NCBI RefSeq assembly: GCF_000336775.1
Contig: NZ_AOLJ01000024.1
Coordinates: forward strand, 1 to 64,000
Direction of reading: 5' to 3'
DNA from: Haloferax gibbonsii ATCC 33959
GTDB lineage: Archaea > Halobacteriota > Halobacteria > Halobacteriales > Haloferacaceae
DNA length: 64,000 bases
Positions 1 through 64,000 of the stretch are shown here, piece by piece; the stretch's first letter is position 1; the number at the start of each line of letters is the position of its first letter. The notes under the pieces were generated by a model. The model was not told the DNA's origin. It ran no database searches and saw only the letters and a list, made by a program, of their open reading frames with translations. A program made the translations under genes and the position numbers.

Positions 1-22
1 CAGAGATGTGTATAAGAGACAG
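1..22. other. Sequencing adapter remnant (Tn5/Nextera mosaic end)
   Basis: Positions 4-22 read AGATGTGTATAAGAGACAG, identical to the 19-base mosaic end that transposase library kits attach to fragments. The three bases before it do not match either standard adapter tail. This is not genomic DNA and marks the end of an assembled contig. Confidence 0.96.
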
Positions 23-93
23 TTAGTAGTTCGTGTCGCCGCGGGGCGCGGCACGCCTTCGAATGGAGCCGACGGCACCGACTCCGAGCGGGG

Positions 94-1074
94 TTACAAC
101 AGCGCGTCGAGCCGGGTCAGGTGGAAGTCGACCGCCGCCGTCCCGGTTCGCTCGGGGTAACCGGGGCGAGTCACCTCCCCCGTCGAATCGACCGCCGAGC
201 GGACGACGGCGGCGACCCGATAGGCGCGTGGTACCGACGGAAGCGGCCGGACCGACTCGTAGCCCGCGCGGAACGCCCGGCGGAGCGGCGCGCCGTCTTC
301 GACGTACCAGTCGGCGACGAGGTGTTCGACCTTGGCGACGGCGAGCCCCGGCGCGGCGGCCATCGGCTGGCCCCAGTCGAGGACGGCGGTCACGCGGCCG
401 TCGGCGACGAGCGCGTTCCCGGGTCTGAAATCCCACGGATAGAGGTTCGACGGCGGGTTCGCGGGGAGTGACACGGCCGCGGCGACCTCCTCCAGCCGGC
501 TTCGAACCCCGTCGAACGCCGGCGGGAGCGCCGCGATTCCTTCCCGGACGTAGGCGGAGAACCACGCCTCCCAGTCGGCGTCGGCGGCGCTCACGGCGTC
601 GAATCCGCGGTCGGTCGGCGAGTCGGAAGCATCGCCACCGTCGGCCCGCAGTCTCCCGGAAGCCGACCGTCTGAGCCGACCGTACCCTCCGAAAGAGAAC
701 GCTTCGTGAAGCTGGCCGAGGCCGACGCCGAACGACCGTGCCACGCGGCGTTGGGTCGCCGAATCGAGCGAGACGAACCGCTCGTGGAGTTCGTCGCCGG
801 CGGCGCGCGCTGCGACGACGTACCCGAACCCGTCGACCGCGCCCGACGCGAGGACGCGGGGGACCGGAATCGTCGTGCGCTCGCGGACCGCCCGGGAGAG
901 GGCGGCTTCGAGGGCCAGCGCCGCGGCGTCGGCCGCCGTCTGGACGACGACCTCGCCGCCGTCGGCGAACGTCGCGACCGCGGTCCGCTTGTGGTTCCCG
1001 TTCGGGACGCGGGCGGTCGTCGCGACGCGTCGCTCGGGGAACTCGCGGGCGAGCACGGTTGCGACGGGGTCCAT
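94..1074 (-). CDS. Aminoglycoside phosphotransferase (APH)-family kinase
   Basis: 326 residues, probably a cytoplasmic small-molecule kinase of the APH/choline kinase fold; its substrate cannot be predicted. The catalytic loop is recognisable as WDFRPGN (around residue 230), followed by VLDWG, the metal-binding aspartate motif. The usual HGD triplet is altered: histidine is replaced, while the catalytic Asp, the loop Asn and the second Asp remain. The start is the ATG at 1072-1074 and the stop is TAA at 94-96. The HAD hydrolase upstream on the same strand starts a new unit. An antibiotic-resistance role should not be assumed, because haloarchaea carry many APH-fold enzymes. The family call is fairly firm; the function is unknown. 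Confidence 0.8.
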   Translation of the reverse strand: MDPVATVLAREFPERRVATTARVPNGNHKRTAVATFADGGEVVVQTAADAAALALEAALSRAVRERTTIPVPRVLASGAVDGFGYVVAARAAGDELHERFVSLDSATQRRVARSFGVGLGQLHEAFSFGGYGRLRRSASGRLRADGGDASDSPTDRGFDAVSAADADWEAWFSAYVREGIAALPPAFDGVRSRLEEVAAAVSLPANPPSNLYPWDFRPGNALVADGRVTAVLDWGQPMAAAPGLAVAKVEHLVADWYVEDGAPLRRAFRAGYESVRPLPSVPRAYRVAAVVRSAVDSTGEVTRPGYPERTGTAAVDFHLTRLDALL

Positions 1075-1145
1075 GGAGCCACTCTAGGGGCGACGCGAAC
1101 AAAGGTGCAGCGGACGGCTCCCGCGCGGCCGACCGTAGGAGGTCG

Positions 1146-1844
1146 TCACGGTCCGCCGTCGAGAATCGCCGAGAACTCGGAGAGCGACCGGAGGACGTAC
1201 GCCGGGGCGTACGACTCGGCGTCGGGACCGGCCGCGTCAGCGACCTCCGCCTCGACTGGACACCACGCGGCGTCGAGGCCGGCGCGGTGGGCACCGTCTA
1301 CGTCGAACTCCAGCGAGTCGCCGACGTGGAGGCTCGCGTCCGCCTCGGCGTCGAGGGCGTCGAGCGCCCGGTCGAACGGGTCGGGGTGAGGCTTTCGCCG
1401 CGGCATGTCGCCCGCGAAGACGACCGCGTCGAACGCGTCGGCGATGCCGAGCGCGTCGAGCTTGACGGACTGCCGCCGCTCGGGGCCGTTGGTGACGAGA
1501 CCGACCCGCGCGTGGTCCCGGGCGGCGGCGAGCGCCCCCTCGGCACCCGGTCGGAACGAGACGGCCGAGTAGTCGACCGTCTGGACGAACCCGCGGGCGA
1601 GCGCCCGAACGTCGACTCCCTCGCGGTCGTGCTTCGCGGCGACGCGCTCGAAGCCGTCGGCGAGGTAGGCCTCGTGGTCGTCGTGGTCCGGCGGGCCGTC
1701 GAGCGCGGTCCAGAGGTCCGACGGCTCGCCGAAGCGGTCGATGCCGGCGGCGTCGAACGCGCCGGCGTAGATGGTCTCGCCACTCTGGTCGTTCGTACAG
1801 AGCGTGTTGTCGAGGTCGAAGAGAATCGCGTCGAACGGTGCCAC
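1146..1844 (-). CDS. HAD-superfamily hydrolase (phosphatase-like)
   Basis: 232 residues with all HAD motifs in order: DLDNT near residue 10 (nucleophile and general acid aspartates), VTNGP (motif II), the lysine in RRKPHPDPF (motif III) and GDSLEFDVDGA (motif IV). A helical cap sits between motifs I and II, as in the subfamily I phosphoglycolate-phosphatase/YjjG-like enzymes. It should hydrolyse a small phosphate ester in the cytosol; the substrate is not predictable. The start is the ATG at 1842-1844, which places DLDNT correctly near the N-terminus. The next gene on this strand, the APH-like kinase, begins about 70 bases downstream, so the two may be co-transcribed. Confidence 0.87.
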   Translation of the reverse strand: MAPFDAILFDLDNTLCTNDQSGETIYAGAFDAAGIDRFGEPSDLWTALDGPPDHDDHEAYLADGFERVAAKHDREGVDVRALARGFVQTVDYSAVSFRPGAEGALAAARDHARVGLVTNGPERRQSVKLDALGIADAFDAVVFAGDMPRRKPHPDPFDRALDALDAEADASLHVGDSLEFDVDGAHRAGLDAAWCPVEAEVADAAGPDAESYAPAYVLRSLSEFSAILDGGP

Positions 1845-1964
1845 ACGCTCCCTTGGCGCGGCGGCGATAAAACTTCGTCCACGAGCGACGCCGTCCGCGG
1901 CGACGACGAGTCGGGGCGGTCGGCGGAGGGAGACGACGGGTCGATAGCTTGCCGCCAGCGGGCC

Positions 1965-3119
1965 TCAGAAGCCCTTACCGAGCAGCTCGCGGGCGATGAT
2001 GTTCTTCTGAATCTCCGTGGTCCCCTCGTAAATCTGCGTGATTTTCGCGTCGCGGTAGAGCCGTTCGACGTCGTGGTCGTTGACGAAGCCGGCCCCGCCG
2101 TGAATCTGGACGGCCTCGTCGGCCACGTCGGTGGCGACGTTCGAGGCGAACTCCTTGGCCATCGACGCGAGCGCGGTCAGTTGGCCCTCGTCGTTGTCGA
2201 CGCTCCACGCCGACTTGTAGGTCAACTGCCGGGCGGCCTCGGTCGCGGTGTGCATCTCCGCGAGCTTGTGTTGAATCGCCTGAAAGTCGCCGATGGGGCG
2301 GCCGAACTGCTCGCGCTCTTTGGCGTAGTCGAGCGCCCGCTCGCAGGCCCCCTTCGCGATGCCGACCGCCTGCGCGGCCACCGCGGTCCGCGTCTCGTCG
2401 AAAAACTGCATGAGCTGGAGGAAGCCCATCCCCTCGGTGCCGACGAGGTTCTCCTCGGGCACGCGCACGTCGTCGAAGACGAGTTCGGCCGTGTCGCTGG
2501 CGCGGATACCCATCTTCCCCGTTATCTTGTCGGCGGAGAAGCCGTCGCGGTCGGCCTCGACGATGAACTGCGAGAAGCCCGCGTAGCGGTCGTCCGCGTC
2601 GGGGTCGGTCTGGCACATGACGACGAAGTAGTCGCCGACGCTCCCGTTCGTTATCCACATCTTGGTGCCGTTTATCACCCACTCGTCGCCGTCCTTCTCG
2701 GCGCGGGTGCGAACCGAGGTCACGTCTGAGCCCGCCTGCGGTTCGCTGATGGCCGCGCCCATGACGGACTCGCCCTCCGTAATCGGCGGCAGGAAGCGCT
2801 CTTTCTGGTCGTCGGTGCCGAAGCTGATGATGGCCTCCGCGCCGAACCCGGCGCTCGTGATGCAGAGCCCGATACCGGGGTCGACCGCGAACAGTTCCTC
2901 TGTGACGAGGGCGTTCTCCAGCGAGGAGTAGCCGACGCCGCCGTACTCGACGGGGAAGTGCGCCCCCGTTAGTCCCATCTCCGACGCCTTGCGGACGACC
3001 TCCGCGGGATACGTCTCCGCCTCGTCGTACTCGCCCGCGACCGGTGCGACCTCGTTTTCGGCGAACCGCCGGACCTCCTCGCGGATGGCCCGCTGTTCGT
3101 CAGAGAGCGAATAGTCCAT
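1965..3119 (-). CDS. Acyl-CoA dehydrogenase
   Basis: 384 residues, full family length. It oxidises acyl-CoA to trans-2-enoyl-CoA with FAD and passes electrons to electron-transfer flavoprotein. The N-terminal helical domain begins YSLSDEQRAIREEVRRF. The middle domain carries the FAD/acyl-CoA loop around QAGSDVTSVRTRA and the WITNG segment. The C-terminal helical domain contains QIHGGAGF and the IYEGTTEIQ motif with the likely catalytic glutamate. It resembles short/branched-chain enzymes. It stands alone on this strand, separated by about 100 bases from the kinase gene beyond its 5' end. Chain-length preference cannot be read from sequence. Confidence 0.94.
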   Translation of the reverse strand: MDYSLSDEQRAIREEVRRFAENEVAPVAGEYDEAETYPAEVVRKASEMGLTGAHFPVEYGGVGYSSLENALVTEELFAVDPGIGLCITSAGFGAEAIISFGTDDQKERFLPPITEGESVMGAAISEPQAGSDVTSVRTRAEKDGDEWVINGTKMWITNGSVGDYFVVMCQTDPDADDRYAGFSQFIVEADRDGFSADKITGKMGIRASDTAELVFDDVRVPEENLVGTEGMGFLQLMQFFDETRTAVAAQAVGIAKGACERALDYAKEREQFGRPIGDFQAIQHKLAEMHTATEAARQLTYKSAWSVDNDEGQLTALASMAKEFASNVATDVADEAVQIHGGAGFVNDHDVERLYRDAKITQIYEGTTEIQKNIIARELLGKGF

Positions 3120-3222
3120 GATTGATAATCACATACATGGCCGATAACAGTTGTCACACAGCGGGAAACGTGCGGCGAGTTGATTCGACGGACGTGGCGT
3201 CGGCCGCGCCCGGGGGGCTCAG

Positions 3223-4962
3223 TCAGTCGACCGAGTCGGGTCGGTCCGCGGCCTCGACGGCCGCGAGCGGGAGTTCGATGACGAATACGCTCCCCCGGGG
3301 TTCGTTGTCCTCGATATGCACGGTGCCGCCGAAGTTGGTGACGATTGTCTCGACGAGGTACAGTCCCGTTCCGGTGCCGGGGCTCTCTAACCCTTTCGCG
3401 CCCTTCCCGAAGACGACCGACTTTTGTTCGTCGGAGATTCCGGGGCCGTCGTCGGCGATGCGGACGGTGACGCGCCCGTCGTCCGCCGCCGCCGAGACGG
3501 CGACCGACGGCTCGTCGCGGTCGCTGTGGACGACCGCGTTCTTCAGGACGTTCACGAACACGGAGTCGAGCAGGTCGTTGGCGGACACCGTCGCGGACGG
3601 GAGGTCGGCGACCGCGAACGTCGCGTTCGGGTGCCCCTCGCGAACGTCTTCGACGGCCTCCCGGAGCGTGGCGCCGACGTCGAGGTGACGACGGCGCTCG
3701 TCGTCGTTCGTCGCGCGCATCAGCTGTCCGAGCACGTCGGTGAGGTCGACGGTGTTGAGCGCCCGCCGGAGCGCGGTCTCCAACTGCGACCGCGCCTCGT
3801 CGGACAGCGGCTCGTGTTCGAGGACGATGTCGATGTACGCCGTCACGAGCTGCATGTCGTTTCGGATGTCGTGGCGGACGATTCGGTTCAGCACCTCCAG
3901 TTCGTCGTTTCTCGACTCCAGGGCGAGTTCGTAGTGCTTCCGGGGCGTCACGTCCCGGACCGAGACCACCCACCCGAGGGGGTCGCCGGCGCGGTCGAGC
4001 GGGATGCGCGTCAGTTCGACGTAGCGCTCGCCCTCGACGAGCACGTCGCACGACGAGTGCTCGCCGTCGAGGTCGTCGTCGAGGTCGCCGTAGTTCGGGA
4101 GGGCCTCGCTCGCCGGACGACCGAGGAGGGGGTCGCCGGTTCCCAACAGCGGCCGGACGTGGTCGTTGACGTGGACGACGACCCCGTCGGCGTCGAGGAC
4201 GACGAGGCCGTCAGCCGAGTGCGCGCCGGCGGTCGCGTAGGCGAGCGGGAGGATGTCGAGGAGCTTGTAGCGGTAGACGGCGATGCCGAACGTCACCGAG
4301 GGGACCGCGAGCGAGGCGGGGATGAGGTTGACGCCCCCGGCGAGCGGCGGGGTGTGGGTGAGTTCGAGCGCGGCGACGACCGACGGAACGAGCATCCCGA
4401 CGATGAGGAGCGTTGCCTGCGTCCGGTAGGGGCGGTCGAGTTCGAGCGCGTACTGACCGATGATGCCGAGTCCGAGAAACAGCAGGACGAACCCGTAGAC
4501 GAGGCCGAACACGCTCACCGGGCCGTCGGCGACGGAGAGTACGGCCACGCCGTCGACGGTCGACAGCTCCCAGCCGGTGTAACCCAGTTCCAGCGGGTTG
4601 ACAAAGAGGACGGCGAGGAACACCGCGGGGACGACGTACAGCGACGCCACCACGTGGCGGTCGAGCAGCTCCCGGCGGTCGGTGTACGCGAGGGCGAAGA
4701 CGAAGAACGTCGGCGCGGCCGTCATCGCCCCGACGTGGAGGAGCTTGTACGCCAGCAGTTTCGCGCCGGGGTCGACGAGGAACAGCTTGACCGCCGTCGT
4801 CGCGGTCCAGAAGGCGACGGCGGCCGTCAGCACGGCGAACGAGACGACGGTCGGGTTCCGCCCGCGGCGGCGGACGAACTGGACGGCGTAGGCGGAGAGG
4901 ACGCCGGCGACCACCGCCGCGAAGACCATCGGGTAGGCGTAGGCGGTGTGCTGCCAGTTCAT
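3223..4962 (-). CDS. Membrane sensor histidine kinase (7TM-PAS-HK)
   Basis: 579 residues. Residues 1-230 form about seven hydrophobic segments of the His-kinase 7TM sensory module. A PAS domain covers about 245-340 (DGLVVLDADGVVVHVND). The phospho-acceptor H-box is RIVRHDIRND with H364. The ATPase domain has an N-box at N474 (VNVLKNAVVHSD), then DDGPGI and GTGTGLYLVETIV. All catalytic elements are intact, so it should autophosphorylate. No response regulator is adjacent, so it is an orphan kinase. Unlike the kinase at 26.6-27.9 kb, it has no insertion after the N-box. The signal sensed is unknown. Confidence 0.92.
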   Translation of the reverse strand: MNWQHTAYAYPMVFAAVVAGVLSAYAVQFVRRRGRNPTVVSFAVLTAAVAFWTATTAVKLFLVDPGAKLLAYKLLHVGAMTAAPTFFVFALAYTDRRELLDRHVVASLYVVPAVFLAVLFVNPLELGYTGWELSTVDGVAVLSVADGPVSVFGLVYGFVLLFLGLGIIGQYALELDRPYRTQATLLIVGMLVPSVVAALELTHTPPLAGGVNLIPASLAVPSVTFGIAVYRYKLLDILPLAYATAGAHSADGLVVLDADGVVVHVNDHVRPLLGTGDPLLGRPASEALPNYGDLDDDLDGEHSSCDVLVEGERYVELTRIPLDRAGDPLGWVVSVRDVTPRKHYELALESRNDELEVLNRIVRHDIRNDMQLVTAYIDIVLEHEPLSDEARSQLETALRRALNTVDLTDVLGQLMRATNDDERRRHLDVGATLREAVEDVREGHPNATFAVADLPSATVSANDLLDSVFVNVLKNAVVHSDRDEPSVAVSAAADDGRVTVRIADDGPGISDEQKSVVFGKGAKGLESPGTGTGLYLVETIVTNFGGTVHIEDNEPRGSVFVIELPLAAVEAADRPDSVD

Positions 4963-5126
4963 CGAACACCTCGCTCGTCAGTCACGGTTCGAGCGGTGCC
5001 CTCGGAGGCGTCGTCTCGGAGATGGTGCCCGGCATCGTTGACTATGGACGGCGATACTCCGCCATCGGATAAAGAACTTCTCAGGGGAACCGCCGGACTG
5101 CGGGAGCGCTTCCACCGGGGGCGGCG

Positions 5127-6260
5127 TCAGGCGTGCAGTTCCTCGTCGACGAGGTCGACCGCTCGCGAAATCGCGCCGACCGAGGTGAGATGACCGGCTC
5201 CGACGGTGGCTTTCATCGCCTTCGCGGCCTTCCCGCGGAAGATGCTCGGGCCGACCTGCGCGACCGCGCCGTCGCCGACCGAGACGATCCAGCCGGGCAC
5301 TTCGAACCGGTAGGGGTCGGGCCGCGGCGCGAAGTCGTTCCCGTCGCCGTCGAGTTCGAATTCGACCTGCGCCGCGACGTTGCCGGCGACGGTTTTCGCC
5401 TCGCGGAGGGCCGCGGAGGCGCTCGCGGGGACCGGCTCGCCGTCGGCGTCGACCGCGCGGGCCGCGTCGCCGACGACGAACGTCCGCCGGTCGAGCCGGA
5501 GGTCGGCCCTGACGGGGGGTCGCTCGCCGCCCATCGCGTCGTCGCCGGCGATGCCGCCGGTCCAGACCAGCAGGTCGTAGTCGAGGTCGCCGGTGTCGGT
5601 CGCGACGGTCGCGTCCGTCACCGACTCGACGGTCGTCTCGGTCCGAATCTCGACGCCCCTGTCGAGGAGTTCGTCGCGGACCGCCCGCTGGAACGGCTCG
5701 GCGAACGACGGCGCGACGGCGTCCAGTTGCTCCACGAGGACGACGTCGGCGTGCGCGCCCTCCTCGTCGCGGAGCGCGGCGAGTTCGCCCGCGACCTGCA
5801 CGCCCGACAGCCCCGCGCCGCCGACGACGACGGTCCCGCCCTCGTCGCAGTCGTCGAAGAACCGCTTGCGGATGGTTTCGGCGTCGGCGACGCGCTTCAG
5901 CGGGACCGAGTGGGCTTCGAGGCCGGGGATGCCGTAGTAGGCGGTCTCCGCGCCCAGACAGACCGCGCAGTAGTCGTAGTCGAGCGCGTCGCCCTCGGCG
6001 AGTTCGACGGTCCGCGCGTCGCGGTCGACGCCCGTCACGCGGTCGACGACGACCTCGGCGCGGTCGAGCGCCTCGTCGAGGGGGACCTGAATCGCGTCGG
6101 CGACCGCCGGCCGTCGAATCGCGCGGTGGACTTCGTGTTGGACGAGGTGGTGCGGGGAGTCGTTCACCACGGTCAGGTCGGCGTCGACGGGGAGTCGGCG
6201 TTCGAGGTCGCGGGCGAGCGTGAGGCCCGCGTACCCGGCACCGAGAACCAGGACACGCAT
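5127..6260 (-). CDS. NAD(P)/FAD-dependent oxidoreductase, type II NADH dehydrogenase-like
   Basis: About 377 residues. The first dinucleotide fold (VLVLGAGYAGLTLARDL) starts at residue 2, which is why the ATG at 6258-6260 is chosen over one eight codons upstream. A second nucleotide fold (VVGGAGLSGVQVAGEL) lies near residue 150, and the C-terminal FAD motif includes FVVGDAARA. The order matches the NDH-2/sulfide:quinone-reductase superfamily. SQR-type redox cysteines are not obvious; only a YDYCAVCLGA segment is seen. NADH:quinone oxidoreduction is the default guess. It lies just downstream of phosphomevalonate decarboxylase on the same strand (about 70 bases) and could share its transcript. 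Confidence 0.83.
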   Translation of the reverse strand: MRVLVLGAGYAGLTLARDLERRLPVDADLTVVNDSPHHLVQHEVHRAIRRPAVADAIQVPLDEALDRAEVVVDRVTGVDRDARTVELAEGDALDYDYCAVCLGAETAYYGIPGLEAHSVPLKRVADAETIRKRFFDDCDEGGTVVVGGAGLSGVQVAGELAALRDEEGAHADVVLVEQLDAVAPSFAEPFQRAVRDELLDRGVEIRTETTVESVTDATVATDTGDLDYDLLVWTGGIAGDDAMGGERPPVRADLRLDRRTFVVGDAARAVDADGEPVPASASAALREAKTVAGNVAAQVEFELDGDGNDFAPRPDPYRFEVPGWIVSVGDGAVAQVGPSIFRGKAAKAMKATVGAGHLTSVGAISRAVDLVDEELHA

Positions 6261-6329
6261 GGCTGTCTCGTCGGGCGCGAGCAAAAAGAGGGTGACGGCG
6301 GTCGCGGTACGCGGCGGTCGGTCGGACGC

Positions 6330-7304
6330 TCAGAACAGCGCTTCGGACTCGTCGAGCACTTCGGCGGGGCCGCCGACGCCCCACACGTCGGTTTCGACGC
6401 CGCAGTCGGCGACGGCTTCCTCGACGCGGTCGACGTGTTCCTCGGTGGTGTTGACGTAGACGCTCGCGCCGGTGTCGGTCGAGAAGTAGACCGGCACGTC
6501 CTCTTCGTTCCGGAGCCTGCGGACGGCGTTGAAGACGGCGATGGTGCGCGGCTGCCAGTAGACCCAGCCGGCGGGCCCGGTCATCGTCGTCGCCGCGAGC
6601 GACAGCGAGTCGTGCTCGGCGAGTTCGAAGGCGGCGTCGAAGTCGGCGTCGTACAGCGCGTCGCGCATGTCGTCTATCTGGGCGTGGATGTGGGCCATCC
6701 GGGCCTGGAACATGTGGCTGTCGGCGGCCTCGGCGTGGGCCTGCTCGGTCTCCTTGTAGGCGGGGACGTGCGCGGCGACGATGCGCAGGTCGTCTTCGAG
6801 GTCGGTCTCGATGCGCTCGGAGCGGCAGTCGGTGTCGTTCATCCCCGAGTAGAGGTGCGAGACCGCGCCCGTGACGGCGCGGGCGGCGGACGCCGACCCG
6901 CGGCGGGCGATGGTCGAGACTTCGGGATGCGTCATGTCGAGGTCGGCCGCCTCGGCGAGCGCCATCGCGGCCGCGGCGAACCCGGACGCCGACGAACCGA
7001 ACCCGATGTTCGAGGGGAAGGAGTTCTCGCTTTCGAGGCGGACGCGGTGGTCGAAGTCGGCCAGCTCGCGGACCCGGTCGACGACGGCGCGGATGCGCTC
7101 CGCGCCCCGGCCCTCGACTTCCTCGCCGCCGATGACGTAGACGTCTTCGTCGGCGTCGGGGAGGAATTCGACGGTCGTCTTCGTGTGGCTCGGGGCCGTG
7201 CAGACGCTGATGCTGTCGTGGTACGGCATCCGTCGCTCCGTGTCTCGCATCCCGTGATACTTCACGAGGCCCTGAATCGGGTGGGCCTTGGCGGTGGCCT
7301 TCAT
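6330..7304 (-). CDS. mvaD: Phosphomevalonate decarboxylase (archaeal mevalonate pathway)
   Basis: 324 residues of the GHMP-kinase-fold mevalonate-diphosphate decarboxylase family. The start is the ATG at 7302-7304 (MKATAKAHPIQGLVKYHG). The glycine/serine phosphate loop is PSNIGFGSSASGFAAAA, and YFSTDTGASVYV is the C-terminal GHMP motif. In Haloferax volcanii the homologue was shown to decarboxylate mevalonate 5-phosphate, giving isopentenyl phosphate that isopentenyl phosphate kinase completes; this is the alternate archaeal route to isoprenoid lipids. Assigning that specificity here rests on close family resemblance. It is followed on the same strand by the FAD oxidoreductase and preceded by a long non-coding G/T-rich region. 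Confidence 0.9.
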   Translation of the reverse strand: MKATAKAHPIQGLVKYHGMRDTERRMPYHDSISVCTAPSHTKTTVEFLPDADEDVYVIGGEEVEGRGAERIRAVVDRVRELADFDHRVRLESENSFPSNIGFGSSASGFAAAAMALAEAADLDMTHPEVSTIARRGSASAARAVTGAVSHLYSGMNDTDCRSERIETDLEDDLRIVAAHVPAYKETEQAHAEAADSHMFQARMAHIHAQIDDMRDALYDADFDAAFELAEHDSLSLAATTMTGPAGWVYWQPRTIAVFNAVRRLRNEEDVPVYFSTDTGASVYVNTTEEHVDRVEEAVADCGVETDVWGVGGPAEVLDESEALF

Positions 7305-7560
7305 GTTCGAACGCCCGTCGGACTCGGGGTTAAACGTCCCGATAGGTGTCGACACCGGCGGGTAACGGGTACAGTCGGTCGGAAATCGAGTGCGCGCCGG
7401 CGGGACGGCCGGCGCGGGTCGGTCGCAACGGTGCGCAGGAAGGACGCACGTTCTCCCTCTCCAGCGGGAGGCGGTCGAGTTCGATACGGTGGGTCGCTCG
7501 TTCGGTTACTTGGGTAGTCGTATCGTGTTGGCTGTCTCGTGATTGATTCGCTGGGTTCGG

Positions 7561-7697
7561 TTCGATTGGTTGGCTGGTTAGTCGAGTTCGATGCGGGCGG
7601 TTCGTTACGATGCGGGCGGTTCGTTACGATGCGGGTGGTTCGTTACGATTCGATTGGTTGGCTGGTCGTTCGAGTTCGGTGCGGGTGGTTCGTTGCT
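7561..7697 (+). repeat. Short tandem and direct repeats
   Basis: A 19-bp unit, GATGCGGGCGGTTCGTTAC, occurs three times head to tail at 7590-7608, 7609-7627 and 7628-7646. The third copy has one C-to-T change, and a fourth diverged copy lies at 7679-7697. An 18-bp block, TTCGATTGGTTGGCTGGT, flanks the array at 7561-7578 and recurs at 7649-7666. The two nested periods suggest slippage or unequal recombination. Copies are directly adjacent without spacers, so this is not a CRISPR array. Confidence 0.9.
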
Positions 7698-7896
7698 GTT
7701 CGTCGTCGTGCGATTGGTTCTGCCCGGCTATTCTGTGGACTCGGATTCGTGTCCTCGCTCCCAGACGTTCATGACGCTCTCGCCTGTGGGCGGTGTGTGG
7801 CTGACGTCTCGCATCGTCTTCGGGCGGTCACTTGTGTTGCTCATGTGTTGCCTTGGTAGTTGCTACCACGGTTCGTGGATAAAGATTTCGGCGATG

Positions 7897-7902
7897 TTAT
7901 AT
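7897..7902 (+). promoter_or_regulatory. TATA box of the SRPBCC gene
   Basis: TTATAT lies about 27-32 bases before the ATG at 7929 in an otherwise GC-rich sequence. The predicted transcript starts within a few bases of the ATG, giving a leaderless mRNA, the usual haloarchaeal arrangement. This supports the ATG at 7929 over the upstream start at 7860. Confidence 0.6.
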
Positions 7903-7928
7903 TACGACTTATTAGCATACTAGGAGAT

Positions 7929-8393
7929 ATGAGGGGCGAGTCGAGCCGGACCCGAACGCGGGCGGAGCGCACGCCGGAGGGGCGGCGACTGGCCGTCTCC
8001 CGACGGATTTCGGCTCCCGCGGACGCGGCGTGGGACGTGTTGGTGTCGGTCGCCGACTGGCCCGACTGGGGGCCGAGCGTGTCGGCCGTCCGCGGCGTCG
8101 ACGGACGCATCGAGGCGGGGAGTCGCGGCGAGGTCCGCGTCGCCGGCGTCTGGGTCCCGTTCAGCATCGAGACGTGCGACGACGAGTCCCGTCGGTGGAC
8201 GTGGCGCGTGGCCGGGATTCCGGCGACGGGACACCGCGTGGAGTCGGTCGGGGCCGACCGCTGCGAGGTGGCGTTCGAAGTGCCGGTTCTCGCGGGGCCG
8301 TACGCCGCGGTCTGTGCGCTCGCGCTGCGCAGAATCGAGCGGCTCGCGAAGCGGCGGCTCACAGACGAGGCGAGCCGGGGCCGAAGTGAGTGA
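7929..8393 (+). CDS. SRPBCC-fold (polyketide cyclase/START-like) protein
   Basis: 154 residues. The body begins RLAVSRRISAPADAAWDVLVSVADWPDWGPSVSAVRG, the typical first strand, helix and W-PxW turn of SRPBCC ligand-binding proteins. It ends with a C-terminal helix (AVCALALRRIERLAKRRL) that closes the hydrophobic cavity. Such proteins bind hydrophobic ligands or act as coenzyme-Q-binding or cyclase-like proteins; the ligand is unknown. The start at 7929 is preferred because an AT-rich promoter lies directly before it and the longer version adds residues unrelated to the fold. It is monocistronic, with the next gene on the opposite strand. Confidence 0.75.
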   Translation: MRGESSRTRTRAERTPEGRRLAVSRRISAPADAAWDVLVSVADWPDWGPSVSAVRGVDGRIEAGSRGEVRVAGVWVPFSIETCDDESRRWTWRVAGIPATGHRVESVGADRCEVAFEVPVLAGPYAAVCALALRRIERLAKRRLTDEASRGRSE

Positions 8394-8437
8394 GTGAGGT
8401 GAGTCAGCGAGCCGAGGACGTATCTCCAAGCGACGGC

Positions 8438-9091
8438 TCAGAACGGGCCGAACAGCACGAACGCAGCCGCGACCGCCGCGATGACCACGGCCGCGACGAG
8501 GAGTGCGAGCGCGCGACCGGAGCCGGCGTCCCCGGCGGCGTCCGCCTCGGCCGCGGCGCGGGCTTCCTCGGCGTCGATCTCGTCGACGATGTCCTCGAAC
8601 TCCGGTTCGTGCGGCTCGTGATACTCGTCGATGATAGCCTCGTCGAGGTCGGCGTCCTCGAGCGCTCCGACGAGGTCGGGAAGCGTCACGAGTTCGATGG
8701 GGGCTTCGACCTCGTCGGGGTCGACGAGGAGCGCCCGGTCGCCGTTGTCGTCGGGCTCGTCGAGCTGTTCATCGTCCGCGAACGCGAGCGCGAGCGTCTC
8801 TTCGGCCCGCGCTTCGTCGCCGGTCGTCAGGAGCGTCCCGTCGATACCGCGGCCGTCGCAGCGCTCCGCGAACGCCTCGACGCTCCGGGCGTCGAACGCG
8901 GCCTCGACGTCTATCCAGACGACCTCGGTCGGCTGTGACTCGCCTTCGGGAGCCGCAAAGAGGAACGTCCGCTCGTCGCGGGCGGTCCGTTTCGTCCGCT
9001 CCCCGCGGGCCGAGCGGACCCGCTCGACGACGGTCGCCGCGTCGTCGGTATCGAGAAACGAGAGCACACTCGACAACGACACGTCGCTCAT
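8438..9091 (-). CDS. Tail-anchored acidic protein of unknown function
   Basis: About 217 residues from the ATG at 9089-9091 (MSDVSLSSVLSFL). The N-terminal half resembles a small globular domain (a strand with TFLFAAPEGESQPTEVVWIDVEAAFDARSVEAFAERC, reminiscent of restriction-endonuclease-like or sirtuin-like alpha/beta folds but not assignable). Residues 130-190 are strongly acidic. The protein ends with one hydrophobic segment (ALALLVAAVVIAAVAAAFVLFG), so the bulk should face the cytosol, anchored by its tail. No family was recognised with confidence. It converges with the SRPBCC gene. Confidence 0.7.
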   Translation of the reverse strand: MSDVSLSSVLSFLDTDDAATVVERVRSARGERTKRTARDERTFLFAAPEGESQPTEVVWIDVEAAFDARSVEAFAERCDGRGIDGTLLTTGDEARAEETLALAFADDEQLDEPDDNGDRALLVDPDEVEAPIELVTLPDLVGALEDADLDEAIIDEYHEPHEPEFEDIVDEIDAEEARAAAEADAAGDAGSGRALALLVAAVVIAAVAAAFVLFGPF

Positions 9092-9185
9092 TGTTCGGAC
9101 AGACTTCGCATCCCGCGATAAACCTTCGCGCCTCATTATCAATTTATGATAACCGGCGGGTCGTCGGCACAGCCTCGTCGGGACG

Positions 9186-9767
9186 TCAGTCGGGGCGGAC
9201 GAGTTCGAACCGGTCGTCGGTCGTCGCGTACTCGTTGCCCGCGAGCCGGCCGACCGCGTCGAGTTTCCTCGTGTCGAGTTTGCCGTCGGTCAACACTTCG
9301 TCGGCGACGTGCGCGTGGACGACTTCGCCGAGGACGAGCGTCGAGGAGCCGACCTCCACGCTGTCGTAGAGGGTGCACTCGAAGGCGACTTTGGCGTCGG
9401 CGACGCGGGGAGCGTCGACCCGGACGGACTCGGCCTTCTCGATGCCGGCGTGTTCGAACTCGTCGACGCCGGGCGGGACCGTCGCGGCGGTCTCGTTCAT
9501 CGCCTCGACGAGGTCTCGGGTGACGACGTTGACGACGAACTCGCCGCGGGAGATGGCGTTTCGCGGCGTGTCCTTCAGCGACGGGCCGCGGCCGACCGGC
9601 GCGAAGACGACGACCGGCGGGTCGACGCTGGCGACGGTGGAAAAACTGTACGGCGCGAGGTTGTCGGCGTCGTCGCCGCGGGTGCTCACCCACGCGATGG
9701 GGCGGGGGACCACCGCCCCCGAGAGCAGGCGGTACGGCGAGCCGAACTCGTCGGGCGCGCCGTCCAT
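9186..9767 (-). CDS. Flavin reductase-like (FMN-binding split-barrel) protein
   Basis: 193 residues. The start region RLLSGAVVPRPIAWVSTRG is the hallmark of the flavin-reductase domain family (RPI-x-V-T/S), followed by NLAPYSFSTVASVDPPVVVFA and EFVVNVVTRDL, which line the FMN site. These proteins bind FMN and reduce flavin with NAD(P)H or serve as flavoproteins of unknown substrate. The start is the ATG at 9765-9767. It is monocistronic, with about 180 non-coding bases upstream before the DoxX gene. Confidence 0.85.
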   Translation of the reverse strand: MDGAPDEFGSPYRLLSGAVVPRPIAWVSTRGDDADNLAPYSFSTVASVDPPVVVFAPVGRGPSLKDTPRNAISRGEFVVNVVTRDLVEAMNETAATVPPGVDEFEHAGIEKAESVRVDAPRVADAKVAFECTLYDSVEVGSSTLVLGEVVHAHVADEVLTDGKLDTRKLDAVGRLAGNEYATTDDRFELVRPD

Positions 9768-9946
9768 CAGCGACCCGCCTCCGCGGGCGGACGGGGTCGG
9801 CTATGCGGCGGGAGACGTGCGGGTGTCGAGTCCGGTATTGCGTCGGTCATGAATGGGTGTGTGGTGGGTTCGGACGCCGATGAATCTGTGGGGCCGCGGC
9901 GGGTCGGGAGGCTCGTCGTCGTCGCGTGGGAGTCGCCTCGGCGCGG

Positions 9947-10378
9947 TTAGAACAGCGTCAGGCCGACGGCGTAGGACCACGTCGTCCCGCTGAGCGCGAG
10001 GAAGACGAGCGCGCCGCCGAGCATGACGACGTTCTTCAGGAAGCTCGTCATCTCGGACTCCTGTTGGTCCTCGGGAACCGCCCAGAAGTCGTGGAACACC
10101 GGTGTCCCGACGACGAGGAAGACGGCGACGGCACCGGCGGCGAGCGCGGGCAGGACGCCGAGGGCGATACCGAGACCGCCGAACACGAGCATCCCGCCGG
10201 AGACGACGACGCCGAGGCGAGCCGCCGGCAGGCCCTTCATCTCGGCGTAGCCGGTCATGTGGTCGAGGTTCAGGAAGTGGTTGAGTCCCATGAACGCGAG
10301 CACCGCGCCGAAGAGGACGCGCGCGAGGAGGAACGCGATGTCCGCGCCGGGAGCGGCGAACTGGAGCGCGACGCTCAT
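9947..10378 (-). CDS. DoxX-family integral membrane protein
   Basis: 143 residues with four hydrophobic segments. FLLARVLFGAVLAFMGLNHFLNLDHM is the DoxX signature, with the conserved N-H around residues 33-34. Then come VVVSGGMLVFGGLGIALG, ALAAGAVAVFLVVGTPVFHDFWAV and the C-terminal FLKNVVMLGGALVFLAL (with the F-LKN element typical of the family). DoxX proteins accompany quinone/thiosulfate oxidoreductases or redox-stress systems, but many, like this one, stand alone. It is transcribed divergently from the winged-helix regulator at 10749, and the shared 370-base region holds repeated GGTAAC elements that could couple the two genes. Confidence 0.85.
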   Translation of the reverse strand: MSVALQFAAPGADIAFLLARVLFGAVLAFMGLNHFLNLDHMTGYAEMKGLPAARLGVVVSGGMLVFGGLGIALGVLPALAAGAVAVFLVVGTPVFHDFWAVPEDQQESEMTSFLKNVVMLGGALVFLALSGTTWSYAVGLTLF

Positions 10379-10748
10379 CTCGGTACCTCCGTCGCGGCGG
10401 TGGTTCTGTGACGGTCCGTCGTCGGGTGTGGTACTATCATTACGTTACCTGGTACGAGACGGAACCGATATATGTGTTTGCTGGCATACATGTCACCGGG
10501 TAACCGTGCAGGTATCCGGTTACGCCGGCGTCACTCCAAGTCGGTAACGTCCACGAAGAGTCCGGACGTTCGGTGGTAGAATCGGCACACTCTGGACGAG
10601 TAAGTGAGAGAACGTTTCGTTCTTAACCAATATATGGTACGTATATGGTAGTATTGTTTGACCCTCGAAAGATATACCCCGCTTGGCAGTGCATATCAGT
10701 ACGGGACGTGTCAACCATGATGAAAACAACCAGCGGAGAGTCTCATTT
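10379..10748. promoter_or_regulatory. Divergent control region between DoxX and winged-helix regulator
   Basis: This AT-richer 370-base region contains four near-identical palindromic elements: CGTTACC at 10443-10449, GGTAACC at 10499-10505, CGGTTACG at 10517-10524 and CGGTAACG at 10542-10549. It also holds a direct repeat TATATGGTA at 10631-10639 and 10642-10650. The GGTTACC-like elements surround the likely promoter of the minus-strand gene. Binding by the regulator encoded at 10749 is a reasonable guess but unproven. Confidence 0.5.
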
Positions 10749-11426
10749 ATGACCGAGACGTGGGATTCCGCGGGGTACATTGCGAGTTCTCGGTACCGAC
10801 TGGACGTGTGTCGGTACCTCTCAGAGCACGGTTCGGGACTTCCATCTCGAATCGCCGCGGAGACCGACCTCGCACAGCCGCACGTGTCTCGGGCGCTCTC
10901 CGAACTGCGGGAGCGGGGCATCGTCGAACTGTTGGTACCGGAGTCACAACAGAAAGGGCGACTCTACGGACTGACGGACCTCGGCGAACTCGCCTACGAA
11001 CGGGTCGCACTCGACCGGGAGGCGGACATCACCGTCGTCGACGACGGCGGGTTCCCCGCGCCCGAACTATCCTCGGATTTACAGAAAGCGTACGGGGGCG
11101 CGCTCCGAGCAATCGCGTGGTGTGAGCCGATTCAGACGCGGATTCGCTTCTTCGAGCAGTCGCTCATCGAACGCTACGACGAAGACACCGTCAAGACGCT
11201 CGTCGCGACGCTCACGAACGAGGAGGCCATCGACCAACCCCTCGAAGACCTGCCAATCGGAGGGCCGGAACTCGTCGCGTTCGCCATTGACGACGCGCTC
11301 ATCGTCAGGGTGCCCCTCGAGGACGGCGTGAAACTGCTCGTCTCGCTCGACGCGACCGTCGACGTGACGCTCAACGAACTCCGCGATTCCTGCCGGCAGA
11401 TGACGGCTACGGCCCTCGACTCCTAA
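10749..11426 (+). CDS. Winged-helix transcriptional regulator (MarR/ArsR-like N-terminus)
   Basis: 225 residues from the ATG at 10749. Residues 10-75 form a winged HTH: YIASSRYRLDVCRYLSEHG, then LPSRIAAETDLAQPHVSRALSELRERGIVELL (recognition helix HVSRALSELRERG), then the wing KGRLYGLTDLG. Residues 100-225 form a C-terminal domain of unknown ligand, beginning AYGGALRAIAWCEPIQTRIRFFEQSL, seen in many haloarchaeal regulators. The repeated palindromes directly upstream suggest autoregulation and control of the divergent DoxX gene. A translated extension to 10683 exists but adds basic residues unlike the protein body. Confidence 0.82.
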   Translation: MTETWDSAGYIASSRYRLDVCRYLSEHGSGLPSRIAAETDLAQPHVSRALSELRERGIVELLVPESQQKGRLYGLTDLGELAYERVALDREADITVVDDGGFPAPELSSDLQKAYGGALRAIAWCEPIQTRIRFFEQSLIERYDEDTVKTLVATLTNEEAIDQPLEDLPIGGPELVAFAIDDALIVRVPLEDGVKLLVSLDATVDVTLNELRDSCRQMTATALDS

Positions 11427-11464
11427 CTCCGACGCTTTTGTCTCCCAGCCCCGTACTGCGAGCC

Positions 11465-12259
11465 GTGCCACAGCGATGCTCCGTCGTCGGTGTCGACGGC
11501 TGTCGGTCGGGCTGGGTGTGCGCCGTCGCCGCCGCGGACGGCCTCTCCGTGCGGATCGTCTCTGACTTCGCCGCCGTCTGGGACCTCGCCCGCGAGCGTG
11601 ACGCCGAGCGGGTGCTCGTGGACATCCCTATCGGTCTTCCCGAGTCCGACCGCCGCGCGTGCGACCGCGAGGCCCGCGACCTGCTCGGCGCTCGGGCCGC
11701 CACCGTCTTCTTCGCGCCCGTCCGGGCCGTCCTCGACGCCGACTCCCACGAGGCGGCAAGCGCGGCGAACCGCGAGCGAACCGGGGCGGGGCTCTCGATT
11801 CAGGCGTGGCACCTCGTGCCCAAAATCCGCGAGGTAGACGCCGTTCTTCGGGAGACACAGCGCGCCCGACAGCGCGTGTTCGAATCCCATCCCGAACTCG
11901 CCTTTGCCGCCTTCGCCGGCGAACCGCTCTCGGAACCGAAGTCGACGCCCGAGGGGCGCGACCGTCGTCTCGACGCGCTCAGGACGGCGTTCGCCGGAGC
12001 CGGAGTCGGCGACGACGGTTCGAATGCCGGCGCGACGGACGCGCCGAAGTTCGACGCCGAGCGCGCCTACCGCGAGACGCTGGCCCGGACGCTCCGACGC
12101 GACGTGGCTCGCGACGACGTGCTCGACGCGCTCGCGCTCGCGGCCGCGTCCCGGCGACCGCTCGCGACGCTCCCGAGCGACCCGCCGCGGGACGCCGCCG
12201 GACTGGAGATGGCGATTCGCGTCCCGACGGGGGCTCTCGGGGCGAATACAGAAATTTGA
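11465..12259 (+). CDS. DUF429-family protein
   Basis: About 264 residues from a GTG at 11465; an alternative TTG at 11438 would add nine residues. The N-terminus VVGVDGCRSGWVCAVAAADG is the DUF429 signature, an RNase-H-like fold with the first catalytic-type aspartate in GVDG. VLVDIPIGLPESDRRACDREAR carries the second aspartate, and the C-terminal RDDVLDALALAAASR carries the third. The three acidic residues suggest a metal-dependent nuclease or phosphotransferase chemistry, but no DUF429 protein has an assigned role that I can apply here. It starts about 40 bases after the regulator gene and may be read through from it. Confidence 0.8.
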   Translation: MPQRCSVVGVDGCRSGWVCAVAAADGLSVRIVSDFAAVWDLARERDAERVLVDIPIGLPESDRRACDREARDLLGARAATVFFAPVRAVLDADSHEAASAANRERTGAGLSIQAWHLVPKIREVDAVLRETQRARQRVFESHPELAFAAFAGEPLSEPKSTPEGRDRRLDALRTAFAGAGVGDDGSNAGATDAPKFDAERAYRETLARTLRRDVARDDVLDALALAAASRRPLATLPSDPPRDAAGLEMAIRVPTGALGANTEI

Positions 12260-12617
12260 CAATCACTAGCATCTATCCGTAAAATCTTGAAACACACGAG
12301 TATATAGTCAACAATAGTGTTGGGTATTCTTTGGGGAGAAGATATTTATGCACGGTGTTCAATCGGATAGATGGCGCGGCCACTGTCGCCACCACGGAAT
12401 ACTCAGCCCAGCCCAATGCGTGATTCAGTGCCAGCACGCAGTCGGTCGCGCCTCCCGCTGCCTCTACGCGGGTTCGACGTCCCCGCCCCGGACTCGAACC
12501 CGACCGTTTCAACGCTCTGAGCGCCCGCCACGGTCGGTCTACCGCCCTGTTATCGCCCGGTTTCGGTCCTGTGTCCCCGGCCCGAAGCTACATCTACAAC
12601 CCATCCTAACCCCGCGT
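12260..12617. other. Intergenic region with AT-rich promoter block and a hairpin
   Basis: Bases 12260-12350 are AT-rich and include TATA-like blocks on both strands (for example the segment around 12342-12350). Bases 12469-12477 (CGGGTTCGA) and 12494-12502 (TCGAACCCG) form a perfect 9-bp inverted repeat with a 16-base loop. On the minus strand this resembles a tRNA T-arm, but no acceptor, D or anticodon arm can be built, so a tRNA is not called. A reading frame crossing this region has no haloarchaeal coding character before 12618. Confidence 0.55.
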
Positions 12618-13061
12618 ATGTACACCGGCAGGACGGACCAGCCCTGCTGTCTCTGCGACGACCCGAAGACGGTCGCCCGCATCGCGGTCCCCCCGCGAGC
12701 GGTGACGCTCATGGAGAACGCCGCCCCCATCGCGTGGCGCGACATCGTCGGCGACGTGACGCTCCAGTTCTGCGAGAGCGACTGGGAACTCGTCACCGAG
12801 TTGGTCTTGGACCTCGGCATGCACCCTCTCTCTCGGTGCAACGTCGCCCGCGCGGACTTCAGTATCCGCGAGGACTTCGAGGCGCTCCTGAACAGCACCC
12901 GCGAGGAACCAGACCAGACAGCACAGGAAGACCGCATGCTCGCCGAGGCCCGCGCCGTCATCGACGACGCCGACGACCCGATGGTCGAAGCGCGCGACCT
13001 CGTGGAGGCCCACGTCGTGGTCCGCGCGCTGGCCGAACTCGGCGTCGACAGGCCCGCGTGA
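12618..13061 (+). CDS. Hypothetical protein with N-terminal CxxC pair
   Basis: 147 residues from the ATG at 12618. It opens MYTGRTDQPCCLCDDPKTVARIAVP, a possible half zinc site, and has further cysteines in TLQFCESDWELV and SRCNVARADF that could complete a metal centre. The rest is acidic and helical, ending in a long helix (VEARDLVEAHVVVRALAELG). I do not recognise the family. It lies about 190 bases before the signal-peptide protein at 13251 and is probably a single-gene unit. Confidence 0.65.
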   Translation: MYTGRTDQPCCLCDDPKTVARIAVPPRAVTLMENAAPIAWRDIVGDVTLQFCESDWELVTELVLDLGMHPLSRCNVARADFSIREDFEALLNSTREEPDQTAQEDRMLAEARAVIDDADDPMVEARDLVEAHVVVRALAELGVDRPA

Positions 13062-13250
13062 GTCGCGTTCGGTGAGTCCCACGGAACCGTCGACTCGGTC
13101 GTTCTCACCGGGCTGACTGTCTCGCGTAGGCCGAACACCGTATTTCTCCGCAGGGGACGTATCAGAGACCAGTTGGGTCGGTCCGTCGCCGCCCCCGCGC
13201 CGATGTCCGCGGACCCGGACGCCGTCGGTGCCGCCCGCCGGGACCTCACG

Positions 13251-14819
13251 ATGAAGAGTTACACCGCTATCTTGGTCGCCGTACTGCTCGTCCTCGCCGC
13301 GCTCCCGACACCCGTCGCCGGCCAGCAGGCCGAACCGAACAACGTCCCCGTCTTCCGCGCGTACGTGGTCGACCCGGTGGTCGAACCCGGCGTCGAGACG
13401 ACGGTGCGAGTGGTCTTCGCCAACGACCCGGTCGACACCGAAGACGTGGCGAAAACCGCGGAGAACGTCCGCGTCAGGCTTGACCCGCGGAGCACGCCGT
13501 TCACCGTCAGGACCGGCGACCTGTTCGTCGGCACGATGAACGACAGCGACACCCGCGAGGTCGCCTTCCGGGTCGAGGCCCCCGAGAACGTCGCGGCCGG
13601 CGAGTACAACCTCCGCCTCGACGTGTTCTACGAGTTCGACAACGCCCACCGCCGCGTCTACCGCCTCGACGTGCCCGTCAGAATCGAAGAGCGCGTGCGG
13701 TTCGCCGTCGTCGGCGCGGACTCGTCGGTCCCCGTCGGCGGGAGCGGCGCGGTCGCGTTGACCCTGCAGAACACGGGCGAACTCGACGCGCGGAACGCCG
13801 TCGTCGCGGTGACCGCCCAGTCTGCCGACGTGAGCTTCGACGGCGCGCAGACCGCGAGCAGTTTCGCCGCCGACTGGCCCGCCGGCGAGAATCGGACCTT
13901 CGTCTACGACACCGCGCTCGATTCCGAGGCGTCCGTCCGCGGCTACGTCCTCGGCGTCGCCGTCGCCTACGAGGACCCCGACGGCGCGCGCCGACAGTAC
14001 CCCGACCTCGCCGCCGGGTTCGTCCCCTCGCCCAAGCAGTCGTTCTCCGTCGCGGACGTGACGAGCACGCTCCGCGTCGGCGACGAGGGTCGAATCGAGG
14101 GCGTCGTCGTCAACGACGGGACGACCCTCGCGCGCAACGCGGTCGTGACGCTTTCCCTCCCCGAGGGGAGCGCGACGGCGACCGAGACCGAGTTCGCCCT
14201 CGGCGACCTCGAACCCGGCGAGCGCGTCCCGTTCTCGTTCGACGTGGGAATCTCGGACGACGCGGACGCCGGCCCCCGGCAGTTCACCGCGACGGTCGCC
14301 TACCGCGACGCCGGGGGTGACCGGCGCACCGGCGACGACATCGACCTCCGGGTCGCCGTCGCGGCCGCGACCCCCGAGTTCGGCGTGACCGTCGACGAGG
14401 GCACCGTCGCGCCGGGCCGGAACGGACAACTCCGCGTGACGGTCGTCAACGACCGCGACGAGACGCTCACCGACATCTCCGCGAAGATATACCTCGAAGA
14501 CCCCCTGTCGTCTGCCGACTCCGAGGCGTTCGTGGACGAACTCGCACCCGGCGAGTCGGCGACGCTCGTGTTCGACGTGTCGGCCGCCCGCGGCGCGCTG
14601 GAGAAGGACTACCCGGCCGAACTCGACTTCCGCTACGACGACGGCGCGGGCGAGACGACCATCTCGGACGCCTACCGCGTGCCCGTCCGCGTCGAGGCAC
14701 CCGAAGACAGTGGCGGTCTCCCGTTCGGCCTCTCGGCCCCGCTCGTCGGCGCGGTCGTCCTCCTCGCGGCGGTCGGCGGCGCGGGCGTCCTCGTCGTCCG
14801 CCGGCGGGGGCGGCGCTGA
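13251..14819 (+). CDS. Secreted COG1361-type (S-layer-like) protein with C-terminal anchor
   Basis: 522 residues from the ATG at 13251, chosen because it begins the Sec signal peptide MKSYTAILVAVLLVLAALPTPVAG. The mature part is a string of immunoglobulin-like beta domains (NEW3/CARDB type), each with turns such as LEPGERVPFSFDV and LAPGESATLVFDV. It ends in one transmembrane helix (PLVGAVVLLAAVGGAGVLVV) and a basic RRRGRR tail. The protein should face outside, anchored at its C-terminus. It is followed after three bases by the RND/MMPL transporter, so the two are almost certainly co-transcribed and may form a cell-surface export complex. Confidence 0.85.
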   Translation: MKSYTAILVAVLLVLAALPTPVAGQQAEPNNVPVFRAYVVDPVVEPGVETTVRVVFANDPVDTEDVAKTAENVRVRLDPRSTPFTVRTGDLFVGTMNDSDTREVAFRVEAPENVAAGEYNLRLDVFYEFDNAHRRVYRLDVPVRIEERVRFAVVGADSSVPVGGSGAVALTLQNTGELDARNAVVAVTAQSADVSFDGAQTASSFAADWPAGENRTFVYDTALDSEASVRGYVLGVAVAYEDPDGARRQYPDLAAGFVPSPKQSFSVADVTSTLRVGDEGRIEGVVVNDGTTLARNAVVTLSLPEGSATATETEFALGDLEPGERVPFSFDVGISDDADAGPRQFTATVAYRDAGGDRRTGDDIDLRVAVAAATPEFGVTVDEGTVAPGRNGQLRVTVVNDRDETLTDISAKIYLEDPLSSADSEAFVDELAPGESATLVFDVSAARGALEKDYPAELDFRYDDGAGETTISDAYRVPVRVEAPEDSGGLPFGLSAPLVGAVVLLAAVGGAGVLVVRRRGRR

Positions 14820-14822
14820 GCC

Positions 14823-17333
14823 GTGGCCCGACTGGAGTTCCAGCGGTTCGTCGACTGGGTCGACCACCGCATCGTCAACCGCTCGCGGCGCGTCATCCTC
14901 GTCTTCCTCGTCCTCACGCTGGTGTTCGGGGCGGGACTGAGCGCCGTCTCGACCGAGGCGGGGACCGAGCAGTTCGCCGAGGAGGTGCCGGAAGAAGAGG
15001 CGTTTTCGCGCGTCACCGAGGAGTTCTCGCCGCGCTTCGAGGCGGGGACCGGTAGCACGCAGCTCATCCAGCGCGCGCCGAACGTCCTGACGAGGCGCGA
15101 ACTCCTGCGGATGCTCGAAGCGCAAAAGCGCCTCTCGGACCGCGACGACCTCCGCGTCGTCGGTACCGCCAGCGCCGCCTCGGTCGTCGCGGAGACGCTC
15201 GACGCCGACGCCGACGGCCTCGACGAGCAGATTGCGGCGCTCGAACGCGCGACCGACAGCGAGGTCGCCGCCGCGGTCCGCGAGAACGCCGACAACGAGC
15301 GTTTCACCGGTCTCCTCGCCGACGACTTCAACCCGACCGCGGCGAGCGCCTCGGCGACGATTGCGGTCGTCACCCACTCGATTCCGCTGGCCGACGAGGC
15401 CGGCGCGGGACAGGGCGGCGACAGCCCGCTCACCCCGATTCAGCGGACCGCCGGGCGCGTCGTCGCCACCGTCGGCGGCGACATCTCCGTCTTCGGCTCG
15501 GGCGTCATCGCCGACGAGTTCGGGACCGTCATCGCCGACTCGCTCGTCCTCGTCGTGCCCGCGGCCGTCGTCTTCATCCTCCTCTTTCTCGTCGTCGCCT
15601 ACCGCGACCTCGTGGACCTGCTGTTGGGGACCGCCGCGCTCGGGATGGCCATCGTCTGGACGTTCGGCTTCCTCGGACTCGCGGGCATCCCGTTCAACCA
15701 GATTATGATCGCCGTGCCGCCGCTGCTCCTCGCGGTCGGCATCGACTTCGGCATCCACGCGGTCAACCGCTACCGCGAGGACCGCGCCGAGGGGCTTCCC
15801 GTCGGCGATGCGATGCGAAAGGCGACGGACCAGCTCCTCGTGGCGTTCTTCATCGTCACCGCGACCACCGTCATCGGCTTCCTGTCGAACCTCGTGAGCA
15901 ACCTCACGCCGATTCGGGACTTCGGCGTCGTCGCGGCCATCGGCATCGTCTTCACCTTCCTCGTGTTCGGCGTGTTCCTCCCGGCGACGAAAGTCGAGGT
16001 CGACAGGCTCCGGGAGCGCTACCCGATTCCGACGTTCAGCCAGTCGCCGCTCGGCCGCGAGGGGAGTTCCCTCGGGACAGTTCTCCGGGTCGGCGTCGCG
16101 CCCGCCCTCCGCGCCCCCGCCGTCGTGCTCGTCGTCGCGCTCGTCCTCTCGGGGTCGGCGATGTGGTACGCCACGGGCGTCGACACCGAGTTCGGACAGG
16201 AGGACTTCCTGCCGCCCGCGGAGGCCCCGGCGTACCTGAAATCCCTCCCAGAGCCCTTCGCGCCGGGCGACTACAGCGTCGTCGCCGACATCGAGTTCCT
16301 CGAAGAGCGCTTTTCGTCCTCCCAGAGCGGGGTCGTGACGGTGTATCTGGAAGGTCGGCCCACGGACGACGCCTACCTCGAAACGCTCGACCGGGTCGCA
16401 CAGGACCCGCCGGACACCTTCATCGTCGAGGACCGCCGGGCCGACTCGACGAGCGTCCTCACCGTCATCGAAGCCGAGGCCCGGGAGAACCCCGAGTTCG
16501 CCGCGGTCGTCGCGCGACACGACCGCGACGGCGACGGCGTCCCCGACCGGAACCTCGCCGAGGTGTACGACGCGCTGTTCGCCACCGACTCGGCCGCCCG
16601 CGCCGGCGAGTACCTCGCCGACGACTACCGGAGTTCGCGGGTCGACTACCGCGTCCGGGCCGACGCGGACGACGACGCGGTCGTCGCCGACGCCCGCGAG
16701 GTCGCCGCGCGCTTCCGCGGTCCGAGCACCGCCACCGGCGCGGTCGTCGTCTTTTCGGCCATCTCGGACCTCATCCTCGACTCCGCGGTGCAGAGCCTCG
16801 CCATCTCGATGGCCGGCACCGGCGCGTTCCTCGTGTTCGTCTACTGGTGGCTCGAACGCCGCCCGTCGCTCGCGCTCGCCAACCTCGTGCCAATCCTCGT
16901 CGCGGTCACGTTCGTCGCCGGGACGATGCGACTCGCCGGCATCTCCTTCAACGCCTTCACCGCGACGGTGCTCGCGCTGACCATCGGACTCGGCGTGGAC
17001 TACTCGGTCCACGTCGTCCACCGCTTCGTCGACGAGCGCGCCGACCACGACCTCGAAACCGCGCTCGACCGGACGGTCCGCGGCACCGGCGGCGCGCTCG
17101 CGGGCAGCATGCTCACGACCGTCTTCGGCCTCGGCGTGCTCGTCCTCGCGGTGCTCTCGGTCCTCGGCCAGTTCGGCCTGCTCACCGCCGCGAGCATCGT
17201 CTACTCGTTCCTCGCGTCGATGCTCGTGTTACCCTCGGCGCTGGTCCTCTGGGACCGGTTCAGCGGCAACGACCCGCTCGTTCCCCTGGGCGGCGTCGAG
17301 CGCGAGTCCGGCGCGGCGGCGACCGCCGACTGA
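14823..17333 (+). CDS. RND/MMPL-superfamily exporter
   Basis: 836 residues, GTG start. The layout is two repeats of one transmembrane helix, a large outer loop and five helices. Helix 1 is near residues 20-40; the first bundle is near 230-390 (DSLVLVVPAAVVFILLFLVVAY; GIDFGIHAVNRYREDRAEG). The second loop covers about 445-640, and the second bundle is near 645-810 with GLGVDYSVHVVHRFVDERA. The paired G-x-D-(F/Y)-x-(I/V)-H motifs mark the MMPL/SSD-type hydrophobe exporters powered by the ion gradient. Substrates could be lipids or hydrophobic solutes. It forms an operon with the secreted COG1361 protein. Confidence 0.92.
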   Translation: MARLEFQRFVDWVDHRIVNRSRRVILVFLVLTLVFGAGLSAVSTEAGTEQFAEEVPEEEAFSRVTEEFSPRFEAGTGSTQLIQRAPNVLTRRELLRMLEAQKRLSDRDDLRVVGTASAASVVAETLDADADGLDEQIAALERATDSEVAAAVRENADNERFTGLLADDFNPTAASASATIAVVTHSIPLADEAGAGQGGDSPLTPIQRTAGRVVATVGGDISVFGSGVIADEFGTVIADSLVLVVPAAVVFILLFLVVAYRDLVDLLLGTAALGMAIVWTFGFLGLAGIPFNQIMIAVPPLLLAVGIDFGIHAVNRYREDRAEGLPVGDAMRKATDQLLVAFFIVTATTVIGFLSNLVSNLTPIRDFGVVAAIGIVFTFLVFGVFLPATKVEVDRLRERYPIPTFSQSPLGREGSSLGTVLRVGVAPALRAPAVVLVVALVLSGSAMWYATGVDTEFGQEDFLPPAEAPAYLKSLPEPFAPGDYSVVADIEFLEERFSSSQSGVVTVYLEGRPTDDAYLETLDRVAQDPPDTFIVEDRRADSTSVLTVIEAEARENPEFAAVVARHDRDGDGVPDRNLAEVYDALFATDSAARAGEYLADDYRSSRVDYRVRADADDDAVVADAREVAARFRGPSTATGAVVVFSAISDLILDSAVQSLAISMAGTGAFLVFVYWWLERRPSLALANLVPILVAVTFVAGTMRLAGISFNAFTATVLALTIGLGVDYSVHVVHRFVDERADHDLETALDRTVRGTGGALAGSMLTTVFGLGVLVLAVLSVLGQFGLLTAASIVYSFLASMLVLPSALVLWDRFSGNDPLVPLGGVERESGAAATAD

Positions 17334-17404
17334 GACCCGCGTCCCCGCTCACGCCCCGCTCGTATTCGCGCTCCCGCTTACGCGCCGGCTGGTATTCGAC
17401 CCAC

Positions 17405-17644
17405 TCACGCGCCGGTTCCGACGCCGAACAGCCGCGTCGACCCCCACGAGAGGACGACGATGCCGACGATGAACACCGCGAGCGCGGCCATCATCGGAAA
17501 CGGGTCGAGCGACGGCCCGCCGAGGAACGGCCCGCGGACGATGAGAAACGAGGTGCCCATCGAGAGGCCGAGTCCGACGCTCGTGACGAGCGTGAAAAAC
17601 AGTTTTGCGACGCCGATGCCCCGCGTGTCGTTCCGGAAGCGCAT
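17405..17644 (-). CDS. Small two-helix membrane protein
   Basis: 79 residues. Two hydrophobic segments (IGVAKLFFTLVTSVGLGLSM and MMAALAVFIVGIVVLSWG) are joined by a short loop rich in Gly and Pro. The N-terminus MRFRNDTRG is basic and polar, suggesting it stays inside. No family was recognised. It lies tail to tail with the exporter gene and about 75 bases beyond the acylphosphatase stop on the same strand, so it may follow acyP on one transcript. Confidence 0.65.
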   Translation of the reverse strand: MRFRNDTRGIGVAKLFFTLVTSVGLGLSMGTSFLIVRGPFLGGPSLDPFPMMAALAVFIVGIVVLSWGSTRLFGVGTGA

Positions 17645-17720
17645 GGGGACAGGTCCCCCGAACCCCGCTTGAACGATTTGGCCGTCTCGTTGATGTTATC
17701 GGGCGGTTGTCGGGTTCTCG

Positions 17721-18005
17721 TCAGCGCTCGACGCGGAAGCCGGTCTCGCCGTCCGGCTCCTCGTAGGTGACGTCCACGTCCTCGACGGACGCCATCGGAC
17801 TCCCCTCGTGGCACCACTCGACCATCGCCTCCACGTCGTCGCGGGGCCCCTCGAAGACGGCCTCGACGCGGCCGTCCGAGAGGTTCTTCACCCAGCCGTC
17901 GACGCCGCGGTCGCGGGCGGTGTCGCGGGTCGTCGCCCGGTAGTAGACGCCTTGTACGTGTCCCGAGACGTAGACGTGCGCGCGGGTTCGACCGTGTTCG
18001 CTCAT
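17721..18005 (-). CDS. acyP: Acylphosphatase
   Basis: 94 residues, the standard length. It hydrolyses carboxyl-phosphate bonds of acyl phosphates such as carbamoyl or 1,3-bisphosphoglycerate in the cytosol. The motif VSGHVQGVYYRATTRDTA carries the phosphate-binding loop and essential Arg, and GWVKNLSDGRVEAVFEG carries the catalytic Asn. The usual GVGFR is GVYYR here, a tolerated variant. The start is the ATG at 18003-18005; the frame stays open far upstream, antisense to the phosphohexomutase, and that part is not coding. Confidence 0.93.
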   Translation of the reverse strand: MSEHGRTRAHVYVSGHVQGVYYRATTRDTARDRGVDGWVKNLSDGRVEAVFEGPRDDVEAMVEWCHEGSPMASVEDVDVTYEEPDGETGFRVER

Positions 18006-18191
18006 GGCTCCCGATTCGTCATCCGTCGTCAAAGGCGTGCTGCCTCGGGCGGTCGGTTCGGCGGTCCGTCCGACGCCGGCGTCGCCGTCTCCCCGCCCGT
18101 CGCCGCGACCGCGCCGGCCGCCCCGTGCCCCCGACCCGCACGCATCCGGCGAACCGTCAGCATCTAAGTACGACCCACCCAACGCTGGACT

Positions 18192-19553
18192 ATGGAACTC
18201 TTCGGCACCGCCGGTATCCGCGGGAGCGCGACGGAGCGAGTCACGCCGGAACTCGCCCTCAGCGTCGGCCGCGCCGCCGGCCTCGCCGCGCTCGAATCGG
18301 ACGCGCCCGCCGAGTTCGTCGTCGGCCGCGACGGACGGACGACCGGGCAGGGCCTCGCCGCCGCCGTCGAGGCCGGTCTGCTCTCCGCCGGCGCGGACGT
18401 GACCCGCGTGGGCGTCGTCCCGACGCCGGCGCTCGCGTTCGCCTCGCGGGGTCGACGCGGCGTCATGCTCACCGCCTCGCACAACCCCCCGACGGACAAC
18501 GGCATCAAGATGTTCGTCGACGGGCAGGAGTACGACCGCGACCTCGAACGCGACATCGAGACGCGGGTCGAGGCGGGCGCGTCCCCGGCCGACTGGGACG
18601 ACTGGGGCGCGACGGGGACGAGCGGCGTCCTCGACGCCTACCGAAGCGCTATCGTCGAGTTCGCCGGCCGGCACGGGGCGGCCCTCGACGGTCTCAACGT
18701 CGCCGTCGACTGCGGCAACGGGATGTCCGCGCTCGGCACGCCGCAGGTCCTCCGCGACCTCGGCGCGCGCGTCGTCACGCTCAACGGGCAGATAGACGGC
18801 CACTTCCCCGGGCGCGAGTCGAAGCCGACGCCCGAGACGCTCGCGGACCTCATCGCGTTCGTCGCCGACGGCGACTTCGACTTTGGCATCGGCCACGACG
18901 GCGACGCCGACCGCATCGTCATCATCGACGGGGACGGCGAGGTCGTCCACGAGGACACCGTCATCGCCATCGTCGCCGAGCACTACGTCCGCGTCTCCGA
19001 CGCCGACGACCCCGTCGTCGTCACGACGCCCAACGCCTCGGGCCGCATCGACGAGCGGGTCCGCGAGGCCGGGGGTCGCGTCGAACGCGTCCGCCTCGGC
19101 GCGCTCCACGAGGGCATCGCCAGCGCCCGCGCCGGCGGCGGCGACGTGGTGTTCGCGGCCGAGCCGTGGAAGCACATCCACCCGTCGCTCGGCGGCTGGA
19201 TAGACGGCGTCGCGTCGGCGGCGCTCGTCGCCCGCCTCGCCGCCGAATCCGGCATGGCCGGCCTGCGCGAACCGGTCACGGAGCGCCCGTACCGCAAGGT
19301 GAGCGTCCCGTGTCCCGACGAGAAGAAGCGGGCGGCGATGGCGGCGCTCGAAACCTCGCTTCCCGACGCGATGGCCCCCGAGTCGGTCGACACCGAGTAC
19401 GGCGTCCGACTGGAGTTCGCCGACGCGTCGTGGACGCTGGTCCGCCCGTCCGGCACGGAACCCTACATCCGCGTGTACGCTGAGGCCGACGACGTGGACC
19501 ACCTCGTCGACGAGGTGACGGCCGTCGTCGAGGCCGAAATCGAGGACGCCTGA
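18192..19553 (+). CDS. Phosphohexomutase (phosphoglucosamine/phosphomannomutase family)
   Basis: 453 residues of the alpha-D-phosphohexomutase family, which interconverts 1- and 6-phosphates of hexoses. All four domain hallmarks are present: TASHNPPTDNGIKMF with the phosphoserine near residue 95, the metal loop GHDGDADRIVIID, the sugar-binding loop near AAEPWKHIHPSLGG, and RPSGTEPYIRVYAEA in domain 4. The short N-terminal start (LFGTAGIRGSA) resembles archaeal GlmM, giving glucosamine-1-phosphate for surface glycans, but ManB activity is equally possible. It is transcribed divergently from acyP and is monocistronic. Confidence 0.9.
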   Translation: MELFGTAGIRGSATERVTPELALSVGRAAGLAALESDAPAEFVVGRDGRTTGQGLAAAVEAGLLSAGADVTRVGVVPTPALAFASRGRRGVMLTASHNPPTDNGIKMFVDGQEYDRDLERDIETRVEAGASPADWDDWGATGTSGVLDAYRSAIVEFAGRHGAALDGLNVAVDCGNGMSALGTPQVLRDLGARVVTLNGQIDGHFPGRESKPTPETLADLIAFVADGDFDFGIGHDGDADRIVIIDGDGEVVHEDTVIAIVAEHYVRVSDADDPVVVTTPNASGRIDERVREAGGRVERVRLGALHEGIASARAGGGDVVFAAEPWKHIHPSLGGWIDGVASAALVARLAAESGMAGLREPVTERPYRKVSVPCPDEKKRAAMAALETSLPDAMAPESVDTEYGVRLEFADASWTLVRPSGTEPYIRVYAEADDVDHLVDEVTAVVEAEIEDA

Positions 19554-19690
19554 ACGGGCTTCGAAGAGGTTTTTCGCCGGCGCAAGCGGCCGGCCAGGTG
19601 CGAACTCGACGCCGGCGGACGTGAACCTCGCTCCCGTTCTCTACGATTTGCAAACGTGGTGATGTGACGCCGATGAAACCGCGAAACGAC

Positions 19691-19729
19691 ACCTTTATGC
19701 AATTTTCGCGGCCCCTGTCTCAATAGGAG
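19691..19729 (+). promoter_or_regulatory. Promoter and ribosome-binding site of the BMP gene
   Basis: A TATA-like TTTATG lies at 19694-19699, and AGGAG at 19725-19729 sits nine bases before the ATG at 19739. This gene therefore probably has a short leader with a Shine-Dalgarno site, unlike the leaderless ATPase gene that follows. Confidence 0.5.
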
Positions 19730-19738
19730 TTCATACAT

Positions 19739-20869
19739 ATGGACAGACGTTCTTTTGTCAAAGCGGCAGGGGTCGCGGGTATCGCTGGCCTCGCAGGTTG
19801 TACGGGCGGACCGTCCGAGGGGAGCGACGACACGACGGCGACGACGACCGAGTCGTCCGGCGGCGAGGAGACCACCACGGCCGAGCAGACGACCGAGGAG
19901 TCCGGTCCGGCGGCCAACGTCGGCATGGTCTACGCGCTCGGCGGTCTCGGTGACAAGTCGTTCAACGACGCCGCGAAGCGCGGCATCGAACAGGCGGAAT
20001 CGGAACTCGGCATCGCCTACGACGAGGCCCAGCCCTCGGCGGCGGAGGAGTTCCCGCAGTTCCAGCGCCGGTTCGCGCAGTCGTCGAACCCGGACTACGA
20101 CCTCGTGTCGTGTATCGGCTACGCGCAGAAGTCCGCGCTCTCCGAAACCGCACCGAGTTTCTCGGACCAGAAGTTCATGATCGTCGACGACGTGGTCGAC
20201 GAGGACAACGTGGCGAGCTACCTGTTCCGCGAGGAGCAGGGCTCGTTCCAGGTCGGCTACCTCGCCGGCCTCATCACGACCCAGGAGTTCTCGGCCGGCT
20301 CCGGCTCGACGACGGCCGACTCGAAGAGCGTCGGCTTCGTCGGCGGCACCGAGACCGAGCTCATCCGCAAGTTCCAGGCCGGCTACGAGGCCGGCGTGGC
20401 GCACGCGGACGAGGAAATTTCCGTCGACGTGGCCTACGTCGGGTCGTTCTCCGACTCCGCGAAGGGCAAGGAGATTGCCACCTCGATGTACGACAACGGC
20501 GCTGACGTCGTCTACCACGCGGCCGGCGGCAGCGGCCTCGGCGTCTTCCAGGCGGCCAAAGAACAGGGCAAGTTCGCCATCGGCGTCGACTCCGACCAGT
20601 CGCAGACCGAACCGAACTACGCCGACGTCATTCTCGCCTCGATGGTCAAGCGCGTCGAGTCGGCGGTGTACACCTCCGTCGAGAACGTCGTCAACGACGA
20701 GTTCAACGGCGGTTCCACCACGACGCTCGGCCTCGAAGAGGACGGCGTCGCCGCCGTCTACGGCGCGGAACTCGGTTCCGAAATCCCGCAGGACGTGAAG
20801 GATTCGCTCTCGGAGTCCCGCGAGGCTATCATCGCCGGCGACATCGAGATTCCGACGACGACCGAGTAA
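19739..20869 (+). CDS. BMP-family ABC transporter substrate-binding lipoprotein
   Basis: 376 residues. The N-terminus MDRRSFVKAAGVAGIAGLAGC holds a Tat motif (DRRSFVK) and a lipobox (LAGC), then a Thr/Glu/Ser-rich linker typical of haloarchaeal lipoproteins. The mature domain begins ANVGMVYALGGLGDKSFNDAAKRG, the BMP (PnrA-like) signature, with FVGGTETELIRKFQAGYEAG and AAGGSGLGVFQAAKEQ downstream. Characterised relatives bind purine nucleosides, so nucleoside uptake is likely. The ATPase and both permeases follow on the same strand, although a separate promoter precedes the ATPase. Confidence 0.93.
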   Translation: MDRRSFVKAAGVAGIAGLAGCTGGPSEGSDDTTATTTESSGGEETTTAEQTTEESGPAANVGMVYALGGLGDKSFNDAAKRGIEQAESELGIAYDEAQPSAAEEFPQFQRRFAQSSNPDYDLVSCIGYAQKSALSETAPSFSDQKFMIVDDVVDEDNVASYLFREEQGSFQVGYLAGLITTQEFSAGSGSTTADSKSVGFVGGTETELIRKFQAGYEAGVAHADEEISVDVAYVGSFSDSAKGKEIATSMYDNGADVVYHAAGGSGLGVFQAAKEQGKFAIGVDSDQSQTEPNYADVILASMVKRVESAVYTSVENVVNDEFNGGSTTTLGLEEDGVAAVYGAELGSEIPQDVKDSLSESREAIIAGDIEIPTTTE

Positions 20870-21060
20870 CGCCGCACTCGACACTCACATTTCTTTCGAC
20901 GCCGCCCGCCGAGCGACGGCATTCCCGAACCTTGGGGTCAATGTTGCCGCTTTCACACCGCGGTCGGCCGAACATGCTCGCGGGTTGAACGGTTCGAACT
21001 CCCCGAGAACCGCCGCGACGCTCCGTGTGGACCACTCCCGCGCCGACTCGAATCCCACGA

Positions 21061-21069
21061 GTTTAAGCG
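21061..21069 (+). promoter_or_regulatory. TATA box before the ABC ATPase gene
   Basis: GTTTAAGCG lies 25-33 bases before the ATG at 21094, predicting a leaderless transcript. The ATPase and permeases can therefore be made from their own promoter in addition to any read-through from the binding-protein gene. Confidence 0.5.
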
Positions 21070-21093
21070 AACCCCCCCGAAAAAAGGGTCAAG

Positions 21094-22653
21094 ATGAGCA
21101 CCGCTGTTCATCTCGACGAAATCACAAAACGGTTCCCCGGCGTCGTGGCGAACGACGACGTGGACCTGACCGTCGAGCGCGGCACGGTGCACGCACTTCT
21201 GGGAGAAAACGGGGCCGGCAAGACGACGTTGATGAACATCCTCTACGGGCTCTACGAACCCACTGAGGGGACCGTCCACGTGGACGGGGAACCGCGGGAC
21301 TTCGATTCGCCCGCGGACGCCATCGACGCCGGAATCGGCATGATTCACCAGCACTTCATGCTGGTCGACCCCATGACGGTCGCCGAGAACATCGTCCTCG
21401 GCAACGAACCGCGCAAGTGGTTCGGCACGACCGTCGACCGGGAGCGTGCGCGCCAGGAGGTCATCGACCTCTCGAACCGATACGGATTCGACGTGAACCC
21501 CGACGACGCCATCGAAGACGTGAGCGTCGGCGTTCAACAGCGCGTCGAGATTCTGAAAGCACTCTACCGCGGGGCCGACATCCTCATTCTGGACGAGCCC
21601 ACCGCGGTCCTCACCCCGCAGGAGGTCGAAGAGCTGTTCCGCGTCTTCGAGGAGCTGACCGCCCAAGGCAAGACGATTATCTTCATCAGCCACAAGCTCG
21701 GGGAGGCGATGCACGCCGCCGACGACATCACCGTCCTCCGAGACGGGAAGAACGTCGGCACCGTCAAGGCTGACGAGACCTCCAACGAGGAGCTCGCCGA
21801 GCTGATGGTCGGCCGCGAAGTTCTCCTCGAACCGAAGGCTGAACCGCAAGAACCGGGCGACGAGGTGCTCGCGGTGCAGCACCTCTCGGCCGAGGACAAC
21901 CGCGGTATCCCCGCCGTCTCCGACGTGTCGTTCGACATCCGCGAGGGCGAGGTGTTCGGCATCGCCGGCGTCGACGGCAACGGCCAGTCGCAGTTGGTCG
22001 AGGCCATCACCGGCCTGCGGACGCCGACCGGGGGGGCGATTTCCTACAAGGGCCGGGACATCACCGGCGCCTCTCGCCGCTCCCGCATCGCCGACGGGAT
22101 GGCGTACATCCCCGAGGACCGCCACGAGCGCGGGCTCGTGATGGACTTCGACCTCGTCCAAAACGGCATCCTCGGCAGCCAGCACAGCCCGACGTTCGCC
22201 GCCGACGGCCGGATAAACTGGTCCGACGCGCGCGACCACGCCGAGCGAATCATCGACGAATACGACGTTCGACCGCCCCACGCCGACGCCGACGCCGAGT
22301 CCTTCTCCGGCGGCAACCAACAGAAGTTCATCGTCGGCCGCGAGTTCGAACGCGAACCGGACCTCGTCGTCGCCACCCACCCGACCCGCGGCGTGGACAT
22401 CGGCGCGATGGAGTTCATCCACGAGCGGCTCTTGGACCTCCGAGCCGAGGGCAAAGCGGTGCTCCTCGTCTCCTCGAAGCTCGACGAGGTACAGGGCCTC
22501 TCGGACCGCCTCGGCGTCATGCACGACGGCGAACTCATGGACATCGTAGACCCACGCAACACCACCGAAGAAGAGATCGGCCTGCTCATGGCCGGCGAAC
22601 GCCCCGACGCCGACGCGACCGACGCGGAACCGCCGGTGGGTGACGCCAAATGA
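21094..22653 (+). CDS. Nucleoside-type ABC transporter ATP-binding protein (two ABC domains)
   Basis: 519 residues with two fused ABC domains, as in RbsA/YufO. Domain 1 has Walker A GENGAGKTT at residues 37-45, signature SVGVQQRVEILKAL and Walker B ILILDEPTAVL. Domain 2 has a degenerate Walker A (GVDGNGQSQ, lacking the lysine), signature SGGNQQKFIVGREF and Walker B-like LVVATHPTRGVD. This asymmetry is normal for the family and means one functional ATP site per chain. It energises import of the substrate captured by the BMP lipoprotein. Its 3' end overlaps the first permease gene by four bases (ATGA). Confidence 0.95.
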   Translation: MSTAVHLDEITKRFPGVVANDDVDLTVERGTVHALLGENGAGKTTLMNILYGLYEPTEGTVHVDGEPRDFDSPADAIDAGIGMIHQHFMLVDPMTVAENIVLGNEPRKWFGTTVDRERARQEVIDLSNRYGFDVNPDDAIEDVSVGVQQRVEILKALYRGADILILDEPTAVLTPQEVEELFRVFEELTAQGKTIIFISHKLGEAMHAADDITVLRDGKNVGTVKADETSNEELAELMVGREVLLEPKAEPQEPGDEVLAVQHLSAEDNRGIPAVSDVSFDIREGEVFGIAGVDGNGQSQLVEAITGLRTPTGGAISYKGRDITGASRRSRIADGMAYIPEDRHERGLVMDFDLVQNGILGSQHSPTFAADGRINWSDARDHAERIIDEYDVRPPHADADAESFSGGNQQKFIVGREFEREPDLVVATHPTRGVDIGAMEFIHERLLDLRAEGKAVLLVSSKLDEVQGLSDRLGVMHDGELMDIVDPRNTTEEEIGLLMAGERPDADATDAEPPVGDAK

Positions 22654-23918
22654 GCGCGACCGAGAACGCGAAGGCCGTCCTCCGACGGCTGACGGCCGCC
22701 TCCGCGACCGAGCGCATCCTCATCAGCTTCGCCGCGCTCGTCATGGCCGTGCTCGTCGGCGCGGTCATCATCCTCGTCTCGGGCCGCATCACGACGTGCC
22801 AGACCGCGGCGACGACGCTGTTCGGGACCGGCTTCTGTTACGACCCCGTCGAGGTGTACCTCGTGTTGTTCAACGGGGCGCTCGGCGAGCCGTTCCTCGT
22901 GAACAGACCGGGGATTCTCAAACCGCTCAACCCCGACTGGAACCCGCTGAGCTTCGGACTGGCGCTCACGCTCAAGGAGACGACGCTCCTCATCTTCACC
23001 GGCCTCTCGGTCGCCGTCTCCTTCCGCGCGGGCCTGTTCAACATCGGGACGCAGGGACAACTCGTCCTCGGCGGCCTCGCGACGGCGCTGTTTTCCTTCT
23101 TCGTCGCGCCGCTGCTCCCGTCGGGTCTCGTCGGCGGCCTCATCCTGATTCCGCTCGCCGTCATCGTCGGCGCGCTCGTCGGCGGTCTCTACGGCGCGAT
23201 TCCGGGCGCGCTCAAGGCGTACGCCGACGCCAACGAGGTCATCACGACCATCATGCTGAACTTCATCGCGGCGCAGATCGCGTTCGTCCTCGTCAGCGAG
23301 TTCTACGGCAACCCCGACTCGCAGGTCGTCGAGACGACGCCGCTTCCCGACTGGGCGACGCTCCTCCCGGTGGCGTTCCCGCAGGGCGGCGACTTCTCGA
23401 TTCTCGCGCTCGCGTTCGGTCTCGCGCTCGTCGTCGCCGTCTGGTTCCTGCTCGAACAGACCTCGTTCGGGTACGACCTCCGGACGAGCGGCGAACAGCC
23501 GGAAGCCGCCGAGTACGGCGGCGTCGACGCCAAGCGCACGACCGTCACGAGCATGTTCCTCTCCGGCGCGCTCGGCGGCATGGGCGGCGCCATCTGGGTG
23601 CTCATGGTCATGGGCAAGTGGCAGGCCGGCGTCCCCGCGCTCGGATTCGACGGCATCACCGTCTCCATCCTCGCGGGGAACAACCCGTTCGGGGTCGTCC
23701 CGGCGGCGCTCCTGTTCGGGACGCTCAAATCCGGCTCGCTCGCGGTTCAGTTCGGGACCGGCGTCCCGAAACAGCTCGTCGGCGTCCTCCGCGGCCTCAT
23801 CATCCTGTTCGTCGCGATGCCCGAGTTCTTCCGCATGCTCGGTTCCGCGATCGACCTCGAACCGGACCGCGAGACCGTCGCCACGGACGGCGGCTCCCTC
23901 GGAGGTGACGACGAATGA
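22650..23918 (+). CDS. ABC transporter permease (BMP/nucleoside type), subunit 1
   Basis: 422 residues of the BPD_transp_2 (RbsC/YufP) family with about ten membrane helices. FRAGLFNIGTQGQLVLGGLATALFSF and the cytoplasmic motif ANEVITTIMLNFIAAQIAFVLV are characteristic of YufP-type subunits. An N-terminal extension with an unusual outer loop (residues 45-105) precedes the core. Its start overlaps the ATPase stop, and its stop overlaps the next permease start by four bases, so translation of the three genes is coupled. Confidence 0.93.
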   Translation: MSATENAKAVLRRLTAASATERILISFAALVMAVLVGAVIILVSGRITTCQTAATTLFGTGFCYDPVEVYLVLFNGALGEPFLVNRPGILKPLNPDWNPLSFGLALTLKETTLLIFTGLSVAVSFRAGLFNIGTQGQLVLGGLATALFSFFVAPLLPSGLVGGLILIPLAVIVGALVGGLYGAIPGALKAYADANEVITTIMLNFIAAQIAFVLVSEFYGNPDSQVVETTPLPDWATLLPVAFPQGGDFSILALAFGLALVVAVWFLLEQTSFGYDLRTSGEQPEAAEYGGVDAKRTTVTSMFLSGALGGMGGAIWVLMVMGKWQAGVPALGFDGITVSILAGNNPFGVVPAALLFGTLKSGSLAVQFGTGVPKQLVGVLRGLIILFVAMPEFFRMLGSAIDLEPDRETVATDGGSLGGDDE

Positions 23919-25018
23919 GTACGACCACTATCGACCGACTCCGCGACACGGAACTGTCTTACAGAGCGACCCTCGCCGGCGGGGCGCTGAGCGTCTTCCT
24001 GCTCATCGCGCTCCTCGGTCTCGCGTTCCCGGGCAGCATCTGGGGCAACTTCCTCGCCATCCTCACGAGTCGGAGCACGCTCTCGTCGGCGCTCCGGCTC
24101 TCGGTACCCATCACCTTCGCCGCGCTCGGCGGTATCTTCTCCGAGAAGGCCGGCGTGGTGAACATCGGGCTGGAAGGGCTGCTCATCATCTCGGCGTTCA
24201 CCGCGGTCATCACGACGGCCGTCGTCGGCCCCGAGATGACCGTCCTCGGTCTCCCGGCCATCTGGATCGGCTTCTTCGCCGGCATCCTCTCGTCGGTGCT
24301 GTTCTCGGCGCTGTTCGCCGTGGTCTGCATCCGATTCAAGGCCGACCAGATTATCGCCGGCCTCGCCGTCTGGCTCATCGCGCTCGGTCTCGCGCCGTTC
24401 GCGGCGACCGTCTACTACGGCGGCGTCAACACCGACAACCTCGGGACGACCCTCGGGACGTGGACGATTCCCGTCCTCTCGGACATCCCGTTTTTCGGCG
24501 CGTTCTTCGACGCCGACCCCGCGGTGTACATGATGCTCGTCGCGGTCCCGGCGTCGTGGTACGTCCTGAACCGCACGGCGTTCGGCCGCCACGTCCGCGC
24601 GTCCGGCGAGAACCCGAAGGCGCTCGACACCGTCGGCGTCGACGTGAGCCGCGTCCGCTACGCGGGCGTCCTCCTCTCGGGCTTCCTCGCCGGCATCGGC
24701 GGCTCCGCGCTGTCGCTCGGCCTCGGTCAGTTCGTCGGTAACAACCAGACGATGGTCAACGGGAAGGGCTTCATCGCCATCGTGGCGTACCTCTTCGGGA
24801 ACTACAACCCCATCGGCGCGTTCGGCGCGTCGTTCCTCTTCGCGGGGCTGGAGGCCGCCCAGATTCGCCTCCAGCAGGTACCCGGCTACGCCATCCCCGA
24901 CTCGCTCATCCAGACGATTCCGTACGTGACCGTCCTCGTCGTCCTCGCGCTCGTCGGCCGCACCCGCATCCCGGAGGCGGCAGGCGAGCACTACGACACC
25001 GGTGACGACAACCGCTGA
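23915..25018 (+). CDS. ABC transporter permease (BMP/nucleoside type), subunit 2
   Basis: 367 residues of the YufQ type. The diagnostic segments are ALGGIFSEKAGVVNIGLEGLLII and the cytoplasmic coupling stretch RFKADQIIAGLAVWLIALGLA, with further helices to about residue 350. It pairs with subunit 1 as the membrane heterodimer of the importer. It is the last gene of the operon; T-rich runs from about 25035 probably end the transcript. The substrate is inferred from the family as nucleosides or a related compound. Confidence 0.93.
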   Translation: MSTTTIDRLRDTELSYRATLAGGALSVFLLIALLGLAFPGSIWGNFLAILTSRSTLSSALRLSVPITFAALGGIFSEKAGVVNIGLEGLLIISAFTAVITTAVVGPEMTVLGLPAIWIGFFAGILSSVLFSALFAVVCIRFKADQIIAGLAVWLIALGLAPFAATVYYGGVNTDNLGTTLGTWTIPVLSDIPFFGAFFDADPAVYMMLVAVPASWYVLNRTAFGRHVRASGENPKALDTVGVDVSRVRYAGVLLSGFLAGIGGSALSLGLGQFVGNNQTMVNGKGFIAIVAYLFGNYNPIGAFGASFLFAGLEAAQIRLQQVPGYAIPDSLIQTIPYVTVLVVLALVGRTRIPEAAGEHYDTGDDNR

Positions 25019-25034
25019 GCGACCCGGAATCCTC

Positions 25035-25075
25035 GTTTCCCCCGTCTTTTCCGCTCCCCTGTTCTCCGTTTTCGC
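25035..25075 (+). terminator. Poly-T type terminator after the importer operon
   Basis: Several short T-runs (TTT, TTTT, TTTT) occur in a pyrimidine-rich stretch just past the permease stop codon. This fits archaeal intrinsic termination at T-tracts; no strong hairpin is needed or seen. Confidence 0.35.
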
Positions 25076-25167
25076 CCGTTCGAGCGCCGCATCTCGGGCG
25101 GGCCGGTCTCCGTCGAACCCCTCCCGAACGGTCGGTGCGGGAGTAAAGAGTTTTCAGCCCGCGATAT

Positions 25168-25176
25168 GGAGGTGAT
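25168..25176 (+). promoter_or_regulatory. Strong Shine-Dalgarno site before geranylgeranyl reductase
   Basis: GGAGGTGAT is a full-length complement of the 16S rRNA 3' end and ends three bases before the ATG at 25180 (the GGAGG core ends seven bases before it). Most genes in this window are leaderless or lack such a site, so this gene is likely translated strongly from a leadered mRNA. It also fixes the start codon. Confidence 0.75.
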
Positions 25177-25179
25177 ACC

Positions 25180-26595
25180 ATGTCCACAGACGAGAACGAC
25201 ACCGCCGAGGAGTCCTCGGCGAGCCCACGGACCCAGTCCGTGGACGTGGTGGTCGTCGGCGCGGGAACCTCCGGCTGTTACGCCGCCGCCACCATCGCGA
25301 ACGCGGGCTACGACGTGACCATCGTCGAGCGAAAGTCCGCGGAGGAAGCGGGGCACATCGCCTGCGGGGACGCCCTGAAGGGCGCGGACGCCTTCCCCGA
25401 GGCGATTCCGAAGTCGAAAATCGAGCCCGCGTTCACCAACACCGAGGTCGACCACGGCCGCTTCGAGATTCCGCAGGAGGACACCGTCCTCGATATCCCG
25501 GTCCCCGGCGAACTCGCCGTCATCGACCGCTGGGAGTACGGCCGCCTCATCATCGAGGGCGCGGACGAGGCCGGTGTCGAACTCCACTACGACACGGTCG
25601 TCCAGGACGTGAAACAGGACGACGACGGCACCGTCACCGGCATCGTCGGCAAACACGACGGCGAGGTCGTCGAGTACGACGCCGACATCGTCATCGACGG
25701 CGCGGGCTCGCTGTCGCTCCTGCAGGACAAGGTGGACTTCTCCGACGCCACCTTCGACACGAACGTCTCCTACCAGCACTTCTCGTCGGCGTACCGCGAG
25801 GTCGTCGAGGTTCCCGAACCCGTCGAGTGGTCCGACGCGCTCGTGTTCAAGCCGGCCGAGGTCGCCGCGGGCTACGTCTGGTACTTCCCGCGGACCGAGA
25901 CCGAAATCAACGCCGGTCTCGGCTTCCAGATGACGGAGGAGCCGATGAAGCTCGTCGACGACCTGAAGAAGGACCTCCGGGAGCGCCCCGAGTTCGAGGG
26001 CGCGGAGGTCATCGACAAGCTCGGTGCCGCGCTCCCGACCCGCCGGCCCTACGACTCGGCGACCGCGCCGGGCTACATGGCCGTCGGCGACGCCGCGGCC
26101 CACGTCAACCCGACGACCGGCGGCGGCATCGCCGGCGCGGCCTACGCCGGCAAGTACGCCGGCGAGCAGGCCGCAATCGCGCTCGACGCGGGCGACGTGA
26201 GCGAGGAGATGCTCTGGCGCTACAACCAGCGCGTCATGGACCACTTCGGCGGCCGCTACGCCAGCCTCGACGTGTACAACATCCTCTCGACCGCCGTCGA
26301 CGTGGACGACCTGATGGGCCTCATCGCCTCCATCCCCGGCGAGAAGCTCGCCGAGGCGCTCTACTCCGGAACGACCTCGTTCGGCCCCGTCCTCCTCGCG
26401 CAGACCGCGGCGTCGAGCTACGGTCACTGGAGCCAGATTTACGAGTTCTTCAAAATCAAGCGCCTCGCCGACGAACTGCTGGCCCACTACGGCCGCTACC
26501 CGACCCGACCGAGCGCCCTCGAGGGCTGGAAGGTCGAGCGGGACCGCATCATGGACGACATCTACGAACTCACGGGCGCGGACCCGAAGTACTGA
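25180..26595 (+). CDS. Geranylgeranyl reductase-family FAD oxidoreductase
   Basis: 471 residues. The FAD-binding fold [29 protein letters not shown] begins near residue 23. The middle contains [21 protein letters not shown], and the FAD-closing motif [34 protein letters not shown] lies near residue 290, both typical of the GGR family that saturates the geranylgeranyl chains of archaeal ether lipids or menaquinone tails. This one is longer than the canonical ~400-residue digeranylgeranylglycerolipid reductase, so it may be one of several haloarchaeal paralogues. Its 3' end overlaps the convergent kinase gene by 26 bases. Confidence 0.88.
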
Positions 26596-27892
26596 CCTCG
26601 GACTCCGCCGCGAACGAGACGTTTCGGAACTCGAACCGGGCACCCCCGTTTTCGCCGTCCGTCGCCGCCACCTCCCAGCCGTGCGCGTCGGCGACGCCGG
26701 AGACGATAGCGAGGCCGAGGCCGGTCCCCCGCGAGTCGGTGCTGTAGCCCGACTCGAAGATGCGCTCCCGTTCTTCCGGTGGGATGCCGGGGCCGTCGTC
26801 CTCGACGAAGAAGCCGTCTTCCAGCGGACCGACCCGGACGTTGACGCCGGGCGTTCCCCCGTCAGTGGCGTCCGGCACCGGTCGTCTGACCCCCGGATTC
26901 GGTGCCTCGTCGGCCGACGGTCGACCACCTGCCGCGCCGCGCTCGACGGCGTCAGACGCGGTCTGGTCGCCTGTCGAACTGCGTTCGACAGCGTCACCGG
27001 ACACAGTCCGGTTGCCTGTGGAACCGTGTTCCACAGCGTCGTCGGATGAAATCCGACTGCCCGTGGAACCCTGTTCCACAGCGTCGTCGGGACCCTCCCG
27101 ACGGCCTGTAGAACCGTGTTCCACCGAGTTCCGAAACAGGTTCTCGAAGACGGCGGTGAGCCGTCCCCTGTCGGCGAGGAGTTCCGCGTCGGCCTCGACG
27201 GTCAGGCCCGACGCGCCGAGACTGGTGTTCGTCACCGCGTCCGCGGCCACGGTGGCGAGGCTGACGCGCTCGACCTCGCCGACCGACTCGCCGGCTCGGG
27301 CGAGCTGTAACACGTCTTGGATGAGCGCCTCCATCCGGTCGTGGGCGTCGGCGACCGTCGAGAGGTGCTCCGTCCCGTGGCCGTCGCGGGCGAGTTCGAG
27401 CCGCATCTGGGCGACGTTCAGCGGGTTTCTGAGGTCGTGCGTGATGACCGACGCGAACTGGTCGAGCCGGTCGTTGCGGCGGCGGAGGTCCGTCTCGCGG
27501 GCGTCGCGGTGGGTCGACCACCGGACCGCGCCGACCGCGAGCGCGGCGGACCCGACGAGAAGCGCTCCGTCCTCGAAGACGAGCGTGAACGCCTCGGGCT
27601 GGACGACGACCTCGTCGACCGCGTCGCTGACGGCGTAGACGGCGACCAGCGCGGTCCCGACGTACAACGGCCGCCAAATCGTCTGCACATCGCGGACGCT
27701 CCCGACGACGAACGCGCCGGCGAGCGGAATCGGAACCAAGAGGAGTTCCACGGCGAACCGGAGCCAGTGAACCTCGGGGCTGTCGGGGAAGACGGCGACT
27801 TGGACGACCGCGACGCCGACGGCGATGCCGACGACTGCGAGACCCGGACGCAGGTCTGCGTCTTCGGTCGATTCACCTCCGAGGAGCCCCAT
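26570..27892 (-). CDS. Membrane histidine kinase with a repeat insertion after the N-box
   Basis: 440 residues. The N-terminus has about four membrane helices (residues 15-125). The H-box is [15 protein letters not shown] with H152, and the N-box is [13 protein letters not shown] with N255. Residues 259-345 are an insertion built from 15-residue repeats ([15 protein letters not shown]-like, four copies). The ATP site then resumes at VNVRVGPL, followed by DDGPGIP and GTGLGLAIV. Catalytic residues are intact. The repeat lies in the flexible ATP-lid region and seems to have grown from the N-box tail itself. No response regulator is adjacent. The gene converges with, and overlaps by 26 bases, geranylgeranyl reductase. 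Confidence 0.92.
26953..27125. repeat. 45-bp palindromic repeat array inside the kinase gene
   Basis: There are two alternating series of hairpin-forming palindromes, each with a 3-base loop. Series a is centred at 26981, 27026, 27071 and 27116, for example TGTCGAAC-tgc-GTTCGACA and TGTGGAAC-cgt-GTTCCACA. Series b is centred at 26959, 27004, 27049 and 27094: CAGAC-gcg-GTCTG, ACCGGAC-aca-GTCCGGT, GTCGGAT-gaa-ATCCGAC, CGTCGGGA-ccc-TCCCGACG. Each series has a period of exactly 45 bp, so a palindrome occurs every 22-23 bp. Arm sequences differ between copies, yet pairing is kept. Confidence 0.95.
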
Positions 27893-28041
27893 CGCTGGCG
27901 GCTATGCACGGGGGGGACAAATAACCGCTGGCGGTTCGTCGCGGGCGATCCGGTCGAGCGCGAGTCAGCTCCGACGAGCCGAGGTGGCCGTAAATCGCTC
28001 AAGCGGCGCTCTCGGCGCGACTCAGCGTTTCTTCGCTCGAC

Positions 28042-29325
28042 TCAGGGGCGGCCGGCGGCGATTCGTTCGACGCTGCCGGCGAGCACGTCCACGGCGATGC
28101 GGATGGTTTCCTCGTCCACGTCGAACGTTCGGGTGTGGTGGCCGCCGGGGTGGTCGGTGCCGACGCCGACGTAGGCCGCGAGGCCGCCGCGGTCCTGGAC
28201 GTACTGCATGAGGTAGGTCGCGTCCTCGCTGCCGCCGAGGTCGTCGCTTTCGAGAATCGAGGTGACGCCCTCGACCCCCTCGCTCACGCCGCCGACGATG
28301 GCCGCGAGCGCGTCGTCGCTCCGGGCGCTCGGGGCCTTCCCCTCGACCCCGATTTCGACCTCGCAGTCGTGCATCGCGGCCGCCGACTCGATGACGGTGT
28401 GGGCGCGGTCTTCCATGTACTCCATGAGCTCCGTCGTCGCGCCGCGCACCTCGCCTTCGATGAACGCCTCCTCGGCGACGATGTTCGTGGCCGTGCCGCC
28501 GCCCATCAGGCCGACGTTGACGCGGGTCGGTCCGTCGGAGTGCCGGGAGATACCGTAGAGGTTCTGCGTGGCCGCCGCGGCCGCGAGGTTCGCGTTCTTT
28601 CCCTCCTCGGGCTTCGCGCCCGCGTGGGCCGGCGCGCCGGTGAACTCGGCGCGGAAGTGCGACACCGCGAGGAAACCGCCGACGCCGCAGACGACCTCGC
28701 CGGTCGGGTGGTCGAGACCGACGTGAAGCGCGAGCAGGTAGTCAACGTCGTCGAGGTGGCCGCCCTCGGCGACGGCCTTCCCGCCGGCGACCTGTTCTTC
28801 GCTCGGCTGGAAGAACACCTTGAACGTCCCCTCGAAGTCGGACTCGACGACGGCGTCGAGGACGCCGATACCGATTGTCGCGTGGGCGTCGTGGCCGCAG
28901 GCGTGCATGAAGCCCTCGTTCTCGGAGCGGAAGCCCTCGGCGGCCGGGAGGTGGTCGCCGTCCTCGGATTCGGTGATTGGGAGCGCGTCGATGTCGACGC
29001 GGAGCCCGACGGTCGGGCCCTCGCCGCGTTCGACGACCGCGACCGCGCCGGTGTAGCCGCCGACGAGGCGGTCGAGAACGTCCTCGCGCGCGCCGGCCTC
29101 GCGGGCCCGCTCGAACCACGCGTCGAGTTCGGCGTCGTCGGGGACGGCCATGCGCTCGTCGGCGTCGAGTATCTCCGGGCCGACGTAGAGCGCGTCGAGG
29201 TCGCGCGTCTCCAGTTCGTCGACGAGGCGGGCGGTGGTGTAGAACTCGCGCCACGCGGGTTCGGGGTGGCGGTGCAGGTCGCGGCGAAGCGAGACGAGGT
29301 CGTCCATCGTCGCTCGGTGGCTCAT
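28042..29325 (-). CDS. M20-family amidohydrolase, AbgA-like (p-aminobenzoyl-glutamate hydrolase-like)
   Basis: 427 residues from the ATG at 29323-29325; a further ATG six codons in is also possible. The zinc ligands and base are visible in LRVDIDALPI, HACGHDAHATIG and FFQPSEEQVAGGKA. AbgA-like features include RRDLHRHPEPAWREFYTTARLVDEL, EILDADERMAVPD, YTGAVAVVERG, FTGAPAHAGAKPEEGKNA, RVNVGLMGGGTATN, GSEDATYLMQYVQ and the HPGGHHTRTFDVDEETI ending. It should cleave an N-acyl/aroyl amino acid amide bond in the cytosol. In bacteria AbgA pairs with AbgB and the AbgT transporter; here no AbgB is present, and the divergent neighbour is an NhaC-type transporter. Confidence 0.87.
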   Translation of the reverse strand: MSHRATMDDLVSLRRDLHRHPEPAWREFYTTARLVDELETRDLDALYVGPEILDADERMAVPDDAELDAWFERAREAGAREDVLDRLVGGYTGAVAVVERGEGPTVGLRVDIDALPITESEDGDHLPAAEGFRSENEGFMHACGHDAHATIGIGVLDAVVESDFEGTFKVFFQPSEEQVAGGKAVAEGGHLDDVDYLLALHVGLDHPTGEVVCGVGGFLAVSHFRAEFTGAPAHAGAKPEEGKNANLAAAAATQNLYGISRHSDGPTRVNVGLMGGGTATNIVAEEAFIEGEVRGATTELMEYMEDRAHTVIESAAAMHDCEVEIGVEGKAPSARSDDALAAIVGGVSEGVEGVTSILESDDLGGSEDATYLMQYVQDRGGLAAYVGVGTDHPGGHHTRTFDVDEETIRIAVDVLAGSVERIAAGRP

Positions 29326-29423
29326 GTCCGGACTCTTTTCTCCCGGCGATGATAAACGCTCCCGACGGTTCGTGGCCGAGAAACTCAAGTTTGGAAGAAA
29401 TAGTTGGAGGAAATTCGTGCCTA

Positions 29424-29431
29424 TTATATAT
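29424..29431 (+). promoter_or_regulatory. TATA box of the NhaC-type transporter gene
   Basis: TTATATAT lies 23-30 bases before the ATG at 29454, predicting a leaderless mRNA. The whole divergent region between the amidohydrolase and the transporter is about 128 bases, so one regulator could control both. Confidence 0.65.
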
Positions 29432-29453
29432 CACAGTCAATCTCTGACAAACG

Positions 29454-31004
29454 ATGCCAGAAGAACCGGACATCGAGCTCAGTTTCCGTGGCGGGCGCCT
29501 CGTGAGCGCCCTGCCCATCGCCCTGTTCATCGCGTGGGCGATTTTCCAGAGTGGTATCCTCGGTATCGGCGATACGACCGGCCTCGTCGCGGGGATGCTG
29601 ACAGGACTCATCGTGGGACTACTGTTCGTCCGGGGAGATTGGAAGGACTACGCGGACGTCGTCTTCGCCGGCATGACCCGCCGGGTCGCCGCGACGGCGG
29701 TCGTCGCGTGGCTCTGGGCGGGCATGTTCGCCGAGACCATCCAGGTCGGCGGCTTCGTCGACGGCCTCGTCTGGGCGGCCACGGTCCTGAACGTCGGCCC
29801 GGGGCTGTTCCCGGCCGTGACGTTCCTGCTCGCGGCGCTGTTGGCGACCGGTATCGGCACCGGCTACGGCACCGCAATCGCCTTCACGAGTCTCGTCTTC
29901 CCGGCGGGGCTCCTCCTCGGTGCGAACCCCGTGTTGCTGTTCGGCGCGATTCTCTCCGGCGCGGTGTTCGGGGACAACCTCGCGCCCGTCAGTGACACCA
30001 CCATCGTCTCCGCGGTCACGCAGGACGCCGATATCGGTGGCGTCGTCGCCTCGCGGGTGAAGTACGCCGTCGTCGCGGCGACGCTCGCAATCGCGGCGTA
30101 CCTCGTCGCCGGCTTCGGAATCCCCGGCGTCTGGGGCGGCATGCCGCACGTCGACGTGGCCGGCGAAGTCTCCGCGTCCGTGTCGCCGTGGGGACTCGTC
30201 CACCTGCTCGACATCGCCGTGGTCATCGCGCTCGCCGTCCGCGGCCGACACATCATCGAGGCCGTCTCGTGGGGACTGCTCCTCGCGGCGGCGTTCAACG
30301 TCGCGCTCGGCGCGGCGAACTTGGTGGACGTTTCGGTCGGGAGCATGCTCCTGTTCAGCGCGCCGCAGAACGGACTCACGCAGGCGGTCGAGGCGCTCCC
30401 GCTCCTCGGGGCCGTCGTCGAGACCGTCCCCGCGGGGCAGGTCGGCGTCGGCGGGAGCGTCTACTCCGGCGCGGCCGGCTTCTTCCCGCTCATCGTCCTG
30501 ACGCTGCTGCTCGTCGCGGGCGCGGAAGTCATGCGCGCCGGCGGCGGCTTCGACGCGATTCAGGAACTCGTCATCGACCGCGTCGCCACGACGGTCCGCC
30601 GCGCGGAGACCACGATGGTCGTCGGGACGGCGCTCGTCAACGCGACGGTCACCATCAACACGGCGGCCGAAATCGCCATCGCGCCCTACGTCGCCACGCT
30701 CGGCAAGCGCTTCAACATCAACGGCTACCGCCGCGCCAACATCCTCGACGCCAACACCTCGGCGCTGGGGTACATCTTCCCGTGGGGCGGCGGCCTACTC
30801 GCGGGCTACGGGGCCATGCAGGGCCTCGTCGGCGGCGAGGCGACGCCGTGGTTCACGGCGGAGATGCTCGTGAACCCCGCGTCGGTCTTCCCCTACGTGT
30901 TCCACGGCTGGTTCCTCGTGGCGGTGTTCCTGTTCGCCGCGTGGACCGGCTACGGCCGCGAGTACGTCTCCGACCGTACGAGCGAGGAGGTGAGCCGCGT
31001 ATGA
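29454..31004 (+). CDS. NhaC-type Na+/H+ antiporter-family transporter
   Basis: 516 residues and about 12 membrane helices. The family motifs are ATGIGTGYGTAIAFTSLVFPAG, the signature ILSGAVFGDNLAPVSDTTIVSAV near residue 180, and, in the second half, INTAAEIAIAPYVATLGKRF and LDANTSALGYIFPWGGG. NhaC proteins exchange Na+ for H+, but relatives carry organic acids or amino acids. Divergence from an AbgA-like amidohydrolase suggests it might import the enzyme's substrate using the sodium gradient; this is only inference. Its stop overlaps the start of the next gene by four bases. Confidence 0.9.
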   Translation: MPEEPDIELSFRGGRLVSALPIALFIAWAIFQSGILGIGDTTGLVAGMLTGLIVGLLFVRGDWKDYADVVFAGMTRRVAATAVVAWLWAGMFAETIQVGGFVDGLVWAATVLNVGPGLFPAVTFLLAALLATGIGTGYGTAIAFTSLVFPAGLLLGANPVLLFGAILSGAVFGDNLAPVSDTTIVSAVTQDADIGGVVASRVKYAVVAATLAIAAYLVAGFGIPGVWGGMPHVDVAGEVSASVSPWGLVHLLDIAVVIALAVRGRHIIEAVSWGLLLAAAFNVALGAANLVDVSVGSMLLFSAPQNGLTQAVEALPLLGAVVETVPAGQVGVGGSVYSGAAGFFPLIVLTLLLVAGAEVMRAGGGFDAIQELVIDRVATTVRRAETTMVVGTALVNATVTINTAAEIAIAPYVATLGKRFNINGYRRANILDANTSALGYIFPWGGGLLAGYGAMQGLVGGEATPWFTAEMLVNPASVFPYVFHGWFLVAVFLFAAWTGYGREYVSDRTSEEVSRV

Positions 31005-31264
31005 GCCGCCTCGATAAGCTCTTGGCCGGCTGGACGTTCCGCACCGCGACGCCGACGTTCGAACCCGGCGAGGTCATCACGGCCTACGTCAGCGAGCGCA
31101 ACGGCGACGGTCTCACCGTCCGCATCGGCGACTCGGTCATCCGGGTCGAAGACGGCCGAGGCGCGGCCGTCGAGGACAAGGTTCGGCTGGAGGTCACGTC
31201 GTTCGACGCGACCAATCACGTCGGTACCGGCGAGGTAGTCGAGGTCCTCGGGCCGGACGCCTGA
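31001..31264 (+). CDS. Small TRAM-like beta-barrel protein
   Basis: 87 residues. After an N-terminal helix (MSRLDKLLAGWTF), the pattern FEPGEVITAYVSERNGDGLTVRIGDSVIRVEDG and VEDKVRLEVTSFDATNHVGTGEVVEVL resembles a TRAM/OB-type five-strand barrel, as in many small haloarchaeal RNA-binding proteins. The ATG overlaps the transporter stop (ATGA), so the two are translationally coupled. An RNA-related role next to a transporter is odd, and conservation of the pairing would be informative. The fold call is tentative. Confidence 0.7.
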   Translation: MSRLDKLLAGWTFRTATPTFEPGEVITAYVSERNGDGLTVRIGDSVIRVEDGRGAAVEDKVRLEVTSFDATNHVGTGEVVEVLGPDA

Positions 31265-31271
31265 GCGGTCG

Positions 31272-31287
31272 AAAAACAGACAAAAAA
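31272..31287 (-). terminator. T-rich terminator of the uS10-like gene
   Basis: Read on the minus strand this is TTTTTTGTCTGTTTTT, about 40 bases past the stop of the uS10-like gene. It is the strongest T-tract nearby and fits archaeal intrinsic termination. Confidence 0.6.
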
Positions 31288-31326
31288 GCGCAGACCCGCG
31301 TCTTCTTTCGCGCTCCGTGACCGCCG

Positions 31327-31656
31327 TCAGCGACGGTGACCGAGCGGTTTCTTCTGTTCGACTTCGATTTCGAGGTGGACGCTGTCGGGGAACTCCTTGA
31401 GGCCGACCTCGCGGGCGATCTGGTCCGCGCCGTGGATTTCGAGCCGACGGGTGTACACGGGGTATGACCACGACGAGAACTGGTCGCCGGGCTGGAGCGT
31501 CCGATACTGCGGGACGCTCACCTGCTTCGGCTGGTCGGAGTGGGGGCCGCGGCACTCCGCGCCCTTCCGCTCGACGAACTGCTTGAGGTCGTCGACCACT
31601 CGGTCGAGGACCGCCTTATCACCGCTTTGAAAGGTGAGTTTTGTGACGAAGGCCAT
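31327..31656 (-). CDS. uS10-family protein (ribosomal protein S10 paralogue)
   Basis: 109 residues. The order of strands and helices follows uS10: VTKLTFQSGDKAVLDRVVDDLKQFVERKGAECRGPHSD, then QVSVPQYRTLQPGDQFSSWSYPVYTRRLEIHGADQIAREVGLKEFPDSVHLEIEV. The canonical archaeal S10 is about 102 residues with a different loop sequence and is normally encoded beside the elongation factor 1-alpha gene, which is not here. This is therefore a second, diverged copy found in haloarchaea. It might replace S10 on some ribosomes or have an extra-ribosomal role. It starts at the ATG at 31654-31656. Confidence 0.82.
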   Translation of the reverse strand: MAFVTKLTFQSGDKAVLDRVVDDLKQFVERKGAECRGPHSDQPKQVSVPQYRTLQPGDQFSSWSYPVYTRRLEIHGADQIAREVGLKEFPDSVHLEIEVEQKKPLGHRR

Positions 31657-31784
31657 AGCTGGGTACTACTCCTTGTTGCACGCTCCGACGGTAAAAGCGC
31701 ATCTACACGAACCGGGGACTCCGGGCTTCCGCCACCCGAATCCCGAACGAACGACCGTGCGAACGCGCTACAATCTCCGATACC

Positions 31785-31794
31785 CTCTTAAAGG
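31785..31794 (+). promoter_or_regulatory. Promoter of the NUDIX gene
   Basis: CTCTTAAAGG forms a TATA-like element centred about 26 bases before the ATG at 31816, predicting leaderless initiation there and disfavouring the in-frame upstream start at 31795. Confidence 0.5.
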
Positions 31795-31815
31795 GTGGCA
31801 CGTTTATTTCGGGTA

Positions 31816-32271
31816 ATGGCAGTCGAAGCGGTTAGCGCTGGAGCCATTCTCTTCCGCGACACCCGCGGCCGGAGGGAGTACTTACTCCTGAAGAGCCGTC
31901 CCGGGGACTGGGAGTTCCCGAAGGGCGGGGTCGAAGGGGACGAGGAGCTTCAGCAAACGGCAATCAGGGAGGTCAAAGAGGAGGCGGGAATCCAAGATTT
32001 CCGTCTCATCGACGGCTTCCGCGAGGACTACAGCTACGTCTTCGAGGCGAACGGTACGACGATTCACAAGACGGTTCACCTCTTCATCGCGCGCTCGTTC
32101 GAGGCGTCCGCGGAGCTCTCGACAGAGCACCGCGACCTCCAGTGGCGCGACTACGAGCAGGCCATCAACACCATCACGCAGGACGGCCCCCGCGAGATAT
32201 TCGAGCGCGCACACGAGTTCCTCGACGAACTCGCCGAGCGGAACGAGGGCGAACACAAGTACCTGAAGTAG
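31816..32271 (+). CDS. NUDIX hydrolase, bis(5'-nucleosyl)-tetraphosphatase type
   Basis: 151 residues. The NUDIX box is perfect: a Gly, five residues, Glu, seven residues, then REVKEEAGI, within FPKGGVEGDEELQQTAIREV. The N-terminus SAGAILFRDTRGRREYLLLKSRPGDWEFPKG and the C-terminal QDGPREIFERAHEFL match Ap4A hydrolases of the human NUDT2 type. It should degrade Ap4A and related dinucleotides, which are stress by-products of aminoacyl-tRNA synthetases. It is divergent from the uS10-like gene and monocistronic. Confidence 0.9.
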   Translation: MAVEAVSAGAILFRDTRGRREYLLLKSRPGDWEFPKGGVEGDEELQQTAIREVKEEAGIQDFRLIDGFREDYSYVFEANGTTIHKTVHLFIARSFEASAELSTEHRDLQWRDYEQAINTITQDGPREIFERAHEFLDELAERNEGEHKYLK

Positions 32272-32433
32272 CGTCGGTCGGTTCGACCGACGCCCGAGAC
32301 GCGACGAGAGCGAGCGACAGCGCCGCGAGTCGGCGCGGGGGCAACACCCGCGGCGTCGTCTGCGTCGTCGTCGGGTCGCACCCCGAAGCCACCCGACCGA
32401 AACGCCTTCGGCTTCCCGCCGCAACTCCCGGTC

Positions 32434-33414
32434 GTGAGCGACGCCGCCGACCGCGACCCCGAGTTCGCCTTCGAGCTGCGGGTCTGCCGCTGGGCCGAGC
32501 GCGCGTGGCACCCCGACGGCCCGCGCCCCGCGTTCGTCGCCCGACAGCTCGGCACCCGAGAGCGCCGCTGGGACACCGTCGTCGTGGAGGTCGACCCCGA
32601 GGCGTTCGCCGCCCGGCGCGCCCTCTCGACCGACGGCTTCGACTCCGACCTCTTGCGCGTCGTCCGCCACGCGCCCGCCGAGTGGGCGTGGTACCGAGAC
32701 GCCATTCCCGAACCGGATTTCCCGTGGCGACACGTCGTGCCGGCGGTCCACCGCGCCGCGGGGCTCGGACTGGTCGAGAAGCGCCGCGGCTCGCGGAACC
32801 GCGTCGAGTACCGCCGGACCGCCCCGTACCCCGACTGGGTCGAGCGCGTCGTCGCCATCGAGAACAAGCCGGACCTCGACGCCAGCGCCGCCCGCGCGCT
32901 CGCTGACCAACTCGAACACGACGTGTCGCGGGCGCTCGCCGACGAGGTCTGGGTCGCCACCGAGGTGACGGGCCGGCGGGTCGAACCCGCTCTGTTGGAG
33001 GACCTGCCGGTCGAAGTCGGCATCCTCGGCGTCGACGGCGACTCGGCGGAGGTGCTGTGGCATCCGAGTTCGCTCTCGCCCGACCCCGACGACGCCCGGC
33101 GGCGACTCGTCCTCGCCGAGCGGGCCTACGACCGCGGCTGGCGGAACTACGTGGACACGATGCGCCCCGACTGCCGGCACTTCGAACTCGACCGGCGCGG
33201 GCGGGCGCTCGTCCCGCGGTGCGCCGCGAAAGACTGCTATCAGAGCCAGCGCGAGTGCGCCCACTCGTGTCCGTCGTTCGAGCCGGAGCCCCCGGCGTGG
33301 CGGATGAAGGGCTGGCCCATCGAGGGCGGCCCCGGCAAGGGCGTGCGCCGGATTCTGGACGCGCGGCGCGAGCGCGCCAGAGACCGTGCCGAACGCGATA
33401 GTGAGAACGCCTAA
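32434..33414 (+). CDS. DUF5787 protein: predicted PD-(D/E)xK nuclease with Cys cluster
   Basis: 326 residues, GTG start. Residues 98-128 look like a winged helix (VVPAVHRAAGLGLVEKRRGSR...VEYRR). Residues 133-145 read PDWVERVVAIENK: a Pro-Asp, eight residues, then Glu-x-Lys, which is the PD-(D/E)xK nuclease pattern (D134, E143, K145). A helix and strand follow (LADQLEHDVSRALADEVWVATEV), as in that fold. C247, C263, C268, C275 and C279 cluster near the C-terminus and could bind iron-sulfur or zinc, as in Cas4/AddB-type nucleases. The family is haloarchaeal and annotated only as DUF5787, so the nuclease call is my inference. Confidence 0.7.
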   Translation: MSDAADRDPEFAFELRVCRWAERAWHPDGPRPAFVARQLGTRERRWDTVVVEVDPEAFAARRALSTDGFDSDLLRVVRHAPAEWAWYRDAIPEPDFPWRHVVPAVHRAAGLGLVEKRRGSRNRVEYRRTAPYPDWVERVVAIENKPDLDASAARALADQLEHDVSRALADEVWVATEVTGRRVEPALLEDLPVEVGILGVDGDSAEVLWHPSSLSPDPDDARRRLVLAERAYDRGWRNYVDTMRPDCRHFELDRRGRALVPRCAAKDCYQSQRECAHSCPSFEPEPPAWRMKGWPIEGGPGKGVRRILDARRERARDRAERDSENA

Positions 33415-33439
33415 ATTCGCGCCCCTCTGACCGGGCAGT

Positions 33440-34039
33440 ATGGAGCGATTCCAGAACACGAGCCTGCCGGACTGGGACTGGTGGGGAAAGCTCTGGCCGA
33501 CGCCGGGCGAGACGCTTCGGGAACTCGGACTGTCGACCGGCGACACCGTCGTCGAAATCGGCTGCGGAAACGGCTACTTCGCGCTCCCAGCGGCGCGAAT
33601 CGTCGCGCCGGCCCCAGTGTACGCGGTTGACCTCGACGACCGACTGCTCGCGGAACTCGAACACCTCGCCGACCAGCAGCGCATCGACAACGTGGCGACG
33701 GTTCGCGGCGACGCCCGCGAGCTATCGGCGCACGTGTCCGACCCCGTCGACGTGGCGCTCTTCGCGAACGCGTTCCACGGGGTCGACGACCGCGACGAGT
33801 TCCTGACGGAAGTCGAGTCGGTCCTCGCCGACGACGGCCGGTTCGTCGTCGTCAACTGGCGACCGCTCCCCCGGTCGGAGACGACCGTGGCCGGCGAGCC
33901 CCGCGGCCCGCCGACCGAGCTACGGCTCGGTCCCGAAGAGACCGCCGCGATAGTCGAGGACGCGACCGGCCTCGCGGTGACGGCGGAAATCGACATCCCG
34001 CCGTACCACTACGCGCTGGTGTTCGAGCGGCGAGCGTAG
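33440..34039 (+). CDS. Class I SAM-dependent methyltransferase
   Basis: 199 residues. Motif I is VVEIGCGNGYFALPAARI, near residue 35. Motif II is VYAVDLDDRLLAELEHLAD, motif III-like is VATVRGDARELSAHV, and post-motif is VDVALFANAFHGVDDRDEFL. The pattern DRDEFLTEVESVLADDGRFVVVNW resembles small-molecule (UbiE/COQ5-like) methyltransferases. No SET or nucleic-acid domain is attached. It begins 25 bases after the predicted nuclease and probably shares its transcript. The substrate is unknown. Confidence 0.85.
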   Translation: MERFQNTSLPDWDWWGKLWPTPGETLRELGLSTGDTVVEIGCGNGYFALPAARIVAPAPVYAVDLDDRLLAELEHLADQQRIDNVATVRGDARELSAHVSDPVDVALFANAFHGVDDRDEFLTEVESVLADDGRFVVVNWRPLPRSETTVAGEPRGPPTELRLGPEETAAIVEDATGLAVTAEIDIPPYHYALVFERRA

Positions 34040-34057
34040 CGACCGTGGAACGGGGGA

Positions 34058-34558
34058 TTAGACGACTTCCACGTCGACCTCGTCGCGCTCGACGGCGAGG
34101 CGGAACGTGGGGACGGTTCGGTAGACGACCTCGATGACGCCCTTGCGGCGGAGGCTCTGGAGCGCCCGGCGCACGTCGTCCACGTCGGGGTCGATGTCGA
34201 ACTCCTCTCGGAGCTTGTTGAGGACGCTGACGACGCTCTCGGAGCGCTCGTCGGGGCCGGCGACGACCTCGAAGACGCGGGCTTCGAGCGAGGGGACGCG
34301 GATGACGCTCGGTACGGACTCGGCCTCGTCGTCGCCCTCGACGCCGGGTTCGACGCCGACGAGTTCGGCGGCCTCGGCCGTCGCGCGGATGAGGCTGTTG
34401 TCGTCGCGGTAGTAGTAGTCTTTGAGCTCGGACTCGAGGTAGCGGTGGACTTCGCTCCCGCTTTCGAGGTCCCAGCGGTTCTGTAACTCCTTGTTCTTCG
34501 TCGGCTGGAGCCGGACGATGTCGGCGAGGCGTTCTTTCGCCTCGTCGGAGAGCGTCAT
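34058..34558 (-). CDS. DUF5797-like winged-helix protein
   Basis: 166 residues of a haloarchaeal family. The N-terminal helical part (SDEAKERLADIVRLQPTKNKELQNRWDLESGSEVHRYLESELKDYYYRDDNSLIRATAEA) looks like a winged HTH with an unusual YYYRDD patch. The C-terminal part (ARVFEVVAGPDERSESVVSVLNKLREEF...DDVRRALQSLRRKGVIEVVYRTVPTFRLA) is a second winged helix. Two DNA-binding-like modules suggest a transcription factor. The target is unknown. It is convergent with the methyltransferase gene. Confidence 0.75.
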   Translation of the reverse strand: MTLSDEAKERLADIVRLQPTKNKELQNRWDLESGSEVHRYLESELKDYYYRDDNSLIRATAEAAELVGVEPGVEGDDEAESVPSVIRVPSLEARVFEVVAGPDERSESVVSVLNKLREEFDIDPDVDDVRRALQSLRRKGVIEVVYRTVPTFRLAVERDEVDVEVV

Positions 34559-34657
34559 ATCGGTGGATTCGACGGAGGGGGTATAACGTTGTTCTGGATT
34601 CTTCAGCGCGACCGCGGAACGTTAATTATTATCCCTGTCCCTTGCGTCGGCTCGACC

Positions 34658-35431
34658 ATGAGCTGGGACACCCTCCGACTCGACTGGGACGGCGACGTGG
34701 CGACCATCACCATCGACCGCCCCGAGCAGATGAACGCGCTCAACGCGGACACGCTCGACGCGCTCGAAGACGCGCTCGACGAGGCCGAAGACGGCGGCGC
34801 GCGGGTGGTCGTCCTCACCGGCGCGGGCGAGAAGGCGTTCATCGCGGGCGCGGACATCGGCTACATGAAGGACATCGGGTCGCCCGCCGCGCAGGCGTAC
34901 GCCGAGCAGGGTCACCGCATCGCGACGCGCTTGGAGGAGTTCCCCGCGCCGACCATCGCGGCCATCAACGGCTACGCCTTCGGCGGCGGCATGGAGTTCG
35001 CGCTGGCGTGCGACCTCCGGGTCGCCTCCGAGCGCGCGCTGCTCGGTCAGACCGAAATCGACCTCGGCATCATGCCCGGGTGGGGCGGGAGCGTCCGCCT
35101 GCCGGCGCTCGTCGGCGACGAAGTCGCCCGTCGACTCATCTTCTTCGGCGAGCGCATCGACGCCAGCGACGCCCACGAGTACGGCATCGTCGGCGAGGTC
35201 GTGGCCCACGACCAACTCGACTCGCACGTCGAGGACCTCGCCGCGGACCTCGCGTCGAAGCCGCGACACGCCCTCGCGGGCGCGAAAGCCGCCATCAACA
35301 TGTCCCACGACGCCCCGCGGGACGCCGCGCTCGACTTCGAGGCCCGCGTCTGGAGCGGCCTGTTCGGCACCCACGACCAGCGCGAAGGGATGGACGCCTT
35401 CCTCGACAAGCGCGACCCCGACTTCGAGTAG
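34658..35431 (+). CDS. Enoyl-CoA hydratase
   Basis: 257 residues of the crotonase fold, from the ATG at 34658. It adds water to trans-2-enoyl-CoA in beta-oxidation. The oxyanion segment KAFIAGADIGYM and both catalytic glutamates are present: the first in FGGGMEFALACD and the second in LLGQTEIDLGIMPGWGG. The C-terminal helical part is normal. It is a single-gene unit in this window, but acyl-CoA dehydrogenases (1965 and 46484) and acyl-CoA ligases (42652 and 44729) lie within about 33 kb and could serve the same pathway. Confidence 0.93.
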   Translation: MSWDTLRLDWDGDVATITIDRPEQMNALNADTLDALEDALDEAEDGGARVVVLTGAGEKAFIAGADIGYMKDIGSPAAQAYAEQGHRIATRLEEFPAPTIAAINGYAFGGGMEFALACDLRVASERALLGQTEIDLGIMPGWGGSVRLPALVGDEVARRLIFFGERIDASDAHEYGIVGEVVAHDQLDSHVEDLAADLASKPRHALAGAKAAINMSHDAPRDAALDFEARVWSGLFGTHDQREGMDAFLDKRDPDFE

Positions 35432-35554
35432 GAAACCGACGGGAAGCCCCGTTTCGACGGCGCAATCGGTCAATTAGCTTCGTCCGTACTCAGTGATACC
35501 CGTGCTAGCACGGCTCCTACAACTGCTAAGGCGCTGCATGTATAATGAATAATC

Positions 35555-35812
35555 GTGCAAGATTCCATCACGCTCGGCCGCGTCGAATCCCTCCTCGAAG
35601 ACCTCTCGTACCCGGTCTCGCGCCGGGACGCCGCGGCCTCCCTCGACGGTGTGACGGTGCTCATGGCCGACGGGAACGCCGACCTCGGCGAGTTGGTCGG
35701 GAACTGCCTCACGGCCGAGTTCGCCGACGCGAAGGACCTGTACTACGAACTGAACAACGCGATGCCGATCGAGGCGCTCGGCGAGCCGGGGCAGTCCGAC
35801 GGCGACGCCTGA
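35555..35812 (+). CDS. DUF5789-like small protein
   Basis: 85 residues, GTG start at 35555. The sequence (ITLGRVESLLEDLSYPVSRRDAAASLDGVTVLMADGNADLGELVGN) matches the pattern of haloarchaeal DUF5789 proteins: a short helix, then alternating strands ending in EALGEPGQSDGD. No catalytic residues can be pointed to; a regulatory or adaptor role is plausible. An AT-rich promoter-like stretch lies just upstream, and a T6 run at 35833-35838 follows the stop codon. Confidence 0.72.
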   Translation: MQDSITLGRVESLLEDLSYPVSRRDAAASLDGVTVLMADGNADLGELVGNCLTAEFADAKDLYYELNNAMPIEALGEPGQSDGDA

Positions 35813-35832
35813 GCCGCCCGTTCGACACCGGC

Positions 35833-35838
35833 TTTTTT
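35833..35838 (+). terminator. T-tract terminator after the DUF5789-like gene
   Basis: A run of six T residues lies 20 bases after the stop codon of the small gene, upstream of the promoter for transcription factor S. Haloarchaeal transcripts commonly end at such tracts. Confidence 0.5.
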
Positions 35839-35905
35839 AGCGCTCACCCCGCGAGCGGGGCGCAATCCTGACGCTTAAGTCCCTCAAGCGGTAGGACGTA
35901 CTATC

Positions 35906-36226
35906 ATGGAGTTTTGCGACGACTGCGGGTCCCTGATGACGCCGCAAGACGGCGTCTGGGTCTGTCCGAACGGCCACGAGAAAGCGCGCGACAGCGAAAA
36001 GGAAAAATCGATGGTCACGACCGAGGGCCAAGAGTCCAGCGAGGTCGTCGACATGTCCGACGTGGACAACGCCGACATCGGCCCGACGACGAAGACCATC
36101 TGCCCGAAGTGCGGCCACGACGTGGCGCGCTACGAGATGAAGCAGATCCGCTCGGCCGACGAGTCCGAGACGCGTTTCTTCACCTGCGTCGAGTGCGACC
36201 ACAAGTGGCGCGAAGACGACCACTGA
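35906..36226 (+). CDS. Transcription factor S (TFS, archaeal TFIIS homologue)
   Basis: 106 residues. It stimulates RNA cleavage by backtracked archaeal RNA polymerase. The N-terminal zinc ribbon is MEFCDDCGSLMTPQDGVWVCPNGH (CxxC and CxxH). The C-terminal ribbon has CPKCGHDVARYEMKQIRSADESETRFFTCVECDHKW, in which the acidic tip R-S-A-D-E enters the polymerase channel and the four cysteines bind zinc. Length and motifs are complete. The gene is monocistronic; TATA-like AT-rich bases lie about 30 bases upstream (near 35875). Confidence 0.95.
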   Translation: MEFCDDCGSLMTPQDGVWVCPNGHEKARDSEKEKSMVTTEGQESSEVVDMSDVDNADIGPTTKTICPKCGHDVARYEMKQIRSADESETRFFTCVECDHKWREDDH

Positions 36227-36266
36227 GCGACTCGCCTTTTTCAGCCCTCCGTCCGTAACGCGGGGT

Positions 36267-36887
36267 ATGTCCGACGCGCTCGCCCCGCCGACGCTCCCGC
36301 CGCTCGAGGGGTGGGTCCGCGTCGACGACGCGACCGACCGGCCGTTCGAACTCGGTCCCGTCAGCGTCGTCGCCCGAACCGTCGTCTACGAGGACGCCAC
36401 CATCCGCGAGCGCGTCCCGGCGACCGCCGACGGCCCGTGGCGCTTCCTGTTCGCCAGCCGCCTCGAAATTCGGCCGCACACGCCGCCGTCGAAGGCGCTG
36501 ACGAAACTGGTCGGCAAGCGCGCGAGCGCCGGTTTCGAATCCCGCCTCGGAGCGCGCGGCTTCTCGGACGTTCGGCGCGTCGAGTCGCGGACGCTTCGGG
36601 TTCGAGTCGGTGGCGGCGACGAGACTGGTTCCGCCGGCGACGGCGGGACCGAAGCCGAGGCCGACGTGGTCCGGTACGCCGCGACCGTCGAACTCGCGGG
36701 GGTCGAACTCGCGGCCGACGCCTACCTCGCGGTGACGCCGGTCGACGGCGAGTTCCTCCTGACCGGCGGCGCGTACCCCCGCGAGGTCCGCGGCGGCGAC
36801 GCGGAGACGGCGGCGGCGCTCCGCGAGGTAATCGAGCCGGAGCGGTTCAGAGAAGAGCTGTTTCGCGTGATTCGCCGCGTCGGGTGA
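36267..36887 (+). CDS. Hypothetical protein (beta-rich, conserved in style)
   Basis: 206 residues from the ATG at 36267. No family was recognised. The sequence alternates strands (FELGPVSVVARTVVYEDATIRERV; WRFLFASRLEIRP; RRVESRTLRVRVGG; VVRYAATVELAGVELAADAYLAV) and ends in a helix (ETAAALREVIEPERFREELFRVIRRVG), suggesting a compact alpha/beta cytosolic domain. There is a Gly/Asp-rich linker at about residues 113-128. It begins 40 bases after transcription factor S and may share its transcript. Confidence 0.7.
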   Translation: MSDALAPPTLPPLEGWVRVDDATDRPFELGPVSVVARTVVYEDATIRERVPATADGPWRFLFASRLEIRPHTPPSKALTKLVGKRASAGFESRLGARGFSDVRRVESRTLRVRVGGGDETGSAGDGGTEAEADVVRYAATVELAGVELAADAYLAVTPVDGEFLLTGGAYPREVRGGDAETAAALREVIEPERFREELFRVIRRVG

Positions 36888-36938
36888 GGCGACGCCGACG
36901 GACCGAAAGCGGGGCTGGCCCGGCGGCGTCGGCGTCGT

Positions 36939-37664
36939 TCACTCGTTGCGGGCGAAGACGAGGTAGCCGGTGTGGCCGACGCCGGCGGTCGAGGGGCGCG
37001 ACCCGCGGTCGTTGAAGTCCATGTGCCGCTGAATCGTCTCGAACGTCTCCACGTCCGACAGGCCCGCCTCTCTTGCGGCTTCGACGGCCGCGCGCGTGCC
37101 CTCCACGAACGGGGAGTAGACGGCGACGTAGCCGCCGGTCACGAGGAGGTCCGGCGCGTGTCGGACGACCTCGGGCGCGTTCTCGGTGTCGAGGGTGAGC
37201 ACGTCGAACGCCGACGCCGCGAGGTCGTCGACCTCGTCTGTGATGTCGCCGGTGCGAACGTCGACGCGCTCTTCCACGCCGGCGAGTCGCATGTTCTCGC
37301 GGGCGACGTCGGCGAACTCGGCGTCGCGTTCGAACGTCGTCACGTCGACGCCGAGGCGACCGAGGTACGCCGAGAGGACGCCCGTGCCGGTGCCCGCGTC
37401 GAGGACGCGCTCGCCGGCCGCGACGCCGGTGTGGCCGACGATGAGGCCGATGTCGCGCGGCATCATCGGCGCGCCGGTGCGCTCGAAGTGGTTGAAGAGG
37501 TCCGGGCCGCGCGGCTCGCGGACGAGGAACTCCTCGCCGATGTGGGTTTCGAGCGTCTGGCCGGCTTCGACGTCCTCGGGGACGGTGAGCATCCCGAGGT
37601 CGGTGTGCAGCTCGTCGCCGGGCGCCCGGAGGTACTCCCGGTCGCCGTGGACGAGGAGTATCAC
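36939..37664 (-). CDS. trmI: tRNA (adenine-N1)-methyltransferase TrmI
   Basis: 241 residues, GTG start overlapping the upstream NAC stop (GTGA). It methylates N1 of adenine 58 (and in archaea position 57) in the tRNA T-loop. The N-terminal barrel runs to [41 protein letters not shown]. The Rossmann motif I is [19 protein letters not shown], and motif IV is [15 protein letters not shown]. The C-terminal [26 protein letters not shown] is diagnostic of TrmI. Coupling with NAC, a ribosome-associated chaperone, makes a translation-linked operon. Confidence 0.93.
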
Positions 37665-38035
37665 TCCAGTCGCGAGATGGCCGCGGCGAGGTCGCCGTCT
37701 TCGGCCTCCAGCGCTTCGCGGGCCTCGTCTTCGGGGACGCCGGCGCGCTGGGCCACGATGGCCACGTCGTCTGCCGGGATGGCGTCGGCGGCCTGCGCGG
37801 CCTCGTCGTCGCCGTCGTCACCGGCACCGAGTTCGCGCGTCTCGGGCTCGCCGACGATTTGGTAGGTCTCCTGGCCCTGCGCGTCCATGCGCGTGACCTG
37901 CGCGTCAGAGAAGACGAGTTCCTCGTCGGCCGTCTTGATGACGACTTCCTCGGCATCGAGCTCCGTCACGTCGATGCCCATCTGCTTCATCATTTGCTGC
38001 ATTTTGCGTGGGTTCATCCCGCCGCCTCCAAACAT
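37661..38035 (-). CDS. nac: Nascent polypeptide-associated complex (archaeal alpha-NAC)
   Basis: 124 residues from the ATG at 38033-38035 ([22 protein letters not shown]), the conserved archaeal start; an upstream ATG at 38060-38062 adds nine residues. The NAC beta-domain is [40 protein letters not shown], and the C-terminal UBA-like helix set is [36 protein letters not shown]. It binds nascent chains at the ribosome exit. It is coupled by a 4-base overlap to trmI, a pairing I consider typical of haloarchaea. Confidence 0.93.
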
Positions 38036-38117
38036 ACCCGAAGGGTCGGGGTGAGCGCTCAAAAGCGTGGCGAACGTCGGTGCGCGGCGGGGCGAGCCCG
38101 GGCCGACGCTCGCTGGC

Positions 38118-38786
38118 TCACTCGACCCGCGTGCTGACCGCGAGACCGCTCCCGACCGGGAGGACGATGGTCTCGTACCGCGGGTCGGCCCGCACCGCGT
38201 CGAGGAACGCCGCGATGCCGCGGGTGTCGGCGTCGGCCCCGTCGAGCGCCTCAGCCTGCCCCTCGCTCCAGTCGGTGAGCGCGCCGAAGTCGACGGGGCC
38301 GCGCATCACGTTGTCGGCGACGACGACGCCGCCTTCCGTGACGCGGTCGGCGACGAGGTCGAACGCCTCGGCGTAGCGGTGTTTCTGGTGGTCCAAGAGC
38401 ACGAGGTCGAACTCGCCGTCGACGCCCTCGAACAGGTCGAGCGCGTCGCCTTCGAGGAAGGTCGTCCGGTCGGCGAGGCCGGCGCGGTCGAGAAAGTCCC
38501 GCGCCATGTCGAGTTCGTGGGCGTCGTGTTCCGTCAGGTAGAGCTCGCCGTCGTCCGCCATCCCCTCGGCGAACCACGTCGCGGAGTAGCCGAAGCCGGA
38601 GCCGAACTCGAACAGCCGCTCCGCGTCCGCGAGGTGCGCGAGGACGCGGAGGACGCCGCCCGCTTCGGGGCCGATAATCGGGAAACCGTGCTCATCGGCG
38701 TACGCGGCCATCTCGGCCTGCACCGCGTCGTGTTCGGGCGCGGTCGCCGCGAGGAACCGCCGCGTCTCGTCGGTCAGGATGTCCAT
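38118..38786 (-). CDS. O-methyltransferase family protein (SAM-dependent)
   Basis: 222 residues from the ATG at 38784-38786. Motif I is [19 protein letters not shown]. The catechol-O-methyltransferase-like core continues [43 protein letters not shown] and [20 protein letters not shown], with metal-binding-type Asp (LLDHQK) and [10 protein letters not shown]. Metal-dependent methylation of a hydroxyl on a small molecule is likely; the substrate is unknown. The N-terminus [20 protein letters not shown] fits the family start. It is divergent from methylmalonyl-CoA mutase. Confidence 0.87.
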
Positions 38787-38965
38787 GGCGAAGCAGGGCG
38801 CGCGAGCGACATAAAATCGGTCGCAGCGGCCGGATTCGTGGGTTCCGTCGCGGGCGCGTTTGCGCTCCGCCCTCACCGCGTCCGTCGTCTCGGTCTCACG
38901 GTCTCGCGTCCGCCCTCGTCGCGTCCGCAGTCGGCGGCAGCACCGCGATTCGCCGACCCGCGTAC

Positions 38966-38975
38966 GCTTAAGTAG
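38966..38975 (+). promoter_or_regulatory. TATA box of methylmalonyl-CoA mutase
   Basis: GCTTAAGTAG lies 22-31 bases before the ATG at 38997, predicting a nearly leaderless mRNA. Confidence 0.55.
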
Positions 38976-38996
38976 GGACAAACCACATCTTCGACC

Positions 38997-40673
38997 ATGT
39001 TTGATCCCGACGAGCTCGAAGAGATTCGGGAGGCGAAAGCCGAGTGGGAAGAGGAGACGCTGGGGCCGACCCTCGACCGCTTCGGGGAGCGAAAGGAGGA
39101 GTTCACGACGGACACGGGCGGCAACGTCGTCGAGCGGCTCTACACGCCCGACGACGCCGACGTGGACTACGACGAGGACGTGGGCTTCCCGGGCGAAAAG
39201 CCCTACACGCGCGGGGTCTATCCGACGATGCACCGCGGGCGGCTCTGGACGATGCGGCAGTACGCCGGCTTCGGGACGGCCGCCGAGACCAACGAGCGGT
39301 TCCGCTACCTCATCGACAACGGCTCGTCGGGGCTGTCGCTCGCGTTCGACCTGCCGACGCAGATGGGCTACGACTCCGACGCGATGATGGCCGCCGGCGA
39401 GGTCGGGAAGTCGGGCGTCGCCATCGACAGCCTCCACGACATGGAGACGGTGTTCGACGGCATCGACCTCGGGGAGGTCTCCACGTCGATGACCATCAAC
39501 GCCCCGGCGGCCGTGTTGCTGGCGATGTACGTCGCGCTCGGCGACAAGCAGGGCGTCCCCCGCGAGGAGCTCCGCGGCACCATCCAGAACGACATCATGA
39601 AGGAGTACATCGCGCGGAATCTCTACATCTTCCCGCCGGAGCCGTCGATGCGGCTCATCACGGACATCTTCGAGTTCTGCGCGGCGGAGACGCCGAAGTT
39701 CAACACCATCTCCATCTCCGGCTACCACATCCGCGAGGCCGGGTCGACCGCCGCCCAGGAGGTCGCGTTCACCCTCGGTAACGGCATCCAGTACGTGCAG
39801 GCCGCGGTCGACGCCGGCCTCGACGTGGACGAGTTCGCCCCCCAGTTGTCCTTCTTCTTCAACGCCCACAACAACATCCTCGAAGAGGTGTCGAAGTTCC
39901 GTGCCGCCCGGCGGATGTGGGCGAAAATCATGGAAGAGCGCTTCGGCGCGGAGAACCCGAAGTCGATGCAGTTGAAGTTCCACACCCAGACCGGCGGGTC
40001 GACGCTCACCGCCCAGCAGGTCGAGAACAACGTCGTCCGGGTCGCCTATCAGGCGCTGGCGGCCGTCCTCGGCGGCACGCAGTCGCTGCACACCAACGGG
40101 AAGGACGAGGCGCTGTCGCTGCCGACCGAGAAGTCGGTTCGGACGGCGCTCCGCACCCAGCAGATTCTCGCCCACGAGTCGGGCGCGGCGGACACCATCG
40201 ACCCGCTGGCGGGGAGCTACTACGTCGAGGCGCTGACCGACGACATCGAAGACGAGGCGTTCGACCTGCTCGACGAGGTCGACGAGCGCGGCGGCATGCT
40301 CGACGCCGTGAAGAACCAGTGGGTCCAGCGGGAGATTCAGGACGTGGCCTACGAGCGCCAACGCGAGATTGAGGAGGGCGAGCGCGTCATCGTCGGCGTC
40401 AACGAGTATCAGGTGGACGAGGAGCCGACCGTCGAGGTCCAGGAGGTCGCCGAAGAAGACGAGACCAAGCAGGTCGAGTCGCTCGAAGCCCGGAAGGACG
40501 ACCGCGACGAGGCGGCCGTCGAGGCCGCTCTGGAGGACATCCGCGCCGCCGCGAACGGCGACGAGAACCTCCTCCCGCTCATCGTCACGGCGGTCAAGGC
40601 CTACGCGACGGTCGGCGAGATATGCGGCGTCCTCCGCGAGGAGTTCGGCGAGTACGAACCCGGCATGGCCTGA
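38997..40673 (+). CDS. mcmA1: Methylmalonyl-CoA mutase, large (catalytic) subunit
   Basis: 558 residues, the length of the split archaeal large subunit that lacks the B12-binding domain. It carries the substrate barrel: [56 protein letters not shown] near residues 75-130, [23 protein letters not shown] near 240 and [41 protein letters not shown] near 325-370. It converts methylmalonyl-CoA to succinyl-CoA with a separate cobalamin-binding subunit, not found in this window. The epimerase supplying its substrate lies 1.6 kb downstream. Confidence 0.95.
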
Positions 40674-41009
40674 GTCGGCCCCCGAGACTCGGCGGCAACC
40701 AATGCCGGCGGTCGCGTTCCGTCTCCCTTCAGTCCGACCGCCCAGCCCGTCTCGCCCCGTGCCAACTAGTCACTCGAATTATACATTCACCCGGCTAACG
40801 AGTTTTATTATCACCCCCCGAGTGGAGACAATCGAGGCTTATGATGCCGCTTATCGTATTCTAAACCCGTCACACGCCCGGCCGCCGTCTGTCGGCGCGA
40901 GGTTCGCGCCACCAGTCGCTCGACGTTTCGAGCGGCGGCCGTCGCGTTGCGGGGCTCTTCGACCGGAGAGCCCCCGGTATCGCATCCGATTGTCCACCTC
41001 ACCAGACGA
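40674..41009. other. Intergenic region after methylmalonyl-CoA mutase
   Basis: This 336-base gap includes an AT-rich patch at about 40768-40815 with TATA-like TTTTATTAT near 40803-40811. That could drive the small membrane-protein gene at 41010 with a long leader. A very short frame (ATGATGCCGC...) at 40840 ends after seven codons. I see no conserved RNA structure and no other coding frame. Confidence 0.45.
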
Positions 41010-41294
41010 ATGTCACGAAGACGCTCCCGAGACAGTCGTACCGTCTCCGACTACCGACCCTCCCATCACCGACCCGCGCCCTCGCTCGCGACGCAGGCCG
41101 TCCTGCTCGCGTCGATGGCCGCGGTCGTCGCGGTCGTCACCTTCCCCGTGGCGTCGCTCGCGGTCGCCGTCACCGTCGCCGCCATCGTCGCCGTCGCCCG
41201 CGCCGTCGTCACCCGGGCCGACCGCTCGATGCTGACGGTCGACGTGCCCGGCGTCCCCGTCGAGGTCACGGTCGCCCGGACCGCCCGCGACTGA
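41010..41294 (+). CDS. Small membrane protein, hypothetical
   Basis: 94 residues from the ATG at 41010. A basic N-terminus (MSRRRSRDSRTVSDYRPSHHR) is followed by two closely spaced hydrophobic segments (ATQAVLLASMAAVVAVVTFPVASLAVAVTVAAIVAVARAVV) and a hydrophilic tail (LTVDVPGVPVEVTVARTARD). The positive N-terminus suggests it stays in the cytosol. No family was recognised. Codon choice is haloarchaeal, but the protein is short and low in complexity, so it could still be a chance frame. Confidence 0.5.
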   Translation: MSRRRSRDSRTVSDYRPSHHRPAPSLATQAVLLASMAAVVAVVTFPVASLAVAVTVAAIVAVARAVVTRADRSMLTVDVPGVPVEVTVARTARD

Positions 41295-41495
41295 GGACCG
41301 GCCGAACGCCGTGAGTCCCACACCGCCCCCGCTCGCGTCCCTCACACACCTCGCACGCTCCACGCCACTCACGACCACCGCACCCCTCACGGCCGTCACA
41401 CCCCTCTCGACCGTCACGACTCCCGCGTCCCGCTCTTGACGCGCGCTTCCGCGCTCATTTTCGTTCCCGCTCTCGACGCGTTTCCCGCTCTTAGG

Positions 41496-41834
41496 TCACT
41501 CACCGACCCCGGCGAGTCGGGTTCGAAGCACCCGCACGACCGCCACGACGAGCATCGCTTGGAGGTAGCCGAAGACGGCGAGCGCCGGGTAGAACGTCGC
41601 CGTCTCGCGGACGCCGAACTCGTTGGCGGCGAGCGTGTCGAAGAAGAAGGCGGCCACCAGCGCGGGGAAGTCGACGAACCAAATCTCCTTCGGCAACACG
41701 CCGAAGAAGCCGACCGCCCACGCGGCCGCGAGCACGGCGAAGACGGCGACTGTGGCCCGGTCTGTTGCGAGTCGAGCGAACCCGCGCGCGAGCCGCCGCG
41801 GGTCGCGGGCGGCGCGCCGGGACGTCGGCGTCAT
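41496..41834 (-). CDS. Small integral membrane protein
   Basis: 112 residues with two to three hydrophobic stretches: ATVAVFAVLAAAWAVGFFGVL, FVDFPALVAAFFFDTLAAN and FYPALAVFGYLQAMLVVAVVRVL. The basic N-terminus (TSRRAARDPRRLARGF) points inward. No family was recognised. It starts eight bases after the stop of the YbjQ-like gene on the same strand, so the two probably form an operon. Confidence 0.65.
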   Translation of the reverse strand: MTPTSRRAARDPRRLARGFARLATDRATVAVFAVLAAAWAVGFFGVLPKEIWFVDFPALVAAFFFDTLAANEFGVRETATFYPALAVFGYLQAMLVVAVVRVLRTRLAGVGE

Positions 41835-41841
41835 CGTCGGC

Positions 41842-42210
41842 TCACGCCACGTCGGCGTTCGACTCGGACGCCGATTCCGCGTCGGCGTCGTCGTCGCCGA
41901 CGAGTTTGACGGCGGTCCCGTAGGCCAGAATCTCGGCCGCGCCCTGCGTTACCTCGGCGGTCACGTACCGGACGCCGACGACGGCGTCGGCACCCATCGC
42001 CTCCGCCTCGGCAACCATCCGGTCTGTCGCCTCGTCTCTCGCCTCGGCCATCAGCCCGGTGTAGGACTTGAGCTCGCCGCCGACGATGTTCCGGAGCCCC
42101 TGCGTGATGTCGCGGCCGACGTTCCGAGCGCGAATCGTGTTCCCGCGGACGGCACCCAGCGTCACCTCGATGTCGCGGCCGACGACCGACTCAGTTGTAG
42201 TTACTATCAT
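41842..42210 (-). CDS. YbjQ/DUF74-family protein (heavy-metal-binding-like)
   Basis: 122 residues from the ATG at 42208-42210. The family pattern is clear: MIVTTTESVVGRDIEVTLGAVRGNTIRARNVGRDITQGLRNIVGGELKSYTGLMAEARDEATDRMVAEAEAMGADAVVGVRYVTAEV. It forms pentameric beta-rich assemblies in known structures; biochemical function is unknown despite the name. The acidic tail (DDDADAESASESNADVA) is a haloarchaeal addition. It is divergent from the epimerase with only a 54-base gap. Confidence 0.9.
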   Translation of the reverse strand: MIVTTTESVVGRDIEVTLGAVRGNTIRARNVGRDITQGLRNIVGGELKSYTGLMAEARDEATDRMVAEAEAMGADAVVGVRYVTAEVTQGAAEILAYGTAVKLVGDDDADAESASESNADVA

Positions 42211-42264
42211 GACATGAGTATCGAACCGTCTGGGTTTATCCGTTGCGCCCGACGAACTGGTGAC

Positions 42265-42648
42265 ATGCACTTCGACCACGTCGGAATCGCCACGCCCGAC
42301 GCCGCCGGGCTGGCCGCGCTGTTCGCGGAGCTGTTCGACGCGCCCGTGGCCCACGAGGAGACGTTCGACGGCATGTCGGTCGTCTTCCTCGAACTCGAAA
42401 ACGGCTACTTCGAACTGCTCGAACCCCACGAGGAGGGTGCCATCTCGAAGTTCCTCGACAAGCGCGGCGGCGGCATCCACCACGTCGCCATCGAGACCGA
42501 CGACATCGAGGCCGCGCTCCGGACCGCCGAGGCCGCCGGTGTCGACCGCATCGACGAGGAACCGCGCCCCGGCGCGTGGGGCCACGAGGTCGCCTTCCTC
42601 CATCCCAAGTCCACGGGCGGCGTCCTCGTCGAGTTCGTCTCGCACTGA
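42265..42648 (+). CDS. mce: Methylmalonyl-CoA epimerase
   Basis: 127 residues of the glyoxalase/VOC fold, converting (2S)- to (2R)-methylmalonyl-CoA. Metal-ligand positions are visible: MHFDHVGIAT (His), FLELENGYFELLEP (Glu region), GGGIHHVAIETDDIEAAL (His) and HPKSTGGVLVEFV (Glu). The stop is followed after three bases by the acyl-CoA synthetase, so they are co-transcribed. Proximity to the mutase gene supports a propionyl-CoA catabolic role. Confidence 0.93.
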   Translation: MHFDHVGIATPDAAGLAALFAELFDAPVAHEETFDGMSVVFLELENGYFELLEPHEEGAISKFLDKRGGGIHHVAIETDDIEAALRTAEAAGVDRIDEEPRPGAWGHEVAFLHPKSTGGVLVEFVSH

Positions 42649-42651
42649 GCG

Positions 42652-44640
42652 ATGACGGGAGATTACCCCGACGACACGGCCGACGACGACGCGCCCGCGG
42701 ACGGGTCGACCGACGACGACGCAGCCGCCACCGGCAGTTCAGACGGTGGCGATGAGGGCTCCGCCGCTGACGGCTCCGCACCCGGCGGCGAGGGTCGCGG
42801 GTTCGCCGGACCGATGCGCGACTGGCTCTCCCACCGGGTCGCCGCGACGCCCGACCGAGAGGCGCTCATCCACGCAGCGACCGGCGACTCGTGGACCTTC
42901 CGCGAACTCGACGCGCTCGTCGACGAGACCGCCGGCCAACTCGCCGCGCTCGGCGTCGAGGCCGGCGACCACCTCGGCGTCGTTCTCGACCCCGGCGTGG
43001 ACTACGTCCGACTCATCCACGCCGCGACGCGGCTCGGGGCGGTGCTCGTCCCGCTCAGCGACCGACTCACCCCCGACGAGGTCGGCCGCAACGTCGAACT
43101 CGCGGACGTGACGACGCTCGTCTGCGGCGAGTCCACCGAGTCGACGGCGGTCGAGGCCACGACCGACGTGCCCGTCGTCTCCGTGGACGACCCGCGCTGG
43201 GAGGGCGTCATCAACCTCTCGTCTATCGCGCCGAAGCGGGTCGAACCCGCGGGCTGGTCGCTCTCGGAGACGATGCTCCTGCTTTTCACCTCGGGGACGA
43301 CCGGGACGCCGAAGGCGGTGAAACTCACGATGGGCAATCTGCTCGCCAACGCCGTCGCCGGGGCGTTCCGACTCGGCGTCTCGCCCGACGACCGGTGGCT
43401 CGTCACGCTCTCGCTGCACCACATGGGCGGCATCGGCCCGATTCTCCGCGGCCCGCTGTACGGGACGACCGTCGTCCTCCGCGAGGGGTTCGACGCCGGC
43501 GGCGCGGCCGACGACATCGGCAAGTACGACGCGACGGGCGTCTCGCTCGTGCCGACGATGCTCAAGCGGATGCTCGACAGCAGGGGCACGCTCTCCGATT
43601 CGCTCCGCGTGGTGCTCCTCGGCGGCGCGCCCGCCCCCGACGACCTCGTCGAGCGCTGTCGGAACTACTCGGTGCCGGTCTACCCGACCTACGGCATGAC
43701 CGAGACGGCCTCGCAGGTCGCCACCGCGACCCCGGACGAGGCGTTCGACGACGTGGGGACCGTCGGGCGACCGCTGTTTTTCACCGACCTCTGGGTCGTC
43801 GACGAGGACGGCACCGCCGTCGAACCCGGCACGCCGGGCGAAATTGTCGTCTCCGGACCGACCGTCTCGCCCGGCTACTACCGGAACCCGGAGGCGACCG
43901 CCGACGCCTTCACCGACGCCGGCCTCCGGACCGGCGACATCGGCTACCGCGACGACGACGGCCTCCTGTACGTCCTGAACCGGAAGGACGACCGCATCAT
44001 CACCGGCGGCGAGAACGTCGACCCCGGCGAGGTCGCGGCGGTCCTGCGGGAACACCCGGCGGTGGACGACGCCGTCGTGCTGGGTATCCCCGACTCCGAG
44101 TGGGGCGAGCGCGTCGCCGCGCTCGTCGTCCCCGCCGACCCGGAGAACTCCCCGGACGACGAGGACCTCGACGCCTTCTGCCGCGATCGGCTCGCCGGGT
44201 TCAAGTGTCCGAGACTGGTCGAGACCGCGGAGGAACTCCCGCGGACCGTCTCGGGGACCATCGACCGCGAGGCGGTCCGCGGGCGACTGGTCGCGGCCAA
44301 GCCCGTCGCGGAGGCCGAACCGGAGCGCGCGGCGGCCGAGGAACGCGACGAAGCGCGCGCGACCGAGAGCGGACGCGAAGCCGACGACCCCGAAGCCGAA
44401 GCCGACGAGGAGCCGCCCGCGAGCGACGCCGACGGGGCCGCCATCGACGACGCCGAGGCCGACCCGGCGGACGCGGACGCGGAACGTGGCGGAGACGACG
44501 GTGGCGAGGCGACAAGAGACGACGACGGTGAGGCGATAGCCGACGAAGACGAACGCGGTGACGTCGAGAGCGCGGAGGGCGACATCGACGACGGCGACGG
44601 CGGCGACGACGAACCCGCTCCCGACCGCGACGAGGAGTGA
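42652..44640 (+). CDS. AMP-dependent acyl-CoA synthetase (MenE-like) with acidic tails
   Basis: 662 residues. The core (about 55-550) has the P-loop LLLFTSGTTGTPKAVKLT, the YPTYGMTETASQVA motif, GDIGYRDDDGLLYVLNRKDDRIITGGENV and the C-terminal lid. Short length and motif style recall o-succinylbenzoate-CoA ligase (menaquinone synthesis), but the neighbours are propionyl-CoA genes, so the substrate is uncertain. The A10 motif near the end reads PRTVSGTIDREAV, with Thr where most family members have the adenylation lysine. A 50-residue acidic head and a roughly 110-residue Asp/Glu-rich tail flank the core. The true start may be an internal ATG near MRDWLSHRV. Confidence 0.85.
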   Translation: MTGDYPDDTADDDAPADGSTDDDAAATGSSDGGDEGSAADGSAPGGEGRGFAGPMRDWLSHRVAATPDREALIHAATGDSWTFRELDALVDETAGQLAALGVEAGDHLGVVLDPGVDYVRLIHAATRLGAVLVPLSDRLTPDEVGRNVELADVTTLVCGESTESTAVEATTDVPVVSVDDPRWEGVINLSSIAPKRVEPAGWSLSETMLLLFTSGTTGTPKAVKLTMGNLLANAVAGAFRLGVSPDDRWLVTLSLHHMGGIGPILRGPLYGTTVVLREGFDAGGAADDIGKYDATGVSLVPTMLKRMLDSRGTLSDSLRVVLLGGAPAPDDLVERCRNYSVPVYPTYGMTETASQVATATPDEAFDDVGTVGRPLFFTDLWVVDEDGTAVEPGTPGEIVVSGPTVSPGYYRNPEATADAFTDAGLRTGDIGYRDDDGLLYVLNRKDDRIITGGENVDPGEVAAVLREHPAVDDAVVLGIPDSEWGERVAALVVPADPENSPDDEDLDAFCRDRLAGFKCPRLVETAEELPRTVSGTIDREAVRGRLVAAKPVAEAEPERAAAEERDEARATESGREADDPEAEADEEPPASDADGAAIDDAEADPADADAERGGDDGGEATRDDDGEAIADEDERGDVESAEGDIDDGDGGDDEPAPDRDEE

Positions 44641-44728
44641 ACGCGCCCGCGGGTGAAGCAAAACCCACAGCCCGCGTCTCGCCGGGTTGTGTCCAAACAA
44701 TCATTACGTTTTACCGCAAGTGGACTGT

Positions 44729-46390
44729 ATGGTAGGTGCTACCAACCAGACGCTTCGGCCGTTCCTGTGGCGCGCGGGCAAGCTCTTTCCGGACCGCGAA
44801 ATCGTCTCTCGGACCGCCGAAGGGCTGGAACGCTACACGTACTCGGAGTACGAGGGACGCGTGGCACGGCTCGCGGGGGCGCTTTCGGACGCCGGCATCG
44901 GGGACGGCGACCGGGTGGCGACGTTCTGCTGGAACCACAACCGACACTTCGAGACGTACTTCGGCGTGCCGTCGATGGGCGCGCAGCTGCACACCATCAA
45001 CCCGCTTCTCCCCGACCACCACATCCAGTACATCGTCGAGAACGCGGCTGACCGCATCATCTTCGTGGACCCGTCGCTCGCGCCGAAACTCGCCGGCGCG
45101 GTCGATGAGGACGCCTTCGCCTCCGTCGAGCAGTTCGTCGTGATGGCCTCCGAGGTGCCGGACGACGTGGGGCTGTCCCCGGTGACGGACTACGAGTCGT
45201 TCATCGCCGACTCCCCCGACGAGTACGACTGGCCGGACCTCCCGGAGGACCAACCGGCGGGGATGTGCTACACGTCGGGGACGACCGGCGAACCGAAGGG
45301 CGTCGAGTACTCCCAGCAGATGCTGTGGGCGCACACGATGGCGACGCTCCCCAAGTCGGGTCTCGACATCGGCGCGGAGGACGTCATCATGCCGGTCGTG
45401 CCGATGTTCCACGTCAACGCGTGGGGCCTGCCGTTTTCGACGACCGCGGCGGGCGCGAAACACGTCTATCCCGGCCCGTCCCCGACGCCCGAGGACCTCG
45501 CCAAACTCATCGAGGAGGAGGGCGTGACGATGACCGCGGGCGTGCCCACGGTGTGGCTCGGCCTGCTCGACTACCTCGACGAGCACGACGCGGACATCTC
45601 GTCGCTCGAACGCATCATCATCGGCGGGTCGGCCGCGCCCAGGTCGGTCATCCGCCGGTTCGACGAGGAGTACGACGTGGACGTGCTCCACGCGTGGGGG
45701 ATGACCGAGATGTCGCCGGTCGGCACCGTCGCGCATCTCAAGCCGGGGATGGAGGACCTCCCGGCCGAAGAACAGTACGAAAAGCGCGCCAAGCAGGGCC
45801 TGCTCGCGCCGGGACTGGAGATGCGCGTCGTCGACGACGACGGCGACGAGGTCCCGTGGAACGGTGAGGACTTCGGCGAACTCTGGGTGCGCGGCCCGTG
45901 GGTGACGACCGAGTACTTCGAGCGCCCCGACGCGAACGAGGAAGACTACGAGGGCAACTGGCTGAAGACCGGCGACGTGGTCACGGTGGACGAAGACGGT
46001 TACGTCCAAATCGTCGACCGGGCGAAAGACGTCATCAAGTCCGGCGGGGAGTGGATTTCGTCGGTCGAACTTGAAAACAGCATCATGGCTCACGACGACG
46101 TGGCGGAGGCGACCGTCATCGGCGTGCCCCACGAGCGCTGGCAGGAGCGCCCCGTGGCCTTCATCGTCCCGAAGGCGGGCGCGGACGAAGCGGCGCTCAA
46201 GGCCGAACTCGTCGCGCTCGTCGAAGACGAGTTCCCGAAGTGGTGGGCCCCCGACGAGGTCGTCTTCATCGAGGAGGTCCCGAAGACCGCGACCGGCAAG
46301 TTCGACAAGAAGGTGCTCCGAGACCAGTACGACGACTCCTCGCTCATCGAGGGCAAGACGCCCGACGCGGAGGCCCCGTCGGACGAGTGA
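44729..46390 (+). CDS. Long-chain fatty-acid-CoA ligase
   Basis: 553 residues from the ATG at 44729. It activates fatty acids to acyl-CoA with ATP, the entry step to beta-oxidation. The P-loop is AGMCYTSGTTGEPKGVEYS, the acyl pocket region runs through PMFHVNAWGLPFS, HAWGMTEMSPVG and GNWLKTGDVVTVDEDGYVQIVDRAKDVIKSGGEWISSVELEN, and A10 is VPKTATGKFDKKVL with the catalytic lysine intact. It has its own AT-rich promoter just upstream (around 44700-44715) and is followed by an acyl-CoA dehydrogenase under a separate operator-like element. Confidence 0.93.
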   Translation: MVGATNQTLRPFLWRAGKLFPDREIVSRTAEGLERYTYSEYEGRVARLAGALSDAGIGDGDRVATFCWNHNRHFETYFGVPSMGAQLHTINPLLPDHHIQYIVENAADRIIFVDPSLAPKLAGAVDEDAFASVEQFVVMASEVPDDVGLSPVTDYESFIADSPDEYDWPDLPEDQPAGMCYTSGTTGEPKGVEYSQQMLWAHTMATLPKSGLDIGAEDVIMPVVPMFHVNAWGLPFSTTAAGAKHVYPGPSPTPEDLAKLIEEEGVTMTAGVPTVWLGLLDYLDEHDADISSLERIIIGGSAAPRSVIRRFDEEYDVDVLHAWGMTEMSPVGTVAHLKPGMEDLPAEEQYEKRAKQGLLAPGLEMRVVDDDGDEVPWNGEDFGELWVRGPWVTTEYFERPDANEEDYEGNWLKTGDVVTVDEDGYVQIVDRAKDVIKSGGEWISSVELENSIMAHDDVAEATVIGVPHERWQERPVAFIVPKAGADEAALKAELVALVEDEFPKWWAPDEVVFIEEVPKTATGKFDKKVLRDQYDDSSLIEGKTPDAEAPSDE

Positions 46391-46419
46391 GCGCCGGGTC
46401 GGTCGTGGGTTCTAACGAA

Positions 46420-46446
46420 GAACCAGTTTGAAGTTTAGACTGGTTC
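46420..46446 (+). promoter_or_regulatory. Inverted-repeat operator upstream of acyl-CoA dehydrogenase
   Basis: GAACCAGT at 46420-46427 and ACTGGTTC at 46439-46446 form a perfect 8-bp inverted repeat with 11 bases between. A TATA-like stretch follows at about 46453-46461, placing this site just upstream of the core promoter for the gene at 46484. It is a likely binding site for a dimeric regulator of fatty-acid genes. Confidence 0.6.
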
Positions 46447-46483
46447 CATACACTATTTTTACTGTACAATCCTATGTCGGGAC

Positions 46484-47635
46484 ATGGAACTTCTCGACGA
46501 CTCCATCGTGCCCGAACACGCCCGCGAACTCAAGCGGGAGGCCCGCGAGTTCGCCAAAGAGCACATCGAACCGGTCGCGGAGGAATACTACGAGTCCGGC
46601 GAGTACCCCCACGAGGTCCTCCAGGCGGGGATGGACGCGGGGCTCGTCGCGCAGGACATCTCCGAGGAGTACGGCGGCAAGGGCTTCGACCTCCAGCAGA
46701 TTCTGGCAATCTCCGAGGAGTTCTACCGCGCCGACGCCGGCATCGCGCTGACGCTCCAACTCGCCTCGTTCGGCTGCGAGATTATGGAGGACTACGGCAG
46801 CGAAGAACAGAAGGAGAAGTGGCTCCGCCCGGTCGCCGAAAACGAGCAGATTTCGGGGCTCGCGGTGTCCGAGCCGCAGACCGGCTCCGACATGGCCGGC
46901 ATGGAGACGACCGCCGAGAAGACCGACGACGGCTACGTCCTCAACGGCGAGAAGTACTGGGTCGGCAACGCCGTCGAGGCCGACTGGCTGACGGTGTACG
47001 CCAAGACCGCCGACACCGACGACCGCTACTCGAACTACTCGATGTTCATCGTGCCGACGGACACGCCCGGCTACGAGGCCGAGCACATCCCCGAGAAGAT
47101 GGGCATGCGCGCGTCCAAGCAGGGCCACATCGTCTTCGACGACTGCGAGGTTCCCGAGGAGAACCTCATCGGCACCGAGGGCGGCGGCTTCTACATGCTC
47201 GCGGACTTCTTCAACCACGGTCGCATCATCGTCGGCGGCCACAGCCTCGGCCTCGCCGCCGCCGCCATCGAGGAGGCGTGGGAGTTCGTCCACGAGCGGC
47301 GGGCGTTCGGCCGCAACGTCTCGGAGTTCCAGGCGGTCCAGCACATCCTCGCCGACATGCGCATGGAGTTCGAGGCGGCCCGCGCGCTCAACTGGCGCGC
47401 CGCCGAGAAGGTCGAAACCAACGAGGACGCCGGCTTCTGGGCGGCCGCCGCCAAGACGAAGTCGACCGAGACGGCCGTCGACGTGGCCGAACGCGGCATG
47501 CAGCTCCACGGCGGTCGGTCGGTCCTCAACGAGTACAAGATTTCGCGGGTCTACCGCGACGTTCGCATCCCGGTTATCTACGAGGGCGCGAACGAGATTC
47601 AGCGCAACCTCATCTACCGGCAGGGCGCGCTCTGA
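46484..47635 (+). CDS. Acyl-CoA dehydrogenase
   Basis: 383 residues. The N-terminal helical domain begins DSIVPEHARELKREAREFAKEHIEPVAEEYYESGEYP. The flavin region contains SEPQTGSDMAGMETTAEKTDDGYVLNGEKYWVGNA, and the C-terminal domain has MQLHGGRSVLNEYKISRVYRDVRIPVIYEGANEIQRNLI, where the Glu of YEG is the likely catalytic base. It is a distinct paralogue of the enzyme at 1965-3119. It follows the CoA ligase, fitting acyl activation then oxidation, but has its own promoter and operator-like inverted repeat. Confidence 0.94.
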   Translation: MELLDDSIVPEHARELKREAREFAKEHIEPVAEEYYESGEYPHEVLQAGMDAGLVAQDISEEYGGKGFDLQQILAISEEFYRADAGIALTLQLASFGCEIMEDYGSEEQKEKWLRPVAENEQISGLAVSEPQTGSDMAGMETTAEKTDDGYVLNGEKYWVGNAVEADWLTVYAKTADTDDRYSNYSMFIVPTDTPGYEAEHIPEKMGMRASKQGHIVFDDCEVPEENLIGTEGGGFYMLADFFNHGRIIVGGHSLGLAAAAIEEAWEFVHERRAFGRNVSEFQAVQHILADMRMEFEAARALNWRAAEKVETNEDAGFWAAAAKTKSTETAVDVAERGMQLHGGRSVLNEYKISRVYRDVRIPVIYEGANEIQRNLIYRQGAL

Positions 47636-47737
47636 GGCGACCCGAGACCGGGGAGAGAACTGACAACTCGTTTTCCGGTTTGGCATCGCTTGACCGGAAC
47701 GCAGTTACTATCTGAGCGTCGTACCTTGACTCAGCAA

Positions 47738-48511
47738 ATGGTACGCACGAGCGTTATCGGCTGCGGAAACATGGGGAGCGCCCTCCTCACCGGGCTCTGG
47801 AAGGCGGGCGGTCACTCGGTCGTCGCCTGCGACCTCGACCCCGACGCCCTCGCCGCGGTCGCCGACTACTGTGAAGCGACGACGGACGACGTGTCGCGCG
47901 CCGCCGACGCCGACGTGGTGTTCGTCGCGGTCAAGCCCGACATCGTCGAGGCCGTCCTCTCGGAACTCGACCTGTCTCCCGACCAGACTCTCGTCACTAT
48001 CGCCGCGGGCGTCCCGACCTCGTTCGTCGAGGCGCGCACCGACGCCCGCGTCGTCCGCATCATGCCGAACCTCGCCGCCGAGACCCGCGACATGGCCGCG
48101 GCGGCGACCGGCGACCTGACCGACGAGGTCCGCGAACTCCTCTCGGACGTGGGCGAGTTCGTCGAGGTCGAGGAGTCGCAGATGGACATCGCCACCGCGG
48201 TCAACGGCAGCGGCCCGGCCTTCGTCTTCTATCTCATCGAGGCCGTCACGCAGGCCGGCGTCGCGGGCGGGCTCTCCGAGGAAGACGCCGAGATTCTCGC
48301 CGCCCAGACGTTCAAGGGCGCGGCCGAGACCGTCGTGCAGGACGACCGCAGCGCCGACGAACTCATCGACGCGGTCTGCTCGCCGAACGGGACGACCATC
48401 GAGGGGATGGAGGTCCTCTGGGACAGCGCCGCCGACGAGGCCGTCACCGAGGCGGTCGTCGCCGCCGAGCGCCGGTCGAAGGAGCTCGCGGAGGACTTCG
48501 CCGATGAGTGA
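47738..48511 (+). CDS. proC: Pyrroline-5-carboxylate reductase
   Basis: 257 residues from the ATG at 47738. It reduces pyrroline-5-carboxylate to proline. The dinucleotide fold is [22 protein letters not shown]. The C-terminal dimer domain carries [45 protein letters not shown] and [14 protein letters not shown], all family hallmarks. The stop overlaps the proB start by eight bases, so proC, proB and proA are translationally coupled and co-regulated. Confidence 0.95.
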
Positions 48512-49379
48512 GGTGAGCGAGACGACGGAGACCTCCGAGGTCGCCGAGCCCGACCCCGACGCGGTCGCCGCCGCCCGCGACGCCGCCGCCGAGGCGAAGC
48601 GCGTCATCGTCAAGGCCGGCACGAACTCGCTGACCGACGAGGACTCCAACCTCGACGACGACAAGCTCGACAAGCTCGTCGACGACATCGAATCGCTCCT
48701 CTCGCGCGGCAAGGAGGTGCTTCTCGTCTCCTCGGGCGCGGTCGGTGCCGGTATCGGCCGCCTCGACCATCCCACAGCTGACCGCGACACCCTCGAAGCG
48801 TCGCAGGCGCTGTCGACGGTCGGCCAGAGCCTCTTGATGCACCGCTACACCGAGAGCTTCGAGCGCTACGACCGGAAGGTCGCCCAGATTCTCATCACCC
48901 AGCACGACCTGGAGAACCCCGAACGGTTCACCAACTTCCGGAACACGGTCGAGACGCTGTTGGAGTGGGGCGTCGTGCCCATCATCAACGAGAACGACGC
49001 GGTCGCCACCGAGGAGCTCCAAATCGGCGACAACGACATGATTTCGTCGAACATCGCGGTCGGCATCGGCGTCGACCTGCTCGTGACGCTCACCGACGTG
49101 GGCGGCGTCTACACCGGGAACCCGAAGGAGGACCCCGACGCCGAGCGCATCGAGGTCGTCGGCGACAACTACAGCGACGTCGAGGACATCGTCACCGCGA
49201 GTTCGACCGGCGGCTTCGGCGGCATCCAGACGAAGGTCCGCGGCGCGCGCGACGCCGCCGAGTACGGCATCCCCGCCGTCATCGCGAAGTCGACCGAACC
49301 CGACGTGCTGGCGAAGATCGCCGAGCGCGAATCGGTGGGAACAATGTTCCTCCCCCTCGATGGTGAACTCGATGACTGA
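48504..49379 (+). CDS. proB: Glutamate 5-kinase
   Basis: 291 residues, short because the C-terminal PUA domain of enteric ProB is absent. An N-terminal acidic extension (about 30 residues) precedes the amino-acid kinase fold: [84 protein letters not shown], and [29 protein letters not shown]. It phosphorylates glutamate, the first step of proline synthesis. Its stop overlaps the proA start. Confidence 0.95.
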
Positions 49380-50706
49380 GCGAGACACGACCGCGCAGGT
49401 CGAACAGGCACAGTCGGCGGCGCTGCGCCTCGCCAACGTCGACGCGGCCGACCGCGACGCCGCGCTCGGAGCCATCGCGGACGCCATCCGCGACAACAGC
49501 GAGGCGATTCTCGCGGCCAACCGCGAGGACGTCGAGGAGGCCGAGGCGATGCTCGCGGACGGCGAGTACACGCAGGCGCTCGTCGACCGCCTCAAACTCG
49601 ACGAGGCGAAACTCGACGACATCGCCGGGATGGTCGAGTCCGTCGCCGAGCAGGACGACCCGCTCGGCGAGACGCTGGAAGCGCGCGAACTGGACGCGGA
49701 CCTCGAACTGTACAAGCTCTCGGTCCCCATCGGCGTCGTCGCGACCATCTTCGAATCGCGGCCCGACGCGCTCGTCCAAATCGCCGCGCTGGCGCTGAAG
49801 TCCGGCAACGCCGTCATCCTCAAGGGCGGCAGCGAGGCGAGCGAGTCGAACCGCGTGCTGTACGAGACGATTCTGTCCGCCACCGAAGAGCTCCCCGACG
49901 GCTGGGCGACGCTCATCGAGGCCCACGAGGAGGTCGACCGCCTGCTCGAACTCGACGACATGGTCGACCTCGTGATGCCCCGCGGCTCCTCGGAGTTCGT
50001 CAGCTACATCCAGGACAACACCCAGATTCCCGTCCTCGGCCACACCGAGGGCATCTGCCACGTCTACGTCGACGAGGCGGCCGACCTCGACATGGCGGCC
50101 GACATCGCCCTCGACGCGAAGGTGCAGTACCCCGCGGTCTGCAACGCCGTCGAGACGCTCTTGGTCGACGAGTCCGTCGCCGCCGACTTCCTGCCGACGG
50201 TCGTCGCGCGCTACCACGACGAGGGCGTCGTCCTCCGGGGCGACGAGGCGACCCGCGAGCACGTCGCTGTCGACCCCGCGACCGACGACGACTGGGACAC
50301 CGAGTACGGCGACCTCGAACTCTCCATCAAGGTCGTCTCGGACCTGTACGACGCGGTCGACCACATCAACGCCCACGGCTCGAAACACACGGAGTCCATC
50401 GTCACCGGCGACGCCGAGCGCGCCGAGACGTTCATGACCGGCGTCGACGCCGCCAGCGTCTTCCACAACGCCTCGACCCGGTTCGCCGACGGCTACCGCT
50501 ACGGTCTCGGCGCCGAGGTGGGCATCTCGACGGGCAAGATTCACGCCCGCGGCCCGGTCGGTCTCGAAGGGCTGACGACCTACAAGTACTACCTCGAAGG
50601 CGACGGCCAGTTGGTCGCCACCTACGCCGGCGAGGACGCCGTCCCCTTCACCCACGAGGCGCTCGACGCCGAGTGGAACCCCGGCCACCGAAGTCGGCGA
50701 GACTGA
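49372..50706 (+). CDS. proA: Glutamate-5-semialdehyde dehydrogenase (gamma-glutamyl phosphate reductase)
   Basis: 444 residues from the ATG at 49372, which overlaps the proB stop; another ATG four codons upstream is possible. It reduces glutamyl phosphate with NADPH. The aldehyde-dehydrogenase fold shows [84 protein letters not shown] (with the catalytic Cys in VCNA) and the ending [36 protein letters not shown]. It completes the proCBA operon. Confidence 0.95.
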
Positions 50707-50824
50707 GCGCGCCGGACGCCCTTCGGTCGTCGCTCCGCGTTTCGAATTCTCGCGGCACATAGAACTATATCCCTGACAGTCGCCTCTCCGGTAGAGTCGT
50801 CTCCGCTGCGACTCGGTGACTCCA

Positions 50825-51487
50825 ATGGATTTAGACGAATTCGTCAGCACGCACGCACCGTCCGAAGGCGGCGAATCCTTCGAACTCGAAAACTCGAAAC
50901 TGCTCGACGTGGCTCTCGACGGGAGCGTCATGGCCAAGGCCGGGTCGATGGTCGGCTACACCGGCGACATCTCCTTCGAGCGGAAGTCCGCCGGCGGCCT
51001 GACGGGGATGCTCAAGAAGAAGGCCACGGGCGAGGGCGACGTCATGATGCAGGCGACCGGAACCGGGCACCTCTATCTCGCAGACCAGGCCAAGGAGGTC
51101 CAGATTCTCGAACTCGACGCGGGCGAGGAACTGAGCGTCAACGGTAACGACGTGCTCGCGTTCGAGTCGAGCGTGAACTGGGACATCAAGATGCTGACGA
51201 GCATCGCCGGGGCGTCCTCCGGCGGCCTGTTCAACGTCTTCCTCGAAGGCCCCGGCCACGTCGCCATCACGACCCACGGCGAGCCCATCGTCCTCCAGAC
51301 GCCGGCCAAGACCGACCCCAACGCGACCGTCGCGTGGAGCGGAACCGTCTCGCCGTCGTCGAACCGCGACATCAACATCAAGGGCCTGCTCGGCCGCTCG
51401 TCGGGCGAGTCCTACCAGCTCGAATTCGCGGGCGAAGGCGGCTTCGTCATCGTCCAGCCGTTCGAGGAAGTCGGCCCCGGCGAGTAG
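50825..51487 (+). CDS. AIM24-family (TIGR00266) protein
   Basis: 220 residues from the ATG at 50825. The family pattern is a repeated beta-prism: SFELENSKLLDVALDGSVMAKAGSMVGYTGDISFERKSAGGL..LKKKATGEGDVMMQATGTGHLYLADQAKEVQILELDAGEELSVNGNDVLAFESSVNWDIKM, then SGGLFNVFLEGPGHVAITTHGEPIVL. Yeast Aim24 affects mitochondrial inner-membrane complexes; archaeal function is unknown. The gene is monocistronic with a TATA-like patch near 50764 and a hairpin/T-tract terminator at 51525. Confidence 0.88.
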   Translation: MDLDEFVSTHAPSEGGESFELENSKLLDVALDGSVMAKAGSMVGYTGDISFERKSAGGLTGMLKKKATGEGDVMMQATGTGHLYLADQAKEVQILELDAGEELSVNGNDVLAFESSVNWDIKMLTSIAGASSGGLFNVFLEGPGHVAITTHGEPIVLQTPAKTDPNATVAWSGTVSPSSNRDINIKGLLGRSSGESYQLEFAGEGGFVIVQPFEEVGPGE

Positions 51488-51524
51488 TCGCCCGGCGCGA
51501 CTCCGACTCCAGTTTTGCGCTCAG

Positions 51525-51545
51525 CGGCCGTTTTTCGGCCGTTTT
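51525..51545 (+). terminator. Hairpin plus T-tract terminator
   Basis: CGGCCG at 51525-51530, five T bases, then CGGCCG at 51536-51541 (a self-complementary hexamer repeated so the two arms pair) followed by TTTT. It lies about 40 bases past the AIM24-like stop and looks like a rho-independent-style terminator. Confidence 0.65.
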
Positions 51546-51595
51546 CGTCGTTACTCGGACCGAACGGGCCGAGACGGCGCGTATCTCTCGTGCCC

Positions 51596-51616
51596 GGCGG
51601 ACATATATTGTCTGCC
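51596..51616 (+). promoter_or_regulatory. Palindrome centred on a TATA box
   Basis: GGCGGACA (51596-51603), TATAT, TGTCTGCC (51609-51616) is an inverted repeat matching at seven of eight positions, with the TATA element as its centre. The next gene starts at 51653, so transcription should begin near 51630. A protein bound here would block the promoter, suggesting a repressor operator. Confidence 0.55.
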
Positions 51617-51652
51617 TGAACTGTTATGCCGGCTCCGTCCTAATCCCGGCGT

Positions 51653-52456
51653 ATGGGTGACATCAGCGTCCATCTGGTCGACCGCGGTCGCGTTCTCACG
51701 GATATGGGGTACGTCCTCGACGGGTACACCATGGGGAGCGCGTCGAACCGAAGCCCCGACCACGAAACGGCCGAGTTCGTCGTCTGGAACGCCGTCGTCG
51801 ACGGCCCCGACCGGACGGTGCTGTGGGACACCGGAGCGAACCCCGAGGCGGGCGACGGCTACTGGCCCGCCCCGCTGTACGAGGCGTTCGAGTACGTCGA
51901 CGCCGCGGAACACACGCTCGAAGGCGACCTCGATTCGGTCGGCTACGACCTCGGCGACATCGACGCCGTGGTGATGAGCCACCTGCACCTCGACCACGCG
52001 GGCGGCCTCGCCGAGTTCGCCGGGACGGACGTGCCGATATACGTCCACGAGGAGGAACTGAAGTTCGCGTACTACTCGGCGAAGACGACTGAGGGCTCCA
52101 TCGCGTACCTCGCGTCGGACTTCGACCGCGACCTGAACTGGGACGTCGTCCACGGCGGCGAGCACACGCTGTTCGACGGCTTCCGGCTCGTCCACCTGCC
52201 GGGTCACACCCCCGGCGTGCTGGGCGCGCACATCGAGACGCCCGACGGCGACGTGCTCGTCGCGGGCGACGAGTGCTACGTCGAGGGCAACTACACGGAC
52301 GAGGTGCCGCTCGGCCCCGGCCTGCTCTGGAGCGAGCGCGACTGGTTCGAGAGCCTCCAGAAAGTGAAGGAACTCGAACGCCGGACCGGCGGCGACGTGC
52401 TGTTCGGCCACGACCTCGAACGGTTCGAGTCGTTCGGCGACGGCTGGAACGTCTGA
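51653..52456 (+). CDS. AHL-lactonase-like metallo-beta-lactamase-fold hydrolase
   Basis: 267 residues. The zinc ligands are complete: SHLHLDHAGG (HxHxDH), HLPGHTPG, AGDECYV (bridging Asp) and the late FGHDLERF His. The N-terminal features (VLDGYTMGS, TVLWDTGANPEAGDGYW) match the N-acyl-homoserine lactonase subfamily, which opens lactone rings of quorum signals; other lactones or esters are equally possible. No AHL synthase is in the window. The gene is alone, with a palindromic operator-like site over its TATA box and a G-rich stretch after it. Confidence 0.85.
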   Translation: MGDISVHLVDRGRVLTDMGYVLDGYTMGSASNRSPDHETAEFVVWNAVVDGPDRTVLWDTGANPEAGDGYWPAPLYEAFEYVDAAEHTLEGDLDSVGYDLGDIDAVVMSHLHLDHAGGLAEFAGTDVPIYVHEEELKFAYYSAKTTEGSIAYLASDFDRDLNWDVVHGGEHTLFDGFRLVHLPGHTPGVLGAHIETPDGDVLVAGDECYVEGNYTDEVPLGPGLLWSERDWFESLQKVKELERRTGGDVLFGHDLERFESFGDGWNV

Positions 52457-52574
52457 GACGGGCGACGGCGTGCCCGACGAGGCTCTGATTTTCACGCGTC
52501 AACCGCAGAACGGCGGGCGGCCGCGGCACTCATCGCGTCCGAAGAACGTAAGAAGGGAACCGCAGGGATTGGCT

Positions 52575-52608
52575 GGGTTGGGTGGTGTGGGTTGGGGTGG
52601 AGTGGGGG
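52575..52608 (+). other. G-run array (possible G-quadruplex)
   Basis: Five runs of three to five guanines occur within 34 bases (GGG at 52575, 52580 and 52589, GGGG at 52594, GGGGG at 52604), separated by loops of two to six bases. It lies between two convergent genes (stops at 52456 and 52640). It could act as a transcription end or pause signal. Confidence 0.45.
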
Positions 52609-52639
52609 ATTGAATGGCCGGTGGAGACGACGGACCGGC

Positions 52640-53221
52640 CTAAATCATGAGTTGCACGTCGGCGTCGGCCATGTGCTGGAGGGCCGTCGCCGCGCCGACG
52701 CCGGTGGTGACGCCGTCGTAGAACTCGGCTTCGTCGTAGCCCATCAGCTCGATGGTCATCTGGCAGGCCTGGAGGTCCACGCCCATGTCGAGGGAGGTCT
52801 CGATGAGTTCCTCGACGGTCGCGGTCCCGTTCTCCTGAATCTTCTTTTCCATCATGCTCGTGGCGACGTTGTCCATGAAGGGCAACGCGGCCACGGCGTT
52901 CGGCATCGGCATGCTCGGGTTGCCGACCGCGCTGAGCTTCAGGTTCTTCGACTTCTCCTCGTGGAGGATGTCGAGCCCCCAGAACGTGTGGAAGACCACG
53001 ACGTCCCAGCCGAAGGCGGCCGCCGTGCTGGCGAGGATGAGCGGCGGGTACGCCATGTCGAGAGTGCCTTTGGTCGCGATGATGGTCATCGACTTCTGTC
53101 CGTCGTCGTCGGTGGCCTCCCGAAGGTCGGAGACCTCCTCCTGCAGGGCTTGGACCTGCGCGCGGAGGTCTTCGACGGAGGCGGCTCCCGCGTCGACGGG
53201 CGCGTCGGCGTCCGAGCTCAT
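52640..53221 (-). CDS. DsrE/DsrF/DrsH-like sulfur-carrier protein
   Basis: 193 residues. A coiled-coil-like N-terminus (SVEDLRAQVQALQEEVSDLRE) precedes the DsrE2-type fold: MTIIATKGTLDMAYPPLILASTAAAFGWDVVVFHTFWGLDIL, NPSMPMPNAVAALPFMDNVATSMMEKKI and GVDLQACQMTIELMGYDEAEF, in which the Cys of QACQM is the probable persulfide-carrying residue. It should pass sulfane sulfur to or from TusA. Its ATG overlaps the TusA stop by four bases, so they are coupled. Some hydrophobic stretches suggest membrane association. Confidence 0.88.
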   Translation of the reverse strand: MSSDADAPVDAGAASVEDLRAQVQALQEEVSDLREATDDDGQKSMTIIATKGTLDMAYPPLILASTAAAFGWDVVVFHTFWGLDILHEEKSKNLKLSAVGNPSMPMPNAVAALPFMDNVATSMMEKKIQENGTATVEELIETSLDMGVDLQACQMTIELMGYDEAEFYDGVTTGVGAATALQHMADADVQLMI

Positions 53222-53469
53222 TCCTTCTGGATGAGGTGGCGGAAGACCGCGTCGCCGTCTTCCTCGGCCTCTTCCTGGTCGAGCATGGAGACGCCGTCGG
53301 TGGAGTCAGCCCAGCCCTTCAGGTCGCTCATGCTGCCGGAGTCGGTCGCGACGACCTGCAGAATCTCGCCGCTTTCGAGGTCGTCGACCGCGCCGCGGGT
53401 CTTGACGACGGGCATCGGGCAGGACAGTCCTTTCACGTCGAGGGTTTCGGTGGGTTCGTATGTACTCAT
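53218..53469 (-). CDS. tusA: TusA-family sulfurtransferase
   Basis: 83 residues. The CPxP motif with the persulfide-bearing cysteine is in LDVKGLSCPMPVVKTRGAV, followed by the two-strand/helix TusA fold (SGEILQVVATDSGSMSDLKGWADS). It carries sulfane sulfur between enzymes in the cytosol. It is the first gene of a two-gene operon with the DsrE-like gene and is transcribed divergently from the rhodanese/persulfide dioxygenase; a TATTGTGGAA-type element overlaps its TATA box. Confidence 0.93.
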   Translation of the reverse strand: MSTYEPTETLDVKGLSCPMPVVKTRGAVDDLESGEILQVVATDSGSMSDLKGWADSTDGVSMLDQEEAEEDGDAVFRHLIQKE

Positions 53470-53494
53470 TTTTCGAGGTCACCTGTGTTGGGTG

Positions 53495-53506
53495 TATTCC
53501 ACAATA
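53495..53506 (-). promoter_or_regulatory. Shared sulfur-cluster motif over the tusA promoter
   Basis: TATTCCACAATA (minus strand TATTGTGGAATA) is an inverted repeat of TATT/AATA. Read on the minus strand it merges with the TATA-like TATATTG, about 26-40 bases before the tusA start, so a bound regulator would compete with TBP. Confidence 0.6.
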
Positions 53507-53545
53507 TAGGGGTGCTTCGTAAAAGTGTGTCGGTTCTTGGGTAGA

Positions 53546-53555
53546 CTACACAATA
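53546..53555 (+). promoter_or_regulatory. Shared sulfur-cluster motif upstream of the rhodanese/MBL gene
   Basis: CTACACAATA (minus strand TATTGTGTAG) is a second copy of the motif in the divergent region and adjoins a TATA-like AATACTTAG. A transcript starting near 53580 would carry a leader of about 150 bases; a closer TATA-like GCTTAAGT at 53701-53708 could give a short-leader transcript. Confidence 0.5.
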
Positions 53556-53737
53556 CTTAGGCTCGACAGCGATGCATGCCGAAATCGGCGGTTAAACGGG
53601 GCTTAGCGTCATTACACGCTCGCACGAGTGCGAAATCGCACTACATTCTGACGATATATTCTGAGTTAGTATTGCAAGAAATTCAAACTACCATCCGAAA
53701 GCTTAAGTCGAACCACCCGATAGTGGGTGATGCATAC

Positions 53738-54925
53738 ATGACCGTTCCAGACCTGCCGGAACTCGAAGTCGACGTGCCAGTCATCGAGCCCGAGACGCTG
53801 AAAGCCCGCATCGACGAGGGCGAGGCGCTCACCATCCTCGACAATCGCGTGCCGTCGGAACACGAGGATTGGCGCATCGACGGCGAGAACGTCTCCCACG
53901 TCAACATCCCCTACTTCGAGTTCCTCGACGAGGAGCTCGACGAGGCGCTGTTCGAGGACCTGCCCGAAGACGAGGAGTTCGTCGTCCTCTGTGCGAAGGG
54001 CCACTCCTCGGAGTACGTCGCCGGGCTCCTGATTCAGGAGGGCTACGACGCCGTGGCGCTCGAACGCGGGATGAACGGCTGGGCGAGCATCTACGAGTAC
54101 ACCGAACTGGAGACCGACGGCGACGCGCTCGTCGCGCAGTACCAGCGCCCCTCCAGCGGCTGTCTGGCGTACCTCGTCGTCGACGGCGACGAGGCGGCCG
54201 TCGTCGACCCGCTTCGGTACTTCACCGACGAGTACGTCGCCGACGCGAAGGCCCTCGGCGCGGAACTGAAGTACGCCGTCGACACGCACATCCACGCCGA
54301 CCACATCAGCGGGGTCCGCACGCTGGTCGAAGACCACGGCGTCACGGGCGTCATCCCCGAGGCCGCCGAGGACCGCGGCGTCGACTACGACACGCCCTAC
54401 GACACAATCGCGGACGGCGAGACGCTCACCGTCGGCGACACCGACATCGAGGCCATCCACACGCCCGGCCACACGACCGGCATGACGACCTACGCGGTCG
54501 ACAACGTGCTGTTCACGGGCGACGGCCTGTTCATCGAGTCGGTCGCCCGCCCCGACCTCGAAGACGGCGACGAGGGCGCGCCCGACGCGGCCGGAATGCT
54601 CTACGACTCGCTGCAGGAGCGCGTCCTCTCGCACGACGACGACGCCATCGTCGCCTCCGCGCACTTCAGCGACGCGGCAATCCCCGCCGCCGACGGCAGT
54701 TACACCGCCACGCTCGGGGAACTGAAGGACACGATGGACGCACTTTCGATGCCCAAAGACGAGTTCGTGGAGTTCATCCTCTCGGACATGCCGCCGCGGC
54801 CGGCCAACTACGTCGACATCATCGAGACGAACCTCGGCGTGCAGGAGTCGGACGACGACCGCGCCTTCGAGCTCGAACTCGGGCCGAACAACTGCGCGGC
54901 CAGCAACGAAGCCCTCACGAACTAA
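53738..54925 (+). CDS. Rhodanese-MBL fusion (ETHE1-type persulfide dioxygenase/sulfurtransferase)
   Basis: 395 residues from the ATG at 53738; the frame is open back to 53576 but that part is basic and not coding-like. Residues 10-115 are a rhodanese domain with its active loop LCAKGHSSEYVAGLL (Cys near residue 86). Residues 125-390 are a persulfide-dioxygenase-like MBL domain: VDTHIHADHISGVRTL, IHTPGHTTGMTTYAV and LFTGDGLFIESVARPD, giving the mononuclear iron ligands (two His and Asp). It should oxidise persulfide to sulfite with O2 and transfer sulfane sulfur, like CstB. It is directly followed by transporter genes. Confidence 0.88.
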   Translation: MTVPDLPELEVDVPVIEPETLKARIDEGEALTILDNRVPSEHEDWRIDGENVSHVNIPYFEFLDEELDEALFEDLPEDEEFVVLCAKGHSSEYVAGLLIQEGYDAVALERGMNGWASIYEYTELETDGDALVAQYQRPSSGCLAYLVVDGDEAAVVDPLRYFTDEYVADAKALGAELKYAVDTHIHADHISGVRTLVEDHGVTGVIPEAAEDRGVDYDTPYDTIADGETLTVGDTDIEAIHTPGHTTGMTTYAVDNVLFTGDGLFIESVARPDLEDGDEGAPDAAGMLYDSLQERVLSHDDDAIVASAHFSDAAIPAADGSYTATLGELKDTMDALSMPKDEFVEFILSDMPPRPANYVDIIETNLGVQESDDDRAFELELGPNNCAASNEALTN

Positions 54926-55417
54926 ATGTCGGGTCTGACGCCGCTCCTCGTCGAAGGGCTCTTTCCGAACGGTATCGCGCACTACGCGCTCGGCGGTCTC
55001 CTCATCGGCCTCGGGACCGCCGTCATCTACCTCGGGACGGGCATCATCGCCGGCGCGAGCACCTTCCTCGAATCGACGCTGTCGTACGCCTCCGACCTCC
55101 CGCGGTTCAACAAGGCGAAGTACGTCGCCTCGCGGGACTGGCGGGTCGTGTTCACCCTGAGCATCGTCGCCGGGGCCGCCATCTACACCGTCCTGTTCGG
55201 TGACGGCTGGTGGGTCTCCGACGTGCAACCGTGGCGCTTCGCCGTCGGCGGCGTCCTCGTCGGCGTCGGCACCCGAATCGGGAAGGGCTGTACGTCCGGC
55301 CACGGGGTCTGCGGCGTCGGCTCGCGCTCGCGGACCTCGCTCGTCAACGTCGCCACGTTCATGCTCGTCGCCATCGGGGTCGCACAGCTCCTGAGCGCGC
55401 TGGGGGTGTCGCCGTGA
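54926..55417 (+). CDS. YeeE/YedE half-transporter (thiosulfate/sulfur importer), part 1
   Basis: 163 residues, with the ATG directly after the previous stop codon. It has about four membrane helices. The signature GVGTRIGKGCTSGHGVCGVGSRSRTSLVNVATFM contains the conserved GCTSGHG cysteine that, in bacterial YeeE, relays thiosulfate through the membrane. It corresponds to one half of the full-length bacterial protein. Its stop overlaps the next gene's GTG (GTGA), so the two halves are made together and should form one pore. Confidence 0.9.
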   Translation: MSGLTPLLVEGLFPNGIAHYALGGLLIGLGTAVIYLGTGIIAGASTFLESTLSYASDLPRFNKAKYVASRDWRVVFTLSIVAGAAIYTVLFGDGWWVSDVQPWRFAVGGVLVGVGTRIGKGCTSGHGVCGVGSRSRTSLVNVATFMLVAIGVAQLLSALGVSP

Positions 55418-55878
55418 GCGACGACGAACGCGGACTCGGGTTCATGCTGGTCGTCGTCGCGGGCGGCCTGATATTCGGGTTCGGCCTCGCCGTCAGCAAC
55501 ATGGCCCGCCCGGAGGTCGTCCTCGACTTCCTCCAGTTCGACGACCTCGGTCTCGTCTTCGTGATGGGCGGGGCCGCGGTCGTCACCGGCACCGTCTTCG
55601 CGCTCGCCGAGGCGTTCGGCGACCGCGCGCCCCTCACCGGGCGCGACTACGGCCGCCGCCTGAAGTCGTTCGACAAGAACGTCGTCGTCGGCGGGGTCGT
55701 CTTCGGAGCCGGCTGGGGTATCTCCGGCATCTGTCCCGGCGCCGCCTACGCCAGCCTCGGCGTCGGCAACTACCCCATCCTCATCGCCATCGGCGGGATG
55801 TTCGTCGGCGCGTACCTGCAGGGGCTCTGGCGGGCCCGCCGCGCCGAGAGCGCCGTAACCGGCACCTCCGCCGACTGA
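55414..55878 (+). CDS. YeeE/YedE half-transporter, part 2
   Basis: 154 residues, GTG start overlapping part 1. Helices lie at residues 9-27, 43-65, 95-115 and 118-140. The matching signature is GGVVFGAGWGISGICPGAAYASLGVGN, with the Cys of ICPG equivalent to the conserved second-half cysteine. With part 1 it rebuilds the two-fold symmetric YeeE/YedE channel for thiosulfate or related sulfur species. It ends the operon with the rhodanese/MBL enzyme. A T-rich stretch follows at 55895-55909. Confidence 0.9.
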   Translation: MSDDERGLGFMLVVVAGGLIFGFGLAVSNMARPEVVLDFLQFDDLGLVFVMGGAAVVTGTVFALAEAFGDRAPLTGRDYGRRLKSFDKNVVVGGVVFGAGWGISGICPGAAYASLGVGNYPILIAIGGMFVGAYLQGLWRARRAESAVTGTSAD

Positions 55879-56117
55879 GCCGCCCACCGAATCAGATTTC
55901 GTTCTTTTTGCGCCCTCACCCGCAGAGCGACGGCGACGACGTTCTCGCCTCCCTGTCGGCGAACCGCCGCCGATGGGCCGCGGCTCGCGCGCGCTGTCGA
56001 GCAGTCGGTGGTCGTTTCCTCCGCGAGTCGACGTTCGACGCTCGCCGCCGATGTCCGAGAACGTCGTCGTGAGCGGCTCTCGACCGAGTCTATGCGATTG
56101 TAACCGGCCGGATACAG

Positions 56118-56127
56118 TATTGCACAA
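56118..56127 (+). promoter_or_regulatory. Shared sulfur-cluster motif copy
   Basis: TATTGCACAA matches the TATTGYRCA pattern seen in the other promoters of this cluster. It is about 165 bases before the predicted TATA box and could be an auxiliary site. Confidence 0.45.
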
Positions 56128-56258
56128 GAAGCAAACAACTATTTTGTCATAGATAGCGGACAAATATGTTCGTAACGTCTCGTGATACAAAATATAGCTC
56201 GATTTAGTGGTATTTCTATGTCCATTCTATAACTTACGAGTATGCAACAGCGATATGG

Positions 56259-56272
56259 TATTGTACAGTATT
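56259..56272 (+). promoter_or_regulatory. Shared sulfur-cluster motif at the exporter promoter
   Basis: TATTGTACAGTATT lies ten bases before the TATA-like TTATATCC (56283-56290), the position expected for a regulator touching the basal factors. TTGTACAG is close to a perfect TTGTACAA palindrome. Confidence 0.55.
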
Positions 56273-56369
56273 CCCAAAAGCGTTATATCCTCACTCCGGT
56301 TAGCCAGCGGTGTACAAGATAGTATGATGCGTGCAATACACTCCGGGCACCCCGAGGGGTGCTGGTAAG

Positions 56370-56519
56370 ATGTTCGGAATCGAGACGTTGGGCGGGAACG
56401 CACAGGCCGCCGCGCTCGTCGGCGTCGTCCTCGTCGAGGCGATGGTGCTGTACGTCGGGTACGGCGCGCTGACCGCCGCACTCGGACCGACCGTTCGGAA
56501 GGCCATCGGTGGTGAGTGA
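56370..56519 (+). CDS. 49-residue membrane protein coupled to the exporter
   Basis: 49 residues from the ATG at 56370 (MFGIETLGGNAQAAALVGVVLVEAMVLYVGYGALTAAL...RKAIGGE). It has a single hydrophobic helix with a short basic end. Its stop overlaps the GTG of the TauE-type gene (GTGA), so it is translationally coupled, and it sits directly behind the motif-bearing promoter. It may be an accessory subunit of the exporter. No experimental role is known to me. Confidence 0.75.
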   Translation: MFGIETLGGNAQAAALVGVVLVEAMVLYVGYGALTAALGPTVRKAIGGE

Positions 56520-57559
56520 GCGTGTTCGAACTACTCGGCATGTCTGCCGGGATGCTGGCCCTCTTCGTCGCGTTCGGGGTTCTCATCGGCGTCCTGTTCG
56601 GCTTCTTCGGCATGGGCGGGTCGTTCCTCGTGACGCCCGCGCTGCTCGTCATGGGCTACCCCTCGCGCGTGGCCGTCGGTTCCGGGCTCGCGTTCGTCTT
56701 CGGGACCTCCGTCATCGCGACGCTGAAGCACCGCGACCTCGGACAGGTCGACTACAAACTCGGCATCTCGATGATTATCGGGACCACGGTCGGCCTCGAA
56801 GTCGGGAAGGAAATCGTCCTCTACCTCGAAGAGCTCGGACTCGCCGGTAACATCATCAGCGTCACGTACGTGCTGCTTCTCGGCGGTATCGGGCTGTTCG
56901 TCACCTACGAGGCGCTGAAGGGCGGCAACGGCGGCGGCGTGAGCCACGACGTGGACGGCGACGCCGACATCGACGCCGACGACATCCCCGAACTGGCCAA
57001 GAAGATTCAGAGCTACTCGCTCCCGCCGATGATAACCCTCCGCGGCGGCGTCAAAGTCTCGCTGTGGATGATTCTCCTGGTCGCGTTCGCCACGGGGCTC
57101 CTCTCGGGCTTCCTCGGCGTCGGCGGCGGCTTCATCCGCATGCCCGCGCTGTTCTACCTCATCGGCGTTCCGGTGCCCATCGCGGTCGGCACCGACCTGT
57201 TCGAAATCATGTTCTCGGGCGGTATCGGCTCGTTCCTCTACGCGCAGTCCGGCGGCGTCGACCTCTCTATCGTCGCGCCGCTCCTCGCCGGGTCGGCGCT
57301 CGGCGCGCGCGTCGGCTCCGCCGCGACCTCCATCGTCGACGAGGACGAGATCAAGATTTACTTCGGCCTGATGCTGCTCCTCGGCGCGCTCGCCGTCGCC
57401 GTGCGGCAGGCCGGGAACTACCTCGGCATGGGCGTCCTCGACTACGTCAGCCTCGCGCTCATCCTCGGGTCGGCGCTCATGGTCTCCGGCGCGGTGCTCT
57501 ACAGCGCCGTCAAGTCCATTCGCGCGCCTTCGGCCGCCGGAAGTTCGACCGCCGACTGA
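56516..57559 (+). CDS. TauE/SafE-type sulfite (anion) exporter
   Basis: 347 residues, GTG start. About nine membrane helices in two TauE repeats: FGVLIGVLFGFFGMGGSFLVTPALLVMGYPSRVAVGSGLAFVFGTS, and after an acidic cytosolic loop (residues 140-175) FATGLLSGFLGVGGGFIRMPALFYLIGVPVPIAVGTDLFEIMFSG. The GxGGG repeats define the family, which exports sulfite, sulfoacetate or similar anions. In the cst operons of bacteria a TauE protein removes sulfite made by persulfide dioxygenase; the same role is likely here. Confidence 0.9.
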   Translation: MSVFELLGMSAGMLALFVAFGVLIGVLFGFFGMGGSFLVTPALLVMGYPSRVAVGSGLAFVFGTSVIATLKHRDLGQVDYKLGISMIIGTTVGLEVGKEIVLYLEELGLAGNIISVTYVLLLGGIGLFVTYEALKGGNGGGVSHDVDGDADIDADDIPELAKKIQSYSLPPMITLRGGVKVSLWMILLVAFATGLLSGFLGVGGGFIRMPALFYLIGVPVPIAVGTDLFEIMFSGGIGSFLYAQSGGVDLSIVAPLLAGSALGARVGSAATSIVDEDEIKIYFGLMLLLGALAVAVRQAGNYLGMGVLDYVSLALILGSALMVSGAVLYSAVKSIRAPSAAGSSTAD

Positions 57560-57636
57560 GGACGACGGCTCGCACGCGAACCGCACTCGCATCGAACCCG
57601 AATCCACGACACCGGGACGCCGTTTCTCCCCCGGTG

Positions 57637-57644
57637 TTGTGCAA
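57637..57644 (+). promoter_or_regulatory. Shared sulfur-cluster motif before the HTH regulator
   Basis: TTGTGCAA, a perfect 8-bp palindrome, lies just upstream of the likely BRE/TATA (ACCCTTTTG, about 57654-57662) of the regulator gene at 57691. This arrangement suggests the regulator controls its own gene. Confidence 0.55.
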
Positions 57645-57690
57645 ACTATACAAACCCTTTTGAGGGCTGACCACGTAGCCCGAACCGACA

Positions 57691-58083
57691 ATGGCTAGCT
57701 CGATGGTCGAATACCTGCAATCGGACATGGAGTGTGAGGGACTCCTCGAGTGTCTCCACGGACTGAAGCAACTCGACCGGCGGTGTTTCGAGGTGCTCGT
57801 CGAGACCGACGAACACCTGACCGTCGACGAGGTCGCCGAGGCGGTCGAGCGGGAACGTTCGACCGCGTACCGCTCCATCCAGCGCCTGCTGCAGGCGGGG
57901 CTCATCCAGAAGGAACAGGTGAACTACGAACACGGCGGCTACTACCACGTCTACCACCCGACCGACCCCAACGAGGTCGCAGACGACATGCAGCGCATGC
58001 TCAACGACTGGTACGCCCAGATGGGCACGCTCATCCAGGAGTTCCGCGACAAGTACGACGAGAAAATCGTCCCCGCGGAGTAG
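57691..58083 (+). CDS. HTH transcriptional regulator with three cysteines (TrmB/MarR-like)
   Basis: 130 residues. The winged helix is CFEVLVETDEHLTVDEVAEAVERERSTAYRSIQRLLQAGLIQKEQVNYEHGGYYHVYHP, with recognition helix STAYRSIQRLLQAG, then a dimerisation helix (VADDMQRMLNDWYAQMGTLIQEFRDKYDEK). C15, C21 and C32 flank the first helix; paired cysteines in such positions act as persulfide sensors in SqrR/BigR/CstR. It lies at the end of the sulfur cluster with a copy of the shared motif in its own promoter, making it the best candidate for the cluster's regulator. The start may be the ATG at 57703. Confidence 0.82.
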   Translation: MASSMVEYLQSDMECEGLLECLHGLKQLDRRCFEVLVETDEHLTVDEVAEAVERERSTAYRSIQRLLQAGLIQKEQVNYEHGGYYHVYHPTDPNEVADDMQRMLNDWYAQMGTLIQEFRDKYDEKIVPAE

Positions 58084-58192
58084 TTTTCTTCGACCGACGA
58101 GCGGCCGCCGCCTCTCGATTGGTCCACCTCCCAAATCGATTAGGTTCCGTATTCAACGCCTCTGAGTCCATAGCTACTGCCACGACCACTCT

Positions 58193-58399
58193 ATGTCGAA
58201 GAGTAAAAGCAGTCCCCGAAACAACGAGTTCGTCGAAGAGTGCCAGTCGTGTGAGTCCCGGACGCCGCACGACGTCTCCATCGAAATCAAGACCGAGAGC
58301 CGGAAACGCGAGAACCGCGAGTTCTCCCGCGAGCCGTACCGTGTCACGCGCTGTACGCGCTGCGGGAACACGCGGTCCCAGCGAATGAACGACGCGTGA
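58193..58399 (+). CDS. Small zinc beta-ribbon protein
   Basis: 68 residues. Two CxxC knuckles (EECQSCESRTPHDV and VTRCTRCGNTRSQRM) frame a beta-ribbon; the middle is charged (KTESRKRENREFSREPYR). Such haloarchaeal ribbons of the DUF7835 type are thought to bind nucleic acid or protein, but no role is established. It is monocistronic, following the HTH regulator after about 110 bases. Confidence 0.8.
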   Translation: MSKSKSSPRNNEFVEECQSCESRTPHDVSIEIKTESRKRENREFSREPYRVTRCTRCGNTRSQRMNDA

Positions 58400-58441
58400 G
58401 CGATACCCCCGCCGACCGCCGGCCACCCTCGGCAGACCACT

Positions 58442-58480
58442 CCCGACCCCAACCCCGGCCCCGACCCCGACCCCGACCGA
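58442..58480 (+). repeat. CCCCGA-type low-complexity repeat
   Basis: A run of roughly six CCCCGA/CCCCAA/CCCCGG hexamers precedes the receiver gene. It is a simple slippage-prone repeat; no coding function is evident. Confidence 0.75.
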
Positions 58481-58517
58481 CCGCCTCCGCGACACCGACG
58501 TAGCCACGGTCCGAGCC

Positions 58518-58910
58518 ATGACACAGCAACCCACACCAGACGCGCCGACTGTCCTCCTCGTCGACGACGAGGCCGCCCTCGCCGATAGCCTCGCGCTGTG
58601 GCTCGAACGCCGCTACCGCGTCCGAGTCGCGTACTCCGGGCGCGAGGCCCTCCAGACGTTCGACGAGAGCGTCGACCTCGTCTTCCTCGACCACAACCTC
58701 CCCGGTCTCTCCGGCGAGTCCGTCCTCGAAGAACTCTCCCGACGGGTCGACCCGTCGTCGTTCGCGGTCGTCATGCTCAGCGCCGCGCCCGGCGACGAAC
58801 TCGCCGACCTCCCCGTTGACGCCGTGCTCACGAAGCCGGTCACCAAACGCGACGTCTTCGACGCCGCCGACCGATTCGTCGGCGACGCGCCCGAAGCCAA
58901 ACTCGACTAA
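58518..58910 (+). CDS. Single-domain response regulator (receiver)
   Basis: 130 residues. Receiver residues are present: acidic pair in LLVDDEAALA, phospho-acceptor D58 in LVFLDHNLPGLSG, Ser in MLSAAPGDE and K106 in LTKPVTKRD. There is no output domain, so it works as a phosphorelay shuttle or by protein contact. It faces tail to tail with the bat-type regulator at 58941, which carries its own receiver, and lies near the histidine kinase at 60846, a plausible partner. Confidence 0.92.
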   Translation: MTQQPTPDAPTVLLVDDEAALADSLALWLERRYRVRVAYSGREALQTFDESVDLVFLDHNLPGLSGESVLEELSRRVDPSSFAVVMLSAAPGDELADLPVDAVLTKPVTKRDVFDAADRFVGDAPEAKLD

Positions 58911-58940
58911 TCTCCTTCCAACGGTCCGCGGCCGCCCGCT

Positions 58941-60689
58941 TCAGTCGTCCGCCGACGCGGGATTCAGCTCGTCGAAATACGTCTCGATGAGCTTCCGCTC
59001 CGCCGTCCGGAGGTGTTCGTGGAGCGTCGGCGGCGAGATGCCGAGCGAGTCGGCGACCTCTTCTGCCGTGCTCCCGCGGGGCCACTCGAAGTAGCCGGAG
59101 ACGAGCGACGTTTCGAGGACCGTCTTCTGCCGGTCTGTCAGTTTGGAGTCGAGCGTCCGCCGGAAGGAGTCGGCCGACTGGACGGACCGCTCCACCTCGC
59201 GCTTTGCGACGACCGAGACGCCGGCCGCGGCCGTCGTCACCGCCTCCACGAGCGCGCCGTGGTCGGCGTCGGCCGCGACGTGGAGCGCGAGGGTGCCGCT
59301 CCCCTCGGAGAGCGTCAACCGCTCCACGCTCGCGCCGTGGTCGATGGCGGTCGACAGCATCGCCTCGGCGTCGGTGCGGAGTTCGACGACGGACTCCTCG
59401 TCGCCGTCGGCGACGACGCGGGCCTGCGAGACGTCGGCGGCGTCGATAGCGGCCGCGACCGCGTCGCACCCCGACGCGCCGGCGACGCTGACGAAACAGG
59501 TGAGCTCGTCGCCGGCTCGGGTGACGCCGTCCAGCGAGAGTCGGCAGTCGAGCGTCGCCGAGAGCCCGGCGAGCACGCCGGCGCCGCCGTCGACCTGAAA
59601 CTCCAGTTCGACGACGCTGTCGCCGTTGAGAAGCTGCTTGCTCTGCGTCGCGTTGATGCCGTTGCCGACGGTCGCGCCGAGGTCAGAAAACAGTCCTGCG
59701 GACTCCTCGTCGAAGCCGTCGGTCTCGTCGTAGACGACGAGCGCGCCGTACACCGTCTCGCGGTAGTCGATGGCGACACAGAGCGCCGACACCGCGTCGA
59801 GGTCGGCGGCGTCGTCGCCGAAGACCGCCGCGCGGTGCGCCTCGGAGACGTCCTCGAAGGCGAAGCCGTCTTCGACCGTTCCGTCGATATCGAACGCCTC
59901 GTCGACGAAGTCGAGGTCGACGCCCGAGGGGTCGAGTCCGTAGCCCGCCGCGGCGGTACACCGGAGCGTGCCGGCGGCGGTGCGTCTGAGAACAAACGCG
60001 GCCTCGTGGGCGCTCGCGACCGCGTCGCAGACGGTCCGTTCGATTTCGTCGCGGCTCCGCGCGTCGATTATCGCCCGGTCGATGTCGCGGAGGAGCTCGT
60101 TGGTCCGGTTCAGGCGGTCGAGCTGCGCCTCGCGGTTACGAATCGCCGCCTCGTGTTCGGCTCGGACCGCCTCCAGTCGACCGCGGAGGTCCGACAGCGC
60201 CTCGGGCTCGCGGAGCTCCTCCACGTCGCGGCTGTCGAGCGCCGCCTCCGTGGATTCGAGCGCGAAGTACTCGCGGACCTCCGACTCGAAGCCCGACCGC
60301 ACGAGCAGCTCTTCGACCGTCTCTTTGACCTCCGACTCCGAGACGGGCTTGACGAGGTAGGCGTCGAACGGCATGTCGACGATGTCCGTGTCGGGCTCGA
60401 CCGCGGTCATCATCGCCACGCGGCAGTCGAGGCCGCGCTCGCGAATCTCGTCGAGCACGTCGTCGCCCGTGACGTTCGGCATTCGGCGGTCGAGGAGGAC
60501 GACGTCGACGGTGTCGTCGAGTCGGTGGAGGGCTTCTTCACCGCCGTAGGCGGTCTCGACGGCGAACCGCTCGCCGTCGAGCCAGTACCGGCAGGTGTCT
60601 GCGAGGTCCTCGTCGTCGTCGACCACGAGAACGACCTGCTCGGCGGCCCGCTGTTCGGGGCTCTCGCGCGCCGAGCGTTCGGTGACCAT
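58941..60689 (-). CDS. Receiver-GAF-bat-type HTH regulator
   Basis: 582 residues from the ATG at 60687-60689. Domains in order: receiver (1-120) with D67 in VVLLDRRMPNVTGDD and K114; HalX-like helical segment (120-190); GAF domain (about 205-350); bat-type sensor domain (360-510, DSVVELEFQVDGGAGVLAGLSATLDCRLSLDGV); and an HTH_10 bat motif (525-575: LDSKLTDRQKTVLETSLVSGYFEWPRGSTAEEVADSLGISPPTLHEHLRTAERKLI). It combines phosphorylation and ligand or redox sensing to control transcription. The kinase at 60846, just upstream on the same strand, is a natural partner. Confidence 0.92.
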   Translation of the reverse strand: MVTERSARESPEQRAAEQVVLVVDDDEDLADTCRYWLDGERFAVETAYGGEEALHRLDDTVDVVLLDRRMPNVTGDDVLDEIRERGLDCRVAMMTAVEPDTDIVDMPFDAYLVKPVSESEVKETVEELLVRSGFESEVREYFALESTEAALDSRDVEELREPEALSDLRGRLEAVRAEHEAAIRNREAQLDRLNRTNELLRDIDRAIIDARSRDEIERTVCDAVASAHEAAFVLRRTAAGTLRCTAAAGYGLDPSGVDLDFVDEAFDIDGTVEDGFAFEDVSEAHRAAVFGDDAADLDAVSALCVAIDYRETVYGALVVYDETDGFDEESAGLFSDLGATVGNGINATQSKQLLNGDSVVELEFQVDGGAGVLAGLSATLDCRLSLDGVTRAGDELTCFVSVAGASGCDAVAAAIDAADVSQARVVADGDEESVVELRTDAEAMLSTAIDHGASVERLTLSEGSGTLALHVAADADHGALVEAVTTAAAGVSVVAKREVERSVQSADSFRRTLDSKLTDRQKTVLETSLVSGYFEWPRGSTAEEVADSLGISPPTLHEHLRTAERKLIETYFDELNPASADD

Positions 60690-60845
60690 CGTATCGAACA
60701 CACAGTAACGGCGAACAGTAATATATCTGCCCATCGCAGCAGGTGGAATTTAGGCGGTTCAGTGACCCGATTCGGTCGTCTCCGACGGACGGGGAACTCC
60801 CGCGACCGACTGCGAACCGACCCGCGAGACGGCCCCGGGCCGAAC

Positions 60846-62861
60846 TCACGCTCGCGGGAGCGTGACGACGAACGTGGCTCCGCCGCGGTCGTTGTCCTCG
60901 ATTGCGACCGTCCCGCCGTAGCTCTCAACGATTTCGCGGACCAGAAACAGCCCGAACCCGTTACCCGGATTCGACAGGTCCTCGATGCGCTGGTCGACGA
61001 TGCGGTGTTTCTCCTCGTCCGAGACGCCCGGGCCGTTGTCGGAGACGCGGAGTTCGACCGCGTCGTCGCCGGCCCCAACCTCGACTTCGACCGCCGGGTT
61101 CGGCTTGTCGTTGTGCTGGACGGCGTTTTTCAGCAGGTGCTCGATGACCTCGTCCAGCAGGTCGTCGGCGACGACCGAGACGTCGGGGAGCCGTCCGACT
61201 TCGACGCTCGCGGCGTCGGTCTCGCTCCGCAGCGACTCCGCGCCGTGGTCGACCGCCTCGTCGATTCGACGCGGTCGGAACTCGTGGGACTCGCGCTCGA
61301 CGATGACCTTCATGAACGTCCGCATCGTCCCGACGAGTTCGGTCATCTCGCGGACGCGCCCCTGTATCGTTTCGAGGTGGGTCAGCCCCGCGTCGTCCAC
61401 GAAGTCCTCGACGATGTCCGCCCGCGCGCCGACCACGTTGAGCCCGTTGAGGAGGTTGTGGCGGATGATGCGGTTCACGAACTCCAGTCGCTCCTGTTCG
61501 CGCCGCAACTCCCGCTCTCGCTCCTTGCGAGCGGTGATGTCGTGGCCCTCGAGGACCAGAAGCGACACCTCGCCGTCGTCGTCGCGGACCGGGGTGACGG
61601 AGAAGTCGATGACGACCGGCCGGTCGGTGTTCTGTCGCTCGATTTCGACCTCGTAGCGGACGAACTCGCCGTCGGCCGCGCGGTCGAGCGCGGCCCGGAG
61701 GTCGGCGATTCGCTCGTCGTCGCCGCGCCACCACGGCGTCTCCCACGCCCGCCGTCCGACGATGTCGTCGCGGTCGCCGTCCACGAGGTCGAGCGCGGCG
61801 TCGTTCACCCGGAGGACCGTTCCGTCGGGCTCGACCAGCCCGATGTACTGGAACGTGCTGTTGAACACCGCGTCCAACTGTCGCTCGCGGCGCTTCCGGT
61901 CGGTCATGTCGCGGGTCACCTTGGCGAAGCCGATGACCTCACCGGTGTCGTCGGTCAGGGCGGTGATGGTGACAGACGCCCAAAAGCGAGTGCCGTCGGC
62001 ACGGACGCGCCACCCCTCGTTTTCGGCTCGGCCCTCGGTCCGCGCTCGGTCGAGAAGGCGCTCTGGCAGGCCGTCTTCGGCGTCCTCGTCGGTGTAGAAC
62101 GTCTCGATGTGTTCGCCGAGTATCTCCTCCGTATCGTAGCCCTTGATGGCCGCCGCGCCGCGGTTCCAGCTCTCGACGCGACCCGAGGCGTCGAGGCGGA
62201 ACAGCGCGTACTCCTCGATGTCCTCGACGATGCGCGAAAACGCCTGCTCGCGGCGTTCGAGTTCGCGCTCGCGCTCCCGCCGGACGTGGGTGTCGATGCC
62301 GTGGGCGACGGCGTGGCCGAGATTCGAAATCGGCTCGGCGAGCTCCGCGGTGAACGCCCGCTCGTGTTCGGCGTACATCGTGAGAACGCCGTAGCGCGCG
62401 TCGTCGTAGACGAGCGGCACCGACGCCGCCGAGCGGTAGCCGCGTTCGAGCGCCGGTTCGCGGAACGGCCCGAACGCCGGTTCGTCGGCGATGCTGTGGG
62501 TCGCCTGCACCGCGTTCGACCGGACCGCGCGGCCGACCGGGCCGTTTCCCTCGGGGCGCTCCGCCGACACCGACACGTCTATCTCGTCGAGGTAGCCGTC
62601 CTCGACGCCGGCCCACTCGGTCGGCTCCACGTCGCCGGTCGCCTCGTCGACGACGCCGACCCACGCGAACCGGAGTTCGTCGGTCTGGACGAGTCGCTCG
62701 CAGACCTGCCGTTCGATGTCCGCGCGCCCGCCGGCGTCGACGATGGCCTCGTTCACGTCCGCGACGACCTCGTTGAACGTCGCGAGGATGTCGAGTCGCT
62801 GGCGCAGTTCGCGCTCCGTCGCAGACGGGTCGTCGACCGACTGCGGAGCCCCGTCGGTCAT
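60846..62861 (-). CDS. GAF-PAS-PAS sensor histidine kinase
   Basis: 671 residues, soluble. GAF at about 20-190, PAS1 at 205-325 (IVEDIEEYALFRLDASGRVESWNRGAAAIKGYDTEEILGEHI), and PAS2 at 325-445 (LDAVFNSTFQYIGLVEPDGTVLRVNDAALDLVDGDRDDIVG, with a PAC segment). The H-box is FVNRIIRHNLLNGLNVVGA with H468. The N-box is EHLLKNAVQHNDKPN, then DNGPGVSD and GNGFGLFLVREIVESYGG. All kinase motifs are intact. No membrane helix, so it senses cytosolic cues such as redox or light-linked signals. It is likely co-regulated with the bat-type regulator gene 160 bases downstream. Confidence 0.92.
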   Translation of the reverse strand: MTDGAPQSVDDPSATERELRQRLDILATFNEVVADVNEAIVDAGGRADIERQVCERLVQTDELRFAWVGVVDEATGDVEPTEWAGVEDGYLDEIDVSVSAERPEGNGPVGRAVRSNAVQATHSIADEPAFGPFREPALERGYRSAASVPLVYDDARYGVLTMYAEHERAFTAELAEPISNLGHAVAHGIDTHVRRERERELERREQAFSRIVEDIEEYALFRLDASGRVESWNRGAAAIKGYDTEEILGEHIETFYTDEDAEDGLPERLLDRARTEGRAENEGWRVRADGTRFWASVTITALTDDTGEVIGFAKVTRDMTDRKRRERQLDAVFNSTFQYIGLVEPDGTVLRVNDAALDLVDGDRDDIVGRRAWETPWWRGDDERIADLRAALDRAADGEFVRYEVEIERQNTDRPVVIDFSVTPVRDDDGEVSLLVLEGHDITARKERERELRREQERLEFVNRIIRHNLLNGLNVVGARADIVEDFVDDAGLTHLETIQGRVREMTELVGTMRTFMKVIVERESHEFRPRRIDEAVDHGAESLRSETDAASVEVGRLPDVSVVADDLLDEVIEHLLKNAVQHNDKPNPAVEVEVGAGDDAVELRVSDNGPGVSDEEKHRIVDQRIEDLSNPGNGFGLFLVREIVESYGGTVAIEDNDRGGATFVVTLPRA

Positions 62862-63245
62862 CCGTCTCGACCCCCCCTCGAACCGGCGTCCCGTCGTGCG
62901 TGCATACCCCGACTCTAACCCCCACTGACTTGTGCGTTTCTCGGTCGGCCCGAGCCGTCCCTAACCACGTAGGGCCGTGAATTAGTACCGACCGCGCCAT
63001 TCGACTATATGGCCACAGTGACCTGCCCGGGTCACTCGTCGTGCCCGCACGACCCTACGGCGGAATCGACAACCTACCCCCTCTCTCCGCCCTGGGGACG
63101 TGTCCCTGCCCAAACCCCAACTCCCTTTCCGCGAAATCGCCCGACGAGCGACGGGTGTTTCGTTCGTGTCCCCGGCGCGTACATTCATTTCTAGCCGAGG
63201 CAGATACAAGACCAAAAGCACGCACCACCGCGCCATTTACGCCGG
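62862..63245. other. Intergenic region before the UPF0058 gene
   Basis: 384 bases between the divergent kinase and UPF0058 genes. It contains AT-rich TATA-like patches near 63003-63009 (CTATATG) and 63230-63237. The composition is pyrimidine-rich at 63070-63140. I see no clear coding frame, RNA gene or repeat. Confidence 0.5.
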
Positions 63246-63575
63246 ATGAGCACATACGTGCAACCCATGAAGAAAAACGAGCTCATTCACGTGCATTCGC
63301 TGCTCGTAGAAATCGCCACAGACTACCTCGACCGCGGGGTGCTCACGAGCGCCGACCTCGAACCGTACCACCGACTTGGAATCGGTCCGATGGCCCTCCG
63401 GGACTGCCGGGCCGACCACGAGCACGCCGTCCGGACGCTCACGACCGCGCTCGCGGTCGGTGCCGCCCGCGACCTCGACCGCGACGCGGAGTCGGTGCCC
63501 GGCCGACACCTGCTCCGTCCCGACGAGGCGACCGACACCGACCCCGACACCGACCAGCGCGTCACGTCACACTGA
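63246..63575 (+). CDS. UPF0058-family protein
   Basis: 109 residues from the ATG at 63246. The family core is MKKNELIHVHSLLVEIATDYLDRG...LEPYHRLGIGPMALRDCRADHEHAVRTLTTAL, a helical, haloarchaeal-rich family of unknown function. An internal ATG at 63267 begins exactly at the conserved MKKNELIH, so the true start could be seven codons later. The tail is acidic and Asp/Thr-rich. The gene is monocistronic. Confidence 0.8.
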   Translation: MSTYVQPMKKNELIHVHSLLVEIATDYLDRGVLTSADLEPYHRLGIGPMALRDCRADHEHAVRTLTTALAVGAARDLDRDAESVPGRHLLRPDEATDTDPDTDQRVTSH

Positions 63576-63659
63576 TATTTTCTTCGCGGACTCCCCCTCG
63601 AACAGCGGCGGCACCGGCCGACGGATGGACCTAAGAGCGCCCGGCGAGACGCCTCCGGT

Positions 63660-64000
63660 ATGCGACTCGAAGACTACTGGGGAGTCGGCCCGAAGACCTC
63701 GGACCGACTGGAATCGGCTCTCGGCAGGGAGGGGGCGGTCGCCGCTATCGAGTCGGCCGACGTGCGGGCGCTCGTCGACGCCGGCGTCACCCGCGGGCGG
63801 GCGGTTCGCATCCTCCGCCGCGCCGACGGACAGGCCGGCATCGACGCGCTGTCGACCCGCGACGCCCGCGACGTGTACGACGACCTCCTGTCGCTCGCGA
63901 GCGACCGCGCGCTGACCGAACACGCCGCCGACCGAATCCGCGTGCTGACGCCGCTCCCGACCGTCGGAGACCGGCGCGACCGCCTCGACCGCGTCCTCGC
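63660..64000 (+). CDS. MutS-family protein (archaeal MutS5-type), 5' part only
   Basis: The window contains the first 113 codons from the ATG at 63660 and then ends. The N-terminus MRLEDYWGVGPKTSDRLESALGREGAVAAIESADVRALVDAGVTRGRAVRILRRA is a helix-hairpin-helix-type DNA-binding start, followed by STRDARDVYDDLLSLASDRALTEHAADRIRVLTPLPT, which I recognise as the opening of the haloarchaeal MutS5-like ATPases. These probably act in DNA repair or recombination rather than classical mismatch repair. The ATPase domain lies beyond the window. Confidence 0.7.
   Translation, partial: MRLEDYWGVGPKTSDRLESALGREGAVAAIESADVRALVDAGVTRGRAVRILRRADGQAGIDALSTRDARDVYDDLLSLASDRALTEHAADRIRVLTPLPTVGDRRDRLDRVL

Follow-up and report, generated by a model that had tools for sequence, protein, structure and literature searches.

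A coding palindromic element of 45 bp probably expanded in tandem to form the hairpin array of a haloarchaeal histidine kinase

Rickettsia palindromic elements, according to the available excerpts of two reports, are 105-146 bp in length, form one long stem-loop and are also located in intergenic regions and RNA genes (PMC2229807, PMC2996958). The repeat analysed here lies in a 64,000-nucleotide stretch of haloarchaeal DNA, hereafter referred to as the window. It resembles the Rickettsia elements in that palindromic DNA is translated in frame as part of many unrelated conserved proteins and is apparently tolerated there. However, compared with the elements as those excerpts present them, it is distinctly different in its length of 45 bp, its two short 7-3-7 hairpins, its freely varying arms, its tandem expansion in kinases and its archaeal host.

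PARCEL elements are likewise tandem coding repeats with DNA dyad symmetry, for which an exchange between genes has been proposed (PMC2996958). As the available part of that report describes them, they are 25-residue amphipathic domains with imperfect dyads in ORFs without assigned function, whereas the haloarchaeal units have 15 residues, are hydrophilic and form near-perfect 7-3-7 hairpins; the same part also cites archaeal coding palindromes. In the mitochondria of Nematomorpha, inverted repeats are also kept inside functional genes; however, they reach 284 bp, occupy conserved protein regions and, in the excerpts of the report, are not accompanied by a dispersed unit (PMC6649704). In the template-switch quasipalindromes of yeast, the arms are made identical, the loops are flipped and the amino acids are changed as a consequence. 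Arm homogenisation, a feature of template-switched quasipalindromes, was also observed in the haloarchaeal hairpins. Nevertheless, the yeast cases in the available text concern single loci, with spacer inversions only where the arms exceed 9 bp and with no dispersed unit (PMC8604942).

The literature search, whose scope left most subscription journals outside, returned no description of the haloarchaeal repeat. It is set apart from the Rickettsia and PARCEL elements by its host lineage, its size and architecture, the free variation of its arms and its tandem growth at a single active-site motif. We consider it probable that the array in the window arose when a coding palindromic element of 45 bp expanded in tandem, and that this element sits in frame in many haloarchaeal genes, is non-autonomous, has its hairpins kept at the DNA level and carries its peptide as a tolerated passenger. 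By analogy, it would work like a Rickettsia palindromic element; homology is not claimed.

The kinase gene and its hairpin array

The histidine kinase gene (26570-27892, minus strand) encodes 440 aa with predicted N-terminal helices, a HisKA domain (aa 143-201) and a HATPase_c Pfam stretch (aa 361-423), and the Pfam search of this kinase gave no further family. HATPase_c is split by the array, which is placed directly after the N-box NSVEHG (aa 255-260; 27113-27130, minus strand), whose N255 and H259 are invariant across 37 aligned kinases. In the AlphaFold2 model made with these 37 kinases (pTM 0.51), the ATPase-domain blocks beside the insert had a pLDDT of 75-93. The insert itself (aa 262-346; 26855-27109, minus strand) had a pLDDT below 50 almost throughout and no secondary structure. 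As had been stated in the preliminary description, the other two kinases of the window have no insert: in the one near 3450-3552 the G1 box comes directly after the N-box, and in the one near 61040 the alignments abut across the site, where the N-box regex was unmatched.

The preliminary description had also reported an in-frame palindrome array in this gene, and the arm pairs that it quoted are correct. On the gene strand (minus for all hairpins of this array), a near-perfect hairpin A, GTGGAAC-acg-GTTCTAC (27108-27124), lies on the N-box with 6/7 Watson-Crick pairs and a G.T. It is followed by hairpin B CGTCGGGA-ggg-TCCCGACG (27085-27103, 8 bp), hairpin A GTGGAAC-agg-GTTCCAC (27063-27079, 7 bp), hairpin B GTCGGAT-ttc-ATCCGAC (27041-27057, 7 bp), hairpin A CTGTGGAAC-acg-GTTCCACAG (27016-27036, 9 bp), hairpin B ACCGGAC-tgt-GTCCGGT (26996-27012, 7 bp), hairpin A CTGTCGAAC-gca-GTTCGACAG, which codes for VERSST (26971-26991, 9 bp), and a decayed hairpin B, CAGAC-cgc-GTCTG (26953-26965, 5 bp). 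There are thus six perfect stems of 7-9 bp, all with loops of 3 nt. Hairpin A overlies VEHGST, hairpin B overlies the spacer, and the two alternate in each 45-bp unit; TRF gave a period of 45 with 3.5 copies at 26969-27124.

The number of stem bases in the insert was 47, compared with a mean of 12.4 (maximum 42) in 2000 synonymous sequences drawn with the codon usage of the window and a mean of 9.7 (maximum 37) in 2000 synonymous permutations within the insert. The DNA folding energy of the whole insert (-68.0) was not extreme in relation to the codon-usage synonyms (mean -58.9, sd 4.9, minimum -75.8). Furthermore, the Ser of VEHGS was never encoded by AGY in 186 protein-found cases, while 26% of the Ser codons of the window are AGY. 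Chance or codon bias as the source of the palindromes was ruled out by the synonymous-shuffle tests together with the covariation tests given below.

In the genome to which the window belongs, seven places matched the array DNA at E <0.001, one of them a half unit, and all were in kinases, directly after the N-box. In its genus, the places found with the A-hairpin pattern were all kinase arrays (67/67); of these, the fetched loci accounted for 30 (26 recognised by regex and 4 by reading), ten additional loci for 12, and arrays that had already been read for 25. The insert peptide was present in 125/293 genomes of the order, from 43/87 genera, and the other 168/293 genomes gave no hit. In a sample of the phylum it was present in 25/294 genomes, all 25 from the same order. 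A palindrome-blind unit pattern, which assumed a fixed 45-bp spacing and a TCN serine and missed other unit lengths, gave 70 stretches in the genome collection (84,980 species), all with haloarchaeal titles. VEHGST was found in 50/50 clusters of at least three hairpins, a count that bears on clusters and not on single elements. Array-bearing kinases were also noticed on plasmids of Haloferax alexandrinus and H. lucentense (L293, L294), which are predicted to be non-mobilizable.

The units in kinases have 15-17 residues, with one of 14. In L041, L197, L209 and other loci whose units have 16 codons (e.g. SPRSQAPEDA), a separate class of hairpins was noticed, with arms of 6 bp and a loop of 10 nt. 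The 10-nt loop was present in 29/145 spacers with stems of at least 6 bp, and these loops look alike (TCGCAAGCTC and similar). In the L057 kinase, another tandem repeat (PGTDDH) stands after the array, and the loop seems to accept unrelated repeats.

Unit numbers in the N-box arrays change rapidly by gain and loss, and stretches are shared among the kinases of one genome. Across 15 genomes of the genus, the window kinase has orthologs with either no unit or several. The ortholog in G298 is identical over 255 residues, minus exactly 90 bp, and at a site where the G299 ortholog carries two units that of G196 has none, a difference that fits either gain or loss. Moreover, exact runs of 82-92 nt were common to kinases of one genome, whose comparable flanks are 63-76% identical. 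This comparison covered six genomes from a hand-made list; L033 and L142 had no such stretch, and for the 82-nt pair (L003/L005) it used the downstream flank only. In this same pair, which lies on C15 and C21 of the window's own genome, one array holds N and one contig, C21, begins inside an array; therefore, draft assemblies may misstate the number of units.

Paired changes in the hairpin arms

Within hairpin A, Val and Ser face each other with their third bases (V3-S3), as do Glu and Gly (E3-G3), and the base before Val faces the third base of Thr as the outermost pair. Since these facing third bases are largely synonymous, selection or copying at the DNA level can be separated from protein selection. 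V3-S3 was Watson-Crick in 285/324 units compared with 143.6 expected, E3-G3 in 280/324 compared with 161.5, and the outermost pair in 254 compared with 175.3. The observed A pairing was reached in 0/2000 within-genus shuffles, and non-partner control pairs were flat; this test used 96 distinct cases from the named loci only, with genus labels assigned by hand. For hairpin B, stems of at least 6 bp occurred in 145/194 distinct spacers, with 67 different arms, compared with 13.2 expected (maximum 20) from synonymous permutations. In the standard B spacers (122 distinct), 802/854 cells were paired versus 575 expected, the pairing ended sharply at 7 bp, and in some longer spacers each arm was three bases longer. 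Both hairpins keep pairing while their sequences change, with no overall preference for G-U.

That such paired changes go beyond what protein selection predicts had been claimed in the preliminary description, and this is borne out by V3-S3 and by the B stems, both far above expectation. The check named there, in which inserts that keep the peptide but lose the palindrome would speak against the claim, did not refute it, and synonymous shuffles did not pair equally well. At the level of a single gene, the orthologs of one kinase displayed all four V3-S3 pairs (GTC..TCG, GTG..TCC, GTA..TCT and GTT..TCA) with VEHGST unchanged; two further orthologs of this kinase had imperfect hairpins and an altered peptide (VEHSST, VEHGSA). 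An ortholog of a second kinase showed a matched double change in A, and 2/3 B hairpins there had a mismatch. The share of perfect A hairpins depended on the place in the array, being 0.78 for the first, 0.63 for internal and 0.21 for the last ones, and the N-box hairpins of several orthologs of the window kinase carry a mismatch.

If the tandem repeat in kinases were selected for its peptide, the palindromes would be a by-product of codon choice, and it is true that VEHGST is conserved and that its commonest codons make the palindrome. However, synonymous sites covary, and copies outside kinases keep their hairpins with other peptides. This explanation is already contradicted by the present data and is the least credible of those considered.

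Selection of mRNA hairpins that regulate kinase expression would be consistent with the stable local stems in the coding strand, but it is hardly more credible. Mismatches compatible with G.U were not favoured overall: in hairpin A, G.T was found 41 times (146 expected) and A.C 41 times (143 expected), and in hairpin B, 17 times (84 expected) and 21 times (92 expected), respectively. These nearly equal sums of G.T and A.C combine pairs that behave differently: the outermost A pair favours T.G (26 versus 6) and E3-G3 favours A.C (27 versus 12). The tolerance of G-U in stems that marks structured mRNA was therefore absent overall, with the outermost A pair as the exception. Furthermore, the 45-bp unit is also present in unrelated genes. 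Because G.T was tolerated no more than A.C overall, the data point to hairpins kept at the DNA rather than the RNA level. The earlier suggestion that selection or copying acts on DNA or RNA hairpins is thereby shifted towards DNA.

Neighbouring hairpins avoid identical arms, an alternation that the mobile-element explanation does not account for. Adjacent A hairpins had equal arms in 33/179 cases compared with 76/108 at distance two, and adjacent B hairpins in 15/76 compared with 27/45; for each type, this was reached in 0/2000 permutations. Such avoidance, together with the identical runs of 82-92 bases between kinases, would be in line with a selected DNA-hairpin element that makes the kinase N-boxes an exchange point, in which selection keeps each hairpin folding alone. 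Nevertheless, the 168/293 genomes without a hit make the element appear dispensable, and single copies in housekeeping genes do not suit a role in kinases. We regard this explanation as quite improbable.

Copies in other genes and the proposed mechanism

The assumption that the repeat is restricted to kinase N-boxes was overturned when the 34/230 loci missed by the regex were read. Among these 34, L167 was of the TrmB type, L008, L018, L019, L020, L030 and L230 had no VEHGST-like peptide, and the rest were N-box arrays of the kinase type, several of which were duplicates. Pfam identified L167 as a TrmB-type regulator; it contains three units, MDEDD[45 residues]AIEALED, while its eleven orthologs in the genus read MDEDDAIDALE or similar without an insert, a difference of 135 bp. 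The TrmB copy and its like raised the odds of a mobile element and lowered those of a repeat confined to kinases. The genus of L167, G074 and G181 is probably Halorussus.

A DNA search with the TrmB insert found three more genes in the same genome, and the hairpin-B pattern gave 17 places in 9 of 18 genomes of the G074 genus. Long ORFs contained 15/17 of these places, all read in the same frame, and these ORFs, 13 in all from 8 genomes, were not kinase-like: ValS (valine-tRNA ligase), PurA (adenylosuccinate synthase) in two genomes, the second assigned by 85% identity, a GNAT enzyme, an enoyl-CoA hydratase, a carboxyl transferase, Usp (universal stress protein), DUF7319, PurK, MutS, a phosphohexomutase, TrmB and one without a family match. 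Hairpin A, which was absent from the search pattern, was perfect in 12/17 places with nine different arms, had 6/7 pairs in three, 5 in one and 0 in one. The two places outside long ORFs (L328 and L330), one of which has no hairpin A, are possibly intergenic or decayed copies. Two separate elements with different A hairpins (AARSASSSRTGSDDA and DAQGASSSRTGSDDA; L325 and L331) were noticed in one 459-aa ORF without a family match.

Copies of the element in unrelated genes are single or tandem, and empty orthologous sites differ from the filled ones by exactly one unit or a multiple. In G074, the sites in PurA, the carboxyl transferase, DUF7319 and PurK are empty, and the filled genes of relatives are longer by exactly 45 bp, in frame, e.g. 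CAG GAC[ACC...GAC]GGA compared with CAG GAC GGA. The unit consists of (A/G)CC, a 7-3-7 hairpin A, five bases (GAGCA-like), a 7-3-7 hairpin B and GAC. The codon in front of it is GAC (Asp) or a similar one, and its translation is a hydrophilic peptide (...S-x-R-x-x-S-D-D). The GAC present at either side may reflect a target duplication of 3 bp, or simply microhomology. These in-frame copies in unrelated genes and empty orthologous sites uphold the analogy with Rickettsia palindromic elements that had been proposed for the kinase array. The accompanying idea that the array was seeded from the N-box itself is retained as one possibility; it is no less likely that the unit reached the N-box from outside, because it occurs with other arms in non-kinase genes.

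The dispersal survey covered one genus and plasmids. With a 45-nt query, three plasmid genes of Natrinema, Halomarina and Halolamina (annotated as hemolysin family, merA and alkaline phosphatase family) carried the element in frame with 14/14 pairs. A second plasmid query retrieved one unannotated record, three genes of the kinase type and, once more, the hemolysin-family gene of Natrinema. Viral contigs gave 0 stretches and the phage collection no match. A unit scan of 1.2 Mb of G074 found 11 places compared with 2 in shuffled DNA (both strands); by eye, three of the 11 were elements (Usp, TrmB and phosphohexomutase), one more lay in the same TrmB array, and the rest were chance-like. In 400 kb of the window's own genome, the scan gave 2 unit-like places compared with about 1 in shuffled DNA, neither of them convincing. 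A variant unit was found in L320, which we take to be threonine synthase, and its sole comparison is a distant Haloferax gene.

In the mechanism that we propose, the non-autonomous element would move as one unit and land in frame, and the machinery acting during the move or duplication may recognise or copy the folded DNA hairpin rather than its sequence, so that the arms could drift yet stay matched. Template-switch repair may help to keep them matched. Copies out of frame, or those read in other, less hydrophilic translations, would presumably be purged by selection, and the peptide would be tolerated in surface loops, in line with the low pLDDT of the kinase insert. At the kinase N-boxes, the unit may have multiplied, and recombination would spread units among kinases. 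We tentatively extend this, with somewhat more doubt than confidence, to a 45-base mobile element recognised by shape: any 7-3-7 hairpin pair in register would move, its arms drifting in matched fashion, would enter in frame after Asp codons and add fifteen residues to housekeeping enzymes across haloarchaea, and would multiply at kinase N-boxes with unlike neighbours so that each hairpin folds alone.

An explanation without transposition has also to be weighed, in which template switching and slippage make and keep perfect units, and rare microhomology recombination spreads them to other genes. Template switching is known to homogenise arms and flip spacers, as described in the available text of PMC8604942. 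Exact loop flips in hairpin A were found in two clear cases, VEPCST between perfect arms in L052 and L262. Moreover, the insertion points are flanked by GAC, and GAYGACGCCRTCGA is common to N-box regions and TrmB as an example of microhomology. However, exact single insertions of 45 bp with different arms in many unrelated genes and the sharp 7-bp edges argue against it, and loop inversions in hairpin B were not above chance (8 versus 5.5 expected). We therefore consider it unlikely, and the mobile element remains the preferred explanation.

If this is true, archaea would have a mobile element of very small size that is read in frame, with arms that drift yet stay matched, and DNA structure would dictate amino acids in enzymes that include ValS, PurA and MutS. 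The filled and empty sites among close relatives would offer a measure of how proteins tolerate ready-made inserts of fifteen residues, and Haloferax is genetically tractable.

Further repeats in the window

The window contains a single 45-bp element (25201-25245, plus strand) that had been missed in the preliminary description. It is located at the N-terminus of the gene next to the kinase (25180-26595), which we take, by sequence, to be a flavoprotein reductase, and it reads ACC-[GCCGAGG-agt-CCTCGGC]-GAGCC-[CACGGAC-cca-GTCCGTG]-GAC, with 14/14 pairs. The window protein reads MSTDEND[[15 protein letters not shown]]VVVVGAG, whereas the G074 ortholog reads MATHECDIVVVGAG, without the element and with 15 codons fewer. 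The element is common to three Haloferax relatives. In the 614,617 bases of the window and the named loci, six two-hairpin places were found away from VEHGST arrays; four of them were this reductase element and its Haloferax orthologs, and the others were in L081 and L112.

Another repeat of the window was observed at 7589-7649, a near-perfect tandem repeat with a period of 19 (CGATGCGGGCGGTTCGTTA), 3.2 copies and 97% matches. It is located in a G+T-rich stretch upstream of a minus-strand ORF (6330-7355) and is covered only by short ORFs of 106-110 aa.
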